A DNA stretch of 64,000 nucleotides from Gammaproteobacteria bacterium. GTDB taxonomy: Bacteria > Pseudomonadota > Gammaproteobacteria > Xanthomonadales > Wenzhouxiangellaceae. Every line of letters starts with the position of its first letter. The first letter of the stretch is position 1. The notes beneath the pieces are model-generated. The model ran no database searches. It was not told the DNA's origin and saw only the letters and a program-made list of their open reading frames with translations. The DNA lies in contig JAHJQV010000027.1 in the NCBI GenBank assembly GCA_018819105.1, positions 62,001-126,000 on the forward strand, written 5' to 3'. The position numbers and the translations under genes are program-made. This document shows positions 1 through 64,000 of the stretch, piece after piece.

Positions 1-106
1 GTTCCAGATAGCTCAGCAGCAGCGTGTCCAGTTCCTGCATGCCACGGCGACAACGCCAGCGCAGCGACTTTTCCGGGTAGTCCAGCTTGCGTGTCGGTGC
101 TGTCAA
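1..106 (-). CDS. sdhE: FAD assembly factor SdhE (partial, N-terminal part)
   Basis: SdhE (YgfY/SDH5 family) promotes covalent flavinylation of the SdhA subunit. The window keeps only about the first 35 residues. They contain RWRCRRGMQELD, which carries the RGMxELD motif that identifies the family. The only plausible start upstream of the motif is a TTG (bases 104-106), 23 bases after the sdhB stop, so it is the last visible gene of the sdh operon. The 3' end lies outside the window. Family assignment is firm; the TTG start is inferred. Confidence 0.85.
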   Translation of the reverse strand, partial: MTAPTRKLDYPEKSLRWRCRRGMQELDTLLLSYLE

Positions 107-128
107 AATGGCGATGCCGCAATAAGCG

Positions 129-917
129 TCAGACCACGCCCTGACGATGGGCCAGCTCGTGCTTGATTTCGGCAATGGCCTTGGCCGGATTGAGGCCTTT
201 CGGACAGGCGTTGGTGCAGTTCATGATGGTGTGACAGCGATACACCCGAAACGGGTCTTCCAGGTTGTCCAGGCGTGCACCTTTGGCTTCATCACGTGAA
301 TCAGCGATCCAGCGGTACGCCTGCAACAGCGTCGCCGGCCCCAGATAGCGATCACTGTTCCACCAGTAACTGGGACAGGAGGTGGAGCAGCAGGCGCATA
401 GAATGCACTCATACAGTCCATCCAGTTTTTTGCGCTCCTCCGGACTCTGCAGGCGTTCACGGTTGGGTGCAACCGCGCTGTCAGCCTGCAGCCATGGCTG
501 CACCGACTCCAGCTGGGCATAAAAATTGCTCAGATCAGGCACCAGATCCTTGACCACGGGCATGTGCGGCAGTGGATAGATCTTGATGTCGCCGCTGTAT
601 TCACTGATGGAGCGCGTGCATGCCAGCGTATTGGTGCCGGCAATGTTCATGGCGCAGGAGCCGCAAATGCCCTCGCGGCATGAGCGGCGAAAGGTCAGGG
701 TCGGATCGATCTGGTTCTTGATGTGGATGATGGCATCCAGCACCATCGGACCGCAGTCGTCCAGATCGACCTCATAACTGTCGACGCGCGGATTCTCACC
801 GCTGTCGGGATCCCAGCGATAAATGCGAAAGGTCTTGACCCGCGCGGCATCTGCATCCGCCTTGAAGGTCTTGCCGGGACGGATGCGCGAGTTTTTCGGT
901 AAGGTGAATTCTGCCAT
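129..917 (-). CDS. sdhB: Succinate dehydrogenase iron-sulfur subunit
   Basis: Electron-transfer subunit of complex II, passing electrons from SdhA FAD to ubiquinone. The N-terminal ferredoxin domain has the 2Fe-2S cysteines in [10 protein letters not shown] with a later C (LAC). The C-terminal domain has [12 protein letters not shown] and [14 protein letters not shown], which supply the 4Fe-4S and 3Fe-4S ligands. Length (about 262 aa) is normal. An ATG three codons further upstream (926) is possible, but the GGA-rich ribosome site is too close to it and correctly spaced for the ATG at 917. It lies between the small membrane peptide gene and sdhE. Confidence 0.97.
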
Positions 918-982
918 GACTATCATTTTCCAGGCTTAAGGGTTTCCAGGCTTAAGGCGGTGATTCGAATCGAGGCTGCTTA

Positions 983-1210
983 TTAGTTATGGTCCATGTT
1001 GTTGGACAGGCCACGGTCCCGGTGCTCGACCTCACGCAGCATACGTCGTATGGCCACACGCCTTGCAATGGCTTTGCGGCTGTGCTTCGGATTACCGTGA
1101 GTGGTGATTTTCTGTAACAGGATCAATACGAAAGCGATACAGCTTCCGCCCAGCCCCAGCCACAACACGGCTATCATGAATGACTGCAGAGTGACAGTTA
1201 AGGTTTCCAT
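983..1210 (-). CDS. Small membrane protein encoded between sdhA and sdhB
   Basis: A 75-residue protein not recognised as a named family. It has one strong hydrophobic segment (about residues 11-33, rich in L, G, I, V) and a basic C-terminal tail (RKAIARRVAIRRMLREVEHRDR), suggesting one membrane span with the positive tail in the cytoplasm. A good ribosome site (GAGGTGA, about 6 bases before the ATG) and a position 20 bases after the sdhA stop argue that it is translated as part of the sdh operon. It could be an accessory or assembly factor of complex II, but this rests on position only. Confidence 0.72.
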   Translation of the reverse strand: METLTVTLQSFMIAVLWLGLGGSCIAFVLILLQKITTHGNPKHSRKAIARRVAIRRMLREVEHRDRGLSNNMDHN

Positions 1211-1229
1211 TATCGATCACCTCGCTGCT

Positions 1230-3014
1230 TCAATATACGCGTTTTTTCGGTGGTACAACTTCCACCTCGTCGGTCAGGGTGTGCATGTGCACCGGGCGAT
1301 AATCGATGCGGATGACATCATCCTGCATCCAGGTCAGTGTATGTTTCATCCAATTGGCATCGTCACGCTCGGGAAAATCCTCATGTGCGTGTGCGCCACG
1401 GCTCTCTTTGCGATTCTCGGCAGCCAGCATGGTACACATGGCATTGCCGAGCAGATTGCGCAGTTCCAGTGTTTCCACCAGATCCGAGTTCCACACCAGT
1501 GAGCGGTCACTGACTCCGATGGCGCTAAAACGCTGATTCACACCAGAGAGTTTCTCCACGCCCTCTGCCAGAGTTTCGCTGGTGCGAAACACCGCCGCAT
1601 GATTCTGCATCACCTGTTGCATGTCGGCGCGCACAACAGCGGTGGGCTCGCTGCCATCGGCGTGGCGGATGCGATCAAACTCGTCCAGCAGGTGATCCAG
1701 CCTGGCGCGCGGGATTTCCGGCTGTCTGGCGCCCGGCGTCAGCGTTTCACCACAGCGGTGGGCCACAGCCCGCCCGAACACGATCAGATCCAGCAGGGAG
1801 TTGGAGCCCAGCCGGTTGGCACCATGCACGGAGACGCAGGCCGCCTCGCCAATGGCATACAGGCCCGGCACCACGGCATCGGGATTGCCATCTTTCAGGG
1901 TCACCACTTCGCCATGATAGTTGGTGGGAATGCCGCCCATGTTGTAGTGCACGGTGGGCAGCACCGGGATGGGGTCTCTGGTCACATCCACATCGGCGAA
2001 GATGCTGGCTGTTTCCGCAATGCCCGGCAAACGTTCATTGATGACATCACTGCCCAGATGCTGCAGATTAAGATGGATGTGATCCTTGTTTTTGCCCACG
2101 CCGCGGCCTTCGCGTATTTCGATGGTCATGGAGCGGCTGACCACATCTCGTGAAGCAAGGTCCTTGGCATTGGGGGCGTAGCGCTCCATAAACCGCTCAC
2201 CCTCGGCATTGGTCAGATACCCGCCCTCCCCGCGTACGCCCTCGGTGATCAGCATGCCGGCACCGTAGACGCCGGTGGGGTGAAACTGGACAAACTCCAT
2301 GTCCTGCAAAGGCAGCCCGGCACGCAGCACCATGCCATTGCCATCGCCGGTGCAGGTGTGTGCCGAGGTACAGGAGAAATAGGCGCGACCATATCCGCCG
2401 GTGGCCAGAATGACGCCCTGGGCCTTGAACAGATGCAACTGCCCTTCGGCCAGATCCCAGGCCAGCACCCCGCGACAGTGCCCATCGTCGTCCATGAGCA
2501 GATCCACGGCGAAGTATTCGATGAAGAACTGCGCATTGTGCTTCAACGACTGCTGGTACAGCGTGTGCAGGATGGCGTGACCGGTACGGTCGGCGGCGGC
2601 GCAGGTGCGCTGAGCGGTGCCCTCGCCAAAGTGGGTGGTCATGCCGCCAAATGGTCGCTGGTAGATTTTGCCGTCATCGGTGCGGGAGAACGGCACGCCA
2701 AAATGTTCCAGTTCGATCACCGATTGCATGGCTTCCTTGCACATGTATTCGATCGCATCCTGATCGCCGAGCCAGTCCGAGCCCTTGATGGTGTCGTACA
2801 TGTGCCAGCGCCAGTCGTCTTCGCCCATATTGCCCAGCGCCGCACTCATGCCGCCCTGTGCCGCCACGGTATGACTGCGGGTCGGAAACACTTTGGTGAC
2901 ACAGGCGGTACTCAGTCCGGTCGCAGCCAGCCCCATGGTGGCGCGCAGACCGGCACCGCCGGCACCGACGACAACGATGTCGTATTCGTGCACGATTGGA
3001 TCATACTTGGACAT
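1230..3014 (-). CDS. sdhA: Succinate dehydrogenase flavoprotein subunit
   Basis: Catalytic FAD subunit of complex II, oxidising succinate to fumarate. Seen: N-terminal dinucleotide-binding motif [11 protein letters not shown], the flavinylation-site region [11 protein letters not shown] with the FAD-linking His, HPTGVYGAG, and the substrate-site segment GEGGYLTN. Length 594 aa is typical. It resembles the alphaproteobacterial/mitochondrial type more than the E. coli type, which fits with the presence of SdhE and a DUF1674 protein in the same operon. It follows sdhD after about 110 bases. Confidence 0.98.
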
Positions 3015-3127
3015 AACTCAGGCTTTCCTTGACATGGCGCAGGCCTGGCATGCATGTGCACTGCCGAGGTCTGGATGATAACTATGCAGAGATCGATGTG
3101 ACATCACTGTGCTGTTGCCGACACGGT

Positions 3128-3538
3128 TCACACGCCAGCAGCTGACGGATTCAGCGCCACCTGCAGAATCAGCACGCTGCACAGCGTCGCCAGCAGCAGC
3201 GCCAGCAGGCGCAGACCGATGGTAAATGTGGTGGCCAGCCAGGTGCTGTGAATGTAGTCTTCAATCACCACCTGCAGGCCAAGCTGGGCGTGGTAAAACA
3301 GGGTCCAGCTGAACAGCAGCGCCATGCAGGTGTTCCAGGGCGCTGCAAGAAACTCTCTGGCTGCGGAAAAATCGGCCTGGCTCATGGCCTGGAAAGCAAA
3401 CAGCAGCCAGATGGTCAGCACCAGCAGCAGCAGCGAAGAAATCTTCATGCGCCACCAGTGCGTCACGCCACTGCCGGCGGCACCATGATTGCGGGCTTTT
3501 GCCAGTGCGGAGCGGGTGTTCACGTGCGGCCTGCTCAT
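3128..3538 (-). CDS. sdhD: Succinate dehydrogenase membrane anchor subunit
   Basis: Second membrane anchor of complex II, helping bind haem b and ubiquinone. The 136-residue protein has three hydrophobic segments (about residues 33-52, 68-90 and 101-125). The second is followed by FYHAQLGLQVVIEDYIH, the usual position of the haem-ligand His and quinone-site residues. The start overlaps the sdhC stop by four bases, indicating translational coupling. The subfamily is divergent, so assignment relies on motif, topology and operon position. Confidence 0.9.
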   Translation of the reverse strand: MSRPHVNTRSALAKARNHGAAGSGVTHWWRMKISSLLLLVLTIWLLFAFQAMSQADFSAAREFLAAPWNTCMALLFSWTLFYHAQLGLQVVIEDYIHSTWLATTFTIGLRLLALLLATLCSVLILQVALNPSAAGV

Positions 3539-3918
3539 AGCCAGATGCCTGCGGCCAGCCCGGTCAGCAGCAGTGAGCCGATCACGATCACCCAGCCGGA
3601 GCGTTTTGCACTGTCCAGCTCCAGCATGTGCACACTGTCCCAGATCATGTGCCTGATGCCGGTCATGAGATGATAAAACAACGCCCAGCCGGCCAGCAGC
3701 AGCAACAGCTTGCCCGGCCAGCTTTGCAGCAGCTGTCGGAATGAATCATAGGTTGTCGCAGAGGAATACACCGCCAGCAGCCAGCTCACCCACAACAGCG
3801 AGAACGCGCTGAGCAGCAAACCGGTGATGCGGTGCAGAATGGAGCTGACTGAAGTGATTTGGGGCTTGTAAACCTGCAGATGCGGCGATAATGGCCGACT
3901 GGCTTGTTGCTTGCTCAT
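3535..3918 (-). CDS. sdhC: Succinate dehydrogenase cytochrome b556 subunit
   Basis: First membrane anchor of complex II. It carries the signature RPLSPHLQVYKPQ followed by SSILHRITG (quinone site) and FYHLMTGIRHMIWD (haem-ligand region), with three membrane spans. This N-terminal signature is that of mitochondrial/alphaproteobacterial SdhC. A TTG start at 3948 would add ten residues, but the ATG at 3918 gives the usual N terminus (MSKQQASRPLSPH). It is the first structural subunit gene, 67 bases after the DUF1674 gene. Confidence 0.95.
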   Translation of the reverse strand: MSKQQASRPLSPHLQVYKPQITSVSSILHRITGLLLSAFSLLWVSWLLAVYSSATTYDSFRQLLQSWPGKLLLLLAGWALFYHLMTGIRHMIWDSVHMLELDSAKRSGWVIVIGSLLLTGLAAGIWL

Positions 3919-3985
3919 GTTGTGAGTCCGCACTTTGGGGTCAAGCAATGGCTGTATGACAGCATGGCAGTACCTGGTAGATTCA

Positions 3986-4234
3986 TCAGAAGTCTATGCA
4001 ACGACCGTTTTTTTCCCAGTCACCATAGCGCACCGGGTCCGGGCCGGAACGGCCACCCTGCTCGACGCGGGTGTGCAGCGCCAGTCTGGCGGCCGTCCTG
4101 TTGTGTTCAGCCGGATCCACCTCCACCGCGCCCTGCCCCGGGCTGGCCGGCTCCGAGGCGGTGCTGGACTTGACTGGTGTGGCGATGTCTGTTTCGGGTG
4201 TGAGATCTGACTTGGAAGCGTTCTCTAAATGCAT
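3986..4234 (-). CDS. DUF1674 / SDHAF4-type succinate dehydrogenase assembly factor
   Basis: About 82 residues. The first two-thirds are low-complexity and probably disordered. The C terminus ends in RSGPDPVRYGDWEKNGRCIDF, where GP(D/E)P-RYGDWE-G-C-DF is the DUF1674 signature shared with eukaryotic SDHAF4, which binds flavinylated SdhA and protects it before it joins SdhB. It lies directly upstream of sdhC on the same strand and appears to be the operon's first gene. The ATG at 4234 is preferred over an in-frame TTG or ATG further up, because a good -10 box sits just before it. Function is inferred from the motif plus location. Confidence 0.85.
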   Translation of the reverse strand: MHLENASKSDLTPETDIATPVKSSTASEPASPGQGAVEVDPAEHNRTAARLALHTRVEQGGRSGPDPVRYGDWEKNGRCIDF

Positions 4235-4240
4235 GCTAGG

Positions 4241-4269
4241 ATTATACCTCATCAGCAATATGGTGACAG
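4241..4269 (-). promoter_or_regulatory. Putative sdh operon promoter, possibly leaderless
   Basis: On the minus strand there is a perfect TATAAT (4241-4246) with a CTGTCA -35-like box (4264-4269) 17 bases away. The A of the DUF1674 gene's ATG is seven bases after the -10 box, where transcription would normally begin. The first gene may therefore be made from a leaderless transcript. Confidence 0.55.
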
Positions 4270-4356
4270 TTCAATGACCGGATATGTTCTGGTTTTCTCA
4301 CTTTCGAATGTTGGTATGTTTCAGATGACCACAACGAGTGCCGGGCTGACATTGCC

Positions 4357-5232
4357 ATGACCCCGTCTATGCCTGCAGACAGCCAGCCGGCAACTGGTGT
4401 TGCGAGCGCACTGACGGCTGTGCCCGGGCCTGCGCTGTTCCGGGTCGATGGTGCTGACGCGGCAGCGTTTCTGGATCGTCAGCTCACCATCAACGTCAGT
4501 TCGCTGGCAGCCGGTGATGCCGCCATTGGCAGCTGGTGTGACGCCAAAGGACGCGTAGTGTGTACGCTGTGGATTCAGCGTGCCGGGACCATTGCCGATG
4601 GTTTCCTGCTTGCCTGTCATCATTCACTGCGTGACAGCGTTGTAAAACGGCTGCAGATGTACGTCCTGCGCGCTGCAGTCAAGGTGGCGGCAGTCGATCA
4701 TTTGTGCCTGGCGGTAACCACCGACCGCACCAACTGGCCCAGCAGTTGCTGGCAGGCGCTGAGGTGTGTGCAGCGAAACGATGTCGGCACGCAGGATGAT
4801 CTGGCACAACACTGGGCGGTGCATGAAATCGAGGCCGGGTTCGTCTGGCTGGATGCCAGCACTTCAGGTGTTTACCTACCGCAAATGCTCGCCATGTCGC
4901 GCTGGCAGGCTCTGGATTTCCACAAAGGCTGCTTCCCGGGTCAGGAGGTGATCGCCAGAGCGCATTATCTGGGCCGGGTGAAACGTGGACTGTTTCGCTT
5001 TGCGTACAAGCCGGACGCGTATCCTGTCCTGCCCGGCGAGACCGCAGTGACCGATACCTCAGGCTCGCGCATCGGCGAGGTGATTGTTGCGGCCATGGTG
5101 CCCACCGACGCTGCGCAAGACCGCCTCTGCTGTGGTCTGGCCGTATTACAAATTCGTAACACATTTTCTGACACAGTGCTATGCTATGCGGGCGATGACG
5201 TAATATTCACACCAGTCAATGACTCCGCATAA
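4357..5232 (+). CDS. ygfZ: YgfZ-type folate-binding protein
   Basis: Member of the YgfZ/GcvT-like family, a tetrahydrofolate-linked protein that supports activity of some iron-sulfur enzymes such as MiaB. The diagnostic motif K-G-C-[FY]-x-G-Q-E appears as HKGCFPGQEVIAR near residue 190, with the conserved Cys. The N-terminal half has the GcvT-like fold pattern (PALFRVDGADAAAFLDRQLT). Length 291 aa fits. It is divergent from the sdh operon; in many gammaproteobacteria ygfZ lies close to sdhE. Confidence 0.9.
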   Translation: MTPSMPADSQPATGVASALTAVPGPALFRVDGADAAAFLDRQLTINVSSLAAGDAAIGSWCDAKGRVVCTLWIQRAGTIADGFLLACHHSLRDSVVKRLQMYVLRAAVKVAAVDHLCLAVTTDRTNWPSSCWQALRCVQRNDVGTQDDLAQHWAVHEIEAGFVWLDASTSGVYLPQMLAMSRWQALDFHKGCFPGQEVIARAHYLGRVKRGLFRFAYKPDAYPVLPGETAVTDTSGSRIGEVIVAAMVPTDAAQDRLCCGLAVLQIRNTFSDTVLCYAGDDVIFTPVNDSA

Positions 5233-5263
5233 TTTGTGAGACATTCAGCAACGAGGAACAGGG

Positions 5264-6256
5264 ATGTTTGCATTGCCACTGAACCAGATCCGGGCGTTTC
5301 TGCTGATCAGCCATGTGCTGCTGTTGTCATCTGTCGCAATCGGGCAGGAAGCGGAAACAGAGGCTGATGACGCAACCAGTGCAACCGCCACGCCAGCCAG
5401 TGCTGCTGACAACAGCTCCGGTAACGACAGTGCCGTAACCCCTGCGGCCGCCCCCGATGCGCCAGCCGCAGCTGTGCAGACCGAAGCCGGCGATAGCCAG
5501 CAAACTGTTGCCGCAGACCTGCCCGCCCTGACCCTGGTCGCGCAACCGATCTACCCGCAATACCTCGCCAGCAGTGTGTACACGCCACTGGCCGATTATC
5601 TGGCTACAGGCCTGCAGCGTGACATAGAGCTGATCACGCCGAAAAATTTTCAGGCGCACTGGTCTGCGATCAAGTCCGGCGTTAAACACGATCTGGCGCT
5701 GGAAGAGGCGCCGTTGACCGACTACCGCATTCGCTACCAGCAGTACCAGCCGCTGGTACAGGCGGCAGCGTCACAAAGCTATGCGCTGGCGGTGTTGGAC
5801 AGCAGCTACGAGGACCGCTTTGATCTGGTCGGCCGGCCGGTGGCTTCGCTGGCCGCCCCCAGTTCGGCCTATCTGTTTCTGACCCGCTGGTACGACAACC
5901 CGCTCAGCCAGCCGGTGATCATTTCAACCGCAACCTCATACGAAGACGCGGTCCAGCAACTCTGGGGTGGCGAAGTGGAAGGCGTCGTTCTGCCTGCTGA
6001 GCTGGCCACGGACTATCCGCAATTCAGCTTTATTGCAACCTCTGACAGCATGCCCGGGCTGGCCATTTCAGCAGCTCCGGAGCTGCCCCCTGAACTGGTA
6101 GAGCAACTGCAGCAACTGCTGCTGGGGCTGAATCAGGCAGAACACATCGCCATTCTCGATGAGCTGAATGTGGCCGCACTGGAAGCCGCCGATGCAGAGC
6201 GCTTCAATGGCTATGCGGAGTGGATCCGCAGCGTGAGTTACACCGGCTTCGACTGA
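5264..6256 (+). CDS. PhnD-like periplasmic substrate-binding family protein
   Basis: A 330-residue exported protein. It has an N-terminal hydrophobic signal (about residues 8-27), then an Ala/Thr/Asp/Glu-rich linker (28-85), then a domain that looks like half-size periplasmic binding proteins of the PhnD class (YPQYLASSVYTPLADYL, a pattern these proteins use at their first strand-helix unit). No ABC permease or ATPase genes are adjacent, so it may act as a sensor or solitary binding protein. Ligand unknown. The start is supported by GAGGAACAGGG just upstream. Confidence 0.6.
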   Translation: MFALPLNQIRAFLLISHVLLLSSVAIGQEAETEADDATSATATPASAADNSSGNDSAVTPAAAPDAPAAAVQTEAGDSQQTVAADLPALTLVAQPIYPQYLASSVYTPLADYLATGLQRDIELITPKNFQAHWSAIKSGVKHDLALEEAPLTDYRIRYQQYQPLVQAAASQSYALAVLDSSYEDRFDLVGRPVASLAAPSSAYLFLTRWYDNPLSQPVIISTATSYEDAVQQLWGGEVEGVVLPAELATDYPQFSFIATSDSMPGLAISAAPELPPELVEQLQQLLLGLNQAEHIAILDELNVAALEAADAERFNGYAEWIRSVSYTGFD

Positions 6257-6274
6257 AACAATGATCGAAACTGG

Positions 6275-7120
6275 TCAGAGCTGCGCCACCAGATAGCAGA
6301 TCCAGCCGGCATCGGCCTCACCTTCGGTCTGTACTGTGTACACACCATCACCCTCATTGGTGTCCTCGTCGGTGCCTTCCCAATACACGTGCACACGGCT
6401 GAAACCGGCCTCCGCCAGCAGTTCCTGCAGCTCCGGCAGACACCACAGTCGCCAGTCATAGTTGAAAGCCTTGTCCATTCTCGAGCCATCCGGGAAGGCG
6501 AAGTGGATCTGGCAGTTCATGTGATGATTGATCGGATTGAAGCGGTGCTGATCCCACAGATAGGTGAACTTGCCGATCTGCTCATCAATGCACTCGCGGT
6601 TTTCCTCGATCTCCGAATGCGCCTCATAGCCGCCATAGGCATCCATGAAGAACACTCCATCGGGCTGCAGTGACTGGCGCACGCGACGGAAATAACGGCC
6701 CAGCTCGGCGCGGGTTTTGAACAGGTAGTAGCTGAAGTTCATTGCCAGCACGACATCCACAGCCCGCGCCGGCGGCAACATCACGTCTGCCTGCAGCAGG
6801 CGCACGCGCTGTTGCTGGGCCGGTGTCAGTGCAAGCAGATTGTGCGCCCTGCCCCAGTCCAGCACCTCGGCATCGTTGTCCACACCGATGGCGATATGGC
6901 GGCGGTGGCGCTGCACCCAGGCACAGGCGGTGTTGCCAGTGCCGCAGAAGTCCTCACGCAGAACATGCGGGCGGCGACCATTGATGTCGACAAACACTTC
7001 ATCGACGAAATCCAGCTCGGCCTCGGTGTCCTGCACCGAGTTCTGATACAGCGCATGCCGATCGGCCTGGCTTGCCAGTGTGGCAGCGTGTTTTTTTGAC
7101 TTGTGTTGATTTGCTTTCAT
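6275..7120 (-). CDS. Class I SAM-dependent methyltransferase
   Basis: Contains a Rossmann methyltransferase core: REDFCGTGNTACAWV is the SAM-binding motif I (FCGTG), IAIGVDNDAEVLDWG is motif II with the acidic residue, and VDVVLAMNFSYYLF is motif III. About 281 aa from the ATG at 7120; an upstream in-frame ATG (7159) would overlap pgsA by 29 bases. The Lys/His-rich N terminus (MKANQHKSKKH) is unusual. Substrate cannot be told. It follows pgsA closely, so probably co-transcribed. Confidence 0.8.
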   Translation of the reverse strand: MKANQHKSKKHAATLASQADRHALYQNSVQDTEAELDFVDEVFVDINGRRPHVLREDFCGTGNTACAWVQRHRRHIAIGVDNDAEVLDWGRAHNLLALTPAQQQRVRLLQADVMLPPARAVDVVLAMNFSYYLFKTRAELGRYFRRVRQSLQPDGVFFMDAYGGYEAHSEIEENRECIDEQIGKFTYLWDQHRFNPINHHMNCQIHFAFPDGSRMDKAFNYDWRLWCLPELQELLAEAGFSRVHVYWEGTDEDTNEGDGVYTVQTEGEADAGWICYLVAQL

Positions 7121-7130
7121 GATGTGTCGG

Positions 7131-7685
7131 TTATTTTCTGATTTCAGGCCAGGCGGCACGCAGGTACTGGATCATTGACCACAAGGTGAGCCCGGCGGCA
7201 AGCACCAGCAGCAATTGACCGATGGCAAACACGGGCAGCCCGAACAGTGGATCGGCATACAGCAGAAAACCGATCGCGACCATCTGCAACGTGGTTTTCA
7301 GCTTGCCCAGCCAACCCACGGCCACCAGCCCCCGGCTGCCCAGTTCGGCCATCCATTCGCGCAAGGCCGACACGGTGATTTCCCGCCCGATGATGACCGC
7401 AGCGGCAAGCACCAGCAGCCATTCCGGGTGTCGCGCAATGATCATGATCAACGCAATGCTGACCATGAGCTTGTCCGCGACCGGATCCAGAAACGCGCCA
7501 AAGCGGCTGACCTGTCCGGTTTTTCTGGCCAGCCAGCCATCCAGCCAGTCGGTCACCCCGGCCAGTATGAACACAGCCACGGCCAGCTCATTGCGCCACG
7601 GCACCGGCAGATACCATACCAGCATCAGCACCGGTATCAGTGCGATGCGCAGCAGCGTGAGGATGGTCGGTGCAGTCAGTTTCAT
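7131..7685 (-). CDS. pgsA: CDP-diacylglycerol-glycerol-3-phosphate 3-phosphatidyltransferase
   Basis: Inner-membrane enzyme making phosphatidylglycerophosphate, the first step to phosphatidylglycerol and cardiolipin. The CDP-alcohol phosphatidyltransferase motif D-G-x2-A-R-x8-G-x3-D-x3-D is complete in DGWLARKTGQVSRFGAFLDPVADK (in two parts around the arginine). Several membrane helices follow. The start at 7685 (MKLTAPTILTLLR) gives the family N terminus; the upstream extension would run into ppa. Confidence 0.93.
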   Translation of the reverse strand: MKLTAPTILTLLRIALIPVLMLVWYLPVPWRNELAVAVFILAGVTDWLDGWLARKTGQVSRFGAFLDPVADKLMVSIALIMIIARHPEWLLVLAAAVIIGREITVSALREWMAELGSRGLVAVGWLGKLKTTLQMVAIGFLLYADPLFGLPVFAIGQLLLVLAAGLTLWSMIQYLRAAWPEIRK

Positions 7686-7698
7686 GGCTCGGGCAGCA

Positions 7699-8307
7699 CT
7701 AGGCCGGGTGGAATTCTTCCTGATAGTCGGCCAGCGCCGCTTCAATCACCGCCTCGGCATGCTGACGGCCATAGGGATCACCGACGATGCTCGGAGAAGG
7801 CTCATTGGGTCGTTGCTTGTAGGTCGAGAAGTAATGCATCAGCCGCTCCACCAGGACATCCGGCAACTGTTCCAGTTCGCGAATGTGTCCCAGCAGTGGA
7901 TCATTGTTCATCACCGCAATGATCTTGTCATCGGCCTCGTCGCTGTCGACCATGGGAATGCCGCCCAGCACCCGGGCGTTGACAATCACTTCAGCACGGG
8001 CGATGTGGCGTTCGCTGAGCACACAGATGTCCAGCGGGTCGTGATCGCCACGGCTGACCTGCGGCATCAATGCCGCCACCCGTTTGCCGGCATAGGTGCG
8101 GGGGATGAACCCGTACAGACTGGGCGGCAGCGATGAGCTGCGCTGGGAGCGATCCACACGCAAATAGCCGGTGGGTTTGTCCACCTCGTACTTCACCGTG
8201 TCAAACGGGGTGATTTCAATGAATGCATGCACGATCGAAGGAGCCTGCGGGCCGGCTTCCAGGCCATGCCAGGGATGCGGCCTCCAGGTCAGGTAATCTG
8301 TGGTCAT
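7699..8307 (-). CDS. ppa: Inorganic pyrophosphatase, family I
   Basis: Hydrolyses pyrophosphate to phosphate in the cytoplasm. Seen: the metal-site motif DHDPLDICV, a second acidic motif [12 protein letters not shown], and [15 protein letters not shown], which contains the phosphate-binding Lys/Arg of family I enzymes. Length 202 aa is slightly longer than the E. coli protein (176 aa). It ends 13 bases before the pgsA start on the same strand. Confidence 0.92.
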
Positions 8308-8362
8308 GATGGTTTAAGTCTCTGTTGCTGGCCACCTGCTGGCAGGCCGGTAAAAATGCGGA

Positions 8363-8941
8363 TCAGTGTCCGTCAAGGCCTGACAGCTGGCCCATGTGAC
8401 TGCGATAATACTTCAGCTCGGCGATGGAATCGCGAATGTCAGCCAGCGCCTCGTGCCGGCTTTCCTTGTAGTAGGCATCAAAAATATGCGGTGCCCAGCG
8501 GCGGCACAACTCCTTCAGGGTGCTTACATCCAGATTGCGGTAATGAAACCAGGCTTCCAGTTCAGGCATCAGCCGGGCAAGAAAGCGGCGATCCTGACAG
8601 ATGCTGTTGCCACACATCGGCGATGCGCCAACGCCGACCCAGTCGGCGAGAAAGGCCAGCATCTGTGATTCAGCCGTGCGGTAGTCCAAATCGCTCTCCA
8701 GCACGCGTTGCCAGAGACCGGATTTCTGATGCGTGCGACGATTCCAGTCGTCCATCGCCAGCAAGCGCTGTTCATCATGGCCGATGACCAGTACCGGCGC
8801 GGTGGCCAGTTCATTCAGGTTGGCATCCGTTACAATGACAGCGATTTCCAGAATGTGGTCACGCTGGCAATCGAGTCCGGTCATTTCCAGATCAATCCAG
8901 ATCATGCGCTGGTCGCTGCCGTTATCACTTGAGGTCGCCAT
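8363..8941 (-). CDS. orn: Oligoribonuclease
   Basis: 3'-5' exonuclease that degrades 2-5 nt RNAs, including pGpG. DEDDh residues are visible: [10 protein letters not shown] (Asp, Glu) near the N terminus, later YRTAE, and [10 protein letters not shown] with the catalytic His and final Asp. About 192 aa. The ATG at 8941 is preferred because of a GGAAGG ribosome site six bases upstream; a longer frame to 9010 overlaps the divergent rsgA. Divergent orn/rsgA is also the E. coli arrangement. Confidence 0.95.
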
Positions 8942-9882
8942 TGAAGCCTTCCACTGAACCTGATTGTGTCGTGCTTGCAGAATCCACGACGATGGACTGC
9001 CTGACATCATGGGGCAATCACGGCATGGCCGGAACCCCTGCAGGCGAAAAACTGACCGTGCATTATAAACGCAAGGTCGGCCGTCCGCTGTGCGGTGATC
9101 GAATTGTGGTCAACAGTCAGACCGAACAGCCCTGGGTGGAAGAGATTCTGCCCCGCAGCAGCCGTTTTGCGCGCGCGGACAAGCGCGGCCGACCACAGTG
9201 GATTGCCGCCAATGCCGACCTGGTGGCGATCATCATTGCGGCCGAACCAGCACCTTCACATGATCTGATCGACCGTTATCTGATCGCCTGCGAACTGCTG
9301 CACATCAAGCCCTTGCTGGTGCTGCAGAAGATTGACCTGGACAGCGCCGGCGTGGTCGAACTCAGTGCTCGCATAGCGCCCTACCAGGCACTTGGCTACG
9401 CTGCAGTCCAGGTCAGTGCGCACAGCGGACATGGCCTGGAGCCCTTGCGCGCAATGCTGAAACAGCAACGCACGCTGTTCACCGGGCAATCCGGCGTCGG
9501 CAAATCTTCCCTAATCAGCGCATTGATCCCGGATCTGAATCTGCAGACCCGCGCCCTCTCTGTGGTCACCGGCAAGGGCACCCACACCACCTCGACCGCC
9601 TGCATGTACTACCTGCCCGGATCCACGGCGGCGGCGGATGCCGGCAGCGTCATCGACACCCCCGGGGTATGGGAATACTCGCTGTGGCAGATGTCACCAG
9701 CAGAGCTGGCGGCAGGATTCGTCGAGTTTCAGCCCTGGCTGGATCAATGCCGGTTCCGGGACTGCCAGCACATCGACACGCCTGGCTGTGCAGTGATCAA
9801 AGCCAGCGGTGACGGCATGATTGGTGACTCACGCTACAAAGCGTTTTTGCGCCTGGCGCATGAACAGGACCGTTATTCTTAA
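8941..9882 (+). CDS. rsgA: Ribosome small subunit-dependent GTPase A
   Basis: Circularly permuted GTPase for late 30S maturation. Motif order is permuted: G4 (LQKID) precedes G1 (GQSGVGKSS) and G3 (DTPG). An N-terminal OB-like domain comes before it and a C-terminal zinc knuckle (C-x4-C-x-H-x5-[15 protein letters not shown]) after it. No ATG starts it. A TTG at 8941 with GAGG seven bases upstream is the best start; a TTG at 8929 is also possible. At 8941 its start codon shares a base with the divergent orn start codon. Confidence 0.92.
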
Positions 9883-9895
9883 GACAGTCTTAGCA

Positions 9896-9927
9896 ACTTG
9901 ACAGCGTTTTCTACTATAGTTATCGTA
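9896..9927 (+). promoter_or_regulatory. Promoter of first Sel1-like paralog
   Basis: TTGACA and TATCGT separated by 17 bases. The 32-base block ACTTGA...TACTA...GTTATCGTA recurs with identical spacing before the downstream paralog (10851-10882). Confidence 0.55.
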
Positions 9928-10038
9928 TGACTTGTCCTATGTGTTCGTCATCGCTTTATCCTGGGTAGCAATCTGCTCGCACATTGTTTGCTTGGGAGCA
10001 TGCTTTTTTTCATCAACAGTCAGCCGAAGGAGTTGCTC

Positions 10039-10812
10039 ATGACGTTTCGTTCATTCCATTCAAGCATCCTCGTCATTATCACGATGATTGCGTTCCACAC
10101 CAGCGCACAGGAAGTCAACGAAGGCAGCAATGCTTTCAGCGGGGCTTTTGGTGGCGCCGCAGGCTTCGATACCAGTGCGCAGAATGCCGTGCACGCACTG
10201 GACAAGGCTCAGGAGCGTGCAGACGAGCACTACAAGGCCGAACGCTATGAGCGTGCCTACAACATGTACCGCACCCTCGCCGAATACGGCGACAAGTTTT
10301 CCCAGTATCGGGTGGCGTTTATGCATCAGCACGGCCGTGGTGTGGAAAAAGATCTGGATCAGACTTTTGCCTGGTCCTATGTGGCGGCAGAAGCGGGCGA
10401 CTCAGCCTTCGTCAAATACCATCGACAGATACGTGAACAATATGAAGGTGACGACTTGCAGCGAGTCAAACAGATGGCGGGTGAATATCTGGCTGACTAT
10501 GGAGTCTATGCTCAAGCCACCCGCGCACGCAGCCTGATATCCAAGGAAATGCGCAAATGCAGTGGATCCAGAACCGGCAACACCTGCAACAAAGTTGCAT
10601 CTTCAGGATGGAAATGCGGTCTTGCCAGCGGTGATGAAGTGCCTGCTCCCGATTGTCTCACCCTGGGCATGGTGGGCTTGCCTGGACTCGCCGGTTTGCA
10701 GCCTGCAGACATGCGCAACACACAGAAGAACCTCGCCCTGCTCCAGGATCAGTACAACCCCGGCCGCGTTGAGCTTGGCGAGCTGGAAACCATTGAGGAT
10801 GATCTGGACTGA
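10039..10812 (+). CDS. Secreted Sel1/TPR-like protein, paralog 1
   Basis: About 257 residues from the ATG at 10039, which has an AAGGAG site eight bases upstream. Signal peptide-like N terminus (MTFRSFHSSILVIITMIAF) ending near HTSAQ. Middle region has a Sel1-like helical repeat pair (AERYERAYNMYRTLAEYGD, then YRVAFMHQHGRGVEKDLDQ with the Sel1 GRGV-KD pattern). The C-terminal third has four cysteines (KCSGSRTGNTC, WKCGL, PDC), probably disulfides, and a conserved block DCLTLGMVGLPGLAGLQPADMR. Function unknown; no enzyme motif. It is followed by a close paralog. Confidence 0.7.
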   Translation: MTFRSFHSSILVIITMIAFHTSAQEVNEGSNAFSGAFGGAAGFDTSAQNAVHALDKAQERADEHYKAERYERAYNMYRTLAEYGDKFSQYRVAFMHQHGRGVEKDLDQTFAWSYVAAEAGDSAFVKYHRQIREQYEGDDLQRVKQMAGEYLADYGVYAQATRARSLISKEMRKCSGSRTGNTCNKVASSGWKCGLASGDEVPAPDCLTLGMVGLPGLAGLQPADMRNTQKNLALLQDQYNPGRVELGELETIEDDLD

Positions 10813-10850
10813 TGTTGGCTGATGACGTTATTGAATTGTCCCGGTGTTTG

Positions 10851-10882
10851 ACTTGAAGTTTATTCGTACTAATGTTATCGTA
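10851..10882 (+). promoter_or_regulatory. Promoter of second Sel1-like paralog
   Basis: TTGAAG and TATCGT separated by 17 bases, in a 32-base block collinear with the one at 9896-9927. The two genes therefore duplicated together with their promoter. Confidence 0.55.
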
Positions 10883-10914
10883 CAAATACCCATCAAGCAA
10901 TCGAGGCATAGACG

Positions 10915-11706
10915 ATGACGCAAAAACCGTTCAATTTCTTCACCATGTTGTTCGCATTGATCTTGCTCGGTTCAGCGCCCGGCGCATTCGCGCAGGGTGC
11001 TGAACCGGGCTCGATTCCAAGGTTTGACTTCGCCAAGTTCTACGGAGGCAGTGATGGCTTCGATCCCAGCACGCAGAATGCGGTTTTCGCACTGGAAAAA
11101 GCGCAGCAGCGGGCCGATGAGCACTACAAGGCCGAGCGCTATGAACGAGCCTATACAATGTACCGCAAGCTGGCAGAATTCGGCGACAAGTTCTCACAAT
11201 ACCGCGTGGCATTCATGCATCAGCATGGACGTGGTGTGGAGCAGGACCTGTATGAGAGTTTTGTCTGGTCATACCTTGCCGCTGAAACCGGTGACAGCAG
11301 TTTTGTCAACTATCATCGACAGATACGTCAGCAGTTTGAGGGCGATCAGCTCACACGAGCCAAACAACTGGCAGGCCAGCACCTGGAGAAATATGGCATG
11401 TATGCACAGGCAAGCCGCGCACGTGGCCTGATCGCAAAGGAAATGCGCAAATGCAGCGGTTCCCGCACCGGTAACAGCTGCAGCAAAGTCAACACCATTG
11501 GCTGGCAGTGCAGCCTGTACAGCGGCAATGACATTCCTGAACCCGATTGTCTCACGCTGGGCATGGTAGGTCTGCCCGGATTGGCTGGCTTGCAGCCGGC
11601 CGACATGCGCAAGGCACAGAAAAACCTGGCCCAGCTACAGGACCGCTACAATCCGGGACGTGTCGAGTTGGGTGAACTCGAAGTTGTGGATGAAGAACAG
11701 GACTGA
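10915..11706 (+). CDS. Secreted Sel1/TPR-like protein, paralog 2
   Basis: 263 residues, clearly homologous over its length to the preceding protein: same signal peptide layout, same Sel1 motif (FMHQHGRGVEQDLYESFVWSY), same four-cysteine C-terminal segment and the same DCLTLGMVGLPGLAGLQPADMR block. The N-terminal 45 residues after the signal are the most divergent part, and the protein ends in acidic residues (VVDEEQD). Independent promoter upstream and a strong terminator downstream. Function unknown. Confidence 0.7.
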   Translation: MTQKPFNFFTMLFALILLGSAPGAFAQGAEPGSIPRFDFAKFYGGSDGFDPSTQNAVFALEKAQQRADEHYKAERYERAYTMYRKLAEFGDKFSQYRVAFMHQHGRGVEQDLYESFVWSYLAAETGDSSFVNYHRQIRQQFEGDQLTRAKQLAGQHLEKYGMYAQASRARGLIAKEMRKCSGSRTGNSCSKVNTIGWQCSLYSGNDIPEPDCLTLGMVGLPGLAGLQPADMRKAQKNLAQLQDRYNPGRVELGELEVVDEEQD

Positions 11707-11766
11707 CCCGCGCCATTCATAGCAAACTCCTCTGCGCGCGAACGACTACCCGCACGCATCTTGACT

Positions 11767-11790
11767 GCCGGCCCATGGGCCGGCTTTTTT
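11767..11790 (+). terminator. Rho-independent terminator
   Basis: Perfect palindrome GCCGGCCCATGGGCCGGC (11767-11784) followed by six T. It ends the Sel1-like paralog transcript. Confidence 0.85.
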
Positions 11791-11962
11791 GTCTGTGCCT
11801 TGCCAGCCTCGCTGTGTTGAGCCAGCACTGTGTGCTGCAGCGTGGAGTTTCGCTGTCATTGAAACCACATCCATACGGTCAAGTATGTATGGCCATCAGT
11901 TGGCTTATAATGGGGCATCATCTGCACTCGCTGCAGCGCCCTGAATCACACCGGAGATCGTT

Positions 11963-14419
11963 ATGAACTGGCTGCTCGCCCTGCTCTTATTCGTCGGCAC
12001 GCTGACCATGATCTACCAGCGCCGCCCGTTGCTGGCGGTGACCGTGATGACAGCAGCCTTCACCGCGCTGTGCATCTGGCTTGACGCCGCACTGTTGCTG
12101 ATTGTGATCACTGCCATCAGCACCGTCATGCTGGCTGTGCTCAGCATCAAACCATTGCGCCGGCAGTTGCTCAGTGATCGCCTGTTCACCATCTTCCGAC
12201 AGCTGATGCCGGGCATCTCCGACACCGAGCGCCAGGCACTGGATGCCGGCACGGTGTGGTGGGATGCAGAGCTGTTCAGCGGTCGTCCCAACTGGAAAGT
12301 TCTGCTGGATGCGCCCAAGCCGCATCTGTCTGCGCGCGAACAGGCGTTTCTGGACGGCCCGGTGGAGCAGCTCTGCGCCATGCTGGACGAGTGGGAGGTG
12401 TCCGAGCAACGCAAGGATCTGCCTGTCGAAGCTTGGGAATTCATCAAGCGCGAGCGCTTCTTCAGCATGATCATCCCGGAGCAGTTCGGCGGACTGGGTT
12501 TTTCCGCCCAGGCCAACTCAGCGGTGGTGGTCAAACTGGCCAGTCACAATGTCACCGCAGCGGTCACGGTGATGGTGCCGAACTCGCTGGGTCCAGGTGA
12601 ACTGCTGATGGAATACGGCACCGAAGAACAGAAAAAGCATTATCTGCCGCGATTGGCTGACGGGCGCGAAATCCCCTGCTTCGGCCTGACCTCACCGGCC
12701 GCCGGTTCCGATGCGGCCTCCATGGTGGATACCGGCATCGTCTGCAAAGGTGAGTTCGAGGGCGAAGAGGTGCTGGGCCTGAAGCTGAACTGGAACAAGC
12801 GCTACATCACCCTGGCACCGGTGGCCACCCTGGTCGGACTGGCATTCAAGGCCTATGATCCCGATGGTCTGCTGGGTGACAAACAGGACCTGGGCATTAC
12901 CTGCGCGCTGATCCCGGTCGACACTCCGGGCGTGAGCAATGGCAATCGCCATCTGCCGGTGGGATCGGCATTCATGAATGGCCCCACCCGTGGCAAGGAC
13001 GTGTTCATCCCGATGAACTACATCATTGGCGGTCAGGAGCGCATTGGCCAGGGCTGGACCATGCTCATGCAGAGTCTGGCCGCCGGGCGCGCCATCTCCC
13101 TGCCCGGTCTGGGTGTGGCCGGGGCAAAGATGATGAGCCGCACCACCGGTGCCTATGCCCGCATCCGCCGCCAGTTCAACATCCCGATCGGCTATTTTGA
13201 AGGCATCGAGGAGCCGCTGGCGCGCATCGCCGGCAACACCTACCGCATGGATGCCGCACGCAAACTCACCACGGTGGCGCTGGACATGGGCGAAAAGCCC
13301 AGCGTGCTGTCGGCCCTGCTGAAATACCAGCTCACCGAAGGCAACCGTGTCTGCACCAACGATGCCATGGATGTGCACGCCGGCAAAGGCATCATCATGG
13401 GCCCGAACAACTATCTTTCGCACGCCTACATGGCGGTACCGATCGCGATCACGGTGGAAGGTGCCAACATCCTCACCCGTTGCATGATTGTGTTCGGCCA
13501 GGGGGTCATCCGCTGCCATCCCTGGCTGTTGCAGGAGATGGAATCAGCCACCATGACGGATCGCGCAGCGGCAGCGAAGCAGTTTGATCGCGCTTTGTTC
13601 GGCCACATCGGCTATACCCTCAGCAACATGGTGCGTTCGCTGTTTCTCGGCCTCAGCAATGGTGCGCTGTCACGCTCCCCGGTGGATGGCAAGCTGGCGC
13701 ATTATTATCGTCGCATCAATCACTTGAGTGCGGCTTTCTGCTTCATCAATGACATCGTGCTGCTGGTGTTCGGCGGCAAATTCAAGTTCAAGGAAAAAAT
13801 CTCCGGGCGGCTGGCCGACGTGCTCAGCCATCTGTACATGGCCAGTGCCGTGTTGAAGCATTTCGAGGATTCCGGCGCACCGGAAGATGACCTGCCGCTG
13901 GCGCGCTGGGCCCTGCGTGACAGCCTGTTCACCATTCAGGAACAACTGGTCGGGGTGACCCGTCATCTGCGCAATCCGCTGCTCATCTATGGTGCCCGTT
14001 TAATTGCCTTTCCGCGCGGACGCCAGTATGATCCACCGTCTGATTATCTTGGCAAGCGGGTGGCACGCATTCTGCTCACCGACACCGCATCGCGCGATCG
14101 GTTGCTGTCCGGCACCTATGAGTCGGGCAAGGATGATGCGGTCGGTTTGCTGAATCAGGCGTTCAAGGCAACGCTGGAAGTGGCGGATCTGGAAAAGCAG
14201 CTGCGAGCCAGGTTCAAGCAGGTGGTTTCACCGTACAATTGCGCATCACTGACGGCGCAGGGTATGGAAGAAGGCATTCTCACCGAGGCCCAGGCCGCGC
14301 GCATCTGTGAGGCGCAGGCATTGGCGCTGAAAGTGATCAACGTCAACGAGTTCGAGTGGCCGCCGGAACAGGGCGACTGCTTCGCTGCCGAACCGGTGCC
14401 GCTGGAGCAGACCCAGTGA
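11963..14419 (+). CDS. fadE: FadE-like membrane-anchored acyl-CoA dehydrogenase
   Basis: First step of fatty acid beta-oxidation, FAD-dependent formation of trans-2-enoyl-CoA. At 818 aa it matches FadE (about 814 aa) rather than the usual 380-aa enzymes: two or three N-terminal hydrophobic segments (residues 1-60), then the acyl-CoA dehydrogenase core (GLTSPAAGSDAASM is the FAD-binding loop; YSx-type region HAGKGIIMGPNNYLSHAYM), then the long C-terminal extension (DUF1974). Ribosome site GGAG seven bases before the ATG. First gene of a fadE-fadN-thiolase operon. Confidence 0.92.
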   Translation: MNWLLALLLFVGTLTMIYQRRPLLAVTVMTAAFTALCIWLDAALLLIVITAISTVMLAVLSIKPLRRQLLSDRLFTIFRQLMPGISDTERQALDAGTVWWDAELFSGRPNWKVLLDAPKPHLSAREQAFLDGPVEQLCAMLDEWEVSEQRKDLPVEAWEFIKRERFFSMIIPEQFGGLGFSAQANSAVVVKLASHNVTAAVTVMVPNSLGPGELLMEYGTEEQKKHYLPRLADGREIPCFGLTSPAAGSDAASMVDTGIVCKGEFEGEEVLGLKLNWNKRYITLAPVATLVGLAFKAYDPDGLLGDKQDLGITCALIPVDTPGVSNGNRHLPVGSAFMNGPTRGKDVFIPMNYIIGGQERIGQGWTMLMQSLAAGRAISLPGLGVAGAKMMSRTTGAYARIRRQFNIPIGYFEGIEEPLARIAGNTYRMDAARKLTTVALDMGEKPSVLSALLKYQLTEGNRVCTNDAMDVHAGKGIIMGPNNYLSHAYMAVPIAITVEGANILTRCMIVFGQGVIRCHPWLLQEMESATMTDRAAAAKQFDRALFGHIGYTLSNMVRSLFLGLSNGALSRSPVDGKLAHYYRRINHLSAAFCFINDIVLLVFGGKFKFKEKISGRLADVLSHLYMASAVLKHFEDSGAPEDDLPLARWALRDSLFTIQEQLVGVTRHLRNPLLIYGARLIAFPRGRQYDPPSDYLGKRVARILLTDTASRDRLLSGTYESGKDDAVGLLNQAFKATLEVADLEKQLRARFKQVVSPYNCASLTAQGMEEGILTEAQAARICEAQALALKVINVNEFEWPPEQGDCFAAEPVPLEQTQ

Positions 14420-14494
14420 GGCAGCGGCGGCGGCCGCTGGTGCCGCCAGACAATCGTGCAGCTCAGACAATAATTCGGTTCTAACAGGAATACT

Positions 14495-16858
14495 ATGCAA
14501 CATCACATACGCAAAGTCGCGGTGCTTGGCGCCGGCGTAATGGGTGCACAGATCGCAGCCCATATGGTCAATGCCGGCATCAACACACTGTTGTTCGAGC
14601 TGCCGGCAGACGGCGACAACAAAAATGCCAACGTGGATGCCGCCGTCGATCGACTGCGCAAGCTCAAACCAGCACCGCTGGGTGACAGCCGCACAGCAGG
14701 TCTGATCCAGCGCTGCAACTATGCCGAACATCTGGCACAGCTGAAAAGCTGTGACCTGATCATTGAGGCCATCGCCGAACGGCTGGACTGGAAAAAAGAC
14801 CTGTACGAAAAAATCGCGCCATTCATCCGCGACGGCAGCTACATCGCCAGCAACACCTCCGGCCTGAGCATGCGCAAGCTGGCCCAGGCCCTGCCGGAGG
14901 AACTGCGCGAGGAATTCTGTGGTGTGCATTTCTTCAATCCACCGCGTTACATGCACCTGGTAGAGCTGATTCCACACGCCGGCACCCGACCGGAAGTGCT
15001 GGATCATCTGGAAACCTTCCTCACCACGGTGATCGGCAAGGGCGTGGTGCGCACCAAGGACACGCCCAACTTTATCGGCAACCGGGTCGGCGTGTTTTCC
15101 ATGCTTGCCACCATGCACCACACGCAGTCGTTCGGGTTGCCGCTGGACGTGGTGGACGCCCTCACCGGCCCTGCGATAGGCCGACCCAAGAGTGCCACCT
15201 ACCGCACCGCCGATGTGGTCGGTCTGGACACCATGGCGCACGTCATCTCAACCATGCAGAACACGCTGGCCGACGATCCGTGGACCAGTTTTTATGCCGT
15301 GCCGTCGGTGTTGCAGAGCCTCATTGATCAGGGTGCGCTGGGACAGAAAAGCGGTGCCGGCTTCTATCGCAAACAGGGGCGCGCGATCCAGGTGCTGGAC
15401 GCCCGGACTGGGGCTTATGTGGACAGCAAAGTCGAGCTGTCAGATGAAATCAGCGAGATTCTGAAGGAACGCGATGCGGTCAAGCGCATGGCTGCGATCC
15501 ATGCCAGCGACTGTGTCGAAGCACGCTTTTTGTGGGCCATTTTCCGCGATCTGTTCCATTACTGCGCCGTTCATCTTGGTGACATTGCCGCGTCGGCGCG
15601 GGAAATCGACCAGGCCATGCGCTGGGGCTACGGCTGGCAGCATGGCCCGCTGGAAACCTGGCAGGCCAGTGGCTGGGCGCAGATCAGCAAATGGCTGCAA
15701 CAGGACATCAAGGCGGGCAAGACCATGGCCAGCGTTGCCCTGCCCGACTGGGTCAGCGATGGTAGCGATGGCGTGCACGGCAGTGACGGTTCTTATTCCG
15801 CCGCCGAAGACAAGGTGCTGCCGCGTTCCGCGCTGCCGGTGTATCGACGTCAGCTGCGGCCGCAGCGTCTGGTGGGTGAGTCGGTCAGCGAGCTGAACAC
15901 GGTGGAAAAAGGCCGTGACTGGGTACTGTGGAGCGCCAACGACGACATTCTCATCATCAGCTTTACCAGCAAGATGCACAGCATCACCACCGATGTCATC
16001 GCCGGTTTGCTGCGCGCCACCGAGTTGGCCGAGCAGCACTATCACGGCCTGGTGATCTGGCAGGAATCGGAACCGTTTTGTGTCGGTGCCGACCTCAAGG
16101 GTGCGCTGAACATGGCGGAAACCGGCGATGAGGAAGGCATGCAGACCATGCTGGCTGACTTCCAGCGTGCCGTCATGCGTCTGCGCTACTGTGCGGTACC
16201 CACGGTCGCCGCCGTGCGTGGCATGGCGCTGGGCGGTGGCTGCGAGGTTCTGCTGCATTGCACGCGCACGGTGGCCGCATTTGAAAGCTACATCGGTCTG
16301 GTCGAAGCCGGGGTTGGCCTGCTGCCGGGTGGTGGCGGTCTCAAGGAGATGGCCATTCGCAGTGTGGACAACACCGAGGCCGGCGATTCCTTCCCGCTGC
16401 TGCAGAAATATTTTCAGCAGATTGCCATGGGCAAGGTGGCCGGTTCGGCGCTGGAAGCGCGCGAATTCGGCTATCTGCGTCCGTATGACAAGATCGTCAT
16501 GCACGGCGACGAGGTGCTGCATGTGGCCATCCATCAGGCACAGTATCTGATCGAGGCCGGCTACCGCGCCCCGTTGTCCAACCAGCGCTGGCCGGTGGCC
16601 GGAGATGTCGGCATCGCGACGCTGAAAATGATGCTGGTGAACATGCGCGAAGGCAACTTCATTTCCGATCATGACCTGCTCATTGCCGAGCACATCGCCA
16701 CCGTCATGTGTGGTGGCGAGATTGATCGCGGCACGGAAGTGACTGAACAGTGGCTGCTCAATCTTGAGCGCAAGCATTTTCTGGAGTTGACCGCGACGGA
16801 AAACACCCGCGCGCGCATTGCCCATATGCTGAAAACCGGCAAACCGTTGCGCAATTGA
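14495..16858 (+). CDS. Bifunctional 3-hydroxyacyl-CoA dehydrogenase / enoyl-CoA hydratase (FadN-like)
   Basis: Beta-oxidation steps 2 and 3. The hydroxyacyl-CoA dehydrogenase part is N-terminal (VLGAGVMGAQIAAHMVNAG, NAD-binding; later FFNPPRYMHLVELI). The enoyl-CoA hydratase/crotonase part is C-terminal, near residues 490-680 (CVGADLKGAL, ALGGGCEVLLHC, EAGVGLLPGGGG). This order is opposite to FadB/FadJ and is that of FadN-type proteins, whose length (about 790 aa) also agrees. It lies between the fadE-like and thiolase genes on one strand with short gaps. Confidence 0.92.
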   Translation: MQHHIRKVAVLGAGVMGAQIAAHMVNAGINTLLFELPADGDNKNANVDAAVDRLRKLKPAPLGDSRTAGLIQRCNYAEHLAQLKSCDLIIEAIAERLDWKKDLYEKIAPFIRDGSYIASNTSGLSMRKLAQALPEELREEFCGVHFFNPPRYMHLVELIPHAGTRPEVLDHLETFLTTVIGKGVVRTKDTPNFIGNRVGVFSMLATMHHTQSFGLPLDVVDALTGPAIGRPKSATYRTADVVGLDTMAHVISTMQNTLADDPWTSFYAVPSVLQSLIDQGALGQKSGAGFYRKQGRAIQVLDARTGAYVDSKVELSDEISEILKERDAVKRMAAIHASDCVEARFLWAIFRDLFHYCAVHLGDIAASAREIDQAMRWGYGWQHGPLETWQASGWAQISKWLQQDIKAGKTMASVALPDWVSDGSDGVHGSDGSYSAAEDKVLPRSALPVYRRQLRPQRLVGESVSELNTVEKGRDWVLWSANDDILIISFTSKMHSITTDVIAGLLRATELAEQHYHGLVIWQESEPFCVGADLKGALNMAETGDEEGMQTMLADFQRAVMRLRYCAVPTVAAVRGMALGGGCEVLLHCTRTVAAFESYIGLVEAGVGLLPGGGGLKEMAIRSVDNTEAGDSFPLLQKYFQQIAMGKVAGSALEAREFGYLRPYDKIVMHGDEVLHVAIHQAQYLIEAGYRAPLSNQRWPVAGDVGIATLKMMLVNMREGNFISDHDLLIAEHIATVMCGGEIDRGTEVTEQWLLNLERKHFLELTATENTRARIAHMLKTGKPLRN

Positions 16859-16910
16859 TGCCGGCTGGCCGCAGCATGATCATCGCAACCCAATACTGAC
16901 AGGATCAACC

Positions 16911-18092
16911 ATGCAAGATTGTTACATCGCGTCTGCCGTTCGCACCCCAGTAGGTCGTGCGTTCAAGGGCATTTTCCGCACCACCCGACCGGACGATCTG
17001 CTCGCCCATGTCATCCGTGCCGCGATCAATGATGCGCACGGGCTGGATCCGGCAGCCATCGAAGACGCCATCATCGGCTGCGCCATGCCAGAGGCCGAAC
17101 AGGGTATGAACGTCGCCCGCATCGGGGTGCTGCTGGCTGGTCTGCCCGATTCGGTGCCCGGGGTGACGGTGAATCGGTTCTGCTCATCCGGCCTGCAGTC
17201 GATTGCCATGGCCGCGGACCGCATTCGCCTGGGCGAAGCCGACATCATGCTCGCCGGTGGCACCGAAACCATGACCATGGTGCCCATGATGGGCCACAAG
17301 GTGGCCATGAATCCGGCGGTGTTTTCTGACGACAACGTCGCCATTGCCTACGGCATGGGCATCACCGCTGAGAACGTCGCCAGTCGCTGGAAAATCAGCC
17401 GCGAGGAGCAGGATCAGTTTGCTCTGGAAAGCCATCAGAAAGCCACCGCCGCCATCGCCAAAGGCGAGTTCACCGAAATCCGGCCCATGCGCGTGCAATC
17501 GGCGCTGCCGGCCGCTGATGGCACCATCGCCATGCGCGAATTTGTCGCCGATACCGATGACGGCCCGCGCGCCGACACCTCGCTGGAAGCACTGGCGCGG
17601 CTGCGCACCGTGTTCAAGGCCGATGGCAGCGTCACCGCCGGCAACAGCTCGCAGATGAGTGACGGTGCCGGCGCCCTGATCCTGGCCAGCGAGCAGGGGC
17701 TCAAGGATCACAACCTGACCCCGATCGCGCGCTTTCACGGCTTTACTGTGGCCGGTGTCGCGCCGGAAATCATGGGCATCGGCCCAATCGCCGCCATTCC
17801 CAAGCTGTTGCAGCAGACCGGCATCAGCCTCGACGACATTGACTGGATCGAGCTCAATGAGGCGTTTGCAGCGCAGTCACTGGCGGTGATCCGTGAAGTC
17901 GGGCTGAACCCGCAGCGGGTCAACCCGCTCGGTGGTGCCATTGCGCTGGGGCATCCACTCGGCGCGACCGGCAGCATACTCGCCGCCAAGGCGATTCATG
18001 CATTGCGACGCAAGCAGCAGAAGTATGCCATGGTCACCATGTGCATCGGTACCGGCATGGGTGCCGCAGGTCTGTTTGAAGCGCTGTCCTGA
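16911..18092 (+). CDS. Acetyl-CoA acyltransferase (thiolase)
   Basis: Last step of beta-oxidation, thiolytic cleavage of 3-ketoacyl-CoA. Thiolase signatures: nucleophile Cys in NRFCSSGLQSIAMA, GGAIALGHPLGATGS with the active His, and CIGTGMGAAGLF with the second catalytic Cys. 393 aa, normal. Start has an AGGA site. Third gene of the operon; a FadA/FadI-type role is inferred from the neighbours. Confidence 0.94.
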   Translation: MQDCYIASAVRTPVGRAFKGIFRTTRPDDLLAHVIRAAINDAHGLDPAAIEDAIIGCAMPEAEQGMNVARIGVLLAGLPDSVPGVTVNRFCSSGLQSIAMAADRIRLGEADIMLAGGTETMTMVPMMGHKVAMNPAVFSDDNVAIAYGMGITAENVASRWKISREEQDQFALESHQKATAAIAKGEFTEIRPMRVQSALPAADGTIAMREFVADTDDGPRADTSLEALARLRTVFKADGSVTAGNSSQMSDGAGALILASEQGLKDHNLTPIARFHGFTVAGVAPEIMGIGPIAAIPKLLQQTGISLDDIDWIELNEAFAAQSLAVIREVGLNPQRVNPLGGAIALGHPLGATGSILAAKAIHALRRKQQKYAMVTMCIGTGMGAAGLFEALS

Positions 18093-18332
18093 ACAAGCCG
18101 AAACCATCCCAGACATTTTCTCGAAAGGTTTTGTAGATCTTTGATTAGAATACAATAATCGAGTAAAGAAGGCTTGGGGCTCTGGCGCAACCGGGTTGCC
18201 ACGGCGGCCGCTCGCTGGTGCCGCGGGCGGGCTCTTGTGGGCACCGGATCCGGGGCGAATTTCAGTGCAAATCCATGCCCATGACATGCGCTTGGGCTAT
18301 AATAGCGAATTGTCTTCAGCAAGCTGCAATCC
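18093..18332 (+). other. Intergenic region upstream of the cytochrome c pair
   Basis: No gene supported. It holds a TATAAT at 18296-18301, 31 bases before the first cytochrome start, and a GC-rich stretch around 18195-18235. A -35 box is not clear. Confidence 0.4.
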
Positions 18333-18731
18333 ATGAACTACAGACAACCCCATGCTTCCCTGCCGCGCTCAAGCACGCGGCCTCTTGTTGCAGGTCTTTT
18401 GGCCGGTCTGCTGGCCAGCATACCGATCACTGGCGCTCTGGCCCAGGACAGCAACGGATCGGCAGCGGCAGACATAGAAGCCGGCCAGCGCTATTTCTAT
18501 ACCTGTACCGGCTGTCACGGGATTCCCGGCTACAACAATGTCTATCCAACCTACAAAGTACCGATGATTGGCGGTCAGAACGAGCTTTACATCATCAACG
18601 CATTGAAAGCGTACAAAAACGGCACGCGTCAGCATGAAACCATGCAGGTGCAGGCTGAGAGCATGAGCGAACAGGACATCATCAATGTGGCCGCCTATCT
18701 GGCCAGCATGAACAGCAAGGAGTCATCATGA
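18333..18731 (+). CDS. Small secreted class I cytochrome c (first of pair)
   Basis: 132 aa. N-terminal Arg-containing signal sequence with cleavage near GALAQ, then one haem site CTGCH and a downstream Met region (PMIGGQ) that could supply the axial ligand, as in cytochrome c4/c5-type single domains. Likely a periplasmic electron carrier. Its stop overlaps the next cytochrome gene's start by four bases, so the pair is coupled. Redox partners are not evident from the neighbours. Confidence 0.88.
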   Translation: MNYRQPHASLPRSSTRPLVAGLLAGLLASIPITGALAQDSNGSAAADIEAGQRYFYTCTGCHGIPGYNNVYPTYKVPMIGGQNELYIINALKAYKNGTRQHETMQVQAESMSEQDIINVAAYLASMNSKESS

Positions 18732-19075
18732 TCCGCCGTCACCACAGCATGCTGCTGGCAGCCCTTTGGTTGTCGGCTTTCTCACTCTCCAGCATGGCCG
18801 CAGGCAACGCTGATGCCGGCGCAGAAAAGGCGGTCACCTGCCAGGCCTGTCATGGTGTCGCCGGTGCCAAATCGGTCACCCCGGACATTCCCCTGCTGGC
18901 TGGGCAGCATGAAGACTATCTCAGCCACGCGCTCAAGGCCTACCGTTCCGGTGCCCGGCAACAGGCGGTGATGGCCACCTTTGCACAGCAGCTTTCCGAT
19001 CAGGACATTGCCGATCTGTCGGCCTACTTCAGCGCCCAGGATTCTGCCCTGCGCACGGCCAAAAGCGGCGACTGA
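18728..19075 (+). CDS. Small secreted class I cytochrome c (second of pair)
   Basis: 115 aa. Signal sequence ending near SSMAAGN, haem site CQACH, and the segment PLLAGQHEDYLSHALKAYRSG that aligns with PMIGGQNELYIINALKAYKNG in the upstream protein, so the two are paralogs. Here Leu replaces the Met at the presumed ligand position, and a Met further on (QAVMATFAQQ) may serve instead. The pair may work together like the two halves of a di-haem cytochrome c4 split into two proteins; that is inference. Confidence 0.86.
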   Translation: MIRRHHSMLLAALWLSAFSLSSMAAGNADAGAEKAVTCQACHGVAGAKSVTPDIPLLAGQHEDYLSHALKAYRSGARQQAVMATFAQQLSDQDIADLSAYFSAQDSALRTAKSGD

Positions 19076-19186
19076 ATACCACTCACTCCCGGCAGCCGAC
19101 AAGCATGGCCGTTGGCGACGGCGGGGTTGCGTGATATCAACTGATAGGGTGTCGCACCAATCCAGCAGGCAAATGCCCTGCTGAAA

Positions 19187-20443
<1,257 letters not shown>

Positions 20444-20520
20444 TCATTCATTGCATTCCATCGCATATTGTAATGGATGTGCAGCAGCAATGAGCATGCC
20501 CTGCCCCGGTCCTGAGCGGC

Positions 20521-21207
20521 TTATTGCGCTGTGCCCGCATTCAGCAGGCGGCGGCGTTCGCGCCAGTCTGGCATGCACTGATCCATCAGGGTGTGGAAGC
20601 GATGATTGTGCGAGGCTTCATGCAGATGCACCAGTTCATGCACCATGACATAGTCAATGCACTCCAGCGGCTGTTTGATCAGCTCAAGGCTCAGCCAGAT
20701 GCGCCGCTCGCGCGGATTGCATGAACCCCAGCGGGTGCTCATGCGCTTGATGCGGCATTCGGCAGCCTGCGCGCCCACCACCGGCTGCCAGCGCGCCAGC
20801 AGTTGCGGCAACATGGCCTGCAGTTGTTGCCGGTACCAGCCCTGCAGCAACCGCAGTCGCTGCGCAGCATCCATCTCTGCGCTGATGTGCAGGCACAGGG
20901 CATCGCATTGCAGCGTCACGCTGGGCCGACCGCGGCTGCGGCAAAGGCGCAGCGGATAGGCTAGCCCCAGATAACGATGCATCTCACCTGCACACATGTC
21001 GTTGCGGTTGGCGGCCTGGCGTTGCTGCTGTCGCTGCCGGCACTGCTCGATCCAGTCCCGGCGCTGGTGCAAAAAGTTGTGGATGTCACGCTCCGACATC
21101 CACCACGGCGCACTGACCCGCACCTCACCATGCGGCGGGCACACCCTGACATTCAGGCGTTTGACCCGCTTGCGCGTGATGCGCACATCGCACAGTGGCA
21201 CTGACAT
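20521..21207 (-). CDS. YgjP-like (DUF45/M48-related) zinc metallopeptidase domain protein
   Basis: About 228 aa from the ATG at 21207. C-terminal zinc motif VMVHELVHLHEASHNHRF (HExxH plus a later His), preceded by the RMSTRWGSCNPRERRIWLS block characteristic of the YgjP/DUF45 family. Family role in the cell is poorly defined. The frame stays open further upstream but would cover the neighbouring SnoaL-like gene. The start lies 17 bases from that gene's stop, so the two are probably co-transcribed. Confidence 0.85.
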   Translation of the reverse strand: MSVPLCDVRITRKRVKRLNVRVCPPHGEVRVSAPWWMSERDIHNFLHQRRDWIEQCRQRQQQRQAANRNDMCAGEMHRYLGLAYPLRLCRSRGRPSVTLQCDALCLHISAEMDAAQRLRLLQGWYRQQLQAMLPQLLARWQPVVGAQAAECRIKRMSTRWGSCNPRERRIWLSLELIKQPLECIDYVMVHELVHLHEASHNHRFHTLMDQCMPDWRERRRLLNAGTAQ

Positions 21208-21223
21208 CAACAGTTTCGCACGC

Positions 21224-21814
21224 TCATTCCGGCAGCCAGGTTTCCTGCACCTGTCGCCAGCCCAGGCCGTTGTCGGCATCGTCTCGACGACGAAAAACCA
21301 CGCTGCTGAGGCGTCCGCGCGGCGCGACACCGGCGCTGCTTTGCCACTCCTCATAGCGAAATACGGCAATGTCCGTGTCCACCGCAACCAGTTCGACATT
21401 GCGGATTTCCAGCACGGCGGATGGATCGCTGCCGGCCTGTTGCCTGACCGCCTGGATGATGTCCGCCCGCGGCAACAGCATGCCTTCTGGTGTGATGATC
21501 TGAAAATCAGCCTCCAGCGCCCGCTCGAATCGGGCAAAATCCGTGGGCTCAAGCTCACCGCGATACCATTGCTGAAAAAATTCATGCAAGGCAACGATTT
21601 CCCGTTCAGCCTGTGGTGTCAGTAATTCCATCATGGTCTCTGGCTCCGCATTTTGCTCAGCCACTATAAATTGAAAACTGCCCGCTGCGACCAGTACACA
21701 CAGCAACATCAACTGCCCGCATACCCGCTGCCAGCGCCGATCATTGCAACGACTTTGGCGGTCGTTGCTGGCGTCTGCGGTGACAAATCGATGCTCCTTC
21801 TGCTTGTTGCCCAT
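21224..21814 (-). CDS. Exported SnoaL/DUF4440-like protein
   Basis: About 196 aa from the ATG at 21814. A hydrophobic segment (LMLLCVLVAAGSFQFIVAEQ) after a basic N-terminal region suggests a signal anchor. The remainder (EIVALHEFFQQWYRGE... FQIITPEGMLLPRADII... DIAVFRYEEWQ) follows the NTF2-like SnoaL/DUF4440 pattern. An internal start at the MMELL segment with a GGAG site would give a cytoplasmic protein, so localisation is uncertain. No catalytic residues can be assigned. Confidence 0.6.
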   Translation of the reverse strand: MGNKQKEHRFVTADASNDRQSRCNDRRWQRVCGQLMLLCVLVAAGSFQFIVAEQNAEPETMMELLTPQAEREIVALHEFFQQWYRGELEPTDFARFERALEADFQIITPEGMLLPRADIIQAVRQQAGSDPSAVLEIRNVELVAVDTDIAVFRYEEWQSSAGVAPRGRLSSVVFRRRDDADNGLGWRQVQETWLPE

Positions 21815-21854
21815 GGCATAATGCTGTGTCAGCTTAACCATGAAGAATAATACA

Positions 21855-23582
21855 ATGAAAACATTCCAGACACTTTGCGCCGCCGTCATCTTCTGCGCAC
21901 TGCCGGCACTCACACATTCACACACCGTTGATCCGAACCGCGGCGTTGATGCCAGCGTGAACTACCAGTCACTGCAGGGCTACGCCCCCTGGGATGACCG
22001 CAACTACCTGCTGACCAGTTCTGACTTGGCCCTGCTGGCACCGAATGAAAGCGAGCTGATCAGCCCGGTGCCGGTGTTCTTCCGCGTCATGTACCGGCAG
22101 GAAAACCCGCAAATGGACCGCACCGGCCCGGTGCAGTACCCGCGAGCGCTGCTGAACTACTATCGCATGCGCTTCTCCGGCTACCTGATCGACGGAGAGA
22201 TCTTTCACGATCTCAGCTACAGCGCCGAGGACGGCTACCAGATCGGCCTGAGCGCTGGCAGCACGCCGTTGGCCATGCTGGAGGGAGCCATCCGAGCGCT
22301 GGAAAACAACGTCCAGGTCAATGGCCCGGGCTCGGCGGCGGAATCGGCCATCATCTACCAGCCCGGTAACGACGACATTGTCATCGCCGGCATGAACGGT
22401 TCCGGACAGGACATGTATTTCTCCACCGACAACGGTGCCAGCTGGACCGAATCACCGCCACTGAGCGGCACCACCTGCTGCGACCCGGCCATGGACTGGT
22501 CCAGCGATAACAGCTTTGCCTACGTGGTGACTCTCGGAAATAGAGACGTCTGGTTTTATCGCTCCGACAACAATGGCCAGACCTGGGATTCGCTGCTGGA
22601 CGCCACCCCTGGCGATGATCGCAGAGAACTCGCTGGGCCCGAAGACAATCCCGCGCTTGACGACAAAGAGTACATCCACGTCGACCGCACGCCAGGATCG
22701 CCGTTCATCGACAACATCTACATCACCTGGCACCAGGACAACATCATGCAGGTTGCCGTGTCCAGCGATTTCGGCAACACCTTCACCATCACCAGCTTTC
22801 CCGGCGAACAGCGCGGCATCGGCTCGGACATCACCACCGATGCGCAGGGCAATGTGTACCACTTCTGGCCGGCCTTCAACGAGCGCACCATTCGCATGAA
22901 CACCTCCAGCGATGGAGGACTGACCTGGTCGGCATCGTCGGTGCCTTCCACCACCAATGCCGCGTTTGACTGGCCGCTGCCGTCAATCGAGAGCCGGCGC
23001 GCGTTCCTGTACGTGGCCGCCGACACCGACCTCACCGGTGGGCCGTTCGACGGTCGCATGTACATTTCCTGGACCGACACCACGGCCACCGAGAGCGAGA
23101 ACAATCCGGCCCTGAATCACTCCATCATCCGGGTGGCGTTTTCCGACGATCAGGGTCAGACCTGGACTGAATCGATTCCGCACTCCACAGACGATGTGCT
23201 GGAAGTGGATCGCTGGCACCAGTGGCTGAAAGTCGGCACAGACGGTAGTGTGCATGTGGCGTTTTATGACACCCGGGCATTCCCCGATCGCAGCGGTGTG
23301 GATTTCTACAGCAGCCGCTCGGCGGACGGTGGCGTAACCTGGAGCGACCCGGTCAGACTGACCGATGTGTCCTCAGCCAACCTGCCCGGTAGTTTTGAGT
23401 TTGGTGACTACAACGGCCTGGACATCGGCGACAACGGCGGCATCGGCATCTTCACCGACAGCCGCGATGAATCCGGCGGTGGCGGTGTCAGTGCGGACAT
23501 CTACGTGGCCCCGGTGATCATTGAAAACGTCTTGCAAGAAGTGTTTTTCATCGACGGCTTCGAAACTCCCGATCCGCTATGA
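21855..23582 (+). CDS. Secreted Asp-box (BNR/sialidase-fold) protein with VFFIDGFE tail
   Basis: About 575 aa. Signal peptide (MKTFQTLCAAVIFCALPALTHS), then at least six Asp-box motifs of the form S-x-D-x-G-x-T-(W/F): STDNGASW, SDNNGQTW, SSDFGNTF, SSDGGLTW, SDDQGQTW, SADGGVTW. This implies a six-bladed beta-propeller like sialidases and related glycan-binding or -cleaving proteins. The catalytic Arg triad and FRIP motif of true sialidases were not recognised. The C terminus is [17 protein letters not shown], sharing VL-EVFF(I/V)DGFE with the protease at 42475. The last bases overlap the following lipoprotein gene by four. Confidence 0.75.
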   Translation: MKTFQTLCAAVIFCALPALTHSHTVDPNRGVDASVNYQSLQGYAPWDDRNYLLTSSDLALLAPNESELISPVPVFFRVMYRQENPQMDRTGPVQYPRALLNYYRMRFSGYLIDGEIFHDLSYSAEDGYQIGLSAGSTPLAMLEGAIRALENNVQVNGPGSAAESAIIYQPGNDDIVIAGMNGSGQDMYFSTDNGASWTESPPLSGTTCCDPAMDWSSDNSFAYVVTLGNRDVWFYRSDNNGQTWDSLLDATPGDDRRELAGPEDNPALDDKEYIHVDRTPGSPFIDNIYITWHQDNIMQVAVSSDFGNTFTITSFPGEQRGIGSDITTDAQGNVYHFWPAFNERTIRMNTSSDGGLTWSASSVPSTTNAAFDWPLPSIESRRAFLYVAADTDLTGGPFDGRMYISWTDTTATESENNPALNHSIIRVAFSDDQGQTWTESIPHSTDDVLEVDRWHQWLKVGTDGSVHVAFYDTRAFPDRSGVDFYSSRSADGGVTWSDPVRLTDVSSANLPGSFEFGDYNGLDIGDNGGIGIFTDSRDESGGGGVSADIYVAPVIIENVLQEVFFIDGFETPDPL

Positions 23583-23926
23583 CGGTTGCCGCGATCCCGG
23601 CTTTGCTGCGCACAGCCAGTGTCTTGGCACTGCTGTGCATTGGCCTGGCTGCCTGTCAGTCAGGCAGCCGCAGCGACCCCATGCAACAGCCGCTGGCCGC
23701 AGCATCGGAAGAGCAGCTGCTGGAATCGCTGTTGCAGATGAAACAGGCTTTGCCGGAAGACGACTACCAGCAACTGCTACAGGCAGTGGCCACGCTGCGC
23801 ACTTTTGATCTGGAAGCACTCAGCGTGGAACAGCATCTGGCCACGCTGGACAATAAAACACCGCTTCAGATCATCGCTGCTGCCGACGAACTGGTGCGTC
23901 GGCAGTCGGCTGCGATCAGCCAGTAA
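23579..23926 (+). CDS. Small lipoprotein (DUF6694-like)
   Basis: 115 aa with a lipobox GLAAC near residue 26, so it is a predicted lipoprotein. The mature part ([24 protein letters not shown] ... [13 protein letters not shown]) resembles the DUF6694 family of small helical lipoproteins; this is by pattern only. ATGA overlap with the upstream propeller gene indicates coupling. Its 3' end overlaps the convergent aceA by 11 bases. Confidence 0.7.
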
Positions 23927-25205
23927 ACTGCTCTTCTTCGGTGGACCCGGACAGCGCCGACAGCGATGACTCTCCGCTGCTGATCACCTGGGTCAGCTGA
24001 TCGAAGTAACCGGTACCAACCTCGCGCTGGTGGCGCGTGGCGGTGTAACCGACCGCCTCGGCGGCAAACTCCGCTTCCTGTAGTTCCACGTACGCCTCCA
24101 TCTGCGACTGCTTGTAGCCGCGTGCGAGCTGGAACATGCTGAAGTTGAGCGCATGAAATCCGGCCAGGGTGATGAACTGGAACTTGTAGCCCAGGCTGCC
24201 GAGTTCGTTCTGGAAGCGCTTGATGTCGCTTGCGGACAGGTTTTGCTTCCAGTTGAACGACGGTGAGCAGTTGTAGGCCAGCATCTTGCCGGGAAACTTC
24301 TCATGCACGGCGGCGGCAAAATCGCGTGCCTGCTGCAGATCCGGCGTGGCCGTCTCGCACCACAGCAGATCGGCATACGGCGCGTAGGACAGGGCTCGAT
24401 CAATGGCCTGATCCAGTCCGTTGTTGACACGGTAAAAGCCTTCAGCGGTGCGCTCACCGGCCAGAAAACGCTGATCGCGCTGATCCACGTCCGAGGTCAG
24501 CAGATTCGCCGCCATGGCATCGGTGCGGGCGACAATAATCGCTGGCACGTTGCAGATGTCGGCCGCCAGGCGCGCTGCGATCAGCTTCTGCACTGCCTCG
24601 CGCGTGGGCACCAGAACCTTGCCGCCCATGTGACCGCATTTTTTTGCCGAAGCCAGCTGATCTTCGAAATGCACGGCCGCAGCACCGGCAGCAATCATGT
24701 CTTTCATCAGTTCGTGCGCATTCAGCACCCCGCCGAAGCCGGCTTCGGCATCGGCCAGAATCGGCGCGAACCAGTCCACGTCACCCTTGCCTTCAGCGCT
24801 CTGGATCTGATCGGCCCGCTGCAGGGTCTGGTTGATGCGGCGCACCACTTCCGGCACCGAACTGACCGGATACAGCGATTGATCAGGGTACATCTGGCCA
24901 GCGTTGTTGGCGTCGGCAGCCACCTGCCAGCCGGACAGATAGATCGCCTGCAGACCGGCCTTGACCTGCTGCATGGCCTGGTTGCCGGTGAGTGCGCCCA
25001 GCGCGTTGACGTAGGGCTGGTCTTGCATCATGCGCCAGAGCTTTTCCGATCCCATGCGCGCCAGCGTGTATTCGATGTCGATGGAACCGCGCAGACGCAG
25101 CACCTCTGCGGCGCTGTAGGGGCGCTTGACACCCTGCCATCTGGGGTGCTGCTCCCATTGTTGCTGCAGTTCGGCGGCTTGCCGGGATCGATCGGCTTGA
25201 CTCAT
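23916..25205 (-). CDS. aceA: Isocitrate lyase
   Basis: Glyoxylate shunt enzyme splitting isocitrate to succinate and glyoxylate. The catalytic loop KKCGHMGGK is intact, and the metal/substrate regions ([22 protein letters not shown]) are present. 429 aa, as in E. coli. Located 60 bases downstream of aceB on the same strand; with the beta-oxidation operon nearby it fits growth on fatty acids or acetate. Confidence 0.97.
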
Positions 25206-25265
25206 GGCTTGGGCTCCGGGTTTGGTGGTTTGGGTGATGTTAAGTCAACAACAGGCTGTCTGCCC

Positions 25266-26927
25266 TCAATCGAGCATGGCATAGGCCGGCAGTGTGATGA
25301 ACTCAACGAACGGCTCGGACAGATTGATCGCGTCCAGCAGCCCGGCAGCCTCGGCATGGTTGCCAGCGGCGAACGCTGTGCTGCCGACCTGCTGTTCGAT
25401 CTCGGCCAACTGTTGCTGAATCCAGTTGCTGACCAGTGCGGTGTCGATGTTGCGGCCATCTTCCAGCTGGCCGGCCGGATGCCGGCACCACTGCCACAAC
25501 TGCGCACGGGCGATTTCTGCGGTGGCGGCGTCTTCCATCAGATGATTGATCGGCACACAACCATTGCCGGACAGCCACGCCGCCAGATACTGGATCGCCA
25601 CACTGATGTTGCCGCGCACGCCGCGCTCGGTGATGTTGCCGGCAGGACAGGCAACCAGATCGGCGGCATTGACGCTGACCTCCTCGCGCAGTCGATGCAG
25701 CTGGTTGGGCATGTCACCCAATTGCCGGGTAAAAATCTCTTCGGCCAGCGGAATCAGTCCCGGATGCGCCACCCAGGTGCCGTCGTGCCCGGCTCTGGCC
25801 TCGCGCAGCTTGTCGGCACGCACCTTCTCCAGGGCCTGCGCATTGGCCTGCTCGTCGCCCTTGATCGGAATCTGTGCCGCCATGCCACCCATGGCGAATG
25901 CGCCGCGCCGGTGACAGGTCTTGATCAGCAGGTTGGCGTAGTCGCGCAAAAACGGCACCGTCATCGTGACCTGCTCCCGATCTGGAAGCACTTTATCAGG
26001 ATGATTACGGAAGCGTTTGATATAACTGAAAATATAATCCCAGCGCCCGCAGTTCAAACCGGTGATTCTGTGGCGCAGCGCGTGCAGAATCTCGTCCATT
26101 TCGAACACTGCAGTGATCGTTTCGATCAGCACGGTCACCTTCACGGTGCCAGCGGCAAGGCCCAGCGCAGACTCCATCATCGTCAGTGCGCGTTCCCACA
26201 GCGCTGCCTCGTGCCGGTTCTCCAGTTTGGGCAGATACAGATACGGACCAGAGCCCTTGTCCAGCTGCGCCTGCGCGTTGTGATAGAGATACATCGCGGC
26301 ATCAAACAGCCCGGCGGGAATCGCCCGCTGATCAATCAGCACATGCTTTTCATCCAGATGCCAGCCACGCGGCCGCACAATCAGCACCGCCGGATTGTCG
26401 CTGAGCTGATAATGTTTGCCATTGTCGGCGGTGAAGTCGATGTTGCCATGCACGGCATCGCGCAGATTCACCTGACCTTCCAGCATGTTGCGCCAGGTTG
26501 GTGCGCTGGAGTCCTCACAATCGGCCATGAACACTTTGGCACCGGAGTTCAGCGCATTGATGATCATCTTGCGATCCACCGGGCCGGTGATTTCGACCCG
26601 GCGATCCAGCAGATCAGGCGGAATCTCGGCCACCCTCCAGTCGCCATCACGAATGTCCCGGGTGGCTGCTGGAAATTCCGGCATGACACCGGCATCCAGT
26701 TCCTGCTGTCGCGTCACGCGCGCCTGCAGCAGTGCATCAACCTCGCTGCGACAGCCACGTCCCAGCTCGATCAGCAACTGCTGCAATTCGGGCGTGAACA
26801 ACTCTGCTGCAGCCGCCACTGGCGGCAGGGTGAAGGTGAGTCCAGCAACAGTGTCCGGGGTGCGATGGTCCGTGTGGCCGGCAGCCTGTGCGCCGGTGTC
26901 GTGATCTGTGGGCTGATTCATGCACAT
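25266..26927 (-). CDS. aceB: Malate synthase A
   Basis: Condenses glyoxylate with acetyl-CoA to malate. 553 aa, the size of isoform A. Signatures include RPRGWHLDEKHVLID, GRWDYIFSYIKRF, and GHDGTWVAHPGLIP with the catalytic region. The start (MCMNQP) could be either of two ATGs two codons apart. It is divergent from the LysR gene; a TATAAT on the minus strand at 26978-26983 is a candidate -10 box. Confidence 0.97.
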   Translation of the reverse strand: MCMNQPTDHDTGAQAAGHTDHRTPDTVAGLTFTLPPVAAAAELFTPELQQLLIELGRGCRSEVDALLQARVTRQQELDAGVMPEFPAATRDIRDGDWRVAEIPPDLLDRRVEITGPVDRKMIINALNSGAKVFMADCEDSSAPTWRNMLEGQVNLRDAVHGNIDFTADNGKHYQLSDNPAVLIVRPRGWHLDEKHVLIDQRAIPAGLFDAAMYLYHNAQAQLDKGSGPYLYLPKLENRHEAALWERALTMMESALGLAAGTVKVTVLIETITAVFEMDEILHALRHRITGLNCGRWDYIFSYIKRFRNHPDKVLPDREQVTMTVPFLRDYANLLIKTCHRRGAFAMGGMAAQIPIKGDEQANAQALEKVRADKLREARAGHDGTWVAHPGLIPLAEEIFTRQLGDMPNQLHRLREEVSVNAADLVACPAGNITERGVRGNISVAIQYLAAWLSGNGCVPINHLMEDAATAEIARAQLWQWCRHPAGQLEDGRNIDTALVSNWIQQQLAEIEQQVGSTAFAAGNHAEAAGLLDAINLSEPFVEFITLPAYAMLD

Positions 26928-26999
26928 GACCGTTTTGTGACATGCCCAGACTAGCGACAGATGCCGCCCGGTGACAAATTATATAAACTGATACTTGCC

Positions 27000-27014
27000 A
27001 TTGGAAAATCCAAT
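27000..27014. promoter_or_regulatory. Inverted repeat, candidate LysR operator
   Basis: ATTGG-AAAAT-CCAAT, a perfect dyad of the T-N11-A type bound by LysR proteins. It lies between aceB and the divergent LysR gene, over the -35 region of the candidate aceB promoter. Confidence 0.45.
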
Positions 27015-27084
27015 ACAATGACGCTGGCAGTGTGGTTTGCGTTGCCAACACGGCCTGATACCTTCCGACTTTCAGTATTTTCTA

Positions 27085-28005
27085 ATGTACAAAGGCAACT
27101 TACTCAAGCATTTGCGCGCGTTTTCTCATACTGCTGCCAGCGGCAGTGTCTCGGCCGCCGCACAGCAGCTGTTCTTGTCACAACCCTCGGTGACACAGCA
27201 GATTCAGGCGCTGGAAATGGAGTTGGGACAGGCCCTGTTCGAGCGTCAGGGGCCAAAACTGCGCCTCACCCAGGCTGGCACCATGTTGCTGGAGATGGCG
27301 GCACCGCTGGTGGAACGACTGGACGCCCTGCCCGATGAATTTGCCGATGCCTATGGCCGTCTCGATGCCGGCGAGATTCGCATCGCCGCTGGCGAATCCA
27401 CCATCCTGCATCTGCTGCCACCGATGGTGCAGCGCTTTCGCAGCAAGTATCCGGGCATTCGCGTGCAATTGAAGAACGTCACCGGAGCCGACGGCCTCGG
27501 CAAGCTGCGTGCCGGCAAGGTGGATTTTGCCGTCGGCTCGATGCTGCAGGTGCCCGACGACATCGACTATCGCCCGCTGTACAACTACAAACCGATGCTG
27601 ATCTGCCCGCTGCAGCACCCACTGGGACGCCGCCGGCATGTCGATCTGGCCGACATCAGCCCGTATGGCATGATCCTGCCGCCACAGCGACTGACCACGC
27701 ACGCGCTGATCGACAAGGTGTTCCAGCAGCATCGCCTGCCGCTACAGGTGACGATGGAAGTCGGCGGCTGGGAAATCATCAAGAAATACGTCGCCGCCGG
27801 CATGGGCATCTCCATCGTCACCAGCATCTGTCTGACCGAGCGGGATCGTCAGCAACTGATCGTGCGCGATGTCAGCCAGTGGTTTGCCAGCCGCAGCTAT
27901 GGCCTGGTCACCCGTCGCGGCGCCTACCTGTCACCACAGGCCAGACGCTTCATCGACATGATGACAAGCCTGCCTGCGGCTGCGACAGCTTTGCAGCCGG
28001 CTTGA
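27085..28005 (+). CDS. LysR-family transcriptional regulator
   Basis: About 306 aa from the ATG at 27085. N-terminal helix-turn-helix (FSHTAASGSVSAAAQQLFLSQPSVTQQIQALEMELG in outline: SVSAAAQQL...QPSVTQQI) and a C-terminal effector-binding domain (IRIAAGESTILHLLPPMVQRF; AAGMGISIVTSICL). The effector domain is of the CysB/CbbR-like class. Divergent orientation to aceB suggests it controls the glyoxylate shunt. Its 3' end carries one copy of a 33-bp direct repeat that recurs beyond the neighbouring toxin-antitoxin module. Confidence 0.92.
   Translation: MYKGNLLKHLRAFSHTAASGSVSAAAQQLFLSQPSVTQQIQALEMELGQALFERQGPKLRLTQAGTMLLEMAAPLVERLDALPDEFADAYGRLDAGEIRIAAGESTILHLLPPMVQRFRSKYPGIRVQLKNVTGADGLGKLRAGKVDFAVGSMLQVPDDIDYRPLYNYKPMLICPLQHPLGRRRHVDLADISPYGMILPPQRLTTHALIDKVFQQHRLPLQVTMEVGGWEIIKKYVAAGMGISIVTSICLTERDRQQLIVRDVSQWFASRSYGLVTRRGAYLSPQARRFIDMMTSLPAAATALQPA
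27955..27987 (+). repeat. 33-bp direct repeat, left copy
   Basis: Starts GACATGATGACAAGCC and ends GCGGCTGCGACA. It is the extreme 3' coding part of the LysR gene and is identical to 28862-28894. The two copies bracket the toxin-antitoxin module. Confidence 0.9.
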
Positions 28006-28095
28006 GACCCATCACCACGGTTGCCAGGGACAGCTCGTGATGGCAGCGTGAATTGCGTTAACGCATACGGCGAGCTAAAAGAGGGAGTGTTCAGC

Positions 28096-28398
28096 TCAAC
28101 CGCCGTTACGACCAGCTTCGTTGACTTTGATCTCCCGCAAGCCGCCAGAAACATACTTATGCAAGACACTGGCTACCAGCGTCTGATAAGGCAACCCCTC
28201 CTGCAAGGCCCTGCGCTGAAGCGCCTCAAGATCTCTGCTGGAGATACGGATGTTGATCCGTTTGTCTTTCCTGAACGTTGCTTCTGCCAGCCGGGCAAGG
28301 TGCAGTCGACGTTCTTCATCAAGATCTGATTGAAAAGACTGGGACTCATAGGCCTCCAGCAGCGCCTGTTCTTCCTGATCCAGTTTGATCCTGCTCAT
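28096..28398 (-). CDS. Antitoxin, CopG/BrnA-like
   Basis: 100 aa. Contains the ribbon-helix-helix-like segment RINIRISSRDLEALQRRALQEGLPYQTLVASVLHKYVSG (in outline: INIRISSRDLEAL, LPYQTLVASVLHKY), found in antitoxins paired with BrnT-like toxins. A GGAG site lies just before its ATG, which begins one base after the toxin stop. It would bind the toxin and repress the operon. Confidence 0.85.
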   Translation of the reverse strand: MSRIKLDQEEQALLEAYESQSFQSDLDEERRLHLARLAEATFRKDKRINIRISSRDLEALQRRALQEGLPYQTLVASVLHKYVSGGLREIKVNEAGRNGG

Positions 28399-28399
28399 G

Positions 28400-28672
28400 T
28401 TATCTCCGCAAATATTTTCTGGTGGCCTTGCGACTGGGAACTATCGTTTTGAGAAACAGTTCCGTGTCGCTCTCAACATAAGGCACCAGCCATGCGTAAT
28501 CGTCTATGCGCACAATAAAGCAACGCTGATGCGGGTATTTATCGCTGTTTGGATGCGGCCCATCATCCAGCAATGCACCTGACTGCAGGGCAAACACCAC
28601 GTCTTCAAATGAAACACCGCGCTCGCTCATCAGCTGCAGGTTCTTGTCCACACTCCAGTTGATTTCACGCAT
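28400..28672 (-). CDS. BrnT-like toxin
   Basis: 90 aa. The pattern NWSVDKNLQLMSERGVSFEDVV...CFIVRIDDYAWLVPYV...FLKTIVPSRKATRKYL matches the BrnT superfamily of ribonuclease-fold toxins: GVSFED near the N terminus and a conserved SRKATRKYL tail. The gene order toxin first, antitoxin second is that of BrnTA. No ribosome site is evident; the start may be leaderless. This small operon sits alone between 33-bp direct repeats. Confidence 0.82.
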   Translation of the reverse strand: MREINWSVDKNLQLMSERGVSFEDVVFALQSGALLDDGPHPNSDKYPHQRCFIVRIDDYAWLVPYVESDTELFLKTIVPSRKATRKYLRR

Positions 28673-28699
28673 GACAACATACTAACAGAATGTGTGCCT

Positions 28700-28722
28700 A
28701 TTGGCATCACATATTGGCATCA
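28700..28722. promoter_or_regulatory. Tandem 10-bp repeats upstream of the toxin-antitoxin operon
   Basis: ATTGGCATCA occurs at 28700-28709 and again at 28713-28722, a 13-bp period (slightly over one helical turn). Just upstream of the toxin start, it is a candidate operator for the antitoxin. Confidence 0.5.
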
Positions 28723-28861
28723 TGCTCGTTCACACATAACGGGTACCGACAGGACACATCCGGTGTCGCCAATCCTATCGGCTAAGCATTTGCGTCAGAT
28801 CAATCCACATAAGTGGCTGAGGGGTGTGACCAGGCAGAATACATTGATGTTTGGCAACGTT

Positions 28862-28894
28862 GACATGATGACAAGCCTGCCTGCGGCTGCGACA
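28862..28894 (+). repeat. 33-bp direct repeat, right copy
   Basis: Identical to 27955-27987. It lies 11 bases before the pncA start, so the module between the copies separates what was probably a lysR-pncA junction. Confidence 0.9.
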
Positions 28895-28904
28895 ATAGCA
28901 GGCC

Positions 28905-29642
28905 ATGAACTCGTCACCAGCCATTGACCCTGCCCGCTGCGCCAGCTTCGATGTCGATGCGCAACGCACCTTCACCCCGCTGTGCCCGGACGAGTTGCCG
29001 GTGCCCGAAGGCGATCAGATCGTCGCCGAGCTGAATGCCCAGGCCGCCCTGCTGCGCTGGCGCGTGGGTTCCAAGGACGCGCACAATCCACAGGCGGTAT
29101 GGATCACCGACGATGCAGCCAAAATCGGCCAGCCCGGGGTGCCAGGCCCGCATGTCGAGGAACACTGGCCGGCGCATGCCATCGCCGGCAGCGAAGGCTT
29201 TCGCCTGCTGCCGGGTCTGCCGCACCCGGCCGAGTACGATTTTTTTGTCTGGAAAGGCGTGGAGCCGGACATGCACCCTTACGGTGCCTGCTACCACGAT
29301 CTGGCCGAACGTCTGAGCACCGGCGTCATCGAATGGCTCAAGGCGCGTGATGTGACCCACGTCGCGGTCGGCGGTCTGGCCACCGATTTCTGCGTCAAAG
29401 CCACCGTGTTGCAACTGCAGCAGGCCGGCCTGCAGGTGTTGCTGAATCAGGCCGCCTGTCGCGGCATTGCAGCCGACAGCAGCGCCCAGGCACTGAACGA
29501 GATGCGCAATGCCGGGGTCATCGTGTGCCAGAACGCCGCCGAGCTGGCCAGTCTGCTGGCCGGCAATGGCCAAGGCTCTGCAAAAGGCCCTGCAAACGGC
29601 TCTGGAAATGACTCTGGCAACAGCGGAAGCACCAGCCCATGA
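28905..29642 (+). CDS. pncA: Nicotinamidase
   Basis: Isochorismatase-fold enzyme deamidating nicotinamide to nicotinate for NAD salvage. Catalytic triad visible: Asp in ASFDVDAQRTF, Lys in FVWKGVEPD and Cys in GGLATDFCVKAT. Metal-site His residues are likely in KDAHNP and EEHWPAH. 245 aa with a Gly/Ser/Asn-rich C-terminal tail (about 25 residues) not usual for the family. Its stop overlaps the pncB start by four bases. Confidence 0.9.
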   Translation: MNSSPAIDPARCASFDVDAQRTFTPLCPDELPVPEGDQIVAELNAQAALLRWRVGSKDAHNPQAVWITDDAAKIGQPGVPGPHVEEHWPAHAIAGSEGFRLLPGLPHPAEYDFFVWKGVEPDMHPYGACYHDLAERLSTGVIEWLKARDVTHVAVGGLATDFCVKATVLQLQQAGLQVLLNQAACRGIAADSSAQALNEMRNAGVIVCQNAAELASLLAGNGQGSAKGPANGSGNDSGNSGSTSP

Positions 29643-30808
29643 TCATCCACTCGCTGCTCGACACCGACATCTACAAATACTCCATGATGCAGGCCGTGCT
29701 GCACCAGTTTCCCGGTGCCGAGGTGGAATACCAGTTCCGCTGCCGCACCGCCGATGTGGATCTGCGACCACTGCAGCGCGATCTGGAGCGCGAAATCGAG
29801 CACCTGTGCACGCTAAGGCTGGAACCCGACGAACTCAACTTCCTGCACAGCCAGCGCTACCTGAAAAACGATTTCATCGAGTTTCTGCGCCTGTTTCATC
29901 TGCAATCGCGGTTTATCGACATCGCCGAGCACAACGGCCAGCTACAGCTCACCATCCGCGGCCCATGGCTGCACACCATCCTGTTTGAAGTGCCGCTGCT
30001 GGCCATCATCAGCGAGCTGTACTACCGCCATCAGCATCCGCAGCACGATCTGAGCGTCGGCCGCGAACGGCTGCAGCAGAAGATCGACCAGATCAAGGCG
30101 CTGGACCGGCCGGATGAGTTCATCTTTGCCGATTTCGGCACCCGTCGGCGCTTCTCGCGTGATTGGCACGAGCAGGTGGTGGCAACACTGGCTGCACAAC
30201 TGCCGAAATCTTTGCGCGGTACCAGCAACGTGCGCCTGGCCATGCAGCACAATCTGGTGCCGATCGGCACCATGGCACACGAATTCATCCAGGCCGCGCA
30301 GGCACTGGGGCCACGTCTGGCCGAGACGCAGCGGTTTGCATTTGAAGTGTGGGCGCGCGAATACCGTGGCGACCTGGGCATCGCCCTGTCCGACACCTAT
30401 AGCCTTAAAGCCTTCCTGCGCGATTTCGACATGTACTTCTGCAAGCTGTTCGACGGCGCACGGCAGGATTCCGGCGACCCCATCGCCTGGGGCGAAGCCA
30501 TGATCCAGCACTACCAGGACAACCGCGTTGACCCGAAAACCCGCAACCTGATCTTCTCCGACTCGCTCAACATCGACAAGGCAGCAGAAATCTGGCAGCG
30601 CTTCCGTGACCGCATCAACGTCTCCTTCGGCATCGGCACCAACCTCAGCAACGACACCGGCGTGGCACCGATCAACATCGTCATCAAAATGACCGCCTGC
30701 AACGGCCAGCCGGTGGTCAAACTGTCCGACTCACCCGGCAAAGTCGTCTCCACCGATCAGGAATACCTGGCCTGGGTGCGGAATGCTTTTGATGTGCCTG
30801 AGGGTTGA
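29639..30808 (+). CDS. pncB: Nicotinate phosphoribosyltransferase
   Basis: Converts nicotinate and PRPP to nicotinate mononucleotide, the step after PncA. 389 aa, typical. Features include the N-terminal LLDTDIYKYSMMQAVL, YQFRCR, FADFGTRRRFS, a core GTMAHEF and DSGDPIAWGE. Coupled to pncA by an ATGA overlap; the pair forms a complete nicotinamide salvage unit. Confidence 0.96.
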   Translation: MIIHSLLDTDIYKYSMMQAVLHQFPGAEVEYQFRCRTADVDLRPLQRDLEREIEHLCTLRLEPDELNFLHSQRYLKNDFIEFLRLFHLQSRFIDIAEHNGQLQLTIRGPWLHTILFEVPLLAIISELYYRHQHPQHDLSVGRERLQQKIDQIKALDRPDEFIFADFGTRRRFSRDWHEQVVATLAAQLPKSLRGTSNVRLAMQHNLVPIGTMAHEFIQAAQALGPRLAETQRFAFEVWAREYRGDLGIALSDTYSLKAFLRDFDMYFCKLFDGARQDSGDPIAWGEAMIQHYQDNRVDPKTRNLIFSDSLNIDKAAEIWQRFRDRINVSFGIGTNLSNDTGVAPINIVIKMTACNGQPVVKLSDSPGKVVSTDQEYLAWVRNAFDVPEG

Positions 30809-30881
30809 TGTGGCAGACGATCTGCGTTGAATGATGGCGACAATCCGCTAACAGCCCCCCCTGCTCAGTCAATGTTTAGCG

Positions 30882-31064
30882 TCATGCCTCGCGGCACTGG
30901 TAATTGCGCTGCATCACCTGAACTGAATCCCTGACGATTTCTCGTAGCATCTTCATGCCAATGTCTGACAGGCGTTTGATGTAAAGGCAGCTCTTTGCGG
31001 TCTTGTGCTTGCCCAGGTCCTGCAACTGCCCGGCATAATTAGAAAAGGCGGGCATAATGAGGAT
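30882..31064 (-). pseudogene. Remnant of a DUF1801-family gene (C-terminal third)
   Basis: The frame encodes LIMPAFSNYAGQLQDLGKHKTAKSCLYIKRLSD (in outline: MPAFSNY, LGKHKTAKSCLYIKRLSD), which matches the C-terminal part of DUF1801 proteins (LGKHKTGKSCLYIKRL). The N-terminal two-thirds are missing; the upstream sequence does not continue the family. It lies at the left edge of the accessory island, just beyond pncB. Probably decayed. Confidence 0.65.
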
Positions 31065-31160
31065 TATGGATGATGGGAGTACTGAGCTAATCTTTAGACT
31101 AACCGTCAGCAATTTACCGGCAACCGTGTTGAATAAGAGCTATTGCTATTAGACAATGCA

Positions 31161-31460
31161 TCAATTAGTTCCAAATTCGTGAAGAGTTGGAAAAAGAAAC
31201 AAGCACAGCACTGCGATCCCAATAATTGCTGCTTTTACCGCTAACTTGAATAATGAACTATGCCAGATTCTCTCGGATCTTTCTGAATTGGACCACCCTC
31301 CCGGATGTTCGTCATCGATAGTGATCAAGTGGCCTATAAATAACCAGGCAATAAAGCCGAGCAAAGTATAGAAATAAGGAACACCAAAGAACCATGATAA
31401 AGAGATAGCTACCAACCCTAACGCAAAAATGAACCCTACTAACCACTTACATAAATTCAT
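31161..31460 (-). CDS. Small two- to three-span membrane protein
   Basis: 99 aa, AT-rich compared with the chromosome. Hydrophobic segments at about residues 6-25, 28-48 and 70-92, with a polar loop (DDEHPGGWSNSERSERI) between. Not recognised. It directly follows an attC-like site and has the size and character of integron cassette proteins. Confidence 0.5.
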   Translation of the reverse strand: MNLCKWLVGFIFALGLVAISLSWFFGVPYFYTLLGFIAWLFIGHLITIDDEHPGGWSNSERSERIWHSSLFKLAVKAAIIGIAVLCLFLFPTLHEFGTN

Positions 31461-31482
31461 ATTATGACCACTAATTACCTAT

Positions 31483-31563
31483 GCTTAACAGTTCGTACCA
31501 TGAATCGAGAAGGGGAACTAAAACACGCCGCGATTCTGACGTCTTTTGTATCGAAAATTTAGC
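31483..31563 (-). other. attC-like recombination site (candidate)
   Basis: Read on the minus strand: ATTTAGC-complement end overlapping the upstream gene's stop codon, then TTCGATAC, an internal stem GAATCG/CGATTC, GTACGAA and a GTTAAGC end that fits GTTRRRY. TTCGATAC and GTACGAA pair with one unpaired A, the asymmetry typical of attC sites. Spacers are shorter than usual. Located between two orphan genes. Confidence 0.35.
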
Positions 31564-32281
31564 TTTCAACTCTGTTTAGCTCATCAGCCTTCCAGTCGAT
31601 ACGATCAAGAACGCTGAAATCGAAACCCTCGAACTGCTGACATGCACGAATTTCTGCGATCGCATTTTTGGAAGCTGCAACTATTGTAAATTCCAAATCA
31701 TAATCAGAACATACGCACCATGAACGATCTTCAGGCCACCAGTACTCTGGCCCAGATTGGGCCTCAGCGACCGACTGAATAGCGTCAAGCTCGTTTCTGT
31801 CGCCGACATATAGCGCTTCCTCAAGGTCCTTTATTGAGCAAAGGAAGAATTTGTAATACCAGCGATTTGTTGAGCTAAACTGCGCAAGAATTTTGGCTAG
31901 AGCATCCCGTAGGTCAGGTTCCAGTTCACCTTGAATAGCACCCAAGAGATAGCGCGGCCAGCCTTTCCGAAAAACTCTTTTAAACGAGTTAGAGCTTATA
32001 TACTTGTTGTATTCGACTCCGTACTTCTGGCAGAGATCATGCCACTTGATTCTTATCAGGTTACGCTCGTCAAATTCGTTCTCATTGCTCCACTGGATTT
32101 CTTCATCCAAAATTGACGCATCCCTATAGATCGGATGCATGATCTTGTAGTAAGCCTCGAAATGATCGGGAAGTAGATGTCTCACCGTATGCCCCTCGCC
32201 GCCATCAGGACGCCTCCCCAGTTCCCAAAGGTTCATGGAAATCCATTCGAAAGGTTCAAAGTTTGCGACACGCTCGACCAT
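31559..32281 (-). CDS. Hypothetical protein of a GGEGH-containing orphan family
   Basis: 240 aa, AT-rich. Conserved-looking features: NLWELG near residue 17, GGEGHTVRHLLPDHFEAYYKIMHPIY (two-part motif around residues 28-53), YWWPEDRSWCVCSDYDLEFT and a final RIDWKADELN. No known domain is assigned. A decayed second copy of its N terminus lies at 38226-38412, so the family was present twice in this island. Soluble, no signal peptide. An immunity or toxin-related role is possible but unsupported. Confidence 0.65.
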   Translation of the reverse strand: MVERVANFEPFEWISMNLWELGRRPDGGEGHTVRHLLPDHFEAYYKIMHPIYRDASILDEEIQWSNENEFDERNLIRIKWHDLCQKYGVEYNKYISSNSFKRVFRKGWPRYLLGAIQGELEPDLRDALAKILAQFSSTNRWYYKFFLCSIKDLEEALYVGDRNELDAIQSVAEAQSGPEYWWPEDRSWCVCSDYDLEFTIVAASKNAIAEIRACQQFEGFDFSVLDRIDWKADELNRVES

Positions 32282-32374
32282 AAAAGCTAAATCCTGAGTG
32301 AATCGATACAGTTTTGAGTGGCCGGTGAAGGACTCAACCTTACCGGAACGATCCAGGGGAACTTGTTATATATT

Positions 32375-32692
32375 TCAGCTTTCACGGAACCAATTTTTTT
32401 TGAAATATACGCGCCATGAATAGTAAAAAGAAACTGGCCATATGAGTATGTTCGCCCAGCCCCAACGAATCAATCGGTTTCTGAAGGCATGGGATGCGCT
32501 TGCTATTACGTTCGCGAAAATTGAGAGCATTGCGAAAGTAAGGAGCAATACTTCAGGCAAGAGCATCTCCTCTCCCGTTACGACACCATCATTCATTCTG
32601 GGGTCACGACGAAAATATAACCCGATGACCACAAACAATATAAGGCCACTTGTAGTGAAAATGTTGAAATATAGACGATGTAATAGCGGCAT
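32375..32692 (-). CDS. Small membrane protein, cassette-like
   Basis: 105 aa from the ATG at 32692, AT-rich. Hydrophobic segments at about residues 7-26, 44-66 and 80-98. The C terminus is basic. Not recognised. A GCGTTATGT end resembling an attC R' box lies two bases before the start codon. Longer readings of the frame cover the gajB downstream region and are not supported. Confidence 0.5.
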   Translation of the reverse strand: MPLLHRLYFNIFTTSGLILFVVIGLYFRRDPRMNDGVVTGEEMLLPEVLLLTFAMLSIFANVIASASHAFRNRLIRWGWANILIWPVSFYYSWRVYFKKNWFRES

Positions 32693-32800
32693 ATTACATA
32701 ACGCATTGCCGATTAATGGCTGACGTGAAACGGCCGCCCATCTGCATCGCCTTGTTGGGCAGCTCCCTGTCGGCAAAGCCAGGCTGCGCTGCAGTGGTGA

Positions 32801-34846
32801 TCAAGAGTACCATCTCGGAGATCCGTTTACGACTTCCGCCACGTGCCATCCGCGCGCCTTCAACGTCTGCAAGTGCCCGTTTAACGCCGCATCGTCGCCA
32901 AGAGCTGATCGGGGAACGGCAAGGCAAACGAGGTGGCTGGGCCGCGTCATCGCAACGTAGGTCTGGAGCAGTCGATCAAGGTTCTGGGCTCCCGCTTTCC
33001 CGCCGTTCACGTTCTCGCCCAGGAGCCAAGGCAGCAGCTTCTGCGATGAGTGTCCGTTCCGGAACGTGTTGAGCAGCAACGTGGCCAGATGGGTCTGCCC
33101 CTTGACCGAGTGGATTGAACCCAAGCAAATGTCGACCCGCCGCCCGCACTCGTCCGCGACACGATAAACGTTGGGGCCTGCATCGGTCGGAGACGTTGGT
33201 GCGTCTACCATCAGCGACGGATCGTGCTCGTCCCAGTAAAGGAAGCCCGCCGCGCGCCCCTCGTCCTCGACGGTCTCGCAAAGGGCGCGTGCGATGCTGA
33301 GGATCTCAGCTTTCCGCACGTTCCAGGTAGCCGATGTGAGCGGCATCCATTCCATGAGGAAGGCGCAAAGGAGATCACGGTAGGCCGAGGCTGCTCTCGG
33401 GTCGCCCTTGAGGCCATTCGCCACGACTCGATGTGTGCCAACTCGGCGCCCCAGGCGGGACGCGTCGCCGATTCGATGAGCCAAGCGCGAGACACCAGAG
33501 GCAATCTTCTCGACGCCGGACGAAAGGTCGTGCCCGTCCCGCACGGCAGCCTGTGCTACTCGTACATACTGGATCAAGCTTTCTGGGTGAGGGTCGCGGC
33601 GCGCGATCTCCGCGGTATAGCCGGACCAGTAGTGCGGCACGGTCTTCGGGTAGTGATCGTGGCCCGGTTTGATCTCGGGGTGAGCTCTGTGTACCGCGCC
33701 AACCGCGGAGACGGCCCCCTCAGCGAGGGCGCTGTCACTGAAGACCGAGAGCACATGATGTCCAAACATGTCCAATGCTCCCGTCGGGCTCTCGTCCGGG
33801 AACACGAACACCGCATGAGGACAGCACTCGGGGGAATTGCGGACCGTCCGCGGGCCCACGCCCTGGAGGCCATTCGGGCCTACAGGATTGACTGCGAATG
33901 GCGAAGCAAGCGCTGCAATCGAGGGACCGAACCGGAAGCTGTTCGGGATTTCGAGGCACCTGTCCGGATCGGGAAACACATCCGCTCCCTCGGCATCCGG
34001 GGGAGCCCCATCGTAGATGGCCTGGTTCGGGTCACCAACGCGCTGAACGACAACCTCCGACGAGTCGCGACGGAATACGGTGGCAACGACGCCGACCTGA
34101 AGCTCGGATGTGTCCTGCATTTCATCGATGATCACCAGCGGAAATCGACGCTGGAGCCAGTGCGCAACGGCCGGACAGTCCTGAAGAAGAGCCTTCGCCC
34201 AGACGAACATCTCGTCGTAGCAGAAGAAGCCCGCGCTAGTTGCGGCCTCGATCGCTTGCCGAGCAAACTTGTGCGTCTTGGTATTCGGCCCCGCCGGGAA
34301 GGGCTTTCCTATGTCGAATCGTAGGTCCCGATCGCGAATCCGCAGCTTGTCGAAGCCGCTGTACCGCTTTTCGAGAAACGACTGCACCGTGTGATATCCG
34401 CGCTCCCCTATCGCCCGACGCCGGTAGGCGGTGGCCACATCATCGTCGATAGTGGCCACCGGGAAGCCGTTTGAGTTCAGCCACGGTAGCGCCAGGAACC
34501 GGTTCACGAAGCCGTGGATGGTGTCGATAAAGTGCGGGTAGGCGAGCAGCTGCTGCCCGACAACAGTGCCGCGCAGACGCCGCTGGTTCTCCTCGCGTGC
34601 TGCATTGGTGTGGGAGAGCACGCAGATGCCCTTCGTCCGGTGCGGCCACTTCCGGGCCATCATGGCGAGCTTGGCGACGATCAGCGTCGTCTTGCCGCTC
34701 CCTGGGCACGCGGACACGTCGAGCGTCGTCCGAGCGCGAAGGAACTTCTGTCGGGACTGGTCGAACTCGCGCAGGCCCATGATACGGCAGATCCACTCGA
34801 CATCCTCGTCGGCGACCTGCGGAATGACGGACTGCGGGTCAGCCAT
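32801..34846 (-). CDS. gajB: UvrD-like helicase, Gabija GajB-type
   Basis: 681 aa from the ATG at 34846, overlapping the gajA stop by eight bases. Superfamily 1 helicase motifs: Walker A SACPGSGKTTLI (about residue 45), LSHTNAAREE (Ia), Walker B VIIDEMQDTSE (about residue 236), GDPNQAIYDG (III), SVKGQTH (V) and TYVAMTRPSHL (VI). Paired with an OLD-family nuclease it gives the Gabija anti-phage arrangement, in which GajB senses or remodels DNA/nucleotides for GajA. Longer than the best-known GajB (about 494 aa). The frame extends upstream but that part is antisense to nothing recognisable and overlaps gajA. Confidence 0.85.
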   Translation of the reverse strand: MADPQSVIPQVADEDVEWICRIMGLREFDQSRQKFLRARTTLDVSACPGSGKTTLIVAKLAMMARKWPHRTKGICVLSHTNAAREENQRRLRGTVVGQQLLAYPHFIDTIHGFVNRFLALPWLNSNGFPVATIDDDVATAYRRRAIGERGYHTVQSFLEKRYSGFDKLRIRDRDLRFDIGKPFPAGPNTKTHKFARQAIEAATSAGFFCYDEMFVWAKALLQDCPAVAHWLQRRFPLVIIDEMQDTSELQVGVVATVFRRDSSEVVVQRVGDPNQAIYDGAPPDAEGADVFPDPDRCLEIPNSFRFGPSIAALASPFAVNPVGPNGLQGVGPRTVRNSPECCPHAVFVFPDESPTGALDMFGHHVLSVFSDSALAEGAVSAVGAVHRAHPEIKPGHDHYPKTVPHYWSGYTAEIARRDPHPESLIQYVRVAQAAVRDGHDLSSGVEKIASGVSRLAHRIGDASRLGRRVGTHRVVANGLKGDPRAASAYRDLLCAFLMEWMPLTSATWNVRKAEILSIARALCETVEDEGRAAGFLYWDEHDPSLMVDAPTSPTDAGPNVYRVADECGRRVDICLGSIHSVKGQTHLATLLLNTFRNGHSSQKLLPWLLGENVNGGKAGAQNLDRLLQTYVAMTRPSHLVCLAVPRSALGDDAALNGHLQTLKARGWHVAEVVNGSPRWYS

Positions 34847-36881
34847 CCGCGTCCTCCACGGGGCTCTCGTCGTCGGCTGACACAGCTGGGATCTCGGCTC
34901 CAGTCGCGTGAGCAATGGCCGCGACAACGTAGGGCGGCAGCTTCCCGGCGAATCCTGCACTGTCGAAGTCGGCCGTCTCCCCTTGGGCGCTGAGGGTGTT
35001 GGCCAAGTACTGGGCGGCGATCGCTTTGGATGCGCCGCCCGAGTGGAAGAGCTTGTAGATGTTGCTGCACAGCACTGCTCGATCACCACCCGCCGACTCC
35101 ACGAGCTGCTCGAACTCCATCTTCGCGATCGCCTCGACGTCAGCAGTGGTCTTCTTCTCCTCCACGATTGCCCCGTCGTTCTTTGCCAGGCTGGCAGCGC
35201 TGTAGACCTCCTCGGCGAGGCCGCAATACGCGAGGTCGTACTCGAGCGTCCAATGGTCCGCGACGAACGTGCGGACGGACTGGCCGTCCGAGTCACATAG
35301 ATGCTCGCGCCATTCGGCCAGTGCCTGCTTCGTTGACTTGCTCTCATCCCCAAAGTGGCGCGTTGCTTTCCAACGTCGTCTCGTACTCTTCCACGTCTTG
35401 TCATCGTCGCCTGTGACTAGGCCGAGGATGGCTGGAGCGCAGTCGGGCATCACGTCCATGTCGGCGAGGTTGGCAACGGGGATGGAGACAGGACGTGAAG
35501 CGTCATCGGAGCGCTGGAAGATCTTGCTGAAGCGTCGGAGACCCGTCCCGCCGACGTTGACGACGGAAATGCCGTGCTCTGTCAGGTCAGTGCCCAGGAG
35601 CCGGGCTAGCGTGGGCAGCAACAGGGCCTCGGCGTCGCCCTCGACGATGATGACGCCGTGGGCGAAGAAGAGGTTGGACTTCGTCACGTCGAGGAAACGT
35701 TCCAGGAACCGATAGTCGCCGGTGCCCAGCTTGGTCTGGCCTTCGGCGAGGGAGAAAGCGCGTCCCCCCTCTAACATGACCAGATTCTCGAGCGGGATGA
35801 TGGACGCCAAATTCGGGCTGTGGGTCGACAGGATGACCTGGACCGCGCGGGGTGATTCCTTCACCTTGCCGGCGGCCGCACTCGATAGGAAGTCCATCAG
35901 CCGCAGCTGGCGTTGGGGGTGAAGGTGAGCTTCGGGCTCTTCGATGAGCAGGAGGGGCAACCCCTCGGGCTCACGTCCCAGCAGCAGCAGCTCGCACGCC
36001 ATGTAGAGGATGTTGTTCGAGCCGAGGCCGTAGTATCCGCGAGCGCTGGACGTCGATGCCTCGAACAGGCCGAGCTCGAGACGCTCTAGGATTCGACGCA
36101 GGCGAATCGAGTCGCTCCCGCTCTCAGTGAGGTCGATCCGGCCTTGCAGACTGTCGCCCCGCAGGAAGAGCGAGGACAGGTACTGAGTGTTGATCGCGGT
36201 CTCGGCTCCGCTAACACCCTGGTGCGCCTTCACGCTATGGCGGAGGTAGTCCGCCAGGCCCAGAAGGCTCAGCTTGCTCACTTCGGCTGGGTCGGCCGGA
36301 AGGACGTTCTCGTCAAAGGCCTCGCCCTGGCTGATCTCCGGAACGTTCGCCAGGATCTGCGAGAGGCGAGAGCCGCGACCGGACGACATCTCCCGTGCTG
36401 CGTCGCGGAGCGGCCGAAGGTAGGCACTCGAAAGCAGCTCGCGTACAGACGCCTCGAACGTTGGTCCCGCGCCGTCCACGCCGCTACGAACTGACACATC
36501 GACCCATCGACGAGCGCTGGGGGACTCGCTACGCCTTCGTGCCGACCAATTGACGATCAGCGAGACATTGGCGCCGTCGTATGTCAAGTACTCGGCGAAG
36601 GCCCCCTTCTCATCGTCGTTGAGATCACTCAGCTGGCACCGAATGAACATCTCGTCGGCCTGCACGCCAGCCGCATCGATGCGGAAGTCCTCGGGCTGGA
36701 CGCGGATGTAGCTCTGGTCCCGTGTAAGGAGCGCGTATCGGATGGCGTCGATCACCGCCGACTTCCCGCTGTCGTTGCGCCCGACAAGCGCGGTCACTCC
36801 GCTGCTGAACGCGAGCTCCAGTTTTTCGTCGTTGTCTCCGAACTGACGAAAGTTGCGCAGGGTTAGATGCGACAAGTACAA
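34839..36881 (-). CDS. gajA: OLD-family ATP-dependent endonuclease, Gabija GajA-type
   Basis: 680 aa from a TTG at 36881, which has AGAGGA seven bases upstream and gives the family N terminus (YLSHLTLRNFRQF); an ATG at 36929 would add 16 residues. ABC-type ATPase head: Walker A GRNDSGKSA near the N terminus, Walker B LLLIEEPEAHLHP, and VILSTHSPNL. TOPRIM nuclease domain: VIIVEGDAEALLLP (about residue 425 of the long form), NVGGTG and ANLADMDV with acidic metal ligands. Class 2 OLD proteins beside a UvrD-like helicase are GajA. GC-rich, unlike the flanking orphan genes. Confidence 0.88.
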   Translation of the reverse strand: MYLSHLTLRNFRQFGDNDEKLELAFSSGVTALVGRNDSGKSAVIDAIRYALLTRDQSYIRVQPEDFRIDAAGVQADEMFIRCQLSDLNDDEKGAFAEYLTYDGANVSLIVNWSARRRSESPSARRWVDVSVRSGVDGAGPTFEASVRELLSSAYLRPLRDAAREMSSGRGSRLSQILANVPEISQGEAFDENVLPADPAEVSKLSLLGLADYLRHSVKAHQGVSGAETAINTQYLSSLFLRGDSLQGRIDLTESGSDSIRLRRILERLELGLFEASTSSARGYYGLGSNNILYMACELLLLGREPEGLPLLLIEEPEAHLHPQRQLRLMDFLSSAAAGKVKESPRAVQVILSTHSPNLASIIPLENLVMLEGGRAFSLAEGQTKLGTGDYRFLERFLDVTKSNLFFAHGVIIVEGDAEALLLPTLARLLGTDLTEHGISVVNVGGTGLRRFSKIFQRSDDASRPVSIPVANLADMDVMPDCAPAILGLVTGDDDKTWKSTRRRWKATRHFGDESKSTKQALAEWREHLCDSDGQSVRTFVADHWTLEYDLAYCGLAEEVYSAASLAKNDGAIVEEKKTTADVEAIAKMEFEQLVESAGGDRAVLCSNIYKLFHSGGASKAIAAQYLANTLSAQGETADFDSAGFAGKLPPYVVAAIAHATGAEIPAVSADDESPVEDADG

Positions 36882-36970
36882 GATGAATCCTCTGGCTGGC
36901 GCAGGATCACTTCCATCTGGAATCTCCATGCGGCGGTCGCAAGCGAAGCCACCAGTAGCCTGCCCAACTT

Positions 36971-37546
36971 ATAATTAAGTAGGTGAAAATGCCGCATATC
37001 GAATATTGTGTCGGAAATTCCACCAATTACGTGAGCAACAGCCCAAAGGCAACTTATCCTATTGATGACAATGAGGGGCATAACATCAAATGCCGACGAT
37101 ATCTGCCTTAGCTGACCATCGTCACACGCTGTTGCTGTCCTGATTCGATCCATCTCTGCACCGCCCTGTGCTCCCTGCCCTGTCTGAATACTGCCTCAGC
37201 TCAGTCAGAAAAGCAATGCCTGCAGCACATTCACCATCGCGGATCAAGTTTTAGCGGTGCTGGATAGCCTGGCACTGACTTGATGGCAGTCCGCGGCGCA
37301 AAGCGGTCAGCGATGGGCAGTTCGGCAAGTTCCGGGCACCAGTGGCTAATTTAATCGGCCTTTGGGTCGTAGCGACGGGATTGCTCGACCACGTTGAACC
37401 AGCGGTCGCGGGTGTCGGTGCCGACGCCGGCCTGGTAAGCCCAGTTGCCCCTGTTGCTGGCGACGTCATATTCCATCAGCAGATGCTCGAACCAGGCGGC
37501 ACCGGCACGCCAGTTCAGCTGCAGATCCTTGACCAGAAAGCTGGCG
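36971..37546. repeat. Diverged ~0.55-kb direct repeat, copy 1
   Basis: Collinear with 38789-39334 over the cryD 3' end and the region downstream of it. Homology ends sharply at CCAGAAAGCTGGCG on the right; the left part is more diverged with small indels. Both copies also encode a short peptide beginning MDRI. Confidence 0.8.
37231..37546 (-). pseudogene. Truncated cryptochrome-DASH 3' fragment
   Basis: Encodes the last ~105 residues of the cryD product (FLVKDLQLNWRAGAAWFEHLL..., ending KLDPRW) but with an in-frame TAA after YDPKAD, so it cannot make the normal C terminus. It has no start region and is interrupted on the right by the yefM promoter. It is part of the direct repeat. Confidence 0.85.
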
Positions 37547-37579
37547 TCAGATTGCTTGTGATTGACAGGGCAACTTGTG

Positions 37580-37604
37580 TATAATTGTACGGTATTTCCG
37601 TACA
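37580..37604 (+). promoter_or_regulatory. yefM-yoeB promoter and palindromic operator
   Basis: TATAAT at 37580-37585 is followed at once by the perfect dyad TGTACGG-TATTT-CCGTACA (37586-37604), covering the probable transcription start. YefM proteins are known to bind palindromes built on TGTACA-like cores. Confidence 0.65.
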
Positions 37605-37620
37605 TGTGCTGGTGATTACG

Positions 37621-37893
37621 ATGGAAACTGTGAGTGTGAACAAGTTCAGGGAAAGCCTGAAAAAGCTTGTAGAACAGAGCATTAGCCGGCATGAGCCGCT
37701 TAGAGTCTCGCGGCGCGCTGGCCAGGACTTTGTGGTGATTGGTGCCGAAGACTGGGAGCGTGAGCAGGAAACCTTGTATATTCTGCAGAACAGTAGCCTG
37801 ATGCGGCAACTGGACGAGTCCGTTAAAACCCATATCGAGCGTAAAGGATACACGCCGACCAAAGAGCAAATGGATGAGATCGCTGGTGTTTGA
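37621..37893 (+). CDS. yefM: YefM/Phd-type antitoxin
   Basis: 90 aa from the ATG at 37621. N-terminal Phd/YefM DNA-binding domain (ETVSVNKFRESLKKLVEQ... PLRVSRRAGQDFVVIGAEDWE) and a C-terminal toxin-binding tail. It ends 20 bases into the yoeB gene, indicating coupling. Autoregulation through the upstream dyad is expected. Confidence 0.88.
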   Translation: METVSVNKFRESLKKLVEQSISRHEPLRVSRRAGQDFVVIGAEDWEREQETLYILQNSSLMRQLDESVKTHIERKGYTPTKEQMDEIAGV

Positions 37894-38146
37894 AGGCAGA
37901 ACCTGGGAGGCGTATGAGGCCATGCGCCAAAAGGACAAAAAGCTGCACGCCGCTGTTCGCCAGATTATAAAAGAGCTGATTCGTTGCGAAGACCCCGCTG
38001 TCGGGTTAGGTAAACCTGAACCTCTCAAGCATAACCTGACCGGGTTCTGGTCAAGGCGCATCAGCCAGAAGGACCGGATTGTGTATCGGTTCGATGAATC
38101 ATCAATCTATATCTTTGCCCTGGGTGGGCATTATGACGCGACGTAA
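37874..38146 (+). CDS. yoeB: YoeB/Txe-type toxin
   Basis: 90 aa ribosome-dependent mRNA interferase family. Family features: WEAYEAMRQKDKKLHAAVRQIIKELIR..., GKPEPLKHNLTGFWSRRISQKDRIVYRF, and the C-terminal ALGGHYD, containing the conserved Glu/Arg/His/Tyr set (E of KPEPLK, R of SRRI and DRIVYR, H and Y near the end). Intact. The module occupies the gap between the two copies of the cryD repeat. Confidence 0.92.
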   Translation: MRSLVFEGRTWEAYEAMRQKDKKLHAAVRQIIKELIRCEDPAVGLGKPEPLKHNLTGFWSRRISQKDRIVYRFDESSIYIFALGGHYDAT

Positions 38147-38184
38147 CACCGACACTCATCGGTGCCGTATCGCAAAGCGCTGAC

Positions 38185-38215
38185 GACACCTGAACCGCAT
38201 AGCGGTTCTGGCGTC
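38185..38215. terminator. Hairpin downstream of yoeB
   Basis: GACACC-T-GAACCGC-ATA-GCGGTTC-T-GGCGTC forms a 13-pair stem with one mismatch and one G-T pair. It has no T-run, so it is either a weak terminator or a remnant of a recombination-site stem. Confidence 0.4.
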
Positions 38216-38225
38216 CGTTGCGGCA

Positions 38226-38412
38226 AAATATTAGCTGTCGATTCTGTCAAGATTGATGTATTCGTATAGATTGGATATATGATTTCGTAGTTTGCTTCGA
38301 AACGATCTGGGAGTAGATGCCTTATCGAGTGCCCCTGGCCACCGTCAAGACTCTGCGGTTCTCAAATGCCTCTGAAAATCTATTCAAAGAGTTCAAAGTC
38401 TGCGACACGCTT
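38226..38412 (-). pseudogene. Remnant of the GGEGH orphan family (N terminus)
   Basis: Translation aligns with the N-terminal 60 residues of the protein at 31559-32281 (KRVADFELFE versus ERVANFEPFE; GGQGHSIRHLLPDRFEANYEI versus GGEGHTVRHLLPDHFEAYYKI), but has two in-frame stops, no ATG and no C-terminal part. It begins right after the attC-like site at 38422-38517. Confidence 0.82.
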
Positions 38413-38421
38413 GGCAAAAAT

Positions 38422-38517
38422 AGCCAACGCCTGCAATAACCGGCAGACGATGCACAGCAGCGGCTGTCCTGCGCAGGCCATGCAGTGGCCGTAGCGAAGT
38501 TGATTGCCTTGTTATGC
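38422..38517 (-). other. attC-like recombination site (candidate)
   Basis: On the minus strand: GCATAAC containing the upstream gene's TAA stop, a 3-base spacer, GCAATCAAC, a structured middle, GTTATTGC, a 4-base spacer and GTTGGCT. GCAATCAAC pairs with GTTATTGC leaving a single unpaired C, as in attC L''/L' boxes. The outer ends roughly fit RYYYAAC and GTTRRRY. Confidence 0.45.
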
Positions 38518-38766
38518 GTTTGCACTACGCGCCCCAACAATTGCGAACCAAAAGAGCGCCACACCAGCTAATATAACCGAAAGCGCCGTATGGTTTGGCT
38601 CTATGCCACGAACATAAATCCAAGGCGATACTGCCATTGCCATTGAAATAAGCATGTATGCAAGTTGCGGCCACCTTTTTGAACGATTCATCTTCCTCCG
38701 CCAGGAATTCAACAGAAAAGTGCCGGCAGGAATGAAAATAATCATGAAAGCTTCAAATATTCCCAT
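38512..38766 (-). CDS. Small membrane protein, cassette-like
   Basis: 84 aa, AT-rich, with hydrophobic segments at about residues 3-20, 34-52 and 61-79 and a basic loop (RRKMNRSKRW). Not recognised. Its TAA stop lies inside the attC-like site, a hallmark of gene cassettes, and the next reading frame (now a remnant) starts right after that site. Confidence 0.5.
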   Translation of the reverse strand: MGIFEAFMIIFIPAGTFLLNSWRRKMNRSKRWPQLAYMLISMAMAVSPWIYVRGIEPNHTALSVILAGVALFWFAIVGARSANA

Positions 38767-38788
38767 ATTTATCTATGATAAATAACTT

Positions 38789-39334
38789 TGAATTAGTAGG
38801 CGTAAACGCCGCATATGACGTCATCAACAGCCCAAGGGCGGCTTACCTTGCTGATTTCAGTGAAGCGCATAAGATCGCATGTCGACGATATCAGCCTATT
38901 CAGACTATCGTCATGCGCTGTTGGTGTACAGATTCTGTCCATCACTGCACCACCCTGTGCTCCCCGCTCTGTCTGAATACTGCCTCACATCAGGCCAGAA
39001 TACAATGCCTGACATCATTCACCAGCGCGGATCAAGCATTATCGATGCTGGATAGTCTGGCACTGCAGTGCTCGCAGCCCACGGTGCAAAGCGGTCAGCG
39101 ATGGGCAGTTCCGCGAGTTCCGGGCACCAGTGGCTGATGTATTCGGTCTTTGGGTCGTAGCGACGGGATTGCTCGACCACGTTGAACCAGCGGGCGCGGG
39201 TGTCGGTGCCAACGCCGGCCTGATAGGCCCAGTTGCCCCAGTTGCTGGCGACGTCGTAGTCCAGCAGCAGATGCTCGAACCAGGCGGCTCCGGCTCGCCA
39301 GTCCAGCTGCAGATCCTTGACCAGAAAGCTGGCG
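38789..39334. repeat. Diverged ~0.55-kb direct repeat, copy 2
   Basis: The probable original: it includes the intact 3' end of cryD and its downstream region, with a small open frame (38793-38942, 49 codons, MDRI start). Pairs with 36971-37546. Confidence 0.8.
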
Positions 39335-40425
39335 ACGTTCTGGCGACCGCGATTGGACATATAGCCGGTGGCCTGCAGTTCACGCATGTTGGCATCGATC
39401 ATGGGGATGCCGGTGGCACCCTGGGTCCAGGCAGCAAATTGCTCGTGCTGGCGCTGGTCAAACCGGTCAAAGGCACGCAGTCCGTGGATGGGCTGGTCAC
39501 GCAGACCGACAAAGCGGAACAAGGCATTGCCAGTGTGTTGCAGCAGCCAGCGGAAGTATTCGCGCCAGAGCAGCTCGAACTTGAGCCAGTAAGTGGATTC
39601 GTTGGCGCTCACATCGGCTTCAAAGCGTTCGATTTCCGCCCAGACATGGCGCACCGACAGACTGCCATCGGCCAGCCACGGCGACAGTTTGCTGGAATCG
39701 TCGTTGTGCAGCATGCCGTTGCGGGTCTGTTTGTAATTCAGGATGCATTGCCCCTGGTGCAGATAATGTTGCAGCCGCTGCAGTCCGGCCTGTTCGCCAC
39801 CGCAAAACCGTGGCGGTGATGACAATGACTCGGATTGACTCTGTTGCATCAACGCCTGCGGCCAAACTGGAACATCCTCCAGCAATGGTGGCGGCAGGCG
39901 CGTGATGACGGCGCATGGCGACTGCGGCTGCAGGCGCTTTTCCACCTTGCGCCGGAACGCACTGAAGCTCATCGGCCAGCGCTCGGCGGCGATGGGCAGT
40001 TGCGGGTACAGCCGGTTGTCCAGGCTTGTGATCAGCTTGCTGCCGCCCGCAGGCAAGGTCTGATCCAGCAGCTTGAGCAGTCGCTGCAGCTGCCCTGCTT
40101 CCTCGCTGCCGGGAGCATCATTGACAAACACCTGATCGATGTCGTGGGCTGCCACCAGTGTCGCGATCTGCCTGGCGCTGTCACCGCACAGCACCAGCAG
40201 GCGTTGCCCCAGCGCTTCCAGTTGCTCTGCAAGGGCTTGCAGTGACTGCGCCAGAAAGCGCCAGCGATGCGCATGCCGACGCGGCCAGCCCCAGTCTGTC
40301 GGCGCCAGCTGGCTGTCTTCAATGACATACACCAGCAGCAGACGATCACAGGCCGCTGCCGCCTGCAGCAGTGGATTGTCGTGCAGACGCAGTTCGCCGC
40401 GCAGCCAGACAAGGCCGTTTGTCAT
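39019..40425 (-). CDS. Cryptochrome DASH (photolyase family)
   Basis: FAD flavoprotein of the photolyase/cryptochrome superfamily; DASH members repair single-stranded or looped cyclobutane dimers and may sense light. 468 aa. N-terminal Rossmann domain (GLVWLRGELRLHDNPLL), then the FAD domain with YKQTRNGMLHNDDSSKLSPWLADGSLS, FELLWREYFRWLL, and TGYMSNRGRQNVASFLVKDL, characteristic of the DASH branch. The C terminus ends SIMLDPRW. The 3' end is duplicated at 37231-37546. Confidence 0.92.
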   Translation of the reverse strand: MTNGLVWLRGELRLHDNPLLQAAAACDRLLLVYVIEDSQLAPTDWGWPRRHAHRWRFLAQSLQALAEQLEALGQRLLVLCGDSARQIATLVAAHDIDQVFVNDAPGSEEAGQLQRLLKLLDQTLPAGGSKLITSLDNRLYPQLPIAAERWPMSFSAFRRKVEKRLQPQSPCAVITRLPPPLLEDVPVWPQALMQQSQSESLSSPPRFCGGEQAGLQRLQHYLHQGQCILNYKQTRNGMLHNDDSSKLSPWLADGSLSVRHVWAEIERFEADVSANESTYWLKFELLWREYFRWLLQHTGNALFRFVGLRDQPIHGLRAFDRFDQRQHEQFAAWTQGATGIPMIDANMRELQATGYMSNRGRQNVASFLVKDLQLDWRAGAAWFEHLLLDYDVASNWGNWAYQAGVGTDTRARWFNVVEQSRRYDPKTEYISHWCPELAELPIADRFAPWAASTAVPDYPASIMLDPRW

Positions 40426-40508
40426 CGTCTCTCTCCTGTCATTGATACATTGTCATTGGTTCGCCGGACGGCCACAATGAGATGGTCTGTTTGTGCGAGA
40501 ATGACCGC

Positions 40509-41417
40509 ATGATGGACAAGCTTGTCGAATGGCTGCGCCTGCTCAGCGCCCTGCTGGTGTTGTTGCTCAACACTGTGGTACACATCACGGTGTTGCTGCT
40601 GGTGGCGCTGGTGAAAGCCGTTGTCCGCATCTTACTGCCGCTGCGTGGCTTGCGCACCGCGCTGGATCATGCCCTGATCGCCATTGCGGAAAGCTGGATC
40701 GGCGTCAACAGTCTGGCGCTGGCCGGCCTGATTAACACCCGCATTGCGGTGGAGGGTCTGCCCGAGGTTGATCGCGGCGGTCACTATCTGGTGTTGTGCA
40801 ATCATCAGAGCTGGGTGGACATTCCAGTGTTGCAGCGACTGTTCAACCGGCGGCTGCCGTTCATGCGCTTTTTTCTCAAGCAGCAACTGATCTGGGTGCC
40901 GCTGCTGGGGCTGGCCTGGTGGGCGCTGGATTTCCCGTTCATGCACCGGCACAGCAAACAGCAGCTGGCGCAGCGCCCACAACTGGCCGGCCGCGATCTG
41001 GCTGCCACCCGCCGCGCCTGCAAGAAGTTTCGCGAGATTCCGGTGTCGATCATGAACTTTGTCGAGGGCACGCGCTTTACCGGGGCCAAGCATGCACGGC
41101 AGGCGTCGCCCTACAATCATCTGCTCAAACCGCGCGGTGGCGGCACCGCGCTGGTGCTGGATGCGCTGGGTGACTGCATCGACACCATTGTTGATGTCAC
41201 CGTGGTGTATCCACACGGTCGACCTGGTTTTCTGCAGTTTCTGGCCAGTCGCGTGCCCGAGATTCGGGTGCAAATCCGCCTGTTGCCGGTGCCGCAGGCC
41301 TTGCGCGGTGGGGATTATCAGCACGATGCCGAGTTTCGCGAACGGTTCCAGGCCTGGCTGAACCGGTTGTGGCTGGAGAAGGATCAGCGCATTGCTGGCC
41401 TGCTTGAGCAGGCCTGA
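40509..41417 (+). CDS. Membrane-bound acyltransferase, PlsC/YihG family
   Basis: About 302 aa. N-terminal membrane segment(s) (residues 8-40), then 1-acyl-glycerol-3-phosphate acyltransferase motifs: NHQSWVDIPVL (HX4D), FVEGTRF (motif III) and a later LKPRGGG. This resembles E. coli YihG, an acyltransferase for phosphatidic acid or phosphatidylglycerol acylation. The start at 40509 is preferred over the earlier ATG at 40482 because it gives the hydrophobic N terminus directly. Divergent from cryD. Confidence 0.85.
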   Translation: MMDKLVEWLRLLSALLVLLLNTVVHITVLLLVALVKAVVRILLPLRGLRTALDHALIAIAESWIGVNSLALAGLINTRIAVEGLPEVDRGGHYLVLCNHQSWVDIPVLQRLFNRRLPFMRFFLKQQLIWVPLLGLAWWALDFPFMHRHSKQQLAQRPQLAGRDLAATRRACKKFREIPVSIMNFVEGTRFTGAKHARQASPYNHLLKPRGGGTALVLDALGDCIDTIVDVTVVYPHGRPGFLQFLASRVPEIRVQIRLLPVPQALRGGDYQHDAEFRERFQAWLNRLWLEKDQRIAGLLEQA

Positions 41418-41434
41418 GATTTGCCGACTATCAT

Positions 41435-41880
41435 GCCAGCGGGGACGCTGGCGCTCCTGACTCTGCATCGTGCCACCTCAACAGGCTGTCATGCCAGCGG
41501 GGACGCTGGCGCTCCTGACTCTGCATCGGGCCATCTCAACGGGCTTTCATGCCAGCGGGGACGCTGGCGCTCCTTAGCCTGCAACTGGCTATCACACCAG
41601 GCCATGTCAGCGGGCCATCTCACTGGGCTGTGATGCCGAGCGAGCGCACCGAGCCGAGGTATCTGCTTGCTGCTGCATGGTAGCGGTAAGGCTATGCATT
41701 CCCACTCTGCATCGTGGGAACGAGTGAACCCTCTCACCAGGCTGCCATGCCAGCGGGGAGGCTGACGCTCCTTAGCCTGCATCGGGCCATCTCAACGGGC
41801 TTTCATGCCAGCGGGGACGCTGGCGCTCCTGAGCGTGATTCGTGCCATCTCAACAGGCTGGGGGCGCTGGCGCTCCTGAG
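41435..41880. repeat. 58-bp hairpin minisatellite
   Basis: Units start with GCCAGCGGGGACGCTGGC, a hairpin with 7-bp arms and a 4-base loop, then GCTCCT and a variable part with CTGCATC and CATCTCAAC. Clear units begin at 41435, 41493, 41551, 41749 and 41807 (58-bp spacing within each block), with degenerate copies between and after. It fills the gap between the acyltransferase and the next gene. No good open frame spans it. Confidence 0.88.
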
Positions 41881-41956
41881 CCTGCATCCGCCGCCAGTGG
41901 CAACAGGAATGGTATAAAATCAATACCAACTTCCAGCACAAGGATTGGCTGCCATC

Positions 41957-42478
41957 ATGGATCGATCAAAGTCTGTATTCTCACTGTGCCTGCTCGTTGT
42001 GCTGGCACTTATCCTGCCTGCGTCCGGGGCCATGGCGCAAACCCTGGTGTACGAGCGCGAATTCAGCCTGCTGGCCGAAGCCGACAACACCCTGCGTATC
42101 ACCCTGAGCGCGGACGACGGCATCGTCATCGAACGGCCCGCGTTCATGACCTGGCCGGGGCATTATGAGAGCAGCGCAGCCGCTGGCAGCCATGCCCGGC
42201 TCAGCCGACAGCTTGCCGGGCTGCTGCCGTTGACCAGACAACTCGATGCCGAGATCAACCAGCGCGCGCGCAACGAGATGGTCTACGTGTCAGATCCGGA
42301 ATACACCCGCTTCATGCTGCTGGACAGCCAGCGGCAGCCAGTGGACGCAGTGGAAATGCCTTCGCTGCAGGCCTGGTCGGCAAACTTTCCCGACGACGTC
42401 AGGTTGCGCCTGCTGCTGGAACTGGAATCGCAGTGGACTGCGCTGATGGATGACGTTCTGGCCGGAGAACAGCCATGA
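41957..42478 (+). CDS. Secreted protein of unknown function, coupled to a metalloprotease
   Basis: About 173 aa. Signal peptide (SVFSLCLLVVLALILPASGAMAQ, in outline) with cleavage after AMA-Q. The mature part has no recognised domain; it starts TLVYEREFSLLAEADNTLR and has amphipathic helices later (LARLSRQLAGLL-like). The stop overlaps the start of the metalloprotease gene by four bases. It may be a partner, inhibitor or chaperone of the protease; this is inferred from coupling only. An earlier in-frame ATG (41945) is possible. Confidence 0.65.
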   Translation: MDRSKSVFSLCLLVVLALILPASGAMAQTLVYEREFSLLAEADNTLRITLSADDGIVIERPAFMTWPGHYESSAAAGSHARLSRQLAGLLPLTRQLDAEINQRARNEMVYVSDPEYTRFMLLDSQRQPVDAVEMPSLQAWSANFPDDVRLRLLLELESQWTALMDDVLAGEQP

Positions 42479-43503
42479 AAGCGTCAATTATATGTGCATT
42501 GCTGCTGCTGTCTGTGGCGCTGGTCAGCTCCACGCCAGTGCGCGCTGGAGCCTTCGTTTTCTCCAGCGGCACGGCACCCGAGCTGATCGCCCACCCGAGC
42601 ACCTATCTCGGCAACGGCGGCGACATCAACGTCCGCGTGTGCATTGCACCGGGCAGTGAATCCATCACCGAGATGCAGGTGGCGGTGCAGAACTCGGTGA
42701 CCATCTGGAACCGGCAGCAGGCCGCCAGCCCCAATGTGTTTCTTGGCGGCAACAACGACATTCCTACCGGTGCGGTCGATTTTGAATCCACCCTGACCCA
42801 CGAACTCGGCCACTGCATTGGTCTGGCCCACCCCAACGAGGCCACCGAATCCGGTCTGCCGGCTGCCGACCGCGATTACACCAAAACCGCTCCCGGCCCC
42901 AACGGCGTGCGTGATCTGGATCCCGGCAGCGATGGCATCCGTGGCTCTGCCGATGACCTGCGCGGTGACGACATCAATCTGCACTGGTTCAACATCGGCA
43001 GCAACAACCCGTTTGTGCTGACCGAGCCGGTGGATGCCAGCACCTACAGTCGTGATCTCGGCAATCTGCCTCTCACGGACACGTTTGCAGCCAACGCCGA
43101 CCGCACCGTGGCCGCCGATCTTGGCTTTCCCGGCACCGAGGCGGTGATGCAACAGGGCGCATTCACGGATGAAGATCAGCGCCAACTGGCCACCGATGAC
43201 ATCGCCACGCTGCGGCTGGGCATGGCCGGCCTGGATCGCAGCGCCGGCACCGGCGACGATTACCGCCCGGTGCTGGTGTTTGATGGCGTCGGTGACGACT
43301 GCGACATCACCGTTCAGCTCACCGGCACCAGCTTTGCGTTCTGTTCCATCGGTGCCGTGCCCATCAACGGCAACAGCAACCACGTGCGGGTGACCAATGC
43401 ACTGGTCCAGCTCGGCTCCAACAGCAGTTTCAACTGGCATTTCAACCAGAATCCGGTGGTGGTGCTGGATGAGGTGTTCTTTGTGGACGGGTTTGAGGAC
43501 TGA
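42475..43503 (+). CDS. Secreted zincin metalloprotease with VFFVDGFE tail
   Basis: 342 aa. Signal peptide (about residues 1-24, cleavage near VRAGA). Zinc site HELGHCIGLAH at residues 109-119 (HExxHxxGxxH), the metzincin pattern seen in matrixin/M10-like proteases; a preceding VTIWN and a jelly of Asp/Gly-rich loops follow (DPGSDGIRGSADDLRGDDINL), possibly calcium binding. The Met-turn was not located. C terminus VLDEVFFVDGFED matches the tail of the propeller protein at 21855-23582. Coupled to the upstream small secreted protein. Confidence 0.8.
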   Translation: MKASIICALLLLSVALVSSTPVRAGAFVFSSGTAPELIAHPSTYLGNGGDINVRVCIAPGSESITEMQVAVQNSVTIWNRQQAASPNVFLGGNNDIPTGAVDFESTLTHELGHCIGLAHPNEATESGLPAADRDYTKTAPGPNGVRDLDPGSDGIRGSADDLRGDDINLHWFNIGSNNPFVLTEPVDASTYSRDLGNLPLTDTFAANADRTVAADLGFPGTEAVMQQGAFTDEDQRQLATDDIATLRLGMAGLDRSAGTGDDYRPVLVFDGVGDDCDITVQLTGTSFAFCSIGAVPINGNSNHVRVTNALVQLGSNSSFNWHFNQNPVVVLDEVFFVDGFED

Positions 43504-45926
<2,423 letters not shown>

Positions 45927-45952
45927 TCCGCACAAGCTGCACTGAAATCAGA

Positions 45953-45976
45953 CCCGCTGCACTGCAGCGGGTTTTT
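45953..45976 (+). terminator. Rho-independent terminator of katG
   Basis: CCCGCTGCA-CT-GCAGCGGG-type stem followed by five T. On the opposite strand the same hairpin precedes the end of the convergent dehydrogenase gene. Confidence 0.8.
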
Positions 45977-46003
45977 ATATCCACCAACACTGCAGAATCT
46001 TTG

Positions 46004-47485
46004 TCAGCCTCTGGACTCTTCCAGCCCACCCTGCAGCACATATTTCATTTGCAGAAACTCTTCCATGCCATGGCGTGAGCCCTCGCGGCCCAGGCCGGAC
46101 TCCTTGACCCCGCCGAACGGCGCCACCTCGGTGGAGATGATGCCGGCATTGACGCCGACAATGCCGTATTCCAACGCTTCCTGCACCCGCCAGATGCGAC
46201 CGATGTCGCGGGCATAGAAATACGCGGCCAGACCGGCGCGGGTGGCATTGGCCAGTTGAATGGCTTCGGCTTCGTCGTGAAACCGTGTCAACGCCGCCAC
46301 CGGGCCAAAGATCTCCTCGCTGGCGATGGCCATGCCACCTTGAATGCCGGTGAGCACGGTGGGCGGGTAATAACGCTGTGCATCCAGACCACCCAGTTCG
46401 CCCTGCCAGTGACACGCAGCGCCCTGCGCCAGCGCGTCATCAACCAGCCGCTGCACCTTGTCGCGGCCAGCGCGGTTGATCAGCGGGCCCAGCATGACGC
46501 CGTCGCCGGTGCCCATCCCCTGTTTCATTTCGCCCACCCGGTCGCGCAGCCGGTCGGCAAACTCGGCGTATACGTCATCCTGCACCAGGATGCGGTTGGC
46601 ACAGACACAGGTCTGGCCGGTGTTGCGGAACTTGCTCACCATCAGGCCGTCCACCGCCGCATCCAGATCGGCGTCAGCAAACACGATGAACGGCGCATTG
46701 CCGCCCAGTTCCATGGCGGTCTTTTTCACCGTCGATGCACACTGACGCATGAGCAGCTTGCCCACTGCGGTGGAACCGGTAAAAGACAGCATGGCCACGT
46801 CAGGATGACTGGACAGCACCTCGCCCACCGCCGCCGCCTGATTGCTGGTGACGATGTTGAACACGCCGGGCGGAAAGCCGGCCTCGTCGGCGAGCACAGC
46901 CAGCGCCAGCGCTGTCAGCGGGGTTTCTTCCGAGGGCTTGATCACCACCGGACAACCGGCCGCGAGTGCCGGGGTGGCTTTGCGGGTGATCATGGCGGCG
47001 GGAAAATTCCATGGCGTGATCGAGGCCACCACCCCGATCGGCTGGCGCAGCACCTGGATGCGTGCGTCCGGCCAGGGTGACGGAATCAACTCGCCATAAG
47101 CGCGCTTGGCCTCCTCGGCAAACCATTGCACAAACGACGCCGCATAGCCGATTTCGCCCTGCGCCTCGGCCAGCGGCTTGCCCTGCTCGCGGGTGATCAG
47201 CATGGCCAGATCGTCGGCGTGCTGCAGCATCAGCTGATACCAGCGATAGAGGATCTCGCTGCGCTGCTTGGCCGTCAGCGCACGCCAGCCGGCAAAAGCA
47301 CTGTCCGCAGCGCTGATCGCAGCGCTTGTGTCATCGGCACCCAGATCACTGACCTCCGCCAGCAGTTCTCCCGTGGCCGGATCGTGCACAGCAAAGCTGG
47401 CACCTGAAGCCGCCGCCTGCCAGCGGCCATCGATCCAGGCCTGGTGCTTGAGCAAATCCTCACGGGCCAGCTTGATTGTGGTCAT
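46004..47485 (-). CDS. gabD: Succinate-semialdehyde dehydrogenase (GabD-type)
   Basis: NAD(P)-dependent aldehyde dehydrogenase, probably oxidising succinate semialdehyde to succinate. About 493 aa from the ATG at 47485 (AGGA about ten bases upstream). Signatures: FTGSTAVGK (cofactor loop), MELGGNAPFIVF with the catalytic Glu, and FRNTGQTCVCANRI with the catalytic Cys followed by the second Cys typical of GabD. Substrate is assigned by similarity. Convergent with katG. Confidence 0.88.
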   Translation of the reverse strand: MTTIKLAREDLLKHQAWIDGRWQAAASGASFAVHDPATGELLAEVSDLGADDTSAAISAADSAFAGWRALTAKQRSEILYRWYQLMLQHADDLAMLITREQGKPLAEAQGEIGYAASFVQWFAEEAKRAYGELIPSPWPDARIQVLRQPIGVVASITPWNFPAAMITRKATPALAAGCPVVIKPSEETPLTALALAVLADEAGFPPGVFNIVTSNQAAAVGEVLSSHPDVAMLSFTGSTAVGKLLMRQCASTVKKTAMELGGNAPFIVFADADLDAAVDGLMVSKFRNTGQTCVCANRILVQDDVYAEFADRLRDRVGEMKQGMGTGDGVMLGPLINRAGRDKVQRLVDDALAQGAACHWQGELGGLDAQRYYPPTVLTGIQGGMAIASEEIFGPVAALTRFHDEAEAIQLANATRAGLAAYFYARDIGRIWRVQEALEYGIVGVNAGIISTEVAPFGGVKESGLGREGSRHGMEEFLQMKYVLQGGLEESRG

Positions 47486-47807
47486 GACAGTGTTTCCTGA
47501 GATTGTGAATTGGCTGCAGACAATGAACCCCAGCGAAGTGGCCGACATTCAGGCGCAGATTATAACAAGCCGCCGACAAGGACCGGCTGCAGTCTGTTGC
47601 GGGCAGCGTGCGGCAACATTTTTTTATCTGATTTGGCCAATGCGCTGAGAGAATATCTGCTCACAGGCGTCAAGATATTCTGGTCACAGGTATCTTGCTT
47701 TGAACCTGCGCGGACCAGAACCCAAAAAAACGACAACAATCAGCCGGCCACCAGCCCGGCTTGCCGGCAGCATGGATTTGCATGGCCATTTTTCAGGGAG
47801 AAACTGA
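47486..47807. other. Divergent intergenic region (gabD / HAMP protein)
   Basis: 322 bases without a supported gene. A GGGAG ribosome site lies at its right end before the HAMP-protein ATG. AT-rich patches near 47620-47690 may hold promoters for both sides; no riboswitch or RNA gene was recognised. Confidence 0.3.
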
Positions 47808-49088
47808 ATGACATTATCACTACGCAGCCAGATCATTCTGGCGTTGCTTACCCTTGCAGCAATCTTCGTCACGCTGTTGACGCTGCAATCGAGAAGTTTT
47901 GAACAGGCGCTGAGCGACCAGAGCCTGCTTACCGAAGGCCAGAGCCTGTTGCAGCAGATCAACACGCTGCAGCGACGGGGTGCCGGCTATGCCGCCGTGG
48001 CACCACGCGACTGGGAAAGCTACAACCGCGATGTCGCCGTCATCTACAGCGGTTGGCAGGAAGATCTGGCCGCCCTGCAGCAAAACGTCACTGCGCTGGC
48101 CGCCAGGGCCCGCACACAGTTCAGCGACGATGCCGGCATCATGCAGCAATTGCAGACACTGCAGGACGCCTACCAGGGTTTTCGCAACGGTCTGAACGAA
48201 AAAATCGGCGACAATCCGGAACGCCCGCGACTGGAATGGGGTGCGGAGTATCTGGCCGCACAGTCGCCGGTGCTGAGCGAGCGTGCGCAAAGTTTCAACT
48301 CGGCCGTGGCCCGCCAGGTGCAGCAGCATGTGGATCGTGCCCGCAGTCAGCAACTGCTGGCCTGGGCGGTGGCAGCCGTCGCACTGATGTTGATTGTGGC
48401 CTGGTTCTGGTTTCGCGTCATCCGCCGCATCGGCAACGTCAACGACAGTTGCCGCGCGGTGTCTGCCGGCGAATTCGGCACCCGCGCACCGGAAGCAGGA
48501 AACGACGAGTTGAGCACGCTGGCGCGATCGTTCAACCAGTTGTCCTCACGCACCAGGGTGGTGCTGGGCATGCTGGACAAACTGCCAGCCGATGCACCAC
48601 CGGCGGATGTGTTTGATCTGCTGTGGAGCGAGTCGGCCGATCATCTCGGTCATCACTGGCAGGGTCTGTTCGAGGTCAATCCACTCACCCGCGTGGCCGT
48701 GCTGACTGCCCAGCAACAGCGCGAGGGTGTGGATTTCAATGAGCAGGCGATGAACTACCCGATGCGCGCAATTCTGCAGGAGATGGCCGATCAGGGCAGC
48801 ACGGTCTGGTCGCTGGACAACCTGCGCCATCACACACTCGAGCAGGCGGAATCCAGACTGCTGCGTGAGCTGTCACGCCGCGGCATGCACCGCATCGCGG
48901 TGGTGCTGTTGCAGGATCCGGCCAATCAGCGCAGCCGGCTGCTGGCATTTGCCTGGCCGGAAACCTCTGCCGATCACCCCGGAACCAGCCGCTTTCTGGC
49001 CAGCCTCAGCCGCTTTTTCAGCAGTCTGCTGTTCCCGCAGGAACGTCCCGCTGCAGCCACCAGAACCAGCACCGCAGCCAGCGGCTAA
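47808..49088 (+). CDS. HAMP-domain membrane protein without kinase or cyclase domain
   Basis: 426 aa. Membrane span at residues 8-27, a periplasmic helical domain to about residue 180 (rich in Q, A, L), second span about residues 184-205, then a HAMP linker (RVIRRIGNVNDSCRAVSAGEFGTRAPEAGNDELSTLARSFNQL, in outline). The cytoplasmic C terminus (WQGLFEVNP...MRAILQEMADQGSTV) could be a degenerate GAF-like domain. There is no histidine kinase, GGDEF or MCP signature. It may be a sensor that acts through protein contact. Strong GGGAG ribosome site. It is followed by parE on the same strand. Confidence 0.65.
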   Translation: MTLSLRSQIILALLTLAAIFVTLLTLQSRSFEQALSDQSLLTEGQSLLQQINTLQRRGAGYAAVAPRDWESYNRDVAVIYSGWQEDLAALQQNVTALAARARTQFSDDAGIMQQLQTLQDAYQGFRNGLNEKIGDNPERPRLEWGAEYLAAQSPVLSERAQSFNSAVARQVQQHVDRARSQQLLAWAVAAVALMLIVAWFWFRVIRRIGNVNDSCRAVSAGEFGTRAPEAGNDELSTLARSFNQLSSRTRVVLGMLDKLPADAPPADVFDLLWSESADHLGHHWQGLFEVNPLTRVAVLTAQQQREGVDFNEQAMNYPMRAILQEMADQGSTVWSLDNLRHHTLEQAESRLLRELSRRGMHRIAVVLLQDPANQRSRLLAFAWPETSADHPGTSRFLASLSRFFSSLLFPQERPAAATRTSTAASG

Positions 49089-49211
49089 AACCCCCGCACG
49101 CTGCCGCCATCTGCACCAGCAGACGCGTATAATGTGACGATTGTCCGTGGCCCTGCCACGGCATGGCGGTCGTGCACCGCCACCCCCCAGTCGCCAGCAA
49201 CCGCAGCAACC

Positions 49212-51092
49212 ATGAGCAAGCAATATCAATCCGCCGACATCGAGGTGTTGACCGGCCTGGAGCCGGTGCGCCGCCGACCGGGCATGTACACCGACACCAG
49301 CCGTCCCAATCATCTGGTGCAGGAGGTGGTCGACAACAGTGTCGATGAGGCGCTGGCAGGCCATGCCAGCAACATCCAGGTCATTGTGCACGACGACGAC
49401 AGCATCGAAGTCATCGACGATGGCCGTGGCATGCCGGTGGACGAGCATCCCGAACACAAACTGTCCGGTGTCGAGCTGATCCTCGGTCGCTTGCACGCCG
49501 GCGGCAAGTTTTCCGACAAGAACTACCAGTTTTCCGGCGGTCTGCACGGCGTTGGCGTGTCGGTGGTCAATGCATTGTCCAGCGAACTGCAGGTCACGGT
49601 GCGCCGTGACGGACAGGTTTATTGCATGCATTTCGCCGGTGGCGACAAAACCAGCGCATTGCAGATCGTCGACAAGACCAGCAAGAAGGACACTGGCACC
49701 AGCATCCGTTTTCGACCGGATGCGCAATATTTCGATCAGCCCAAACTGTCACTGCGCCAGTTGCGCCACAACCTCAAAGCCAAAGCGGTGCTGTGCCCGG
49801 GACTGCACATCAGCCTGCAGCTGCCCGGTCAGGACATCGAGCATTGGCACTTCGAAGATGGTTTGAAGGATTATCTGCTGGAAGCCCTGGGCATGCAGGA
49901 GCAGCTGCCGGTGCCGCCATTCATGGGCGATTTCAGCGCCGAGCGTGAACAGGTGAGCTGGGCGCTGTGCTGGGTGCCGGAAGGCGAATTGCTGCAGGAA
50001 AGTTACGCCAACCTGATCCCCACCCCACAGCATGGCACCCACGTCAATGGCCTGCGCAGCGGTCTGGTCGAGGCCATGCGCGAATTCTGTGACATTCACA
50101 ACCTGCTGCCACGCGGCATCCGACTGGCGCCCGATGATGTCTGGGAACGGGTCGCGTTCGTGCTCTCGGTGAAGCTCAGTGATCCACAGTTCAGTGGCCA
50201 GACCAAGGAGCGGCTGAGCTCGCGCAGCATCGCCACCTATGTCACCCAGGCCAGCAAGGATGCCTTCAGTCTGTGGCTGAACCAGCATGTCGAAACCGGC
50301 CAGGCCATCGCCGAGTTGGCCATCTCCAGAGCCCGCCAGCGCCTGCAGGCCAGCAAGCAGGTGAAACGCAAGCGCATCACCGCAGGCCCCGCCCTGCCCG
50401 GCAAGCTGGCCGACTGCAGCAGTCAGGATCTGGCGCTGACCGAGCTGTTTCTGGTCGAGGGCGATTCCGCCGGTGGCTCAGCCAAACAGGCCAGAAACCG
50501 CGAGTTTCAGGCCATCATGCCCTTGCGCGGCAAGATTCTGAATACATGGGAAGTGGACTCGTCGCAGGTGCTGGCGTCGCAGGAAGTGCACGATCTGGCC
50601 ATTGCCATTGGCGTCGACCCCGGCAGCGACAAGCTCGACGGTCTGCGCTACGGCAAGGTGATCGTGCTCGCCGATGCCGATTCCGACGGTCTGCACATTG
50701 CCACCCTGCTGGCGGCGCTGTTCATGCAGCACTTCCGCCCGTTGGTGGATGCCGGCCATGTGTTCATTGCCATGCCGCCGCTGTATCGCATCGATGTCGG
50801 CAAGCAGGTGTTCTATGCGCTGGACAACGAAGAACGGCAGATGCTGTATGAACGCATCCAGAAGGAAAACATGAAAGGCAAGGTGTCGGAGACCCGCTTC
50901 AAGGGGCTGGGCGAAATGAATCCGGCGCAACTGCGCGAGTCGACCATCAACCCGGACACGCGGCGCTTGCTGCAGCTGACCGTGGACGATGAACGTGCCA
51001 CATTGAAAATCATGAACATGCTGCTGGCCAAGAAGCAGGCGTCGGATCGACGCGAGTGGCTGCAGCGCAAAGGCGATCAGGCAGAGCTATGA
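49212..51092 (+). CDS. parE: DNA topoisomerase IV subunit B
   Basis: ATPase subunit of topoisomerase IV, which decatenates chromosomes. 626 aa from the ATG at 49212. GHKL ATPase motifs [13 protein letters not shown] and [27 protein letters not shown], and the TOPRIM motifs [11 protein letters not shown] and [12 protein letters not shown] longer frame to 49134 lacks family sequence. Its stop overlaps the parC start by four bases. Confidence 0.96.
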
Positions 51093-53338
51093 ACAGCAGC
51101 ACCGAACACCAGTCATTCGAAATCGAGCCCCTGCGCAACTATGCCGAGCGCGCCTATCTGAACTATGCCATGTACGTGGTGCATGACCGCGCCCTGCCGC
51201 ATGTGGGCGACGGTCTCAAACCGGTGCAGCGCCGCATCGTCTACGCCATGTCCGAACTGGGACTGTCGGCCACATCCAAACCGAAAAAATCGGCCCGCAC
51301 GGTCGGCGACGTGATCGGCAAATTTCATCCGCATGGCGACAGCTCCTGTTACGAGGCCATGGTGCTGATGGCGCAGCCGTTCTCATACCGCTATCCGCTG
51401 GTTGACGGCCACGGCAATTTCGGCTCACCGGACGATCCGAAATCGTTTGCCGCCATGCGCTACACCGAATCGCGCCTCACCGCCTACGCGCGCTCGCTGC
51501 TGCAGGAGCTGCCGCTGGGCACGGTGGACTGGGTGCCAAACTTCGATGGCACACTGAAGGAACCGCAGCGGCTTCCGGCGCGGCTCCCCAATGTGCTGCT
51601 CAATGGTGCCTCCGGCATTGCCGTGGGTCTGGCCACCGACATTCCGCCGCACAATCTGCGTGAAGTGGTCAGTGCCACCATCCACCTGCTGGAACAGCCC
51701 AAGGCCAGCGTGGCCGATCTGTGTGAACACGTGCAGGCCCCGGATTTCCCCGGTGGTGCCGAGATCATTTCCAGCCGTGACGAGTTGCTGCAGATCTACT
51801 CGACCGGCAACGGCATGCTGCGCAGCCGCAGCATCTGGCATCGCGAGGGCGACAACATCATCATCTCGGCCCTGCCCTATCAGGTCTCACCGGCGCGCGT
51901 GCAGGAGCAGATCGCGGCACAGATGCAGGCCAAAAAACTGCCCATGCTGGAGGATCTGCGTGATGAATCAGATCAGGACCACGCCATCCGTCTGGTGCTG
52001 ATACCGCGTTCCAACCGGGTCAACCTGGAGCAACTGATGCAGCATCTGTTTGCCACCACCGATCTGGAACGCAGCCACCGCGTGAATCTCAACGTCATCG
52101 GACTCAATGGCCGACCGGACTGCCTCAACCTGAAACAGTTGCTGCAGCAGTGGCTGCAGTTTCGCACCGACACCGTGACCCGGCGGCTGGAATACCGGCT
52201 GGATCAGGTGGTGGATCGCCTGCACGTGCTGGCCGGCCTGCTTATCGCCTACCTCAACATTGATGAAGTCATCCACATCATCCGCACTGAGGACGATCCC
52301 AAGCCGGTGCTGATGCGCCGCTTTGAGCTCACCGGCACCCAGGCCGAAGCGATTCTGGAGCTGAAACTGCGGCATCTGGCCAGGCTGGAAGAAATGCGCA
52401 TCCGCGGCGAACAGGACGAACTGGAGACCGAGCGCCGGCAGCTGGAGACCCTGCTTGGCTCGAAACGCAAGCTGCGCAATCTGATCCGTGATGAATTGCT
52501 GGAAGATGCCGAGCGCTATGGCGATGCGCGCCGCTCACCACTGGTCCAGCGCGCTGCTGCGCAGGCCTACAGCGAATCCGATCTGCTGCCCAGCGAGCCG
52601 ATCACCGTGGTCATGTCCAGCCAGGGCTGGGTGCGTTCGGCAAAAGGCCACGATGTGGAGCCGGACAGTCTGAATTACCGCACCGGCGATGGATTTGCCC
52701 ATGCCGCGATCGGGCGCAGCAACCAGCAGGTGGTGTTTTTCGACCACAGCGGCCGGGCCTATGCCATGGCAGCGCATCAACTGCCGTCCGCACGCGGCCA
52801 CGGCGAGCCGTTGACGAGCAAATTTTCACCACCGCCAGATGCCCGCTTCTGCGGCCTGGTGCTGGCCAAAGAGACCAGCACTGTGCTGCTGGCAAGCAGC
52901 CACGGCTATGGCTTCCAGACGCAATTTGAGCACCTGCTGAGTCGCCAGAAAGCGGGCAAACAGGTGGTCACGGTTCCGCCCCATGCCACCCTGCTGCCGC
53001 CGGTGCTGGTGGATGATCCGGCCAAAGACCTGCTGGTGGCCATCAGCAGCGACGGCCATTTGCTGGCGGTTGCGCTCAGCGAAGTGCCGGAGCTGGCGCG
53101 CGGCAAAGGCAACAAGCTGATCAACATCCCGGCAGCGAAACTGAAATCGGGTGAGCTCAGCGTGGTGGCCATGACCACCTTGTCAGCGCAGCAGGAATTG
53201 CTCATCTGGGCCGGCAAACGTTATCTGAAAATGCGCTGGAACGATGTGCAGGACTACCGTGGCGAGCGTGCCCAGCGCGGTAAGAAACTGCCCCGTGGCT
53301 ATCAGCAGGTCAGTCATATCGAACGCAAGTCACTGTAG
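51089..53338 (+). CDS. parC: DNA topoisomerase IV subunit A
   Basis: DNA-cleaving subunit of topoisomerase IV. 749 aa from the ATG at 51089. Active-site Tyr in [12 protein letters not shown]; quinolone-determining region [30 protein letters not shown] has the Ser and Glu that correspond to wild-type S80 and E84 of E. coli. C-terminal beta-pinwheel repeats follow. Translationally coupled to parE. Confidence 0.97.
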
Positions 53339-53346
53339 CCAGAGTC

Positions 53347-54012
53347 ATGCTATTGTCGCCAGCCCACGGGTTTATGTTTGTGCACGTCCCGAGAACGGCA
53401 GGCAGCAGCATGGTGCAGGTATTGCAACCCGCCTGTTTGCCCGCCAAACACAGTCTATGGAGCAAGCTGATTTACCGCATGCGTGTTCAAGCGCTGTGGC
53501 AGAGCTGTCATTTTCGCCATCACGAACGCGTGCAGGCCGTGCGTGCCCGGCTGCCGGAAGCCGTGCGCAACAACCTGTTCAGCTTTGCCTTCGTGCGCAA
53601 TCCCTACGACTGGCTGGTGTCCCTGTTTGAGTATCAGCGACAAACCCCAGCGCACCGTAAACATGCCAGCGTCAGCAGCATGAGTTTTGCGGACTATGTC
53701 AGACATGAGATGATCCGCAACCGGCGTCACCAGTGGCACATGCTTTGCGATACGCAGCGGCGACCGCTGGTGCAGGCGATTGGGTGCCATGAGCACCTGG
53801 AGCAGGATTTTGCCAGCATCTGCCAGCGGCTGGGATTGGCGGATACGACGTTGCCGCATGTCAATCACAGTCGACATCGATGCTATCAGGACTATTATGA
53901 CGAGGGCTTGCGCCAGCAGGTGGCGCAGCACTGGCAGATTGATCTGCAACTGTTCGGCTACGATTTCAGCGGCCGTAGCAACAATGCCAAAGCGAACTGC
54001 ATGTTGTCGTGA
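53347..54012 (+). CDS. Sulfotransferase-family protein
   Basis: 221 aa. PAPS-binding signatures: VPRTAGSSMVQVL near the N terminus (5'-phosphosulfate loop) and FVRNPYDWLVSLF (3'-phosphate site). Similar to the Sulfotransfer_2 family that modifies cell-surface carbohydrates. Begins eight bases after parC on the same strand, without a clear ribosome site. Acceptor unknown. A hairpin follows. Confidence 0.75.
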   Translation: MLLSPAHGFMFVHVPRTAGSSMVQVLQPACLPAKHSLWSKLIYRMRVQALWQSCHFRHHERVQAVRARLPEAVRNNLFSFAFVRNPYDWLVSLFEYQRQTPAHRKHASVSSMSFADYVRHEMIRNRRHQWHMLCDTQRRPLVQAIGCHEHLEQDFASICQRLGLADTTLPHVNHSRHRCYQDYYDEGLRQQVAQHWQIDLQLFGYDFSGRSNNAKANCMLS

Positions 54013-54022
54013 TCACCACTGG

Positions 54023-54054
54023 CCCGCGTTATTCATGAATCTGAATAATGCGGG
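54023..54054. terminator. Hairpin between convergent sulfotransferase and folD genes
   Basis: CCCGCGTTATTC and GAATAATGCGGG pair over 12 positions (one G-T) around an 8-base loop. No long T-run; placed to stop transcription from both sides. Confidence 0.5.
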
Positions 54055-54074
54055 TTAGCCTGAACTGACCTGAA

Positions 54075-54959
54075 TCAGTTGCTTGCCGCCGGCAGGGAAA
54101 TGCCGGCGGCCTGCATGGTATTGAGCAACAGCATGGTCACCGTCATTGGCCCGACCCCGCCCGGCACCGGGGTGTACCAGCTCGCTTTCTGCTGCACCAC
54201 AACCGCATCCAGATCACCGCACAGACTGCCGTCCGGGGCGCGGTTCATGGCAATGTCCACCACCACGGCACCATCGCGCAACCAGTCCGCATCAACGATA
54301 CCGGTGCGGCCCACCGCCGACACCAGCAGATCCGCCTGCCGCACATGCTGTTCCAGCTCGCGCGTGAAACGGTGGCAGATGGTCACGGTGGCACCGTCCA
54401 GCAGCAGTTCCAGCGCCATCGGTCGACCGACGATGTTGGAAGCCCCCACCACCACGGCATGCAGGCCACGGGTACTGATGCCATGATGGTGCAGCAGGGC
54501 CATCACCCCGCGCGGTGTGCACGGCCGGATGCCCGGATCACGCAACACCAGGCGGCCAATGTTCATGGCGTTGAAGCCATCCACATCCTTGGCCACGGCG
54601 ATGCGCTCAAGCACCGTTTGCGTGCTGATGTGCGGCGGCAATGGCAGTTGCACGAGGATGCCATGGATGCTGGCATCGGCGTTCAGACGATCCACTTCAG
54701 CCACCAGATCAGCACTGCTGATGGTGGCCGGCAGGCGCACGATGCGCGAGTGGATGCCGGTGTGTTCACAGGCCTTGCTCTTGTTGCGCACATACACCGC
54801 CGAGGCCGGATCACTGCCCACCAGCAACACCGCCAGTCCCGGCACCTGGCCACCTTCGGCAACGTGTTGGGTGATGGCTGCGCGGATGTCATCGCGCATT
54901 GTCGCGGACAGCGCCAGACCATCCAGCTTCTGAGCGCTGTGTCCGTCCCGCTTGCTCAT
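54075..54959 (-). CDS. folD: Methylenetetrahydrofolate dehydrogenase/cyclohydrolase
   Basis: Bifunctional enzyme of one-carbon metabolism. 294 aa from the ATG at 54959. Seen: VPGLAVLLVGSDPASAVYVRNKSKACE with the catalytic Lys, QLPLPPHI, the NADP-site VVGASNIVGRPMA, and PVPGGVGPMTVTMLL. A longer upstream frame contains repeat-derived residues (SQASC units) and lies over the moeB 3' end, so it was rejected. ATGA overlap with the moeB-like gene. Confidence 0.95.
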   Translation of the reverse strand: MSKRDGHSAQKLDGLALSATMRDDIRAAITQHVAEGGQVPGLAVLLVGSDPASAVYVRNKSKACEHTGIHSRIVRLPATISSADLVAEVDRLNADASIHGILVQLPLPPHISTQTVLERIAVAKDVDGFNAMNIGRLVLRDPGIRPCTPRGVMALLHHHGISTRGLHAVVVGASNIVGRPMALELLLDGATVTICHRFTRELEQHVRQADLLVSAVGRTGIVDADWLRDGAVVVDIAMNRAPDGSLCGDLDAVVVQQKASWYTPVPGGVGPMTVTMLLLNTMQAAGISLPAASN

Positions 54960-56173
54960 CGCAGTCGCTCCGCCCTGGGCCTGGCTGCATGAGGCCTGGC
55001 TGCATGAGGCCTGGCTGCATGAGGCCTGGCTGCGCTGTGACGCTGCCCGGCGCATACCTCGCAGTTTGCGTCGGCGCGCATGCCTGATAGGGTGAAAGCG
55101 GTGTCCAGCGTGTTGATCTGCAACAGTTTGCCAGTCAGCACGCTCGGCAGGCGCAGACACAGTTTGATCGCCTCGATCGCCTGCATGACCCCGGCCACAC
55201 CGGGCACCGCTCCGAGCACACCGGCCTCGCTGCAGGACGGCCGGTCACCGGCCTGCGGGAACAGGCACTGATAGCATGGGGCATCGGCCTGCGCTGACGG
55301 CCAGAACACCGCCAGTTGCGCCACGAAGCCTTCCACTGCAGCGTACACCATGGGTTTGTCCAGCGCCACGCAGGCGCGATTGACCAGATAGCGGGTGGCA
55401 TAGTTGTCGCTGCCATCAACCACCACGTCGTAAGCATCGGTGATGATGGTGCTGACATTGGCCTCGTCCAGCCGCACTGCATGGGTGTCCACCTGCACTT
55501 CCGGATTGAGCTGTTTCAGCCGCGCCCGCGCCGACTCGGTTTTCATCTCGCCGCACATTGATGTGCTGTGCAGGATCTGCCGTTGCAGGTTGGAGAGTTC
55601 GATGCGATCGTCGTCGACAATGCCGATGCGGCCGACTCCGGCAGCGGCCAGATACAGCGCAGCCGGGCTGCCCAGACCACCGGCACCGATCACCAGCACA
55701 CTGCTGTCGAGCAGACGTTGCTGGCCGGCTGCTGCAATTTGCGGCAGTTGCAGATGTCTGGCATATCGCTGTTGCTGGGCGATGCTCAGGCCAGCGTTAT
55801 CCGCTGTGGCCGGCAGTTGCTGTGGCAGTCCGGCACGCTGCCAGGCGTGCATGCCGCCACGCAGACTGCACACCTGCTGATAGCCCAGCTGCTGCAGCGT
55901 TTGCGCCGCCAGCACCGAGCGCAGACCCTGGGCACAAACCAGCAGCAGCGGCTGCTCGCGGTCGAGCAGCCATTGCGGCAGCTGCATTTCCAGCCGGCCA
56001 CGGCTGCAATGCCTGGCGCCACGGATCATGCCCTGGCTCAGTTCATCTGCCTCGCGCACATCCAGCACCAGCCAGCCGTCGCGCTGCATGCCGCTGACCT
56101 GCTGCGGATCCACTTCCGTCACTGCTGCCCGCGCGACAGCCAGCATCTGCTCGACTGTGGTCGGTGTCGTCAT
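54956..56173 (-). CDS. Rhodanese-MoeB/ThiF fusion protein
   Basis: 405 aa. N-terminal rhodanese domain with the active-site Cys in LLLVCAQGLRSV, then a MoeB/ThiF-type adenylyltransferase domain (VLVIGAGGLGSPAALYLAAAGVG, DDDRIELSNLQRQILH, Zn-binding CYQCLFP and CEVC). It would activate the C terminus of a sulfur-carrier protein and transfer sulfur, as in molybdopterin or thiamin synthesis. The last ~25 residues are repeats (HAARP) made by a 15-bp tandem repeat, and look unlike the family. Overlaps der and folD ends, an operon. Confidence 0.9.
   Translation of the reverse strand: MTTPTTVEQMLAVARAAVTEVDPQQVSGMQRDGWLVLDVREADELSQGMIRGARHCSRGRLEMQLPQWLLDREQPLLLVCAQGLRSVLAAQTLQQLGYQQVCSLRGGMHAWQRAGLPQQLPATADNAGLSIAQQQRYARHLQLPQIAAAGQQRLLDSSVLVIGAGGLGSPAALYLAAAGVGRIGIVDDDRIELSNLQRQILHSTSMCGEMKTESARARLKQLNPEVQVDTHAVRLDEANVSTIITDAYDVVVDGSDNYATRYLVNRACVALDKPMVYAAVEGFVAQLAVFWPSAQADAPCYQCLFPQAGDRPSCSEAGVLGAVPGVAGVMQAIEAIKLCLRLPSVLTGKLLQINTLDTAFTLSGMRADANCEVCAGQRHSAARPHAARPHAARPHAARPRAERLR
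54979..55023 (-). repeat. 15-bp coding tandem repeat at the moeB-like 3' end
   Basis: GCCTGGCTGCATGAG occurs three times in a row (54979, 54994, 55009) with a partial fourth at 55024. Read on the minus strand it encodes the HAARP repeats. Confidence 0.9.
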
Positions 56174-57585
56174 CAGCGCTTGCCTTTGACGTGCCGCTGC
56201 AGGCGCTTGCGCTTTTCCAGTTGTCGTTTGGTCAGGGTATTGCGGCGACCGGCAAACGGATTCCTGCCGTCGCGCAATTCCAGCTGCAGCGGAATGCCCT
56301 GCAGCCTGAACTCATCGCGCACCTGATTCAGCAGATAGCGGTGATAACTGGCCGGCAGAGTATCGGTGCGGTTGCCGTGCACGACGATGCGCAGTGGTGA
56401 GCGACCGCCGATGTGGGCATAACTGAGACTGGCCTTGCGACCGCCTTTCAGCGGTGGCGGATGCCGGGTGACGGCCGTCTTGATCACGCTGGTGACCTTG
56501 TTGCTGGAAAAACTGGTGGCGGCAATGGCGTGGATATGGTTGATCAGCTTGAACAGCTCGCCGATGCCGCTGCCATGCAGCGCGGACAGGGTCAGACGCG
56601 GGACAAAATCAGCAAAAGGCAGCTTGCGATCCAGCTCCTGCATGACACGCTGGCGCTGATCCAGGCTCATGCCATCCCACTTGTTCAGCAGCAGCAGCAT
56701 GGGCTTGCCCAGCTCAATGACCTGGCCGATCAGGTGCGCATCCTGATCCACCATACCCTCCTGGGCATCGATCATCAGCAACGCCATGTCGGCCCGGCGT
56801 ACAGATTGCAGTGCCTTGATCACACTGAGTTTTTCCACATCATTCTGAATCCGCGAACGACGCCGCACACCGGCGGTATCGATCACGTGATAGTGTTTAC
56901 CATCACGCTCCAGACTGACCTCAATGCTGTCTCTGGTGGTGCCGGGTTCGGCACTGGAAATGACCCGCTCTTCACCCAGCAGGCGATTGGTGAGCGTGGA
57001 TTTGCCGGCGTTGGGACGTCCGATCAGCGCCAGTCTTATCAGTGCCGGATCGTGTTCGGTGGTGCTGTCGGGGGCAGTGAAAAACGGCTCCAGCGCTTCC
57101 TCGATGTGCTGCTGCAGATCATCCAGTCCCCGGCGATGCGCGGCTGCTATGGCCAGCGGCTGACCCAGACCGAGCTGATACCAGTCGGGTTGCTCGATGT
57201 CCCAGTTGATGCCGTCGGTCTTGTTCGCCACCAGCAGGATGGGCTTGTCCTGTTTGCGCAGATTGCTGAGGATGTCCTGATCGGCGGCCAGCAGACCGGC
57301 GCGGGCATCGACCAGAAACAGGATCAGATGCGCCTCCTCCAGCGCCATCTCCACCTGATCCAGCGTTTGCGCATCAATTCCCTGGGCCTGGGCAACGATG
57401 CCGCCGGTATCAACCAGCAGATAGCTTTGCTCCGAACGCGTCCTGCAGATGCCATACTGACGATCCCGGGTCACCCCCGGCTGATCGGCCACAATGGCAT
57501 CCCGGGTTCGCGTGAGGGCGTTGAACAGCGTGGATTTGCCGACATTCGGCCGACCGGCAATGGTCACGACGGGCAACTGTATCAT
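56173..57585 (-). CDS. der: Ribosome biogenesis GTPase Der
   Basis: Double-GTPase needed for 50S assembly. 470 aa. First G domain: GRPNVGKSTLFNAL, DQPGVTRDRQYG, NKTDG. Second: GRPNAGKSTLTNRL, DTAGVRRR, NKWDGM. C-terminal KH-like domain. Located in the classic der-bamB-yfgM-hisS order. Confidence 0.97.
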   Translation of the reverse strand: MIQLPVVTIAGRPNVGKSTLFNALTRTRDAIVADQPGVTRDRQYGICRTRSEQSYLLVDTGGIVAQAQGIDAQTLDQVEMALEEAHLILFLVDARAGLLAADQDILSNLRKQDKPILLVANKTDGINWDIEQPDWYQLGLGQPLAIAAAHRRGLDDLQQHIEEALEPFFTAPDSTTEHDPALIRLALIGRPNAGKSTLTNRLLGEERVISSAEPGTTRDSIEVSLERDGKHYHVIDTAGVRRRSRIQNDVEKLSVIKALQSVRRADMALLMIDAQEGMVDQDAHLIGQVIELGKPMLLLLNKWDGMSLDQRQRVMQELDRKLPFADFVPRLTLSALHGSGIGELFKLINHIHAIAATSFSSNKVTSVIKTAVTRHPPPLKGGRKASLSYAHIGGRSPLRIVVHGNRTDTLPASYHRYLLNQVRDEFRLQGIPLQLELRDGRNPFAGRRNTLTKRQLEKRKRLQRHVKGKR

Positions 57586-57738
57586 CGGTCTGCAGCCGGC
57601 TGCCGATCAGCACACGCCCAGCACCAGTTCAGCAACAGCCTGAGCCTGCTGCGAGTAGGCACAGCGCCCGCAAATCCAGGCAGCGACATCGGCACATGGG
57701 ATTCGCCGGACAGACTGCAGCGGAGCAGGCGCGCCATC

Positions 57739-58977
57739 TCAGATGGCGGCGCCGGCGCGGTACAGATAGAGGTTGCCTGCGTCGGTGTAGATGAACATGT
57801 CGGTACCGACCACCAGCGGTGCCCGGCTGATGCCATCGCTATCAAGGCGGTCACGGGCGGCAAACTCACCGGACTCGGTGTCGATCAGGTGCAGATAACC
57901 TTTGCTGTCACCGACCACGGTGTAGTTCAGATAAAAGGCCGGCCGGGTCACATCACGGTTGAACAGTTTGTCCTGTTTCCACAGTGTGGCGGAATTGATG
58001 CGGTCCACCAGCCACACCTGGCTGCTGCTGTCAGCCAGCGCCAGCCGCGTGCGTGCCACCGCCAGACCCTTTGCAGACCCGGTGTCCTTGACCCACTGAA
58101 TGCGACCGGATTGCAGTGACAGTGCTGCCAGCCGGCCCTTGCTGCTGGTCACGTACAGGTCGCTGGCGACAATCGCCATCGGTCCGTCGATGTCGGCCAG
58201 CCGCTCCAGATCGGTCTTGCCTTCGCGGGTGCTGACCGGCTGCTCCCAGATCAGGGTGCCGTCGCCTGCGCGCAGTGCAATCACCTCACCGCCATCGTAA
58301 CCGACGTAGATGACACCGCCGCGTGCCAGCGGCGGGCTGTTGCCGCGCAGCGTGAGCAGCGGCACATTGCGGTCGTACAGCCAGCGGCGCACGCCGGTGA
58401 TGGCGTCAAATCCAAAAATGCGCCCATCGATACAACGCACCACCACCACACCGTCGTGCAGGATCGGCTTGCTCAATACTTCCGATGACACAGGTGCCCG
58501 CCAACGCACCTCTCCGTCATCGCTGGAAAAAGCAAACACTTCGCCATCCACCGTGCCGACCAGAATCAGGCCACCACTGACCTCCGGGCCGGCGGAGATG
58601 CGCAGCTTGCTCTCAATCCGGTTTTCGACTCTGCCGCTGTCGGCGGCGACGACATAGATTTCGCCCTTGCGATCAGCAATGTAAACCTTGCCGGCGTTGT
58701 ACACCGGTGCGTTGTACAGCGGCACATCCCCGGCACCAGCGCCAACGGATGTGCGCCAGACGCGCTTAAGCTGAGTGCTGCTCTCGAACTCGACCAGCTC
58801 TGCCGGCGCGTTCGGGTCAATTTCGTCACCACCGAAAATGCCGCAGCCAGCCAGTGCCGACAGCAGCAGCGCAACACCCGGCAACTGCGTGCGCTGCCAC
58901 CACACGGCGGCACAGCCACGACGATGATGGCGGCTTGCAGTCCTGCTGCTGTACTGGCCGGTGTGAACGTGGTTCAT
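57739..58977 (-). CDS. bamB: Outer-membrane assembly lipoprotein BamB
   Basis: Beta-propeller component of the BAM complex. 412 aa. Lipobox LSALAGCG near residue 44; PQQ-like propeller repeats follow (WRTSVGAGAGDVPLYNAPVY, VRWRAPVSSEVLSKPIL, and others). The N terminus before the lipobox is long and basic, but the start is fixed by a four-base overlap with the yfgM stop. Ends 153 bases before der. Confidence 0.93.
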   Translation of the reverse strand: MNHVHTGQYSSRTASRHHRRGCAAVWWQRTQLPGVALLLSALAGCGIFGGDEIDPNAPAELVEFESSTQLKRVWRTSVGAGAGDVPLYNAPVYNAGKVYIADRKGEIYVVAADSGRVENRIESKLRISAGPEVSGGLILVGTVDGEVFAFSSDDGEVRWRAPVSSEVLSKPILHDGVVVVRCIDGRIFGFDAITGVRRWLYDRNVPLLTLRGNSPPLARGGVIYVGYDGGEVIALRAGDGTLIWEQPVSTREGKTDLERLADIDGPMAIVASDLYVTSSKGRLAALSLQSGRIQWVKDTGSAKGLAVARTRLALADSSSQVWLVDRINSATLWKQDKLFNRDVTRPAFYLNYTVVGDSKGYLHLIDTESGEFAARDRLDSDGISRAPLVVGTDMFIYTDAGNLYLYRAGAAI

Positions 58978-59780
58978 GAATTGTCGTCGCCACCGTCAGC
59001 GGCCGCATCGCCATCCGGTGCGGCCTGCAGCTGTTGCAGCAGTTCCGGCGGGATGTTGGCTGGCATGTTGGCCGGCTGGTTGGCGAAACTGCCGCCGGCC
59101 TGCTCCAGCAAGGCATCGATGTCAGGCTCTTGCAGTGCCTGCAGGCGCAGTGCCACCAGCCGATCCGGTGTGCCGCCAAGTTCGGTTTCCACCGTCTCAA
59201 AAGCCGCCAGCGCCTGCTCGTTGTCGCCTTTGGCCAGATAGGCCTCGCCACGGGTGCGCGCAATCAGTGCCGCATAATGTTGTGGATCCACCACCGTGTC
59301 CAGCAGTTGCAGCGCGGCATCCGGCTGCTCCAGTGCGATCAGTACACGCGCCTTGCGCAATTTGGCAATGTTGCCAAGATAGCCGGCTTCACTGCCCTGA
59401 ATGACAAAATCCAGCTCTGCAACCGCTGCCTGGAGTGCACCATCATTGATGTGCTGATCGGCCAGCTGCAGACTCGCCAGCGCAGCGTAAAGGTTGTCGG
59501 CATAATCCTGTTTCAGCTTGCTGGCAGCCTGCTCGACGGCCACGCTGGCTGTTTCTGCAGGTTCCGCAGCGCTGTCCAGCGCCGGCAGTTGCTGCTGCAA
59601 AATGTTGTACTGGGTCGCAGCACCAAGATTCTGCTCCATCTGGTACTGCTGCCAGTAGCGGAAACCGAAGATGCCGCCGAATGCCAGCAGCAGACCGATG
59701 ACGATGCCACTGCCGTTGTCGCGCAGCCATTGCTTGACGCGTTCTGCCTGCTCCATATCGTCGTATAGTTCGACCGCCAT
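58974..59780 (-). CDS. yfgM: YfgM-type membrane-anchored TPR protein
   Basis: 268 aa, single N-terminal membrane span (SGIVIGLLLAFGGIFGFRYW) and a periplasmic helical repeat domain, as in YfgM/DUF2133 chaperone-like partners of SecYEG. The tail is Gln/Pro/Asp-rich. Lies between hisS and bamB, its conserved position. Confidence 0.9.
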   Translation of the reverse strand: MAVELYDDMEQAERVKQWLRDNGSGIVIGLLLAFGGIFGFRYWQQYQMEQNLGAATQYNILQQQLPALDSAAEPAETASVAVEQAASKLKQDYADNLYAALASLQLADQHINDGALQAAVAELDFVIQGSEAGYLGNIAKLRKARVLIALEQPDAALQLLDTVVDPQHYAALIARTRGEAYLAKGDNEQALAAFETVETELGGTPDRLVALRLQALQEPDIDALLEQAGGSFANQPANMPANIPPELLQQLQAAPDGDAAADGGDDNS

Positions 59781-59867
59781 GCGTTTATCTCCAGTCTGTC
59801 ATGCGCTGATGAAAATGATTTGATCCGGGTATTATCGTGGAATTGGCCGTGCAGTCCAAGTGCATGC

Positions 59868-61145
59868 TCAATGCAGACTGGCGTATTGACCGGCCAGCCA
59901 GCCTGGAAGTTCGTCAGCAGGCAGAGTCTGCTGCGCTGCATCCGACTGCATGTGGCGCACACTGACTTCACCGCGCTGCTGTTCTTCTGCAGCCACAATC
60001 AGCGCCAGCACTGCGCCGCTGCGATTGGCGCGTTTCATCTGCGCCTTCATGCTGCCGCCGAGGTGATCCAGCAGCAACGTGGCATCCGGCAGCGCATCCC
60101 GACAGCGCTCCACCAGCTGCATCGCTGCAGCGCGCAGGCTCGCATCCTGCACTACCACATACAGCAGCGGCGCTGACGCGGCCAGCGACTGCTGTTCCAG
60201 TAGCGCCACCAGACGCTCCTGGCCCATGGCAAAGCCGATGCCCGGAGTCGGCCTGGCACCGTGCAGTTCAACCAGATCGTCGTAGCGCCCGCCGGCGCAG
60301 ACCGTGCCCTGCGCGCCGAGCTCATCGGTCTGCCATTCAAACACCGTGTGCGAGTAATAATCCAGCCCGCGCACCAGCCGGTCATCATGCTGATAATCGA
60401 TGCCGCTGGCGCTGAGCATGGCACAGACCTGATCATAGTGTGCGCGGCTTGCACTGCCCAGTTGCTGCAACAGCGTCGGCGCCTCAGCCAGCAGTTGCTG
60501 CAGCGCCGGGTTCTTGCTGTCGAGCACACGCAGCGGATTGGTTTCCATGCGCCGCAGACTGTCCTCGTCAAGCTGCTGCTGGTGCTGGCGCAGCCAGTCC
60601 TGCAACTGCTGGCGATATTGCTGCCGCTCAGACCGGTTGCCCAGGCTATTGATTTTCAGCTTGATCTTTGCCGCCAGGCCCAGCCGTTGCCATAAGCGGT
60701 GCGACATGATGATCAGTTCGGCATCGATGCCGGCATCGGCGATGCCAAAGGCCTCGACACCGATCTGGCTGAACTGACGCTGGCGGCCTCGCTGCGGACG
60801 CTCGTGTCTGAACATTGGCCCCTGATACCAGATTTTCGTGCCCGGCGTGTGCAGCAGACCATGCTGGATCATACAGCGCACCGCGCCTGCGGTGCCTTCC
60901 GGGCGAAGACTGAGGCTGTCACCATTGCGATCGGCGAAGGTGTACATTTCCTTTTCCACGATGTCGGTGACGGCACCGATGGAGCGCGTGAACAGTTCGG
61001 TGCTTTCCAGCAGTGGCAGGCGCACTTCGGCATAACCATATCTTTGCAGCAGGGCCAGCGCGGTCTGTTCCAGATGCCGCCAGTAGACAGCCTGCTCCGG
61101 CAGCACATCGGGCATGCCGCGGACATTGCGGATGATTTCAGTCAT
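59868..61145 (-). CDS. hisS: Histidyl-tRNA synthetase
   Basis: Class II synthetase, 425 aa. Motif 2 region PMFRHERPQRGRQRQFSQIGVE, histidine-binding RGLDYYSHTVFEW, and GGRYDDLVELHG. Anticodon-binding domain at the C terminus. Starts 223 bases beyond the rodZ stop; that gap would hold ispG in many relatives. Confidence 0.97.
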   Translation of the reverse strand: MTEIIRNVRGMPDVLPEQAVYWRHLEQTALALLQRYGYAEVRLPLLESTELFTRSIGAVTDIVEKEMYTFADRNGDSLSLRPEGTAGAVRCMIQHGLLHTPGTKIWYQGPMFRHERPQRGRQRQFSQIGVEAFGIADAGIDAELIIMSHRLWQRLGLAAKIKLKINSLGNRSERQQYRQQLQDWLRQHQQQLDEDSLRRMETNPLRVLDSKNPALQQLLAEAPTLLQQLGSASRAHYDQVCAMLSASGIDYQHDDRLVRGLDYYSHTVFEWQTDELGAQGTVCAGGRYDDLVELHGARPTPGIGFAMGQERLVALLEQQSLAASAPLLYVVVQDASLRAAAMQLVERCRDALPDATLLLDHLGGSMKAQMKRANRSGAVLALIVAAEEQQRGEVSVRHMQSDAAQQTLPADELPGWLAGQYASLH

Positions 61146-61368
61146 GAGTTTCGCTTGTTCCAGATTGCCATGCCATTATAGATTCAGCCGACTGACAACG
61201 CAGCGCAACTGTCGCGATCCAGCTTCATGGGCTCGCGCAGCAGCTTTATGGTGTCGGTATTTGCGGTCGGAAATGTGCCGGTCCAACGCCGCCGGCGGGG
61301 GCGAAATTTATTGTGCCTGGCTGCCCCTGTCAGACCAGATCAATGCAACAGGCAGGCGCCTGCAGGCA
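61146..61368. other. hisS-rodZ intergenic region
   Basis: No gene recognised; too short for ispG, which typically sits here. Contains a short inverted repeat around GCAGGCGCCTGCAGGC. Confidence 0.4.
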
Positions 61369-62379
61369 TCACTGTGGCGACGGCAGTTCAGCCAGTTTCA
61401 GCTTGGCCACGTTGCCACGCGTATGCGGACTCAGGTCCACCGGCATACCATTGAGCATGACGTCAACGGCTGAGGCCTTGCCAATGAGGATATCCAGCGG
61501 CAACTGCACCTGATACTGATGCGACTGTCCGCTGCGCAACAGGTCGAACTCCACCCGTTCGCCGGCAGCATCGCTGATCTCCACCCAGGAGTCATTGAGC
61601 ATGCGCAGTTGCAGTTGCACCGCGCCCGGTGCAGCGAGGTCGAAGCCGCTTGCTGACGACGCGGTCGCCGAGTCGGCATCCGGCAGCGCCCGCAGTGGTG
61701 GTCGCGGCGCTGGGGTGGCAGTGTCATTGAGCTGATAGGTGGCTGGCAGCAGCGACTGCGAACTGAGCATATCCTGACCGCCCGGATTGCCGGGACGGGC
61801 TGGCCGCATGCTGGCAAACGGTGCTGCCGAGGCGGAAAAATGACCAGGACGTATGCTTGCCACCTCAGCCGCTTCATCCTGACTGGCGGTCGCCGTTGAC
61901 ACCGGGGCCGATGAGCTCACCAGTGTTTCATCAAAAGACATGCGCACGGCACCCTGAGTGAACCACCATACCAGTGGAATCACAACGCCGGCTGTGACCA
62001 CAACATAACTGGCAATGCGCAGCGCATTGTCAAACAGCCGCTGTGCAGGTGCTGGCGGCAGCGCCGCCGGCAGCAGGTTTTTCTGCCCCGCTGCGGTCTC
62101 GCTGTCGGTATCGTGTTGCTGCTTAAACAGCGTCTCGGCGCTGACATCATCCAGACTGGGGTCGTGCTGATTGAGCAGGCTGATATAGCGCTGCACATGA
62201 CCGCGCAGATAGATCGATGGCAAGCCCTGGCAACTGCCCTGCTCGATGGCAAGCAGCGTGCGAGTGGGCAGGCGCAGTGCACTGGCGGCATCGTGCAAAT
62301 CCATTTTCTGTTTGCGACGTGACTTCTCCAGGCATGCGCCCAGTGACTTCCATGTCAATTCATTGGCTGGCTGGTTCAT
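61369..62379 (-). CDS. rodZ: Cell-shape protein RodZ
   Basis: 336 aa bitopic membrane protein linking MreB to the elongasome. N-terminal helix-turn-helix domain (WKSLGACLEKSRRKQKMDLHDAASALRLP, in outline), a single span (SYVVVTAGVVIPLVWWF) near residue 132, a Pro/Ser/Ala-rich linker and a C-terminal DUF4115 domain (NDSWVEISDAAGERV). Located next to pilW. Confidence 0.93.
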   Translation of the reverse strand: MNQPANELTWKSLGACLEKSRRKQKMDLHDAASALRLPTRTLLAIEQGSCQGLPSIYLRGHVQRYISLLNQHDPSLDDVSAETLFKQQHDTDSETAAGQKNLLPAALPPAPAQRLFDNALRIASYVVVTAGVVIPLVWWFTQGAVRMSFDETLVSSSAPVSTATASQDEAAEVASIRPGHFSASAAPFASMRPARPGNPGGQDMLSSQSLLPATYQLNDTATPAPRPPLRALPDADSATASSASGFDLAAPGAVQLQLRMLNDSWVEISDAAGERVEFDLLRSGQSHQYQVQLPLDILIGKASAVDVMLNGMPVDLSPHTRGNVAKLKLAELPSPQ

Positions 62380-62380
62380 G

Positions 62381-63151
62381 TCAAGGCGTTTCCTGATTCT
62401 TCAGAATCTCAGTCGATCCCGGGTAGAGACTCTCCAGTTGTCTGGCGTAGCGCTCTACCTCATCGTCGTTGTTTAAAGCCGTCTCGATCCGATAGCCCAG
62501 TACCAGGCTGGATCGGTTGGGGCTCGCGACGGCTTCGTATCGCTGCAGAAATCCACGTGCGCTCATGTATTCCTGCATGTCGTATTTGATCGAGGCAAGC
62601 AAAAAAAGCGCCTCGCTGGCATCGGGTGCAAACCGCAATGCCTGCCGCAGATGCTGCTCGGCCCGAGCATAATCCGGCACTTTGGCAATGCAGCGTCCGG
62701 CGTTGAGCAGTGCCAACTCGGGCGTCTGGTAAAACGCATTGCCGGCTGCCTGGAGAAAATGTTTCTCTGACAGCCTGTAATCACCTATCTTACACAAAAA
62801 TGCACCAAAATTGTTTTGTGCCGATGCATCTTCCGGATCGGCCTTGATCGCCAGACGGTGGTGCTTTTCCGCCTCTTCGGTTTTATTGATCTGCTCGTAG
62901 AGAATGGCCAGGGTTGATAGCGCCTGCGAATTGCCGGGATCAAAGGCGATGGCTTTCTGCAGCTTCTGCAGCGCCAGCTCGTAACTGCCCCGGCGCAGAT
63001 AGCCGGCGCCCAACTCGGTATTGATTCGGGATGCCTGCTGTGCTCGCGATGGCGCAGAGATGTTGTCGCGGAAATTTTCTTCGTTGCTACATGAGCTTAA
63101 GAGCAATAGTAAAAGTAAAAACTGAGATATTTTCACTGCCACTGAGTTCAT
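62381..63151 (-). CDS. pilW: Type IV pilus biogenesis lipoprotein PilW/PilF
   Basis: TPR lipoprotein needed for PilQ secretin assembly. About 256 aa. Signal with lipobox LLSSC; helical TPR repeats (ALQKLQKAIAFDPGNSQALSTLAILYEQ and similar). The ATG at 63151 gives the best signal peptide; a GTG at 63169 overlaps the rlmN stop (GTGA) and is also possible. Adjoining rodZ and rlmN as in other gammaproteobacteria. Confidence 0.9.
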   Translation of the reverse strand: MNSVAVKISQFLLLLLLLSSCSNEENFRDNISAPSRAQQASRINTELGAGYLRRGSYELALQKLQKAIAFDPGNSQALSTLAILYEQINKTEEAEKHHRLAIKADPEDASAQNNFGAFLCKIGDYRLSEKHFLQAAGNAFYQTPELALLNAGRCIAKVPDYARAEQHLRQALRFAPDASEALFLLASIKYDMQEYMSARGFLQRYEAVASPNRSSLVLGYRIETALNNDDEVERYARQLESLYPGSTEILKNQETP

Positions 63152-63165
63152 TGCGCGGATACGCC

Positions 63166-64000
63166 TCACAGCGCAACCTGTAGACGGATGCGTTCGCGGC
63201 GGGTGGTTCGATCCATGAAATCACCGGCCAGTTGACCACAGGCCGCGTCGATGTCCTGGCCCCTGGTGCGCCTGACCGTAGCGACGAAACCGGCCGTCAT
63301 CAGCTGTTGCTGAAAGGCGGCGATGACCGGCTCCGGGCTACACCGATAGCTGCTGCCGGGAAATGGATTGAACGGAATCAGGTTGACTTTGCCCGGCACC
63401 TGCTGCAGCAATCTGACCAGCTTGCGCGCCTGCGCTGGCTGATCGTTGACACCATCGATCATGGTGTACTCATAAGTCACACTGCGCTTGATGCGCCCCT
63501 TGCTGTAGCGGGCACAGGCTGCGAGCAGCTGCTCGATCGGGTATTTGCGATTCAGCGGCACCAGTTCATTGCGCAGCTTGTCCTCGGCCGCATGCAACGA
63601 CACCGCCAGCGAGACATCCACCGCCGAGCTCAACTCGTCAATCGCCGGCACCAGGCCCGCCGTGCTCACCGTGACCCGGCGTGCCGCCAGACCGAAGGCC
63701 AGATCCTCACACATCAGTCGCAGCGCAGGCAGCAGCGCCGGCATGTTCAGCAATGGCTCGCCCATGCCCATCATGACAATGTTGGTGATGCGCCGTGCCC
63801 CATTGCGCTGATGACCGAGCCGCCGCGCCGCCTGCCACACCTGGCCGATGATCTCAGCCGTGGCCAGATTGCGGTTGAAGCCCTGCGCACCGGTGGCACA
63901 GAAGCTGCAGTTGAGGGCACAGCCGACCTGCGACGACACACACAGGGTGCCGCGGTTGGGTTCCGGAATATAAACGGTTTCGATGGCATTGCCGGTGCCG
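63166..64000 (-). CDS. rlmN: 23S rRNA (adenine2503-C2)-methyltransferase (partial)
   Basis: Radical-SAM methyltransferase acting on 23S rRNA A2503 and some tRNAs. The radical-SAM cluster CALNCSFC and the resolving Cys in [12 protein letters not shown] are present. The gene continues beyond the window end (the visible N-terminal side reads [12 protein letters not shown]), so the start is missing. Neighbours pilW in its usual place. Confidence 0.96.

Follow-up and report, generated by a model that had tools for sequence, protein, structure and literature searches.

Anti-phage gene cassettes of Vibrio and of mobile integrons are reportedly the subject of 2025 work by Darracq, Getz and Kieffer. 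In such cassettes, as described in two papers (PMC12409362, PMC12444791), defence genes lie between attC sites in the orientation of the array, an arrangement apparently shared by the locus analysed here. One of these papers portrays integron-borne defence systems as streamlined, with systems of more than two genes being absent (PMC12409362); the present locus, in contrast, carries a full-size two-gene system of 4.27 kb, situated away from integrase genes. The literature that we searched, which lacked three 2025 papers on integron defence, contained no description of Gabija carried in an integron cassette, and the absence of such a description is therefore unproven.

The Gabija system of B. 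cereus VD045 (PDB 8SM3, 8U7I) consists, like the pair described below, of a protein combining an ABC ATPase with a TOPRIM domain (GajA) and of a UvrD-like helicase (GajB), and the two systems have in common the catalytic Glu and the DxD motif (TOPRIM residues E379, D432 and D434 of BcGajA; PMC10781630). However, their identity in structural alignment is just about 18%, and the B. cereus GajB comprises approximately 494 aa, compared with 681 aa in the protein studied here. The class 2 OLD nucleases of Burkholderia pseudomallei and Xanthomonas campestris (PDB 6NK8, 6NJV) resemble our GajA in the TOPRIM region, for which they were the best single-sequence PDB matches, but these structures were solved for isolated TOPRIM domains only. 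With the Gabija systems represented by the PADLOC profiles PDLC00099 and PDLC00105 the pair shares full-length matches, gene order and a stop/start overlap; the profiles have 626 and 649 positions, the proteins themselves being slightly longer (680 and 681 aa).

The window, i.e. the whole 64-kb stretch of DNA analysed, carries both genes on its minus strand (Table 1). The first-pass annotation had placed here an OLD/TOPRIM protein overlapping by eight bases with a UvrD-like helicase, and both ORFs were confirmed, together with their 8-bp overlap (36881-34839 and 34846-32801). We consider it very probable that they constitute a two-gene Gabija system, intact and belonging to the long subfamily, that was horizontally acquired as an integron cassette and resides in an attC cluster with no integrase next to it. 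This cluster occupies a variable position flanked by the genes for NAPRTase and a YihG-type acyltransferase.

Table 1. Features of the Gabija locus and its surroundings (positions in the window)
Feature	Position	Strand	Description and basis
240-aa orphan ORF	31559..32281	minus	Located after the Gabija cassette; no database match
Candidate degenerate attC	32695..32762	minus	11.9 bits, E 1.3; 39 bp past the gajB stop; R'' CTGCCCAAC, R' GTTATGT
Inferred Gabija cassette	32702..36967	minus	4,266 bp (4.27 kb); gajA-gajB and attC in the usual order, G^TT core at each end
gajB	32801..34846	minus	UvrD-like SF1A helicase, 681 aa; PADLOC, Pfam UvrD-helicase, AF2 model
gajA	34839..36881	minus	Class 2 OLD nuclease (ABC ATPase + TOPRIM), 680 aa, TTG start
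Gabija cassette 5' core	36960..36968	minus	GTTGGGCAG; 79 bp upstream of gajA
Photolyase 3'-end remnant and downstream DNA	36966..37535	minus	Diverged copy of 38784-39323; repeat search and BLAST, 85% identity over the best part
YefM-YoeB toxin-antitoxin pair	37621..38146	plus	Pfam PF02604, PF06769; TIGR02116 over cut-off
Clear attC	38421..38519	minus	46.5 bits, E 7.7e-9; end of a small cassette with the 84-aa ORF
84-aa ORF	38512..38766	minus	Ends in the clear attC; from the ORF list; no Pfam match over cut-off

The assignment to Gabija rests on profile scores and on phyletic distribution. The best matches of the two proteins were the PADLOC models of GajA (PDLC00099, 646 bits, E 2.9e-194) and GajB (PDLC00105, 587 bits, E 1.5e-176), both full-length, with non-Gabija models far behind (AriA 91 bits, RTasHel 57 bits); the profile search that the first-pass annotation had proposed as a check has thus upheld its naming of the system, and, judged by these scores, neither of the outcomes that it had named as refuting holds. 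Pfam domains AAA_15 and OLD-like_TOPRIM were detected over cut-off in GajA, and UvrD-helicase in GajB. The motifs that it cited are genuine and are conserved in an alignment of 34 GajA and 33 GajB sequences. The TOPRIM residues E414, D474, D476 and K619 of GajA and the Walker-motif residues G39-K40 and E314-E315 (numbered from the TTG) are invariant in all 34; E414 corresponds by alignment to BcGajA E379, and D474/D476 correspond by motif to D432/D434. Likewise, the helicase motifs of GajB (GSGKT, DEMQD, GDPNQAI and YVAMTRP) are conserved in the 33 aligned sequences. The TTG start codon of gajA (36881) has the sequence AGAGGA 7 bases upstream, and the closest homologue (locus L027, 79% identical) begins with ATG at the equivalent residue. 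A class 3 OLD protein or retron is not supported: the partner of GajA is a helicase, and no reverse transcriptase, which together with an ncRNA marks such systems, was found by Pfam in the neighbouring ORFs. Judged from its sequence, gajA-gajB is an unexceptional and intact member of a long Gabija subfamily that is already known, although its apparent carrier is unusual.

Among the 84,980 species genomes scanned, 55 related loci were detected in other genomes, with GajA identities to the window copy reaching 79%. In 53 of them the adjacent gene downstream of GajA encodes a GajB homologue in the same orientation (the two exceptions being a locus at a contig edge and a merely distant relative), usually with a stop/start overlap of 4 or 8 bp. 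Across 31 loci, GajA identity and GajB identity to the window copies are correlated (Spearman 0.89), and substitutions are mostly synonymous (pN 0.12 and pS 0.59 for gajA and its closest homologue), which argues that purifying selection has preserved the two genes together. Some of the relatives have other defence genes as neighbours, namely Shedu, a type IV restriction enzyme, or a DNA methylase plus PLD helicase.

The nearest GajA homologues were found in Planctomycetota and Alphaproteobacteria, and a close GajB is present in only one of 120 other genomes searched, most of which belong to the family and order of the host. In the only congener examined, the NAPRTase and YihG-type acyltransferase genes are 1.5 kb apart and enclose a PIN-domain toxin, with neither Gabija nor photolyase, compared with 9.7 kb (30808-40482) in the window. 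Taking these observations together, horizontal acquisition appears to be the simplest reading for gajAB. The toxin gene of the congener is accompanied by a small upstream ORF (L117 1528-2432), which suggests a recurrent insertion spot. The segment had previously been described as an island of orphan genes; it is indeed a variable island, but several of its parts are recognisable (the YefM-YoeB pair, a DASH-type photolyase and attC sites). No tRNA marking its border was found. The GC contrast pointed out earlier is also real (61-64% in the pair vs 43-54% in the adjacent kilobases), but the GC3 of gajA-gajB (0.75-0.79) equals that of ordinary chromosomal flanking genes (0.68-0.79); it is therefore the small AT-rich neighbours, and not the operon, that are odd.

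For the detection of attC sites we built a covariance model from 22 sites of the host genome and of relatives' arrays, with R''/R' and L''/L' pairs that we assigned manually and that are supported by covariation; RNAalifold, applied to the same alignment, gave no pairs. Scored at every position of the window, the model produced two matches, both on the strand of the operon and neither used in building it. A 16-nt stretch of the clear attC is identical to part of one attC arm in the host's integron on contig C1. The site following gajB scores far below the 22-82 bits obtained with the same model for the attC sites of real arrays; it must therefore be regarded as degenerate and in need of independent support. 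A strict attC motif scan (AAC...GTT plus hairpin) returned nothing in the island, and genuine sites in this family depart from the motif. When folded as single strands, the two window sites did not outperform shuffled sequences, and their folding is not counted as support.

In a true cassette, the R'' core of the attC is the inverse of the first bases of the cassette. The 5' core GTTGGGCAG upstream of gajA is the exact inverse (9/9 bases) of the R'' core CTGCCCAAC at 32754-32762, and each of these sequences occurs once in the window. In a calibration with 43 true pairs (consecutive cassettes in relatives' arrays) and 731 false pairs, an inverse core of 9 nt was reached by 56% of true partners vs 1.6% of non-partners. 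The operon is thus most likely a horizontally acquired, two-gene cassette, as far as can be judged from these cores and the attC. Its size is large for a cassette, and with two genes it fits, at the upper edge, the rule of at most two genes given in PMC12409362. As no integrase adjoins it, the region is a predicted small CALIN (as defined in PMC12444791). Around 54 related operons no convincing attC was found (best score 15.9 bits, E 1.5); the cassette context therefore seems to be local to the host genome.

The prototypes from B. cereus have PDB chains of approximately 578 and 494 aa; the window proteins are longer by about 100 (GajA) and 190 (GajB) residues, and this true difference had, together with the GC contrast, led to the proposal of a Gabija variant with additional functional domains. 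Long proteins are, however, the norm of the whole subfamily (median lengths of 675 aa for GajA and 673 aa for GajB), and the Pfam scan revealed no further domains in either. The AF2 model of GajA (mean pLDDT 87) has the standard GajA fold and aligns end to end (residues 1-662) with B. cereus GajA (8u7i: Z 21.2, 522 residues, 5.1 Å; 8x5i: Z 22.8, 451 residues, 4.8 Å); it also matched the Thermus OLD nuclease, as well as SMC-type ATPase heads, the latter with equally high scores but in the ATPase part only. The GajB model (pLDDT 86.6) aligns with PcrA and UvrD between residue 12 and about 678-680 (Z ~20-22, 420-440 residues, ~4-5 Å), and more poorly with B. cereus GajB (Z 15, ~350 residues, 8-9 Å). 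From this full-size UvrD/PcrA-like fold we infer that the 190 surplus residues of GajB represent UvrD-type accessory regions of full size rather than a new domain. The extra-domain variant, highly improbable in view of the lengths of the relatives and the folds of both models, was consequently rejected. It might be argued that with UvrD/PcrA as the nearest fold to GajB, and given the diversity of OLD proteins, the two genes encode a housekeeping DNA repair pair or another, non-Gabija combination of OLD protein and helicase. To this we attach hardly any credence, because the NCBIfam equivalog models of UvrD, Rep and PcrA reach at most 61 bits on GajB, against cut-offs of at least 965, and because close GajB relatives are so rare among the 120 genomes mentioned above.

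A more serious alternative accepts the operon as Gabija but explains its position between two attC sites as an accident of homologous recombination at a duplicated photolyase tail, and not as capture. The divergent second photolyase 3' end that directly precedes gajA, the reverse-oriented toxin-antitoxin pair nearby and the degenerate state of the attC past gajB are all consistent with such an event. Nevertheless, the similarity between the two photolyase tails ends at the G^TT core (as read by inspection; a global alignment runs past it) rather than at a random point, and beyond it one copy is followed by the 84-aa cassette and the other by the Gabija cassette. Moreover, the operon is flanked by the unique inverse core pair, of a length that is common among true cassettes and rare among false pairs. 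Accidental recombination is therefore unlikely, and acquisition of gajA-gajB as a cassette remains the preferred reading.

Phage defence, complex formation and DNA cleavage by GajAB are predicted by analogy with solved Gabija systems (PMC10781630, PMC10822852, PMC10568477). GajA would form an ATPase/TOPRIM core able to nick or cut DNA, while GajB would dock on it, its helicase motor working at abnormal or phage-processed DNA. During infection this motor might trigger cleavage by GajA, so that phage replication would be stopped. In Gabija, a GajA tetramer is joined by four GajB, and protection against phages depends on both genes. According to a proposal made in a preprint, phages become sensitive to Gabija through phage proteins antagonising RecBCD (PMC12407980). 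The search of 36800-37700 revealed no sigma-70-like promoter on the strand of the operon, which makes the expression of gajAB in its present position uncertain, and the genes may be silent at this site.

Two integron integrases scoring over the curated cut-off are encoded in the host genome, on contigs C1 and C68, and the cassette might be excised by these enzymes. The broader proposal, that full-length Gabija here is a functional integron cassette, that integrons can store and transfer defence systems comprising two genes and over 4 kb, and that the resident integrases can still mobilise this one, seems to us evenly balanced between true and false. Precise cassette carriage, if true, bears on the spread of Gabija-like systems, for the integron literature stresses small, streamlined defence cassettes (PMC12409362), and Gabija is here of full size, with matching cores.

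Several further features of the surroundings were observed. The two photolyase-tail copies (36966-37535 and 38784-39323) both lose their resemblance at the integron core, in a manner suggestive of a junction between two alleles of a single attachment site. The YefM-YoeB pair, on the plus strand, separates the two cassette segments and is accompanied by a promoter-like site (37556-37585). At 38248-38433, just past the clear attC, there is part of a related copy (73%) of the 240-aa ORF. On contig C1 (L023 10455-13122), which ends inside an integron array, the integrase gene is followed by genes resembling MerR, MerT and MerP (recognised by eye) and by an attC. The second integrase gene, on contig C68 (L024 1882-5239), is accompanied by an attC; a transposase-like gene flanks them on either side in two copies, and the integrase gene adjoins a cluster that resembles, by eye, the head genes of Mu-like phages.
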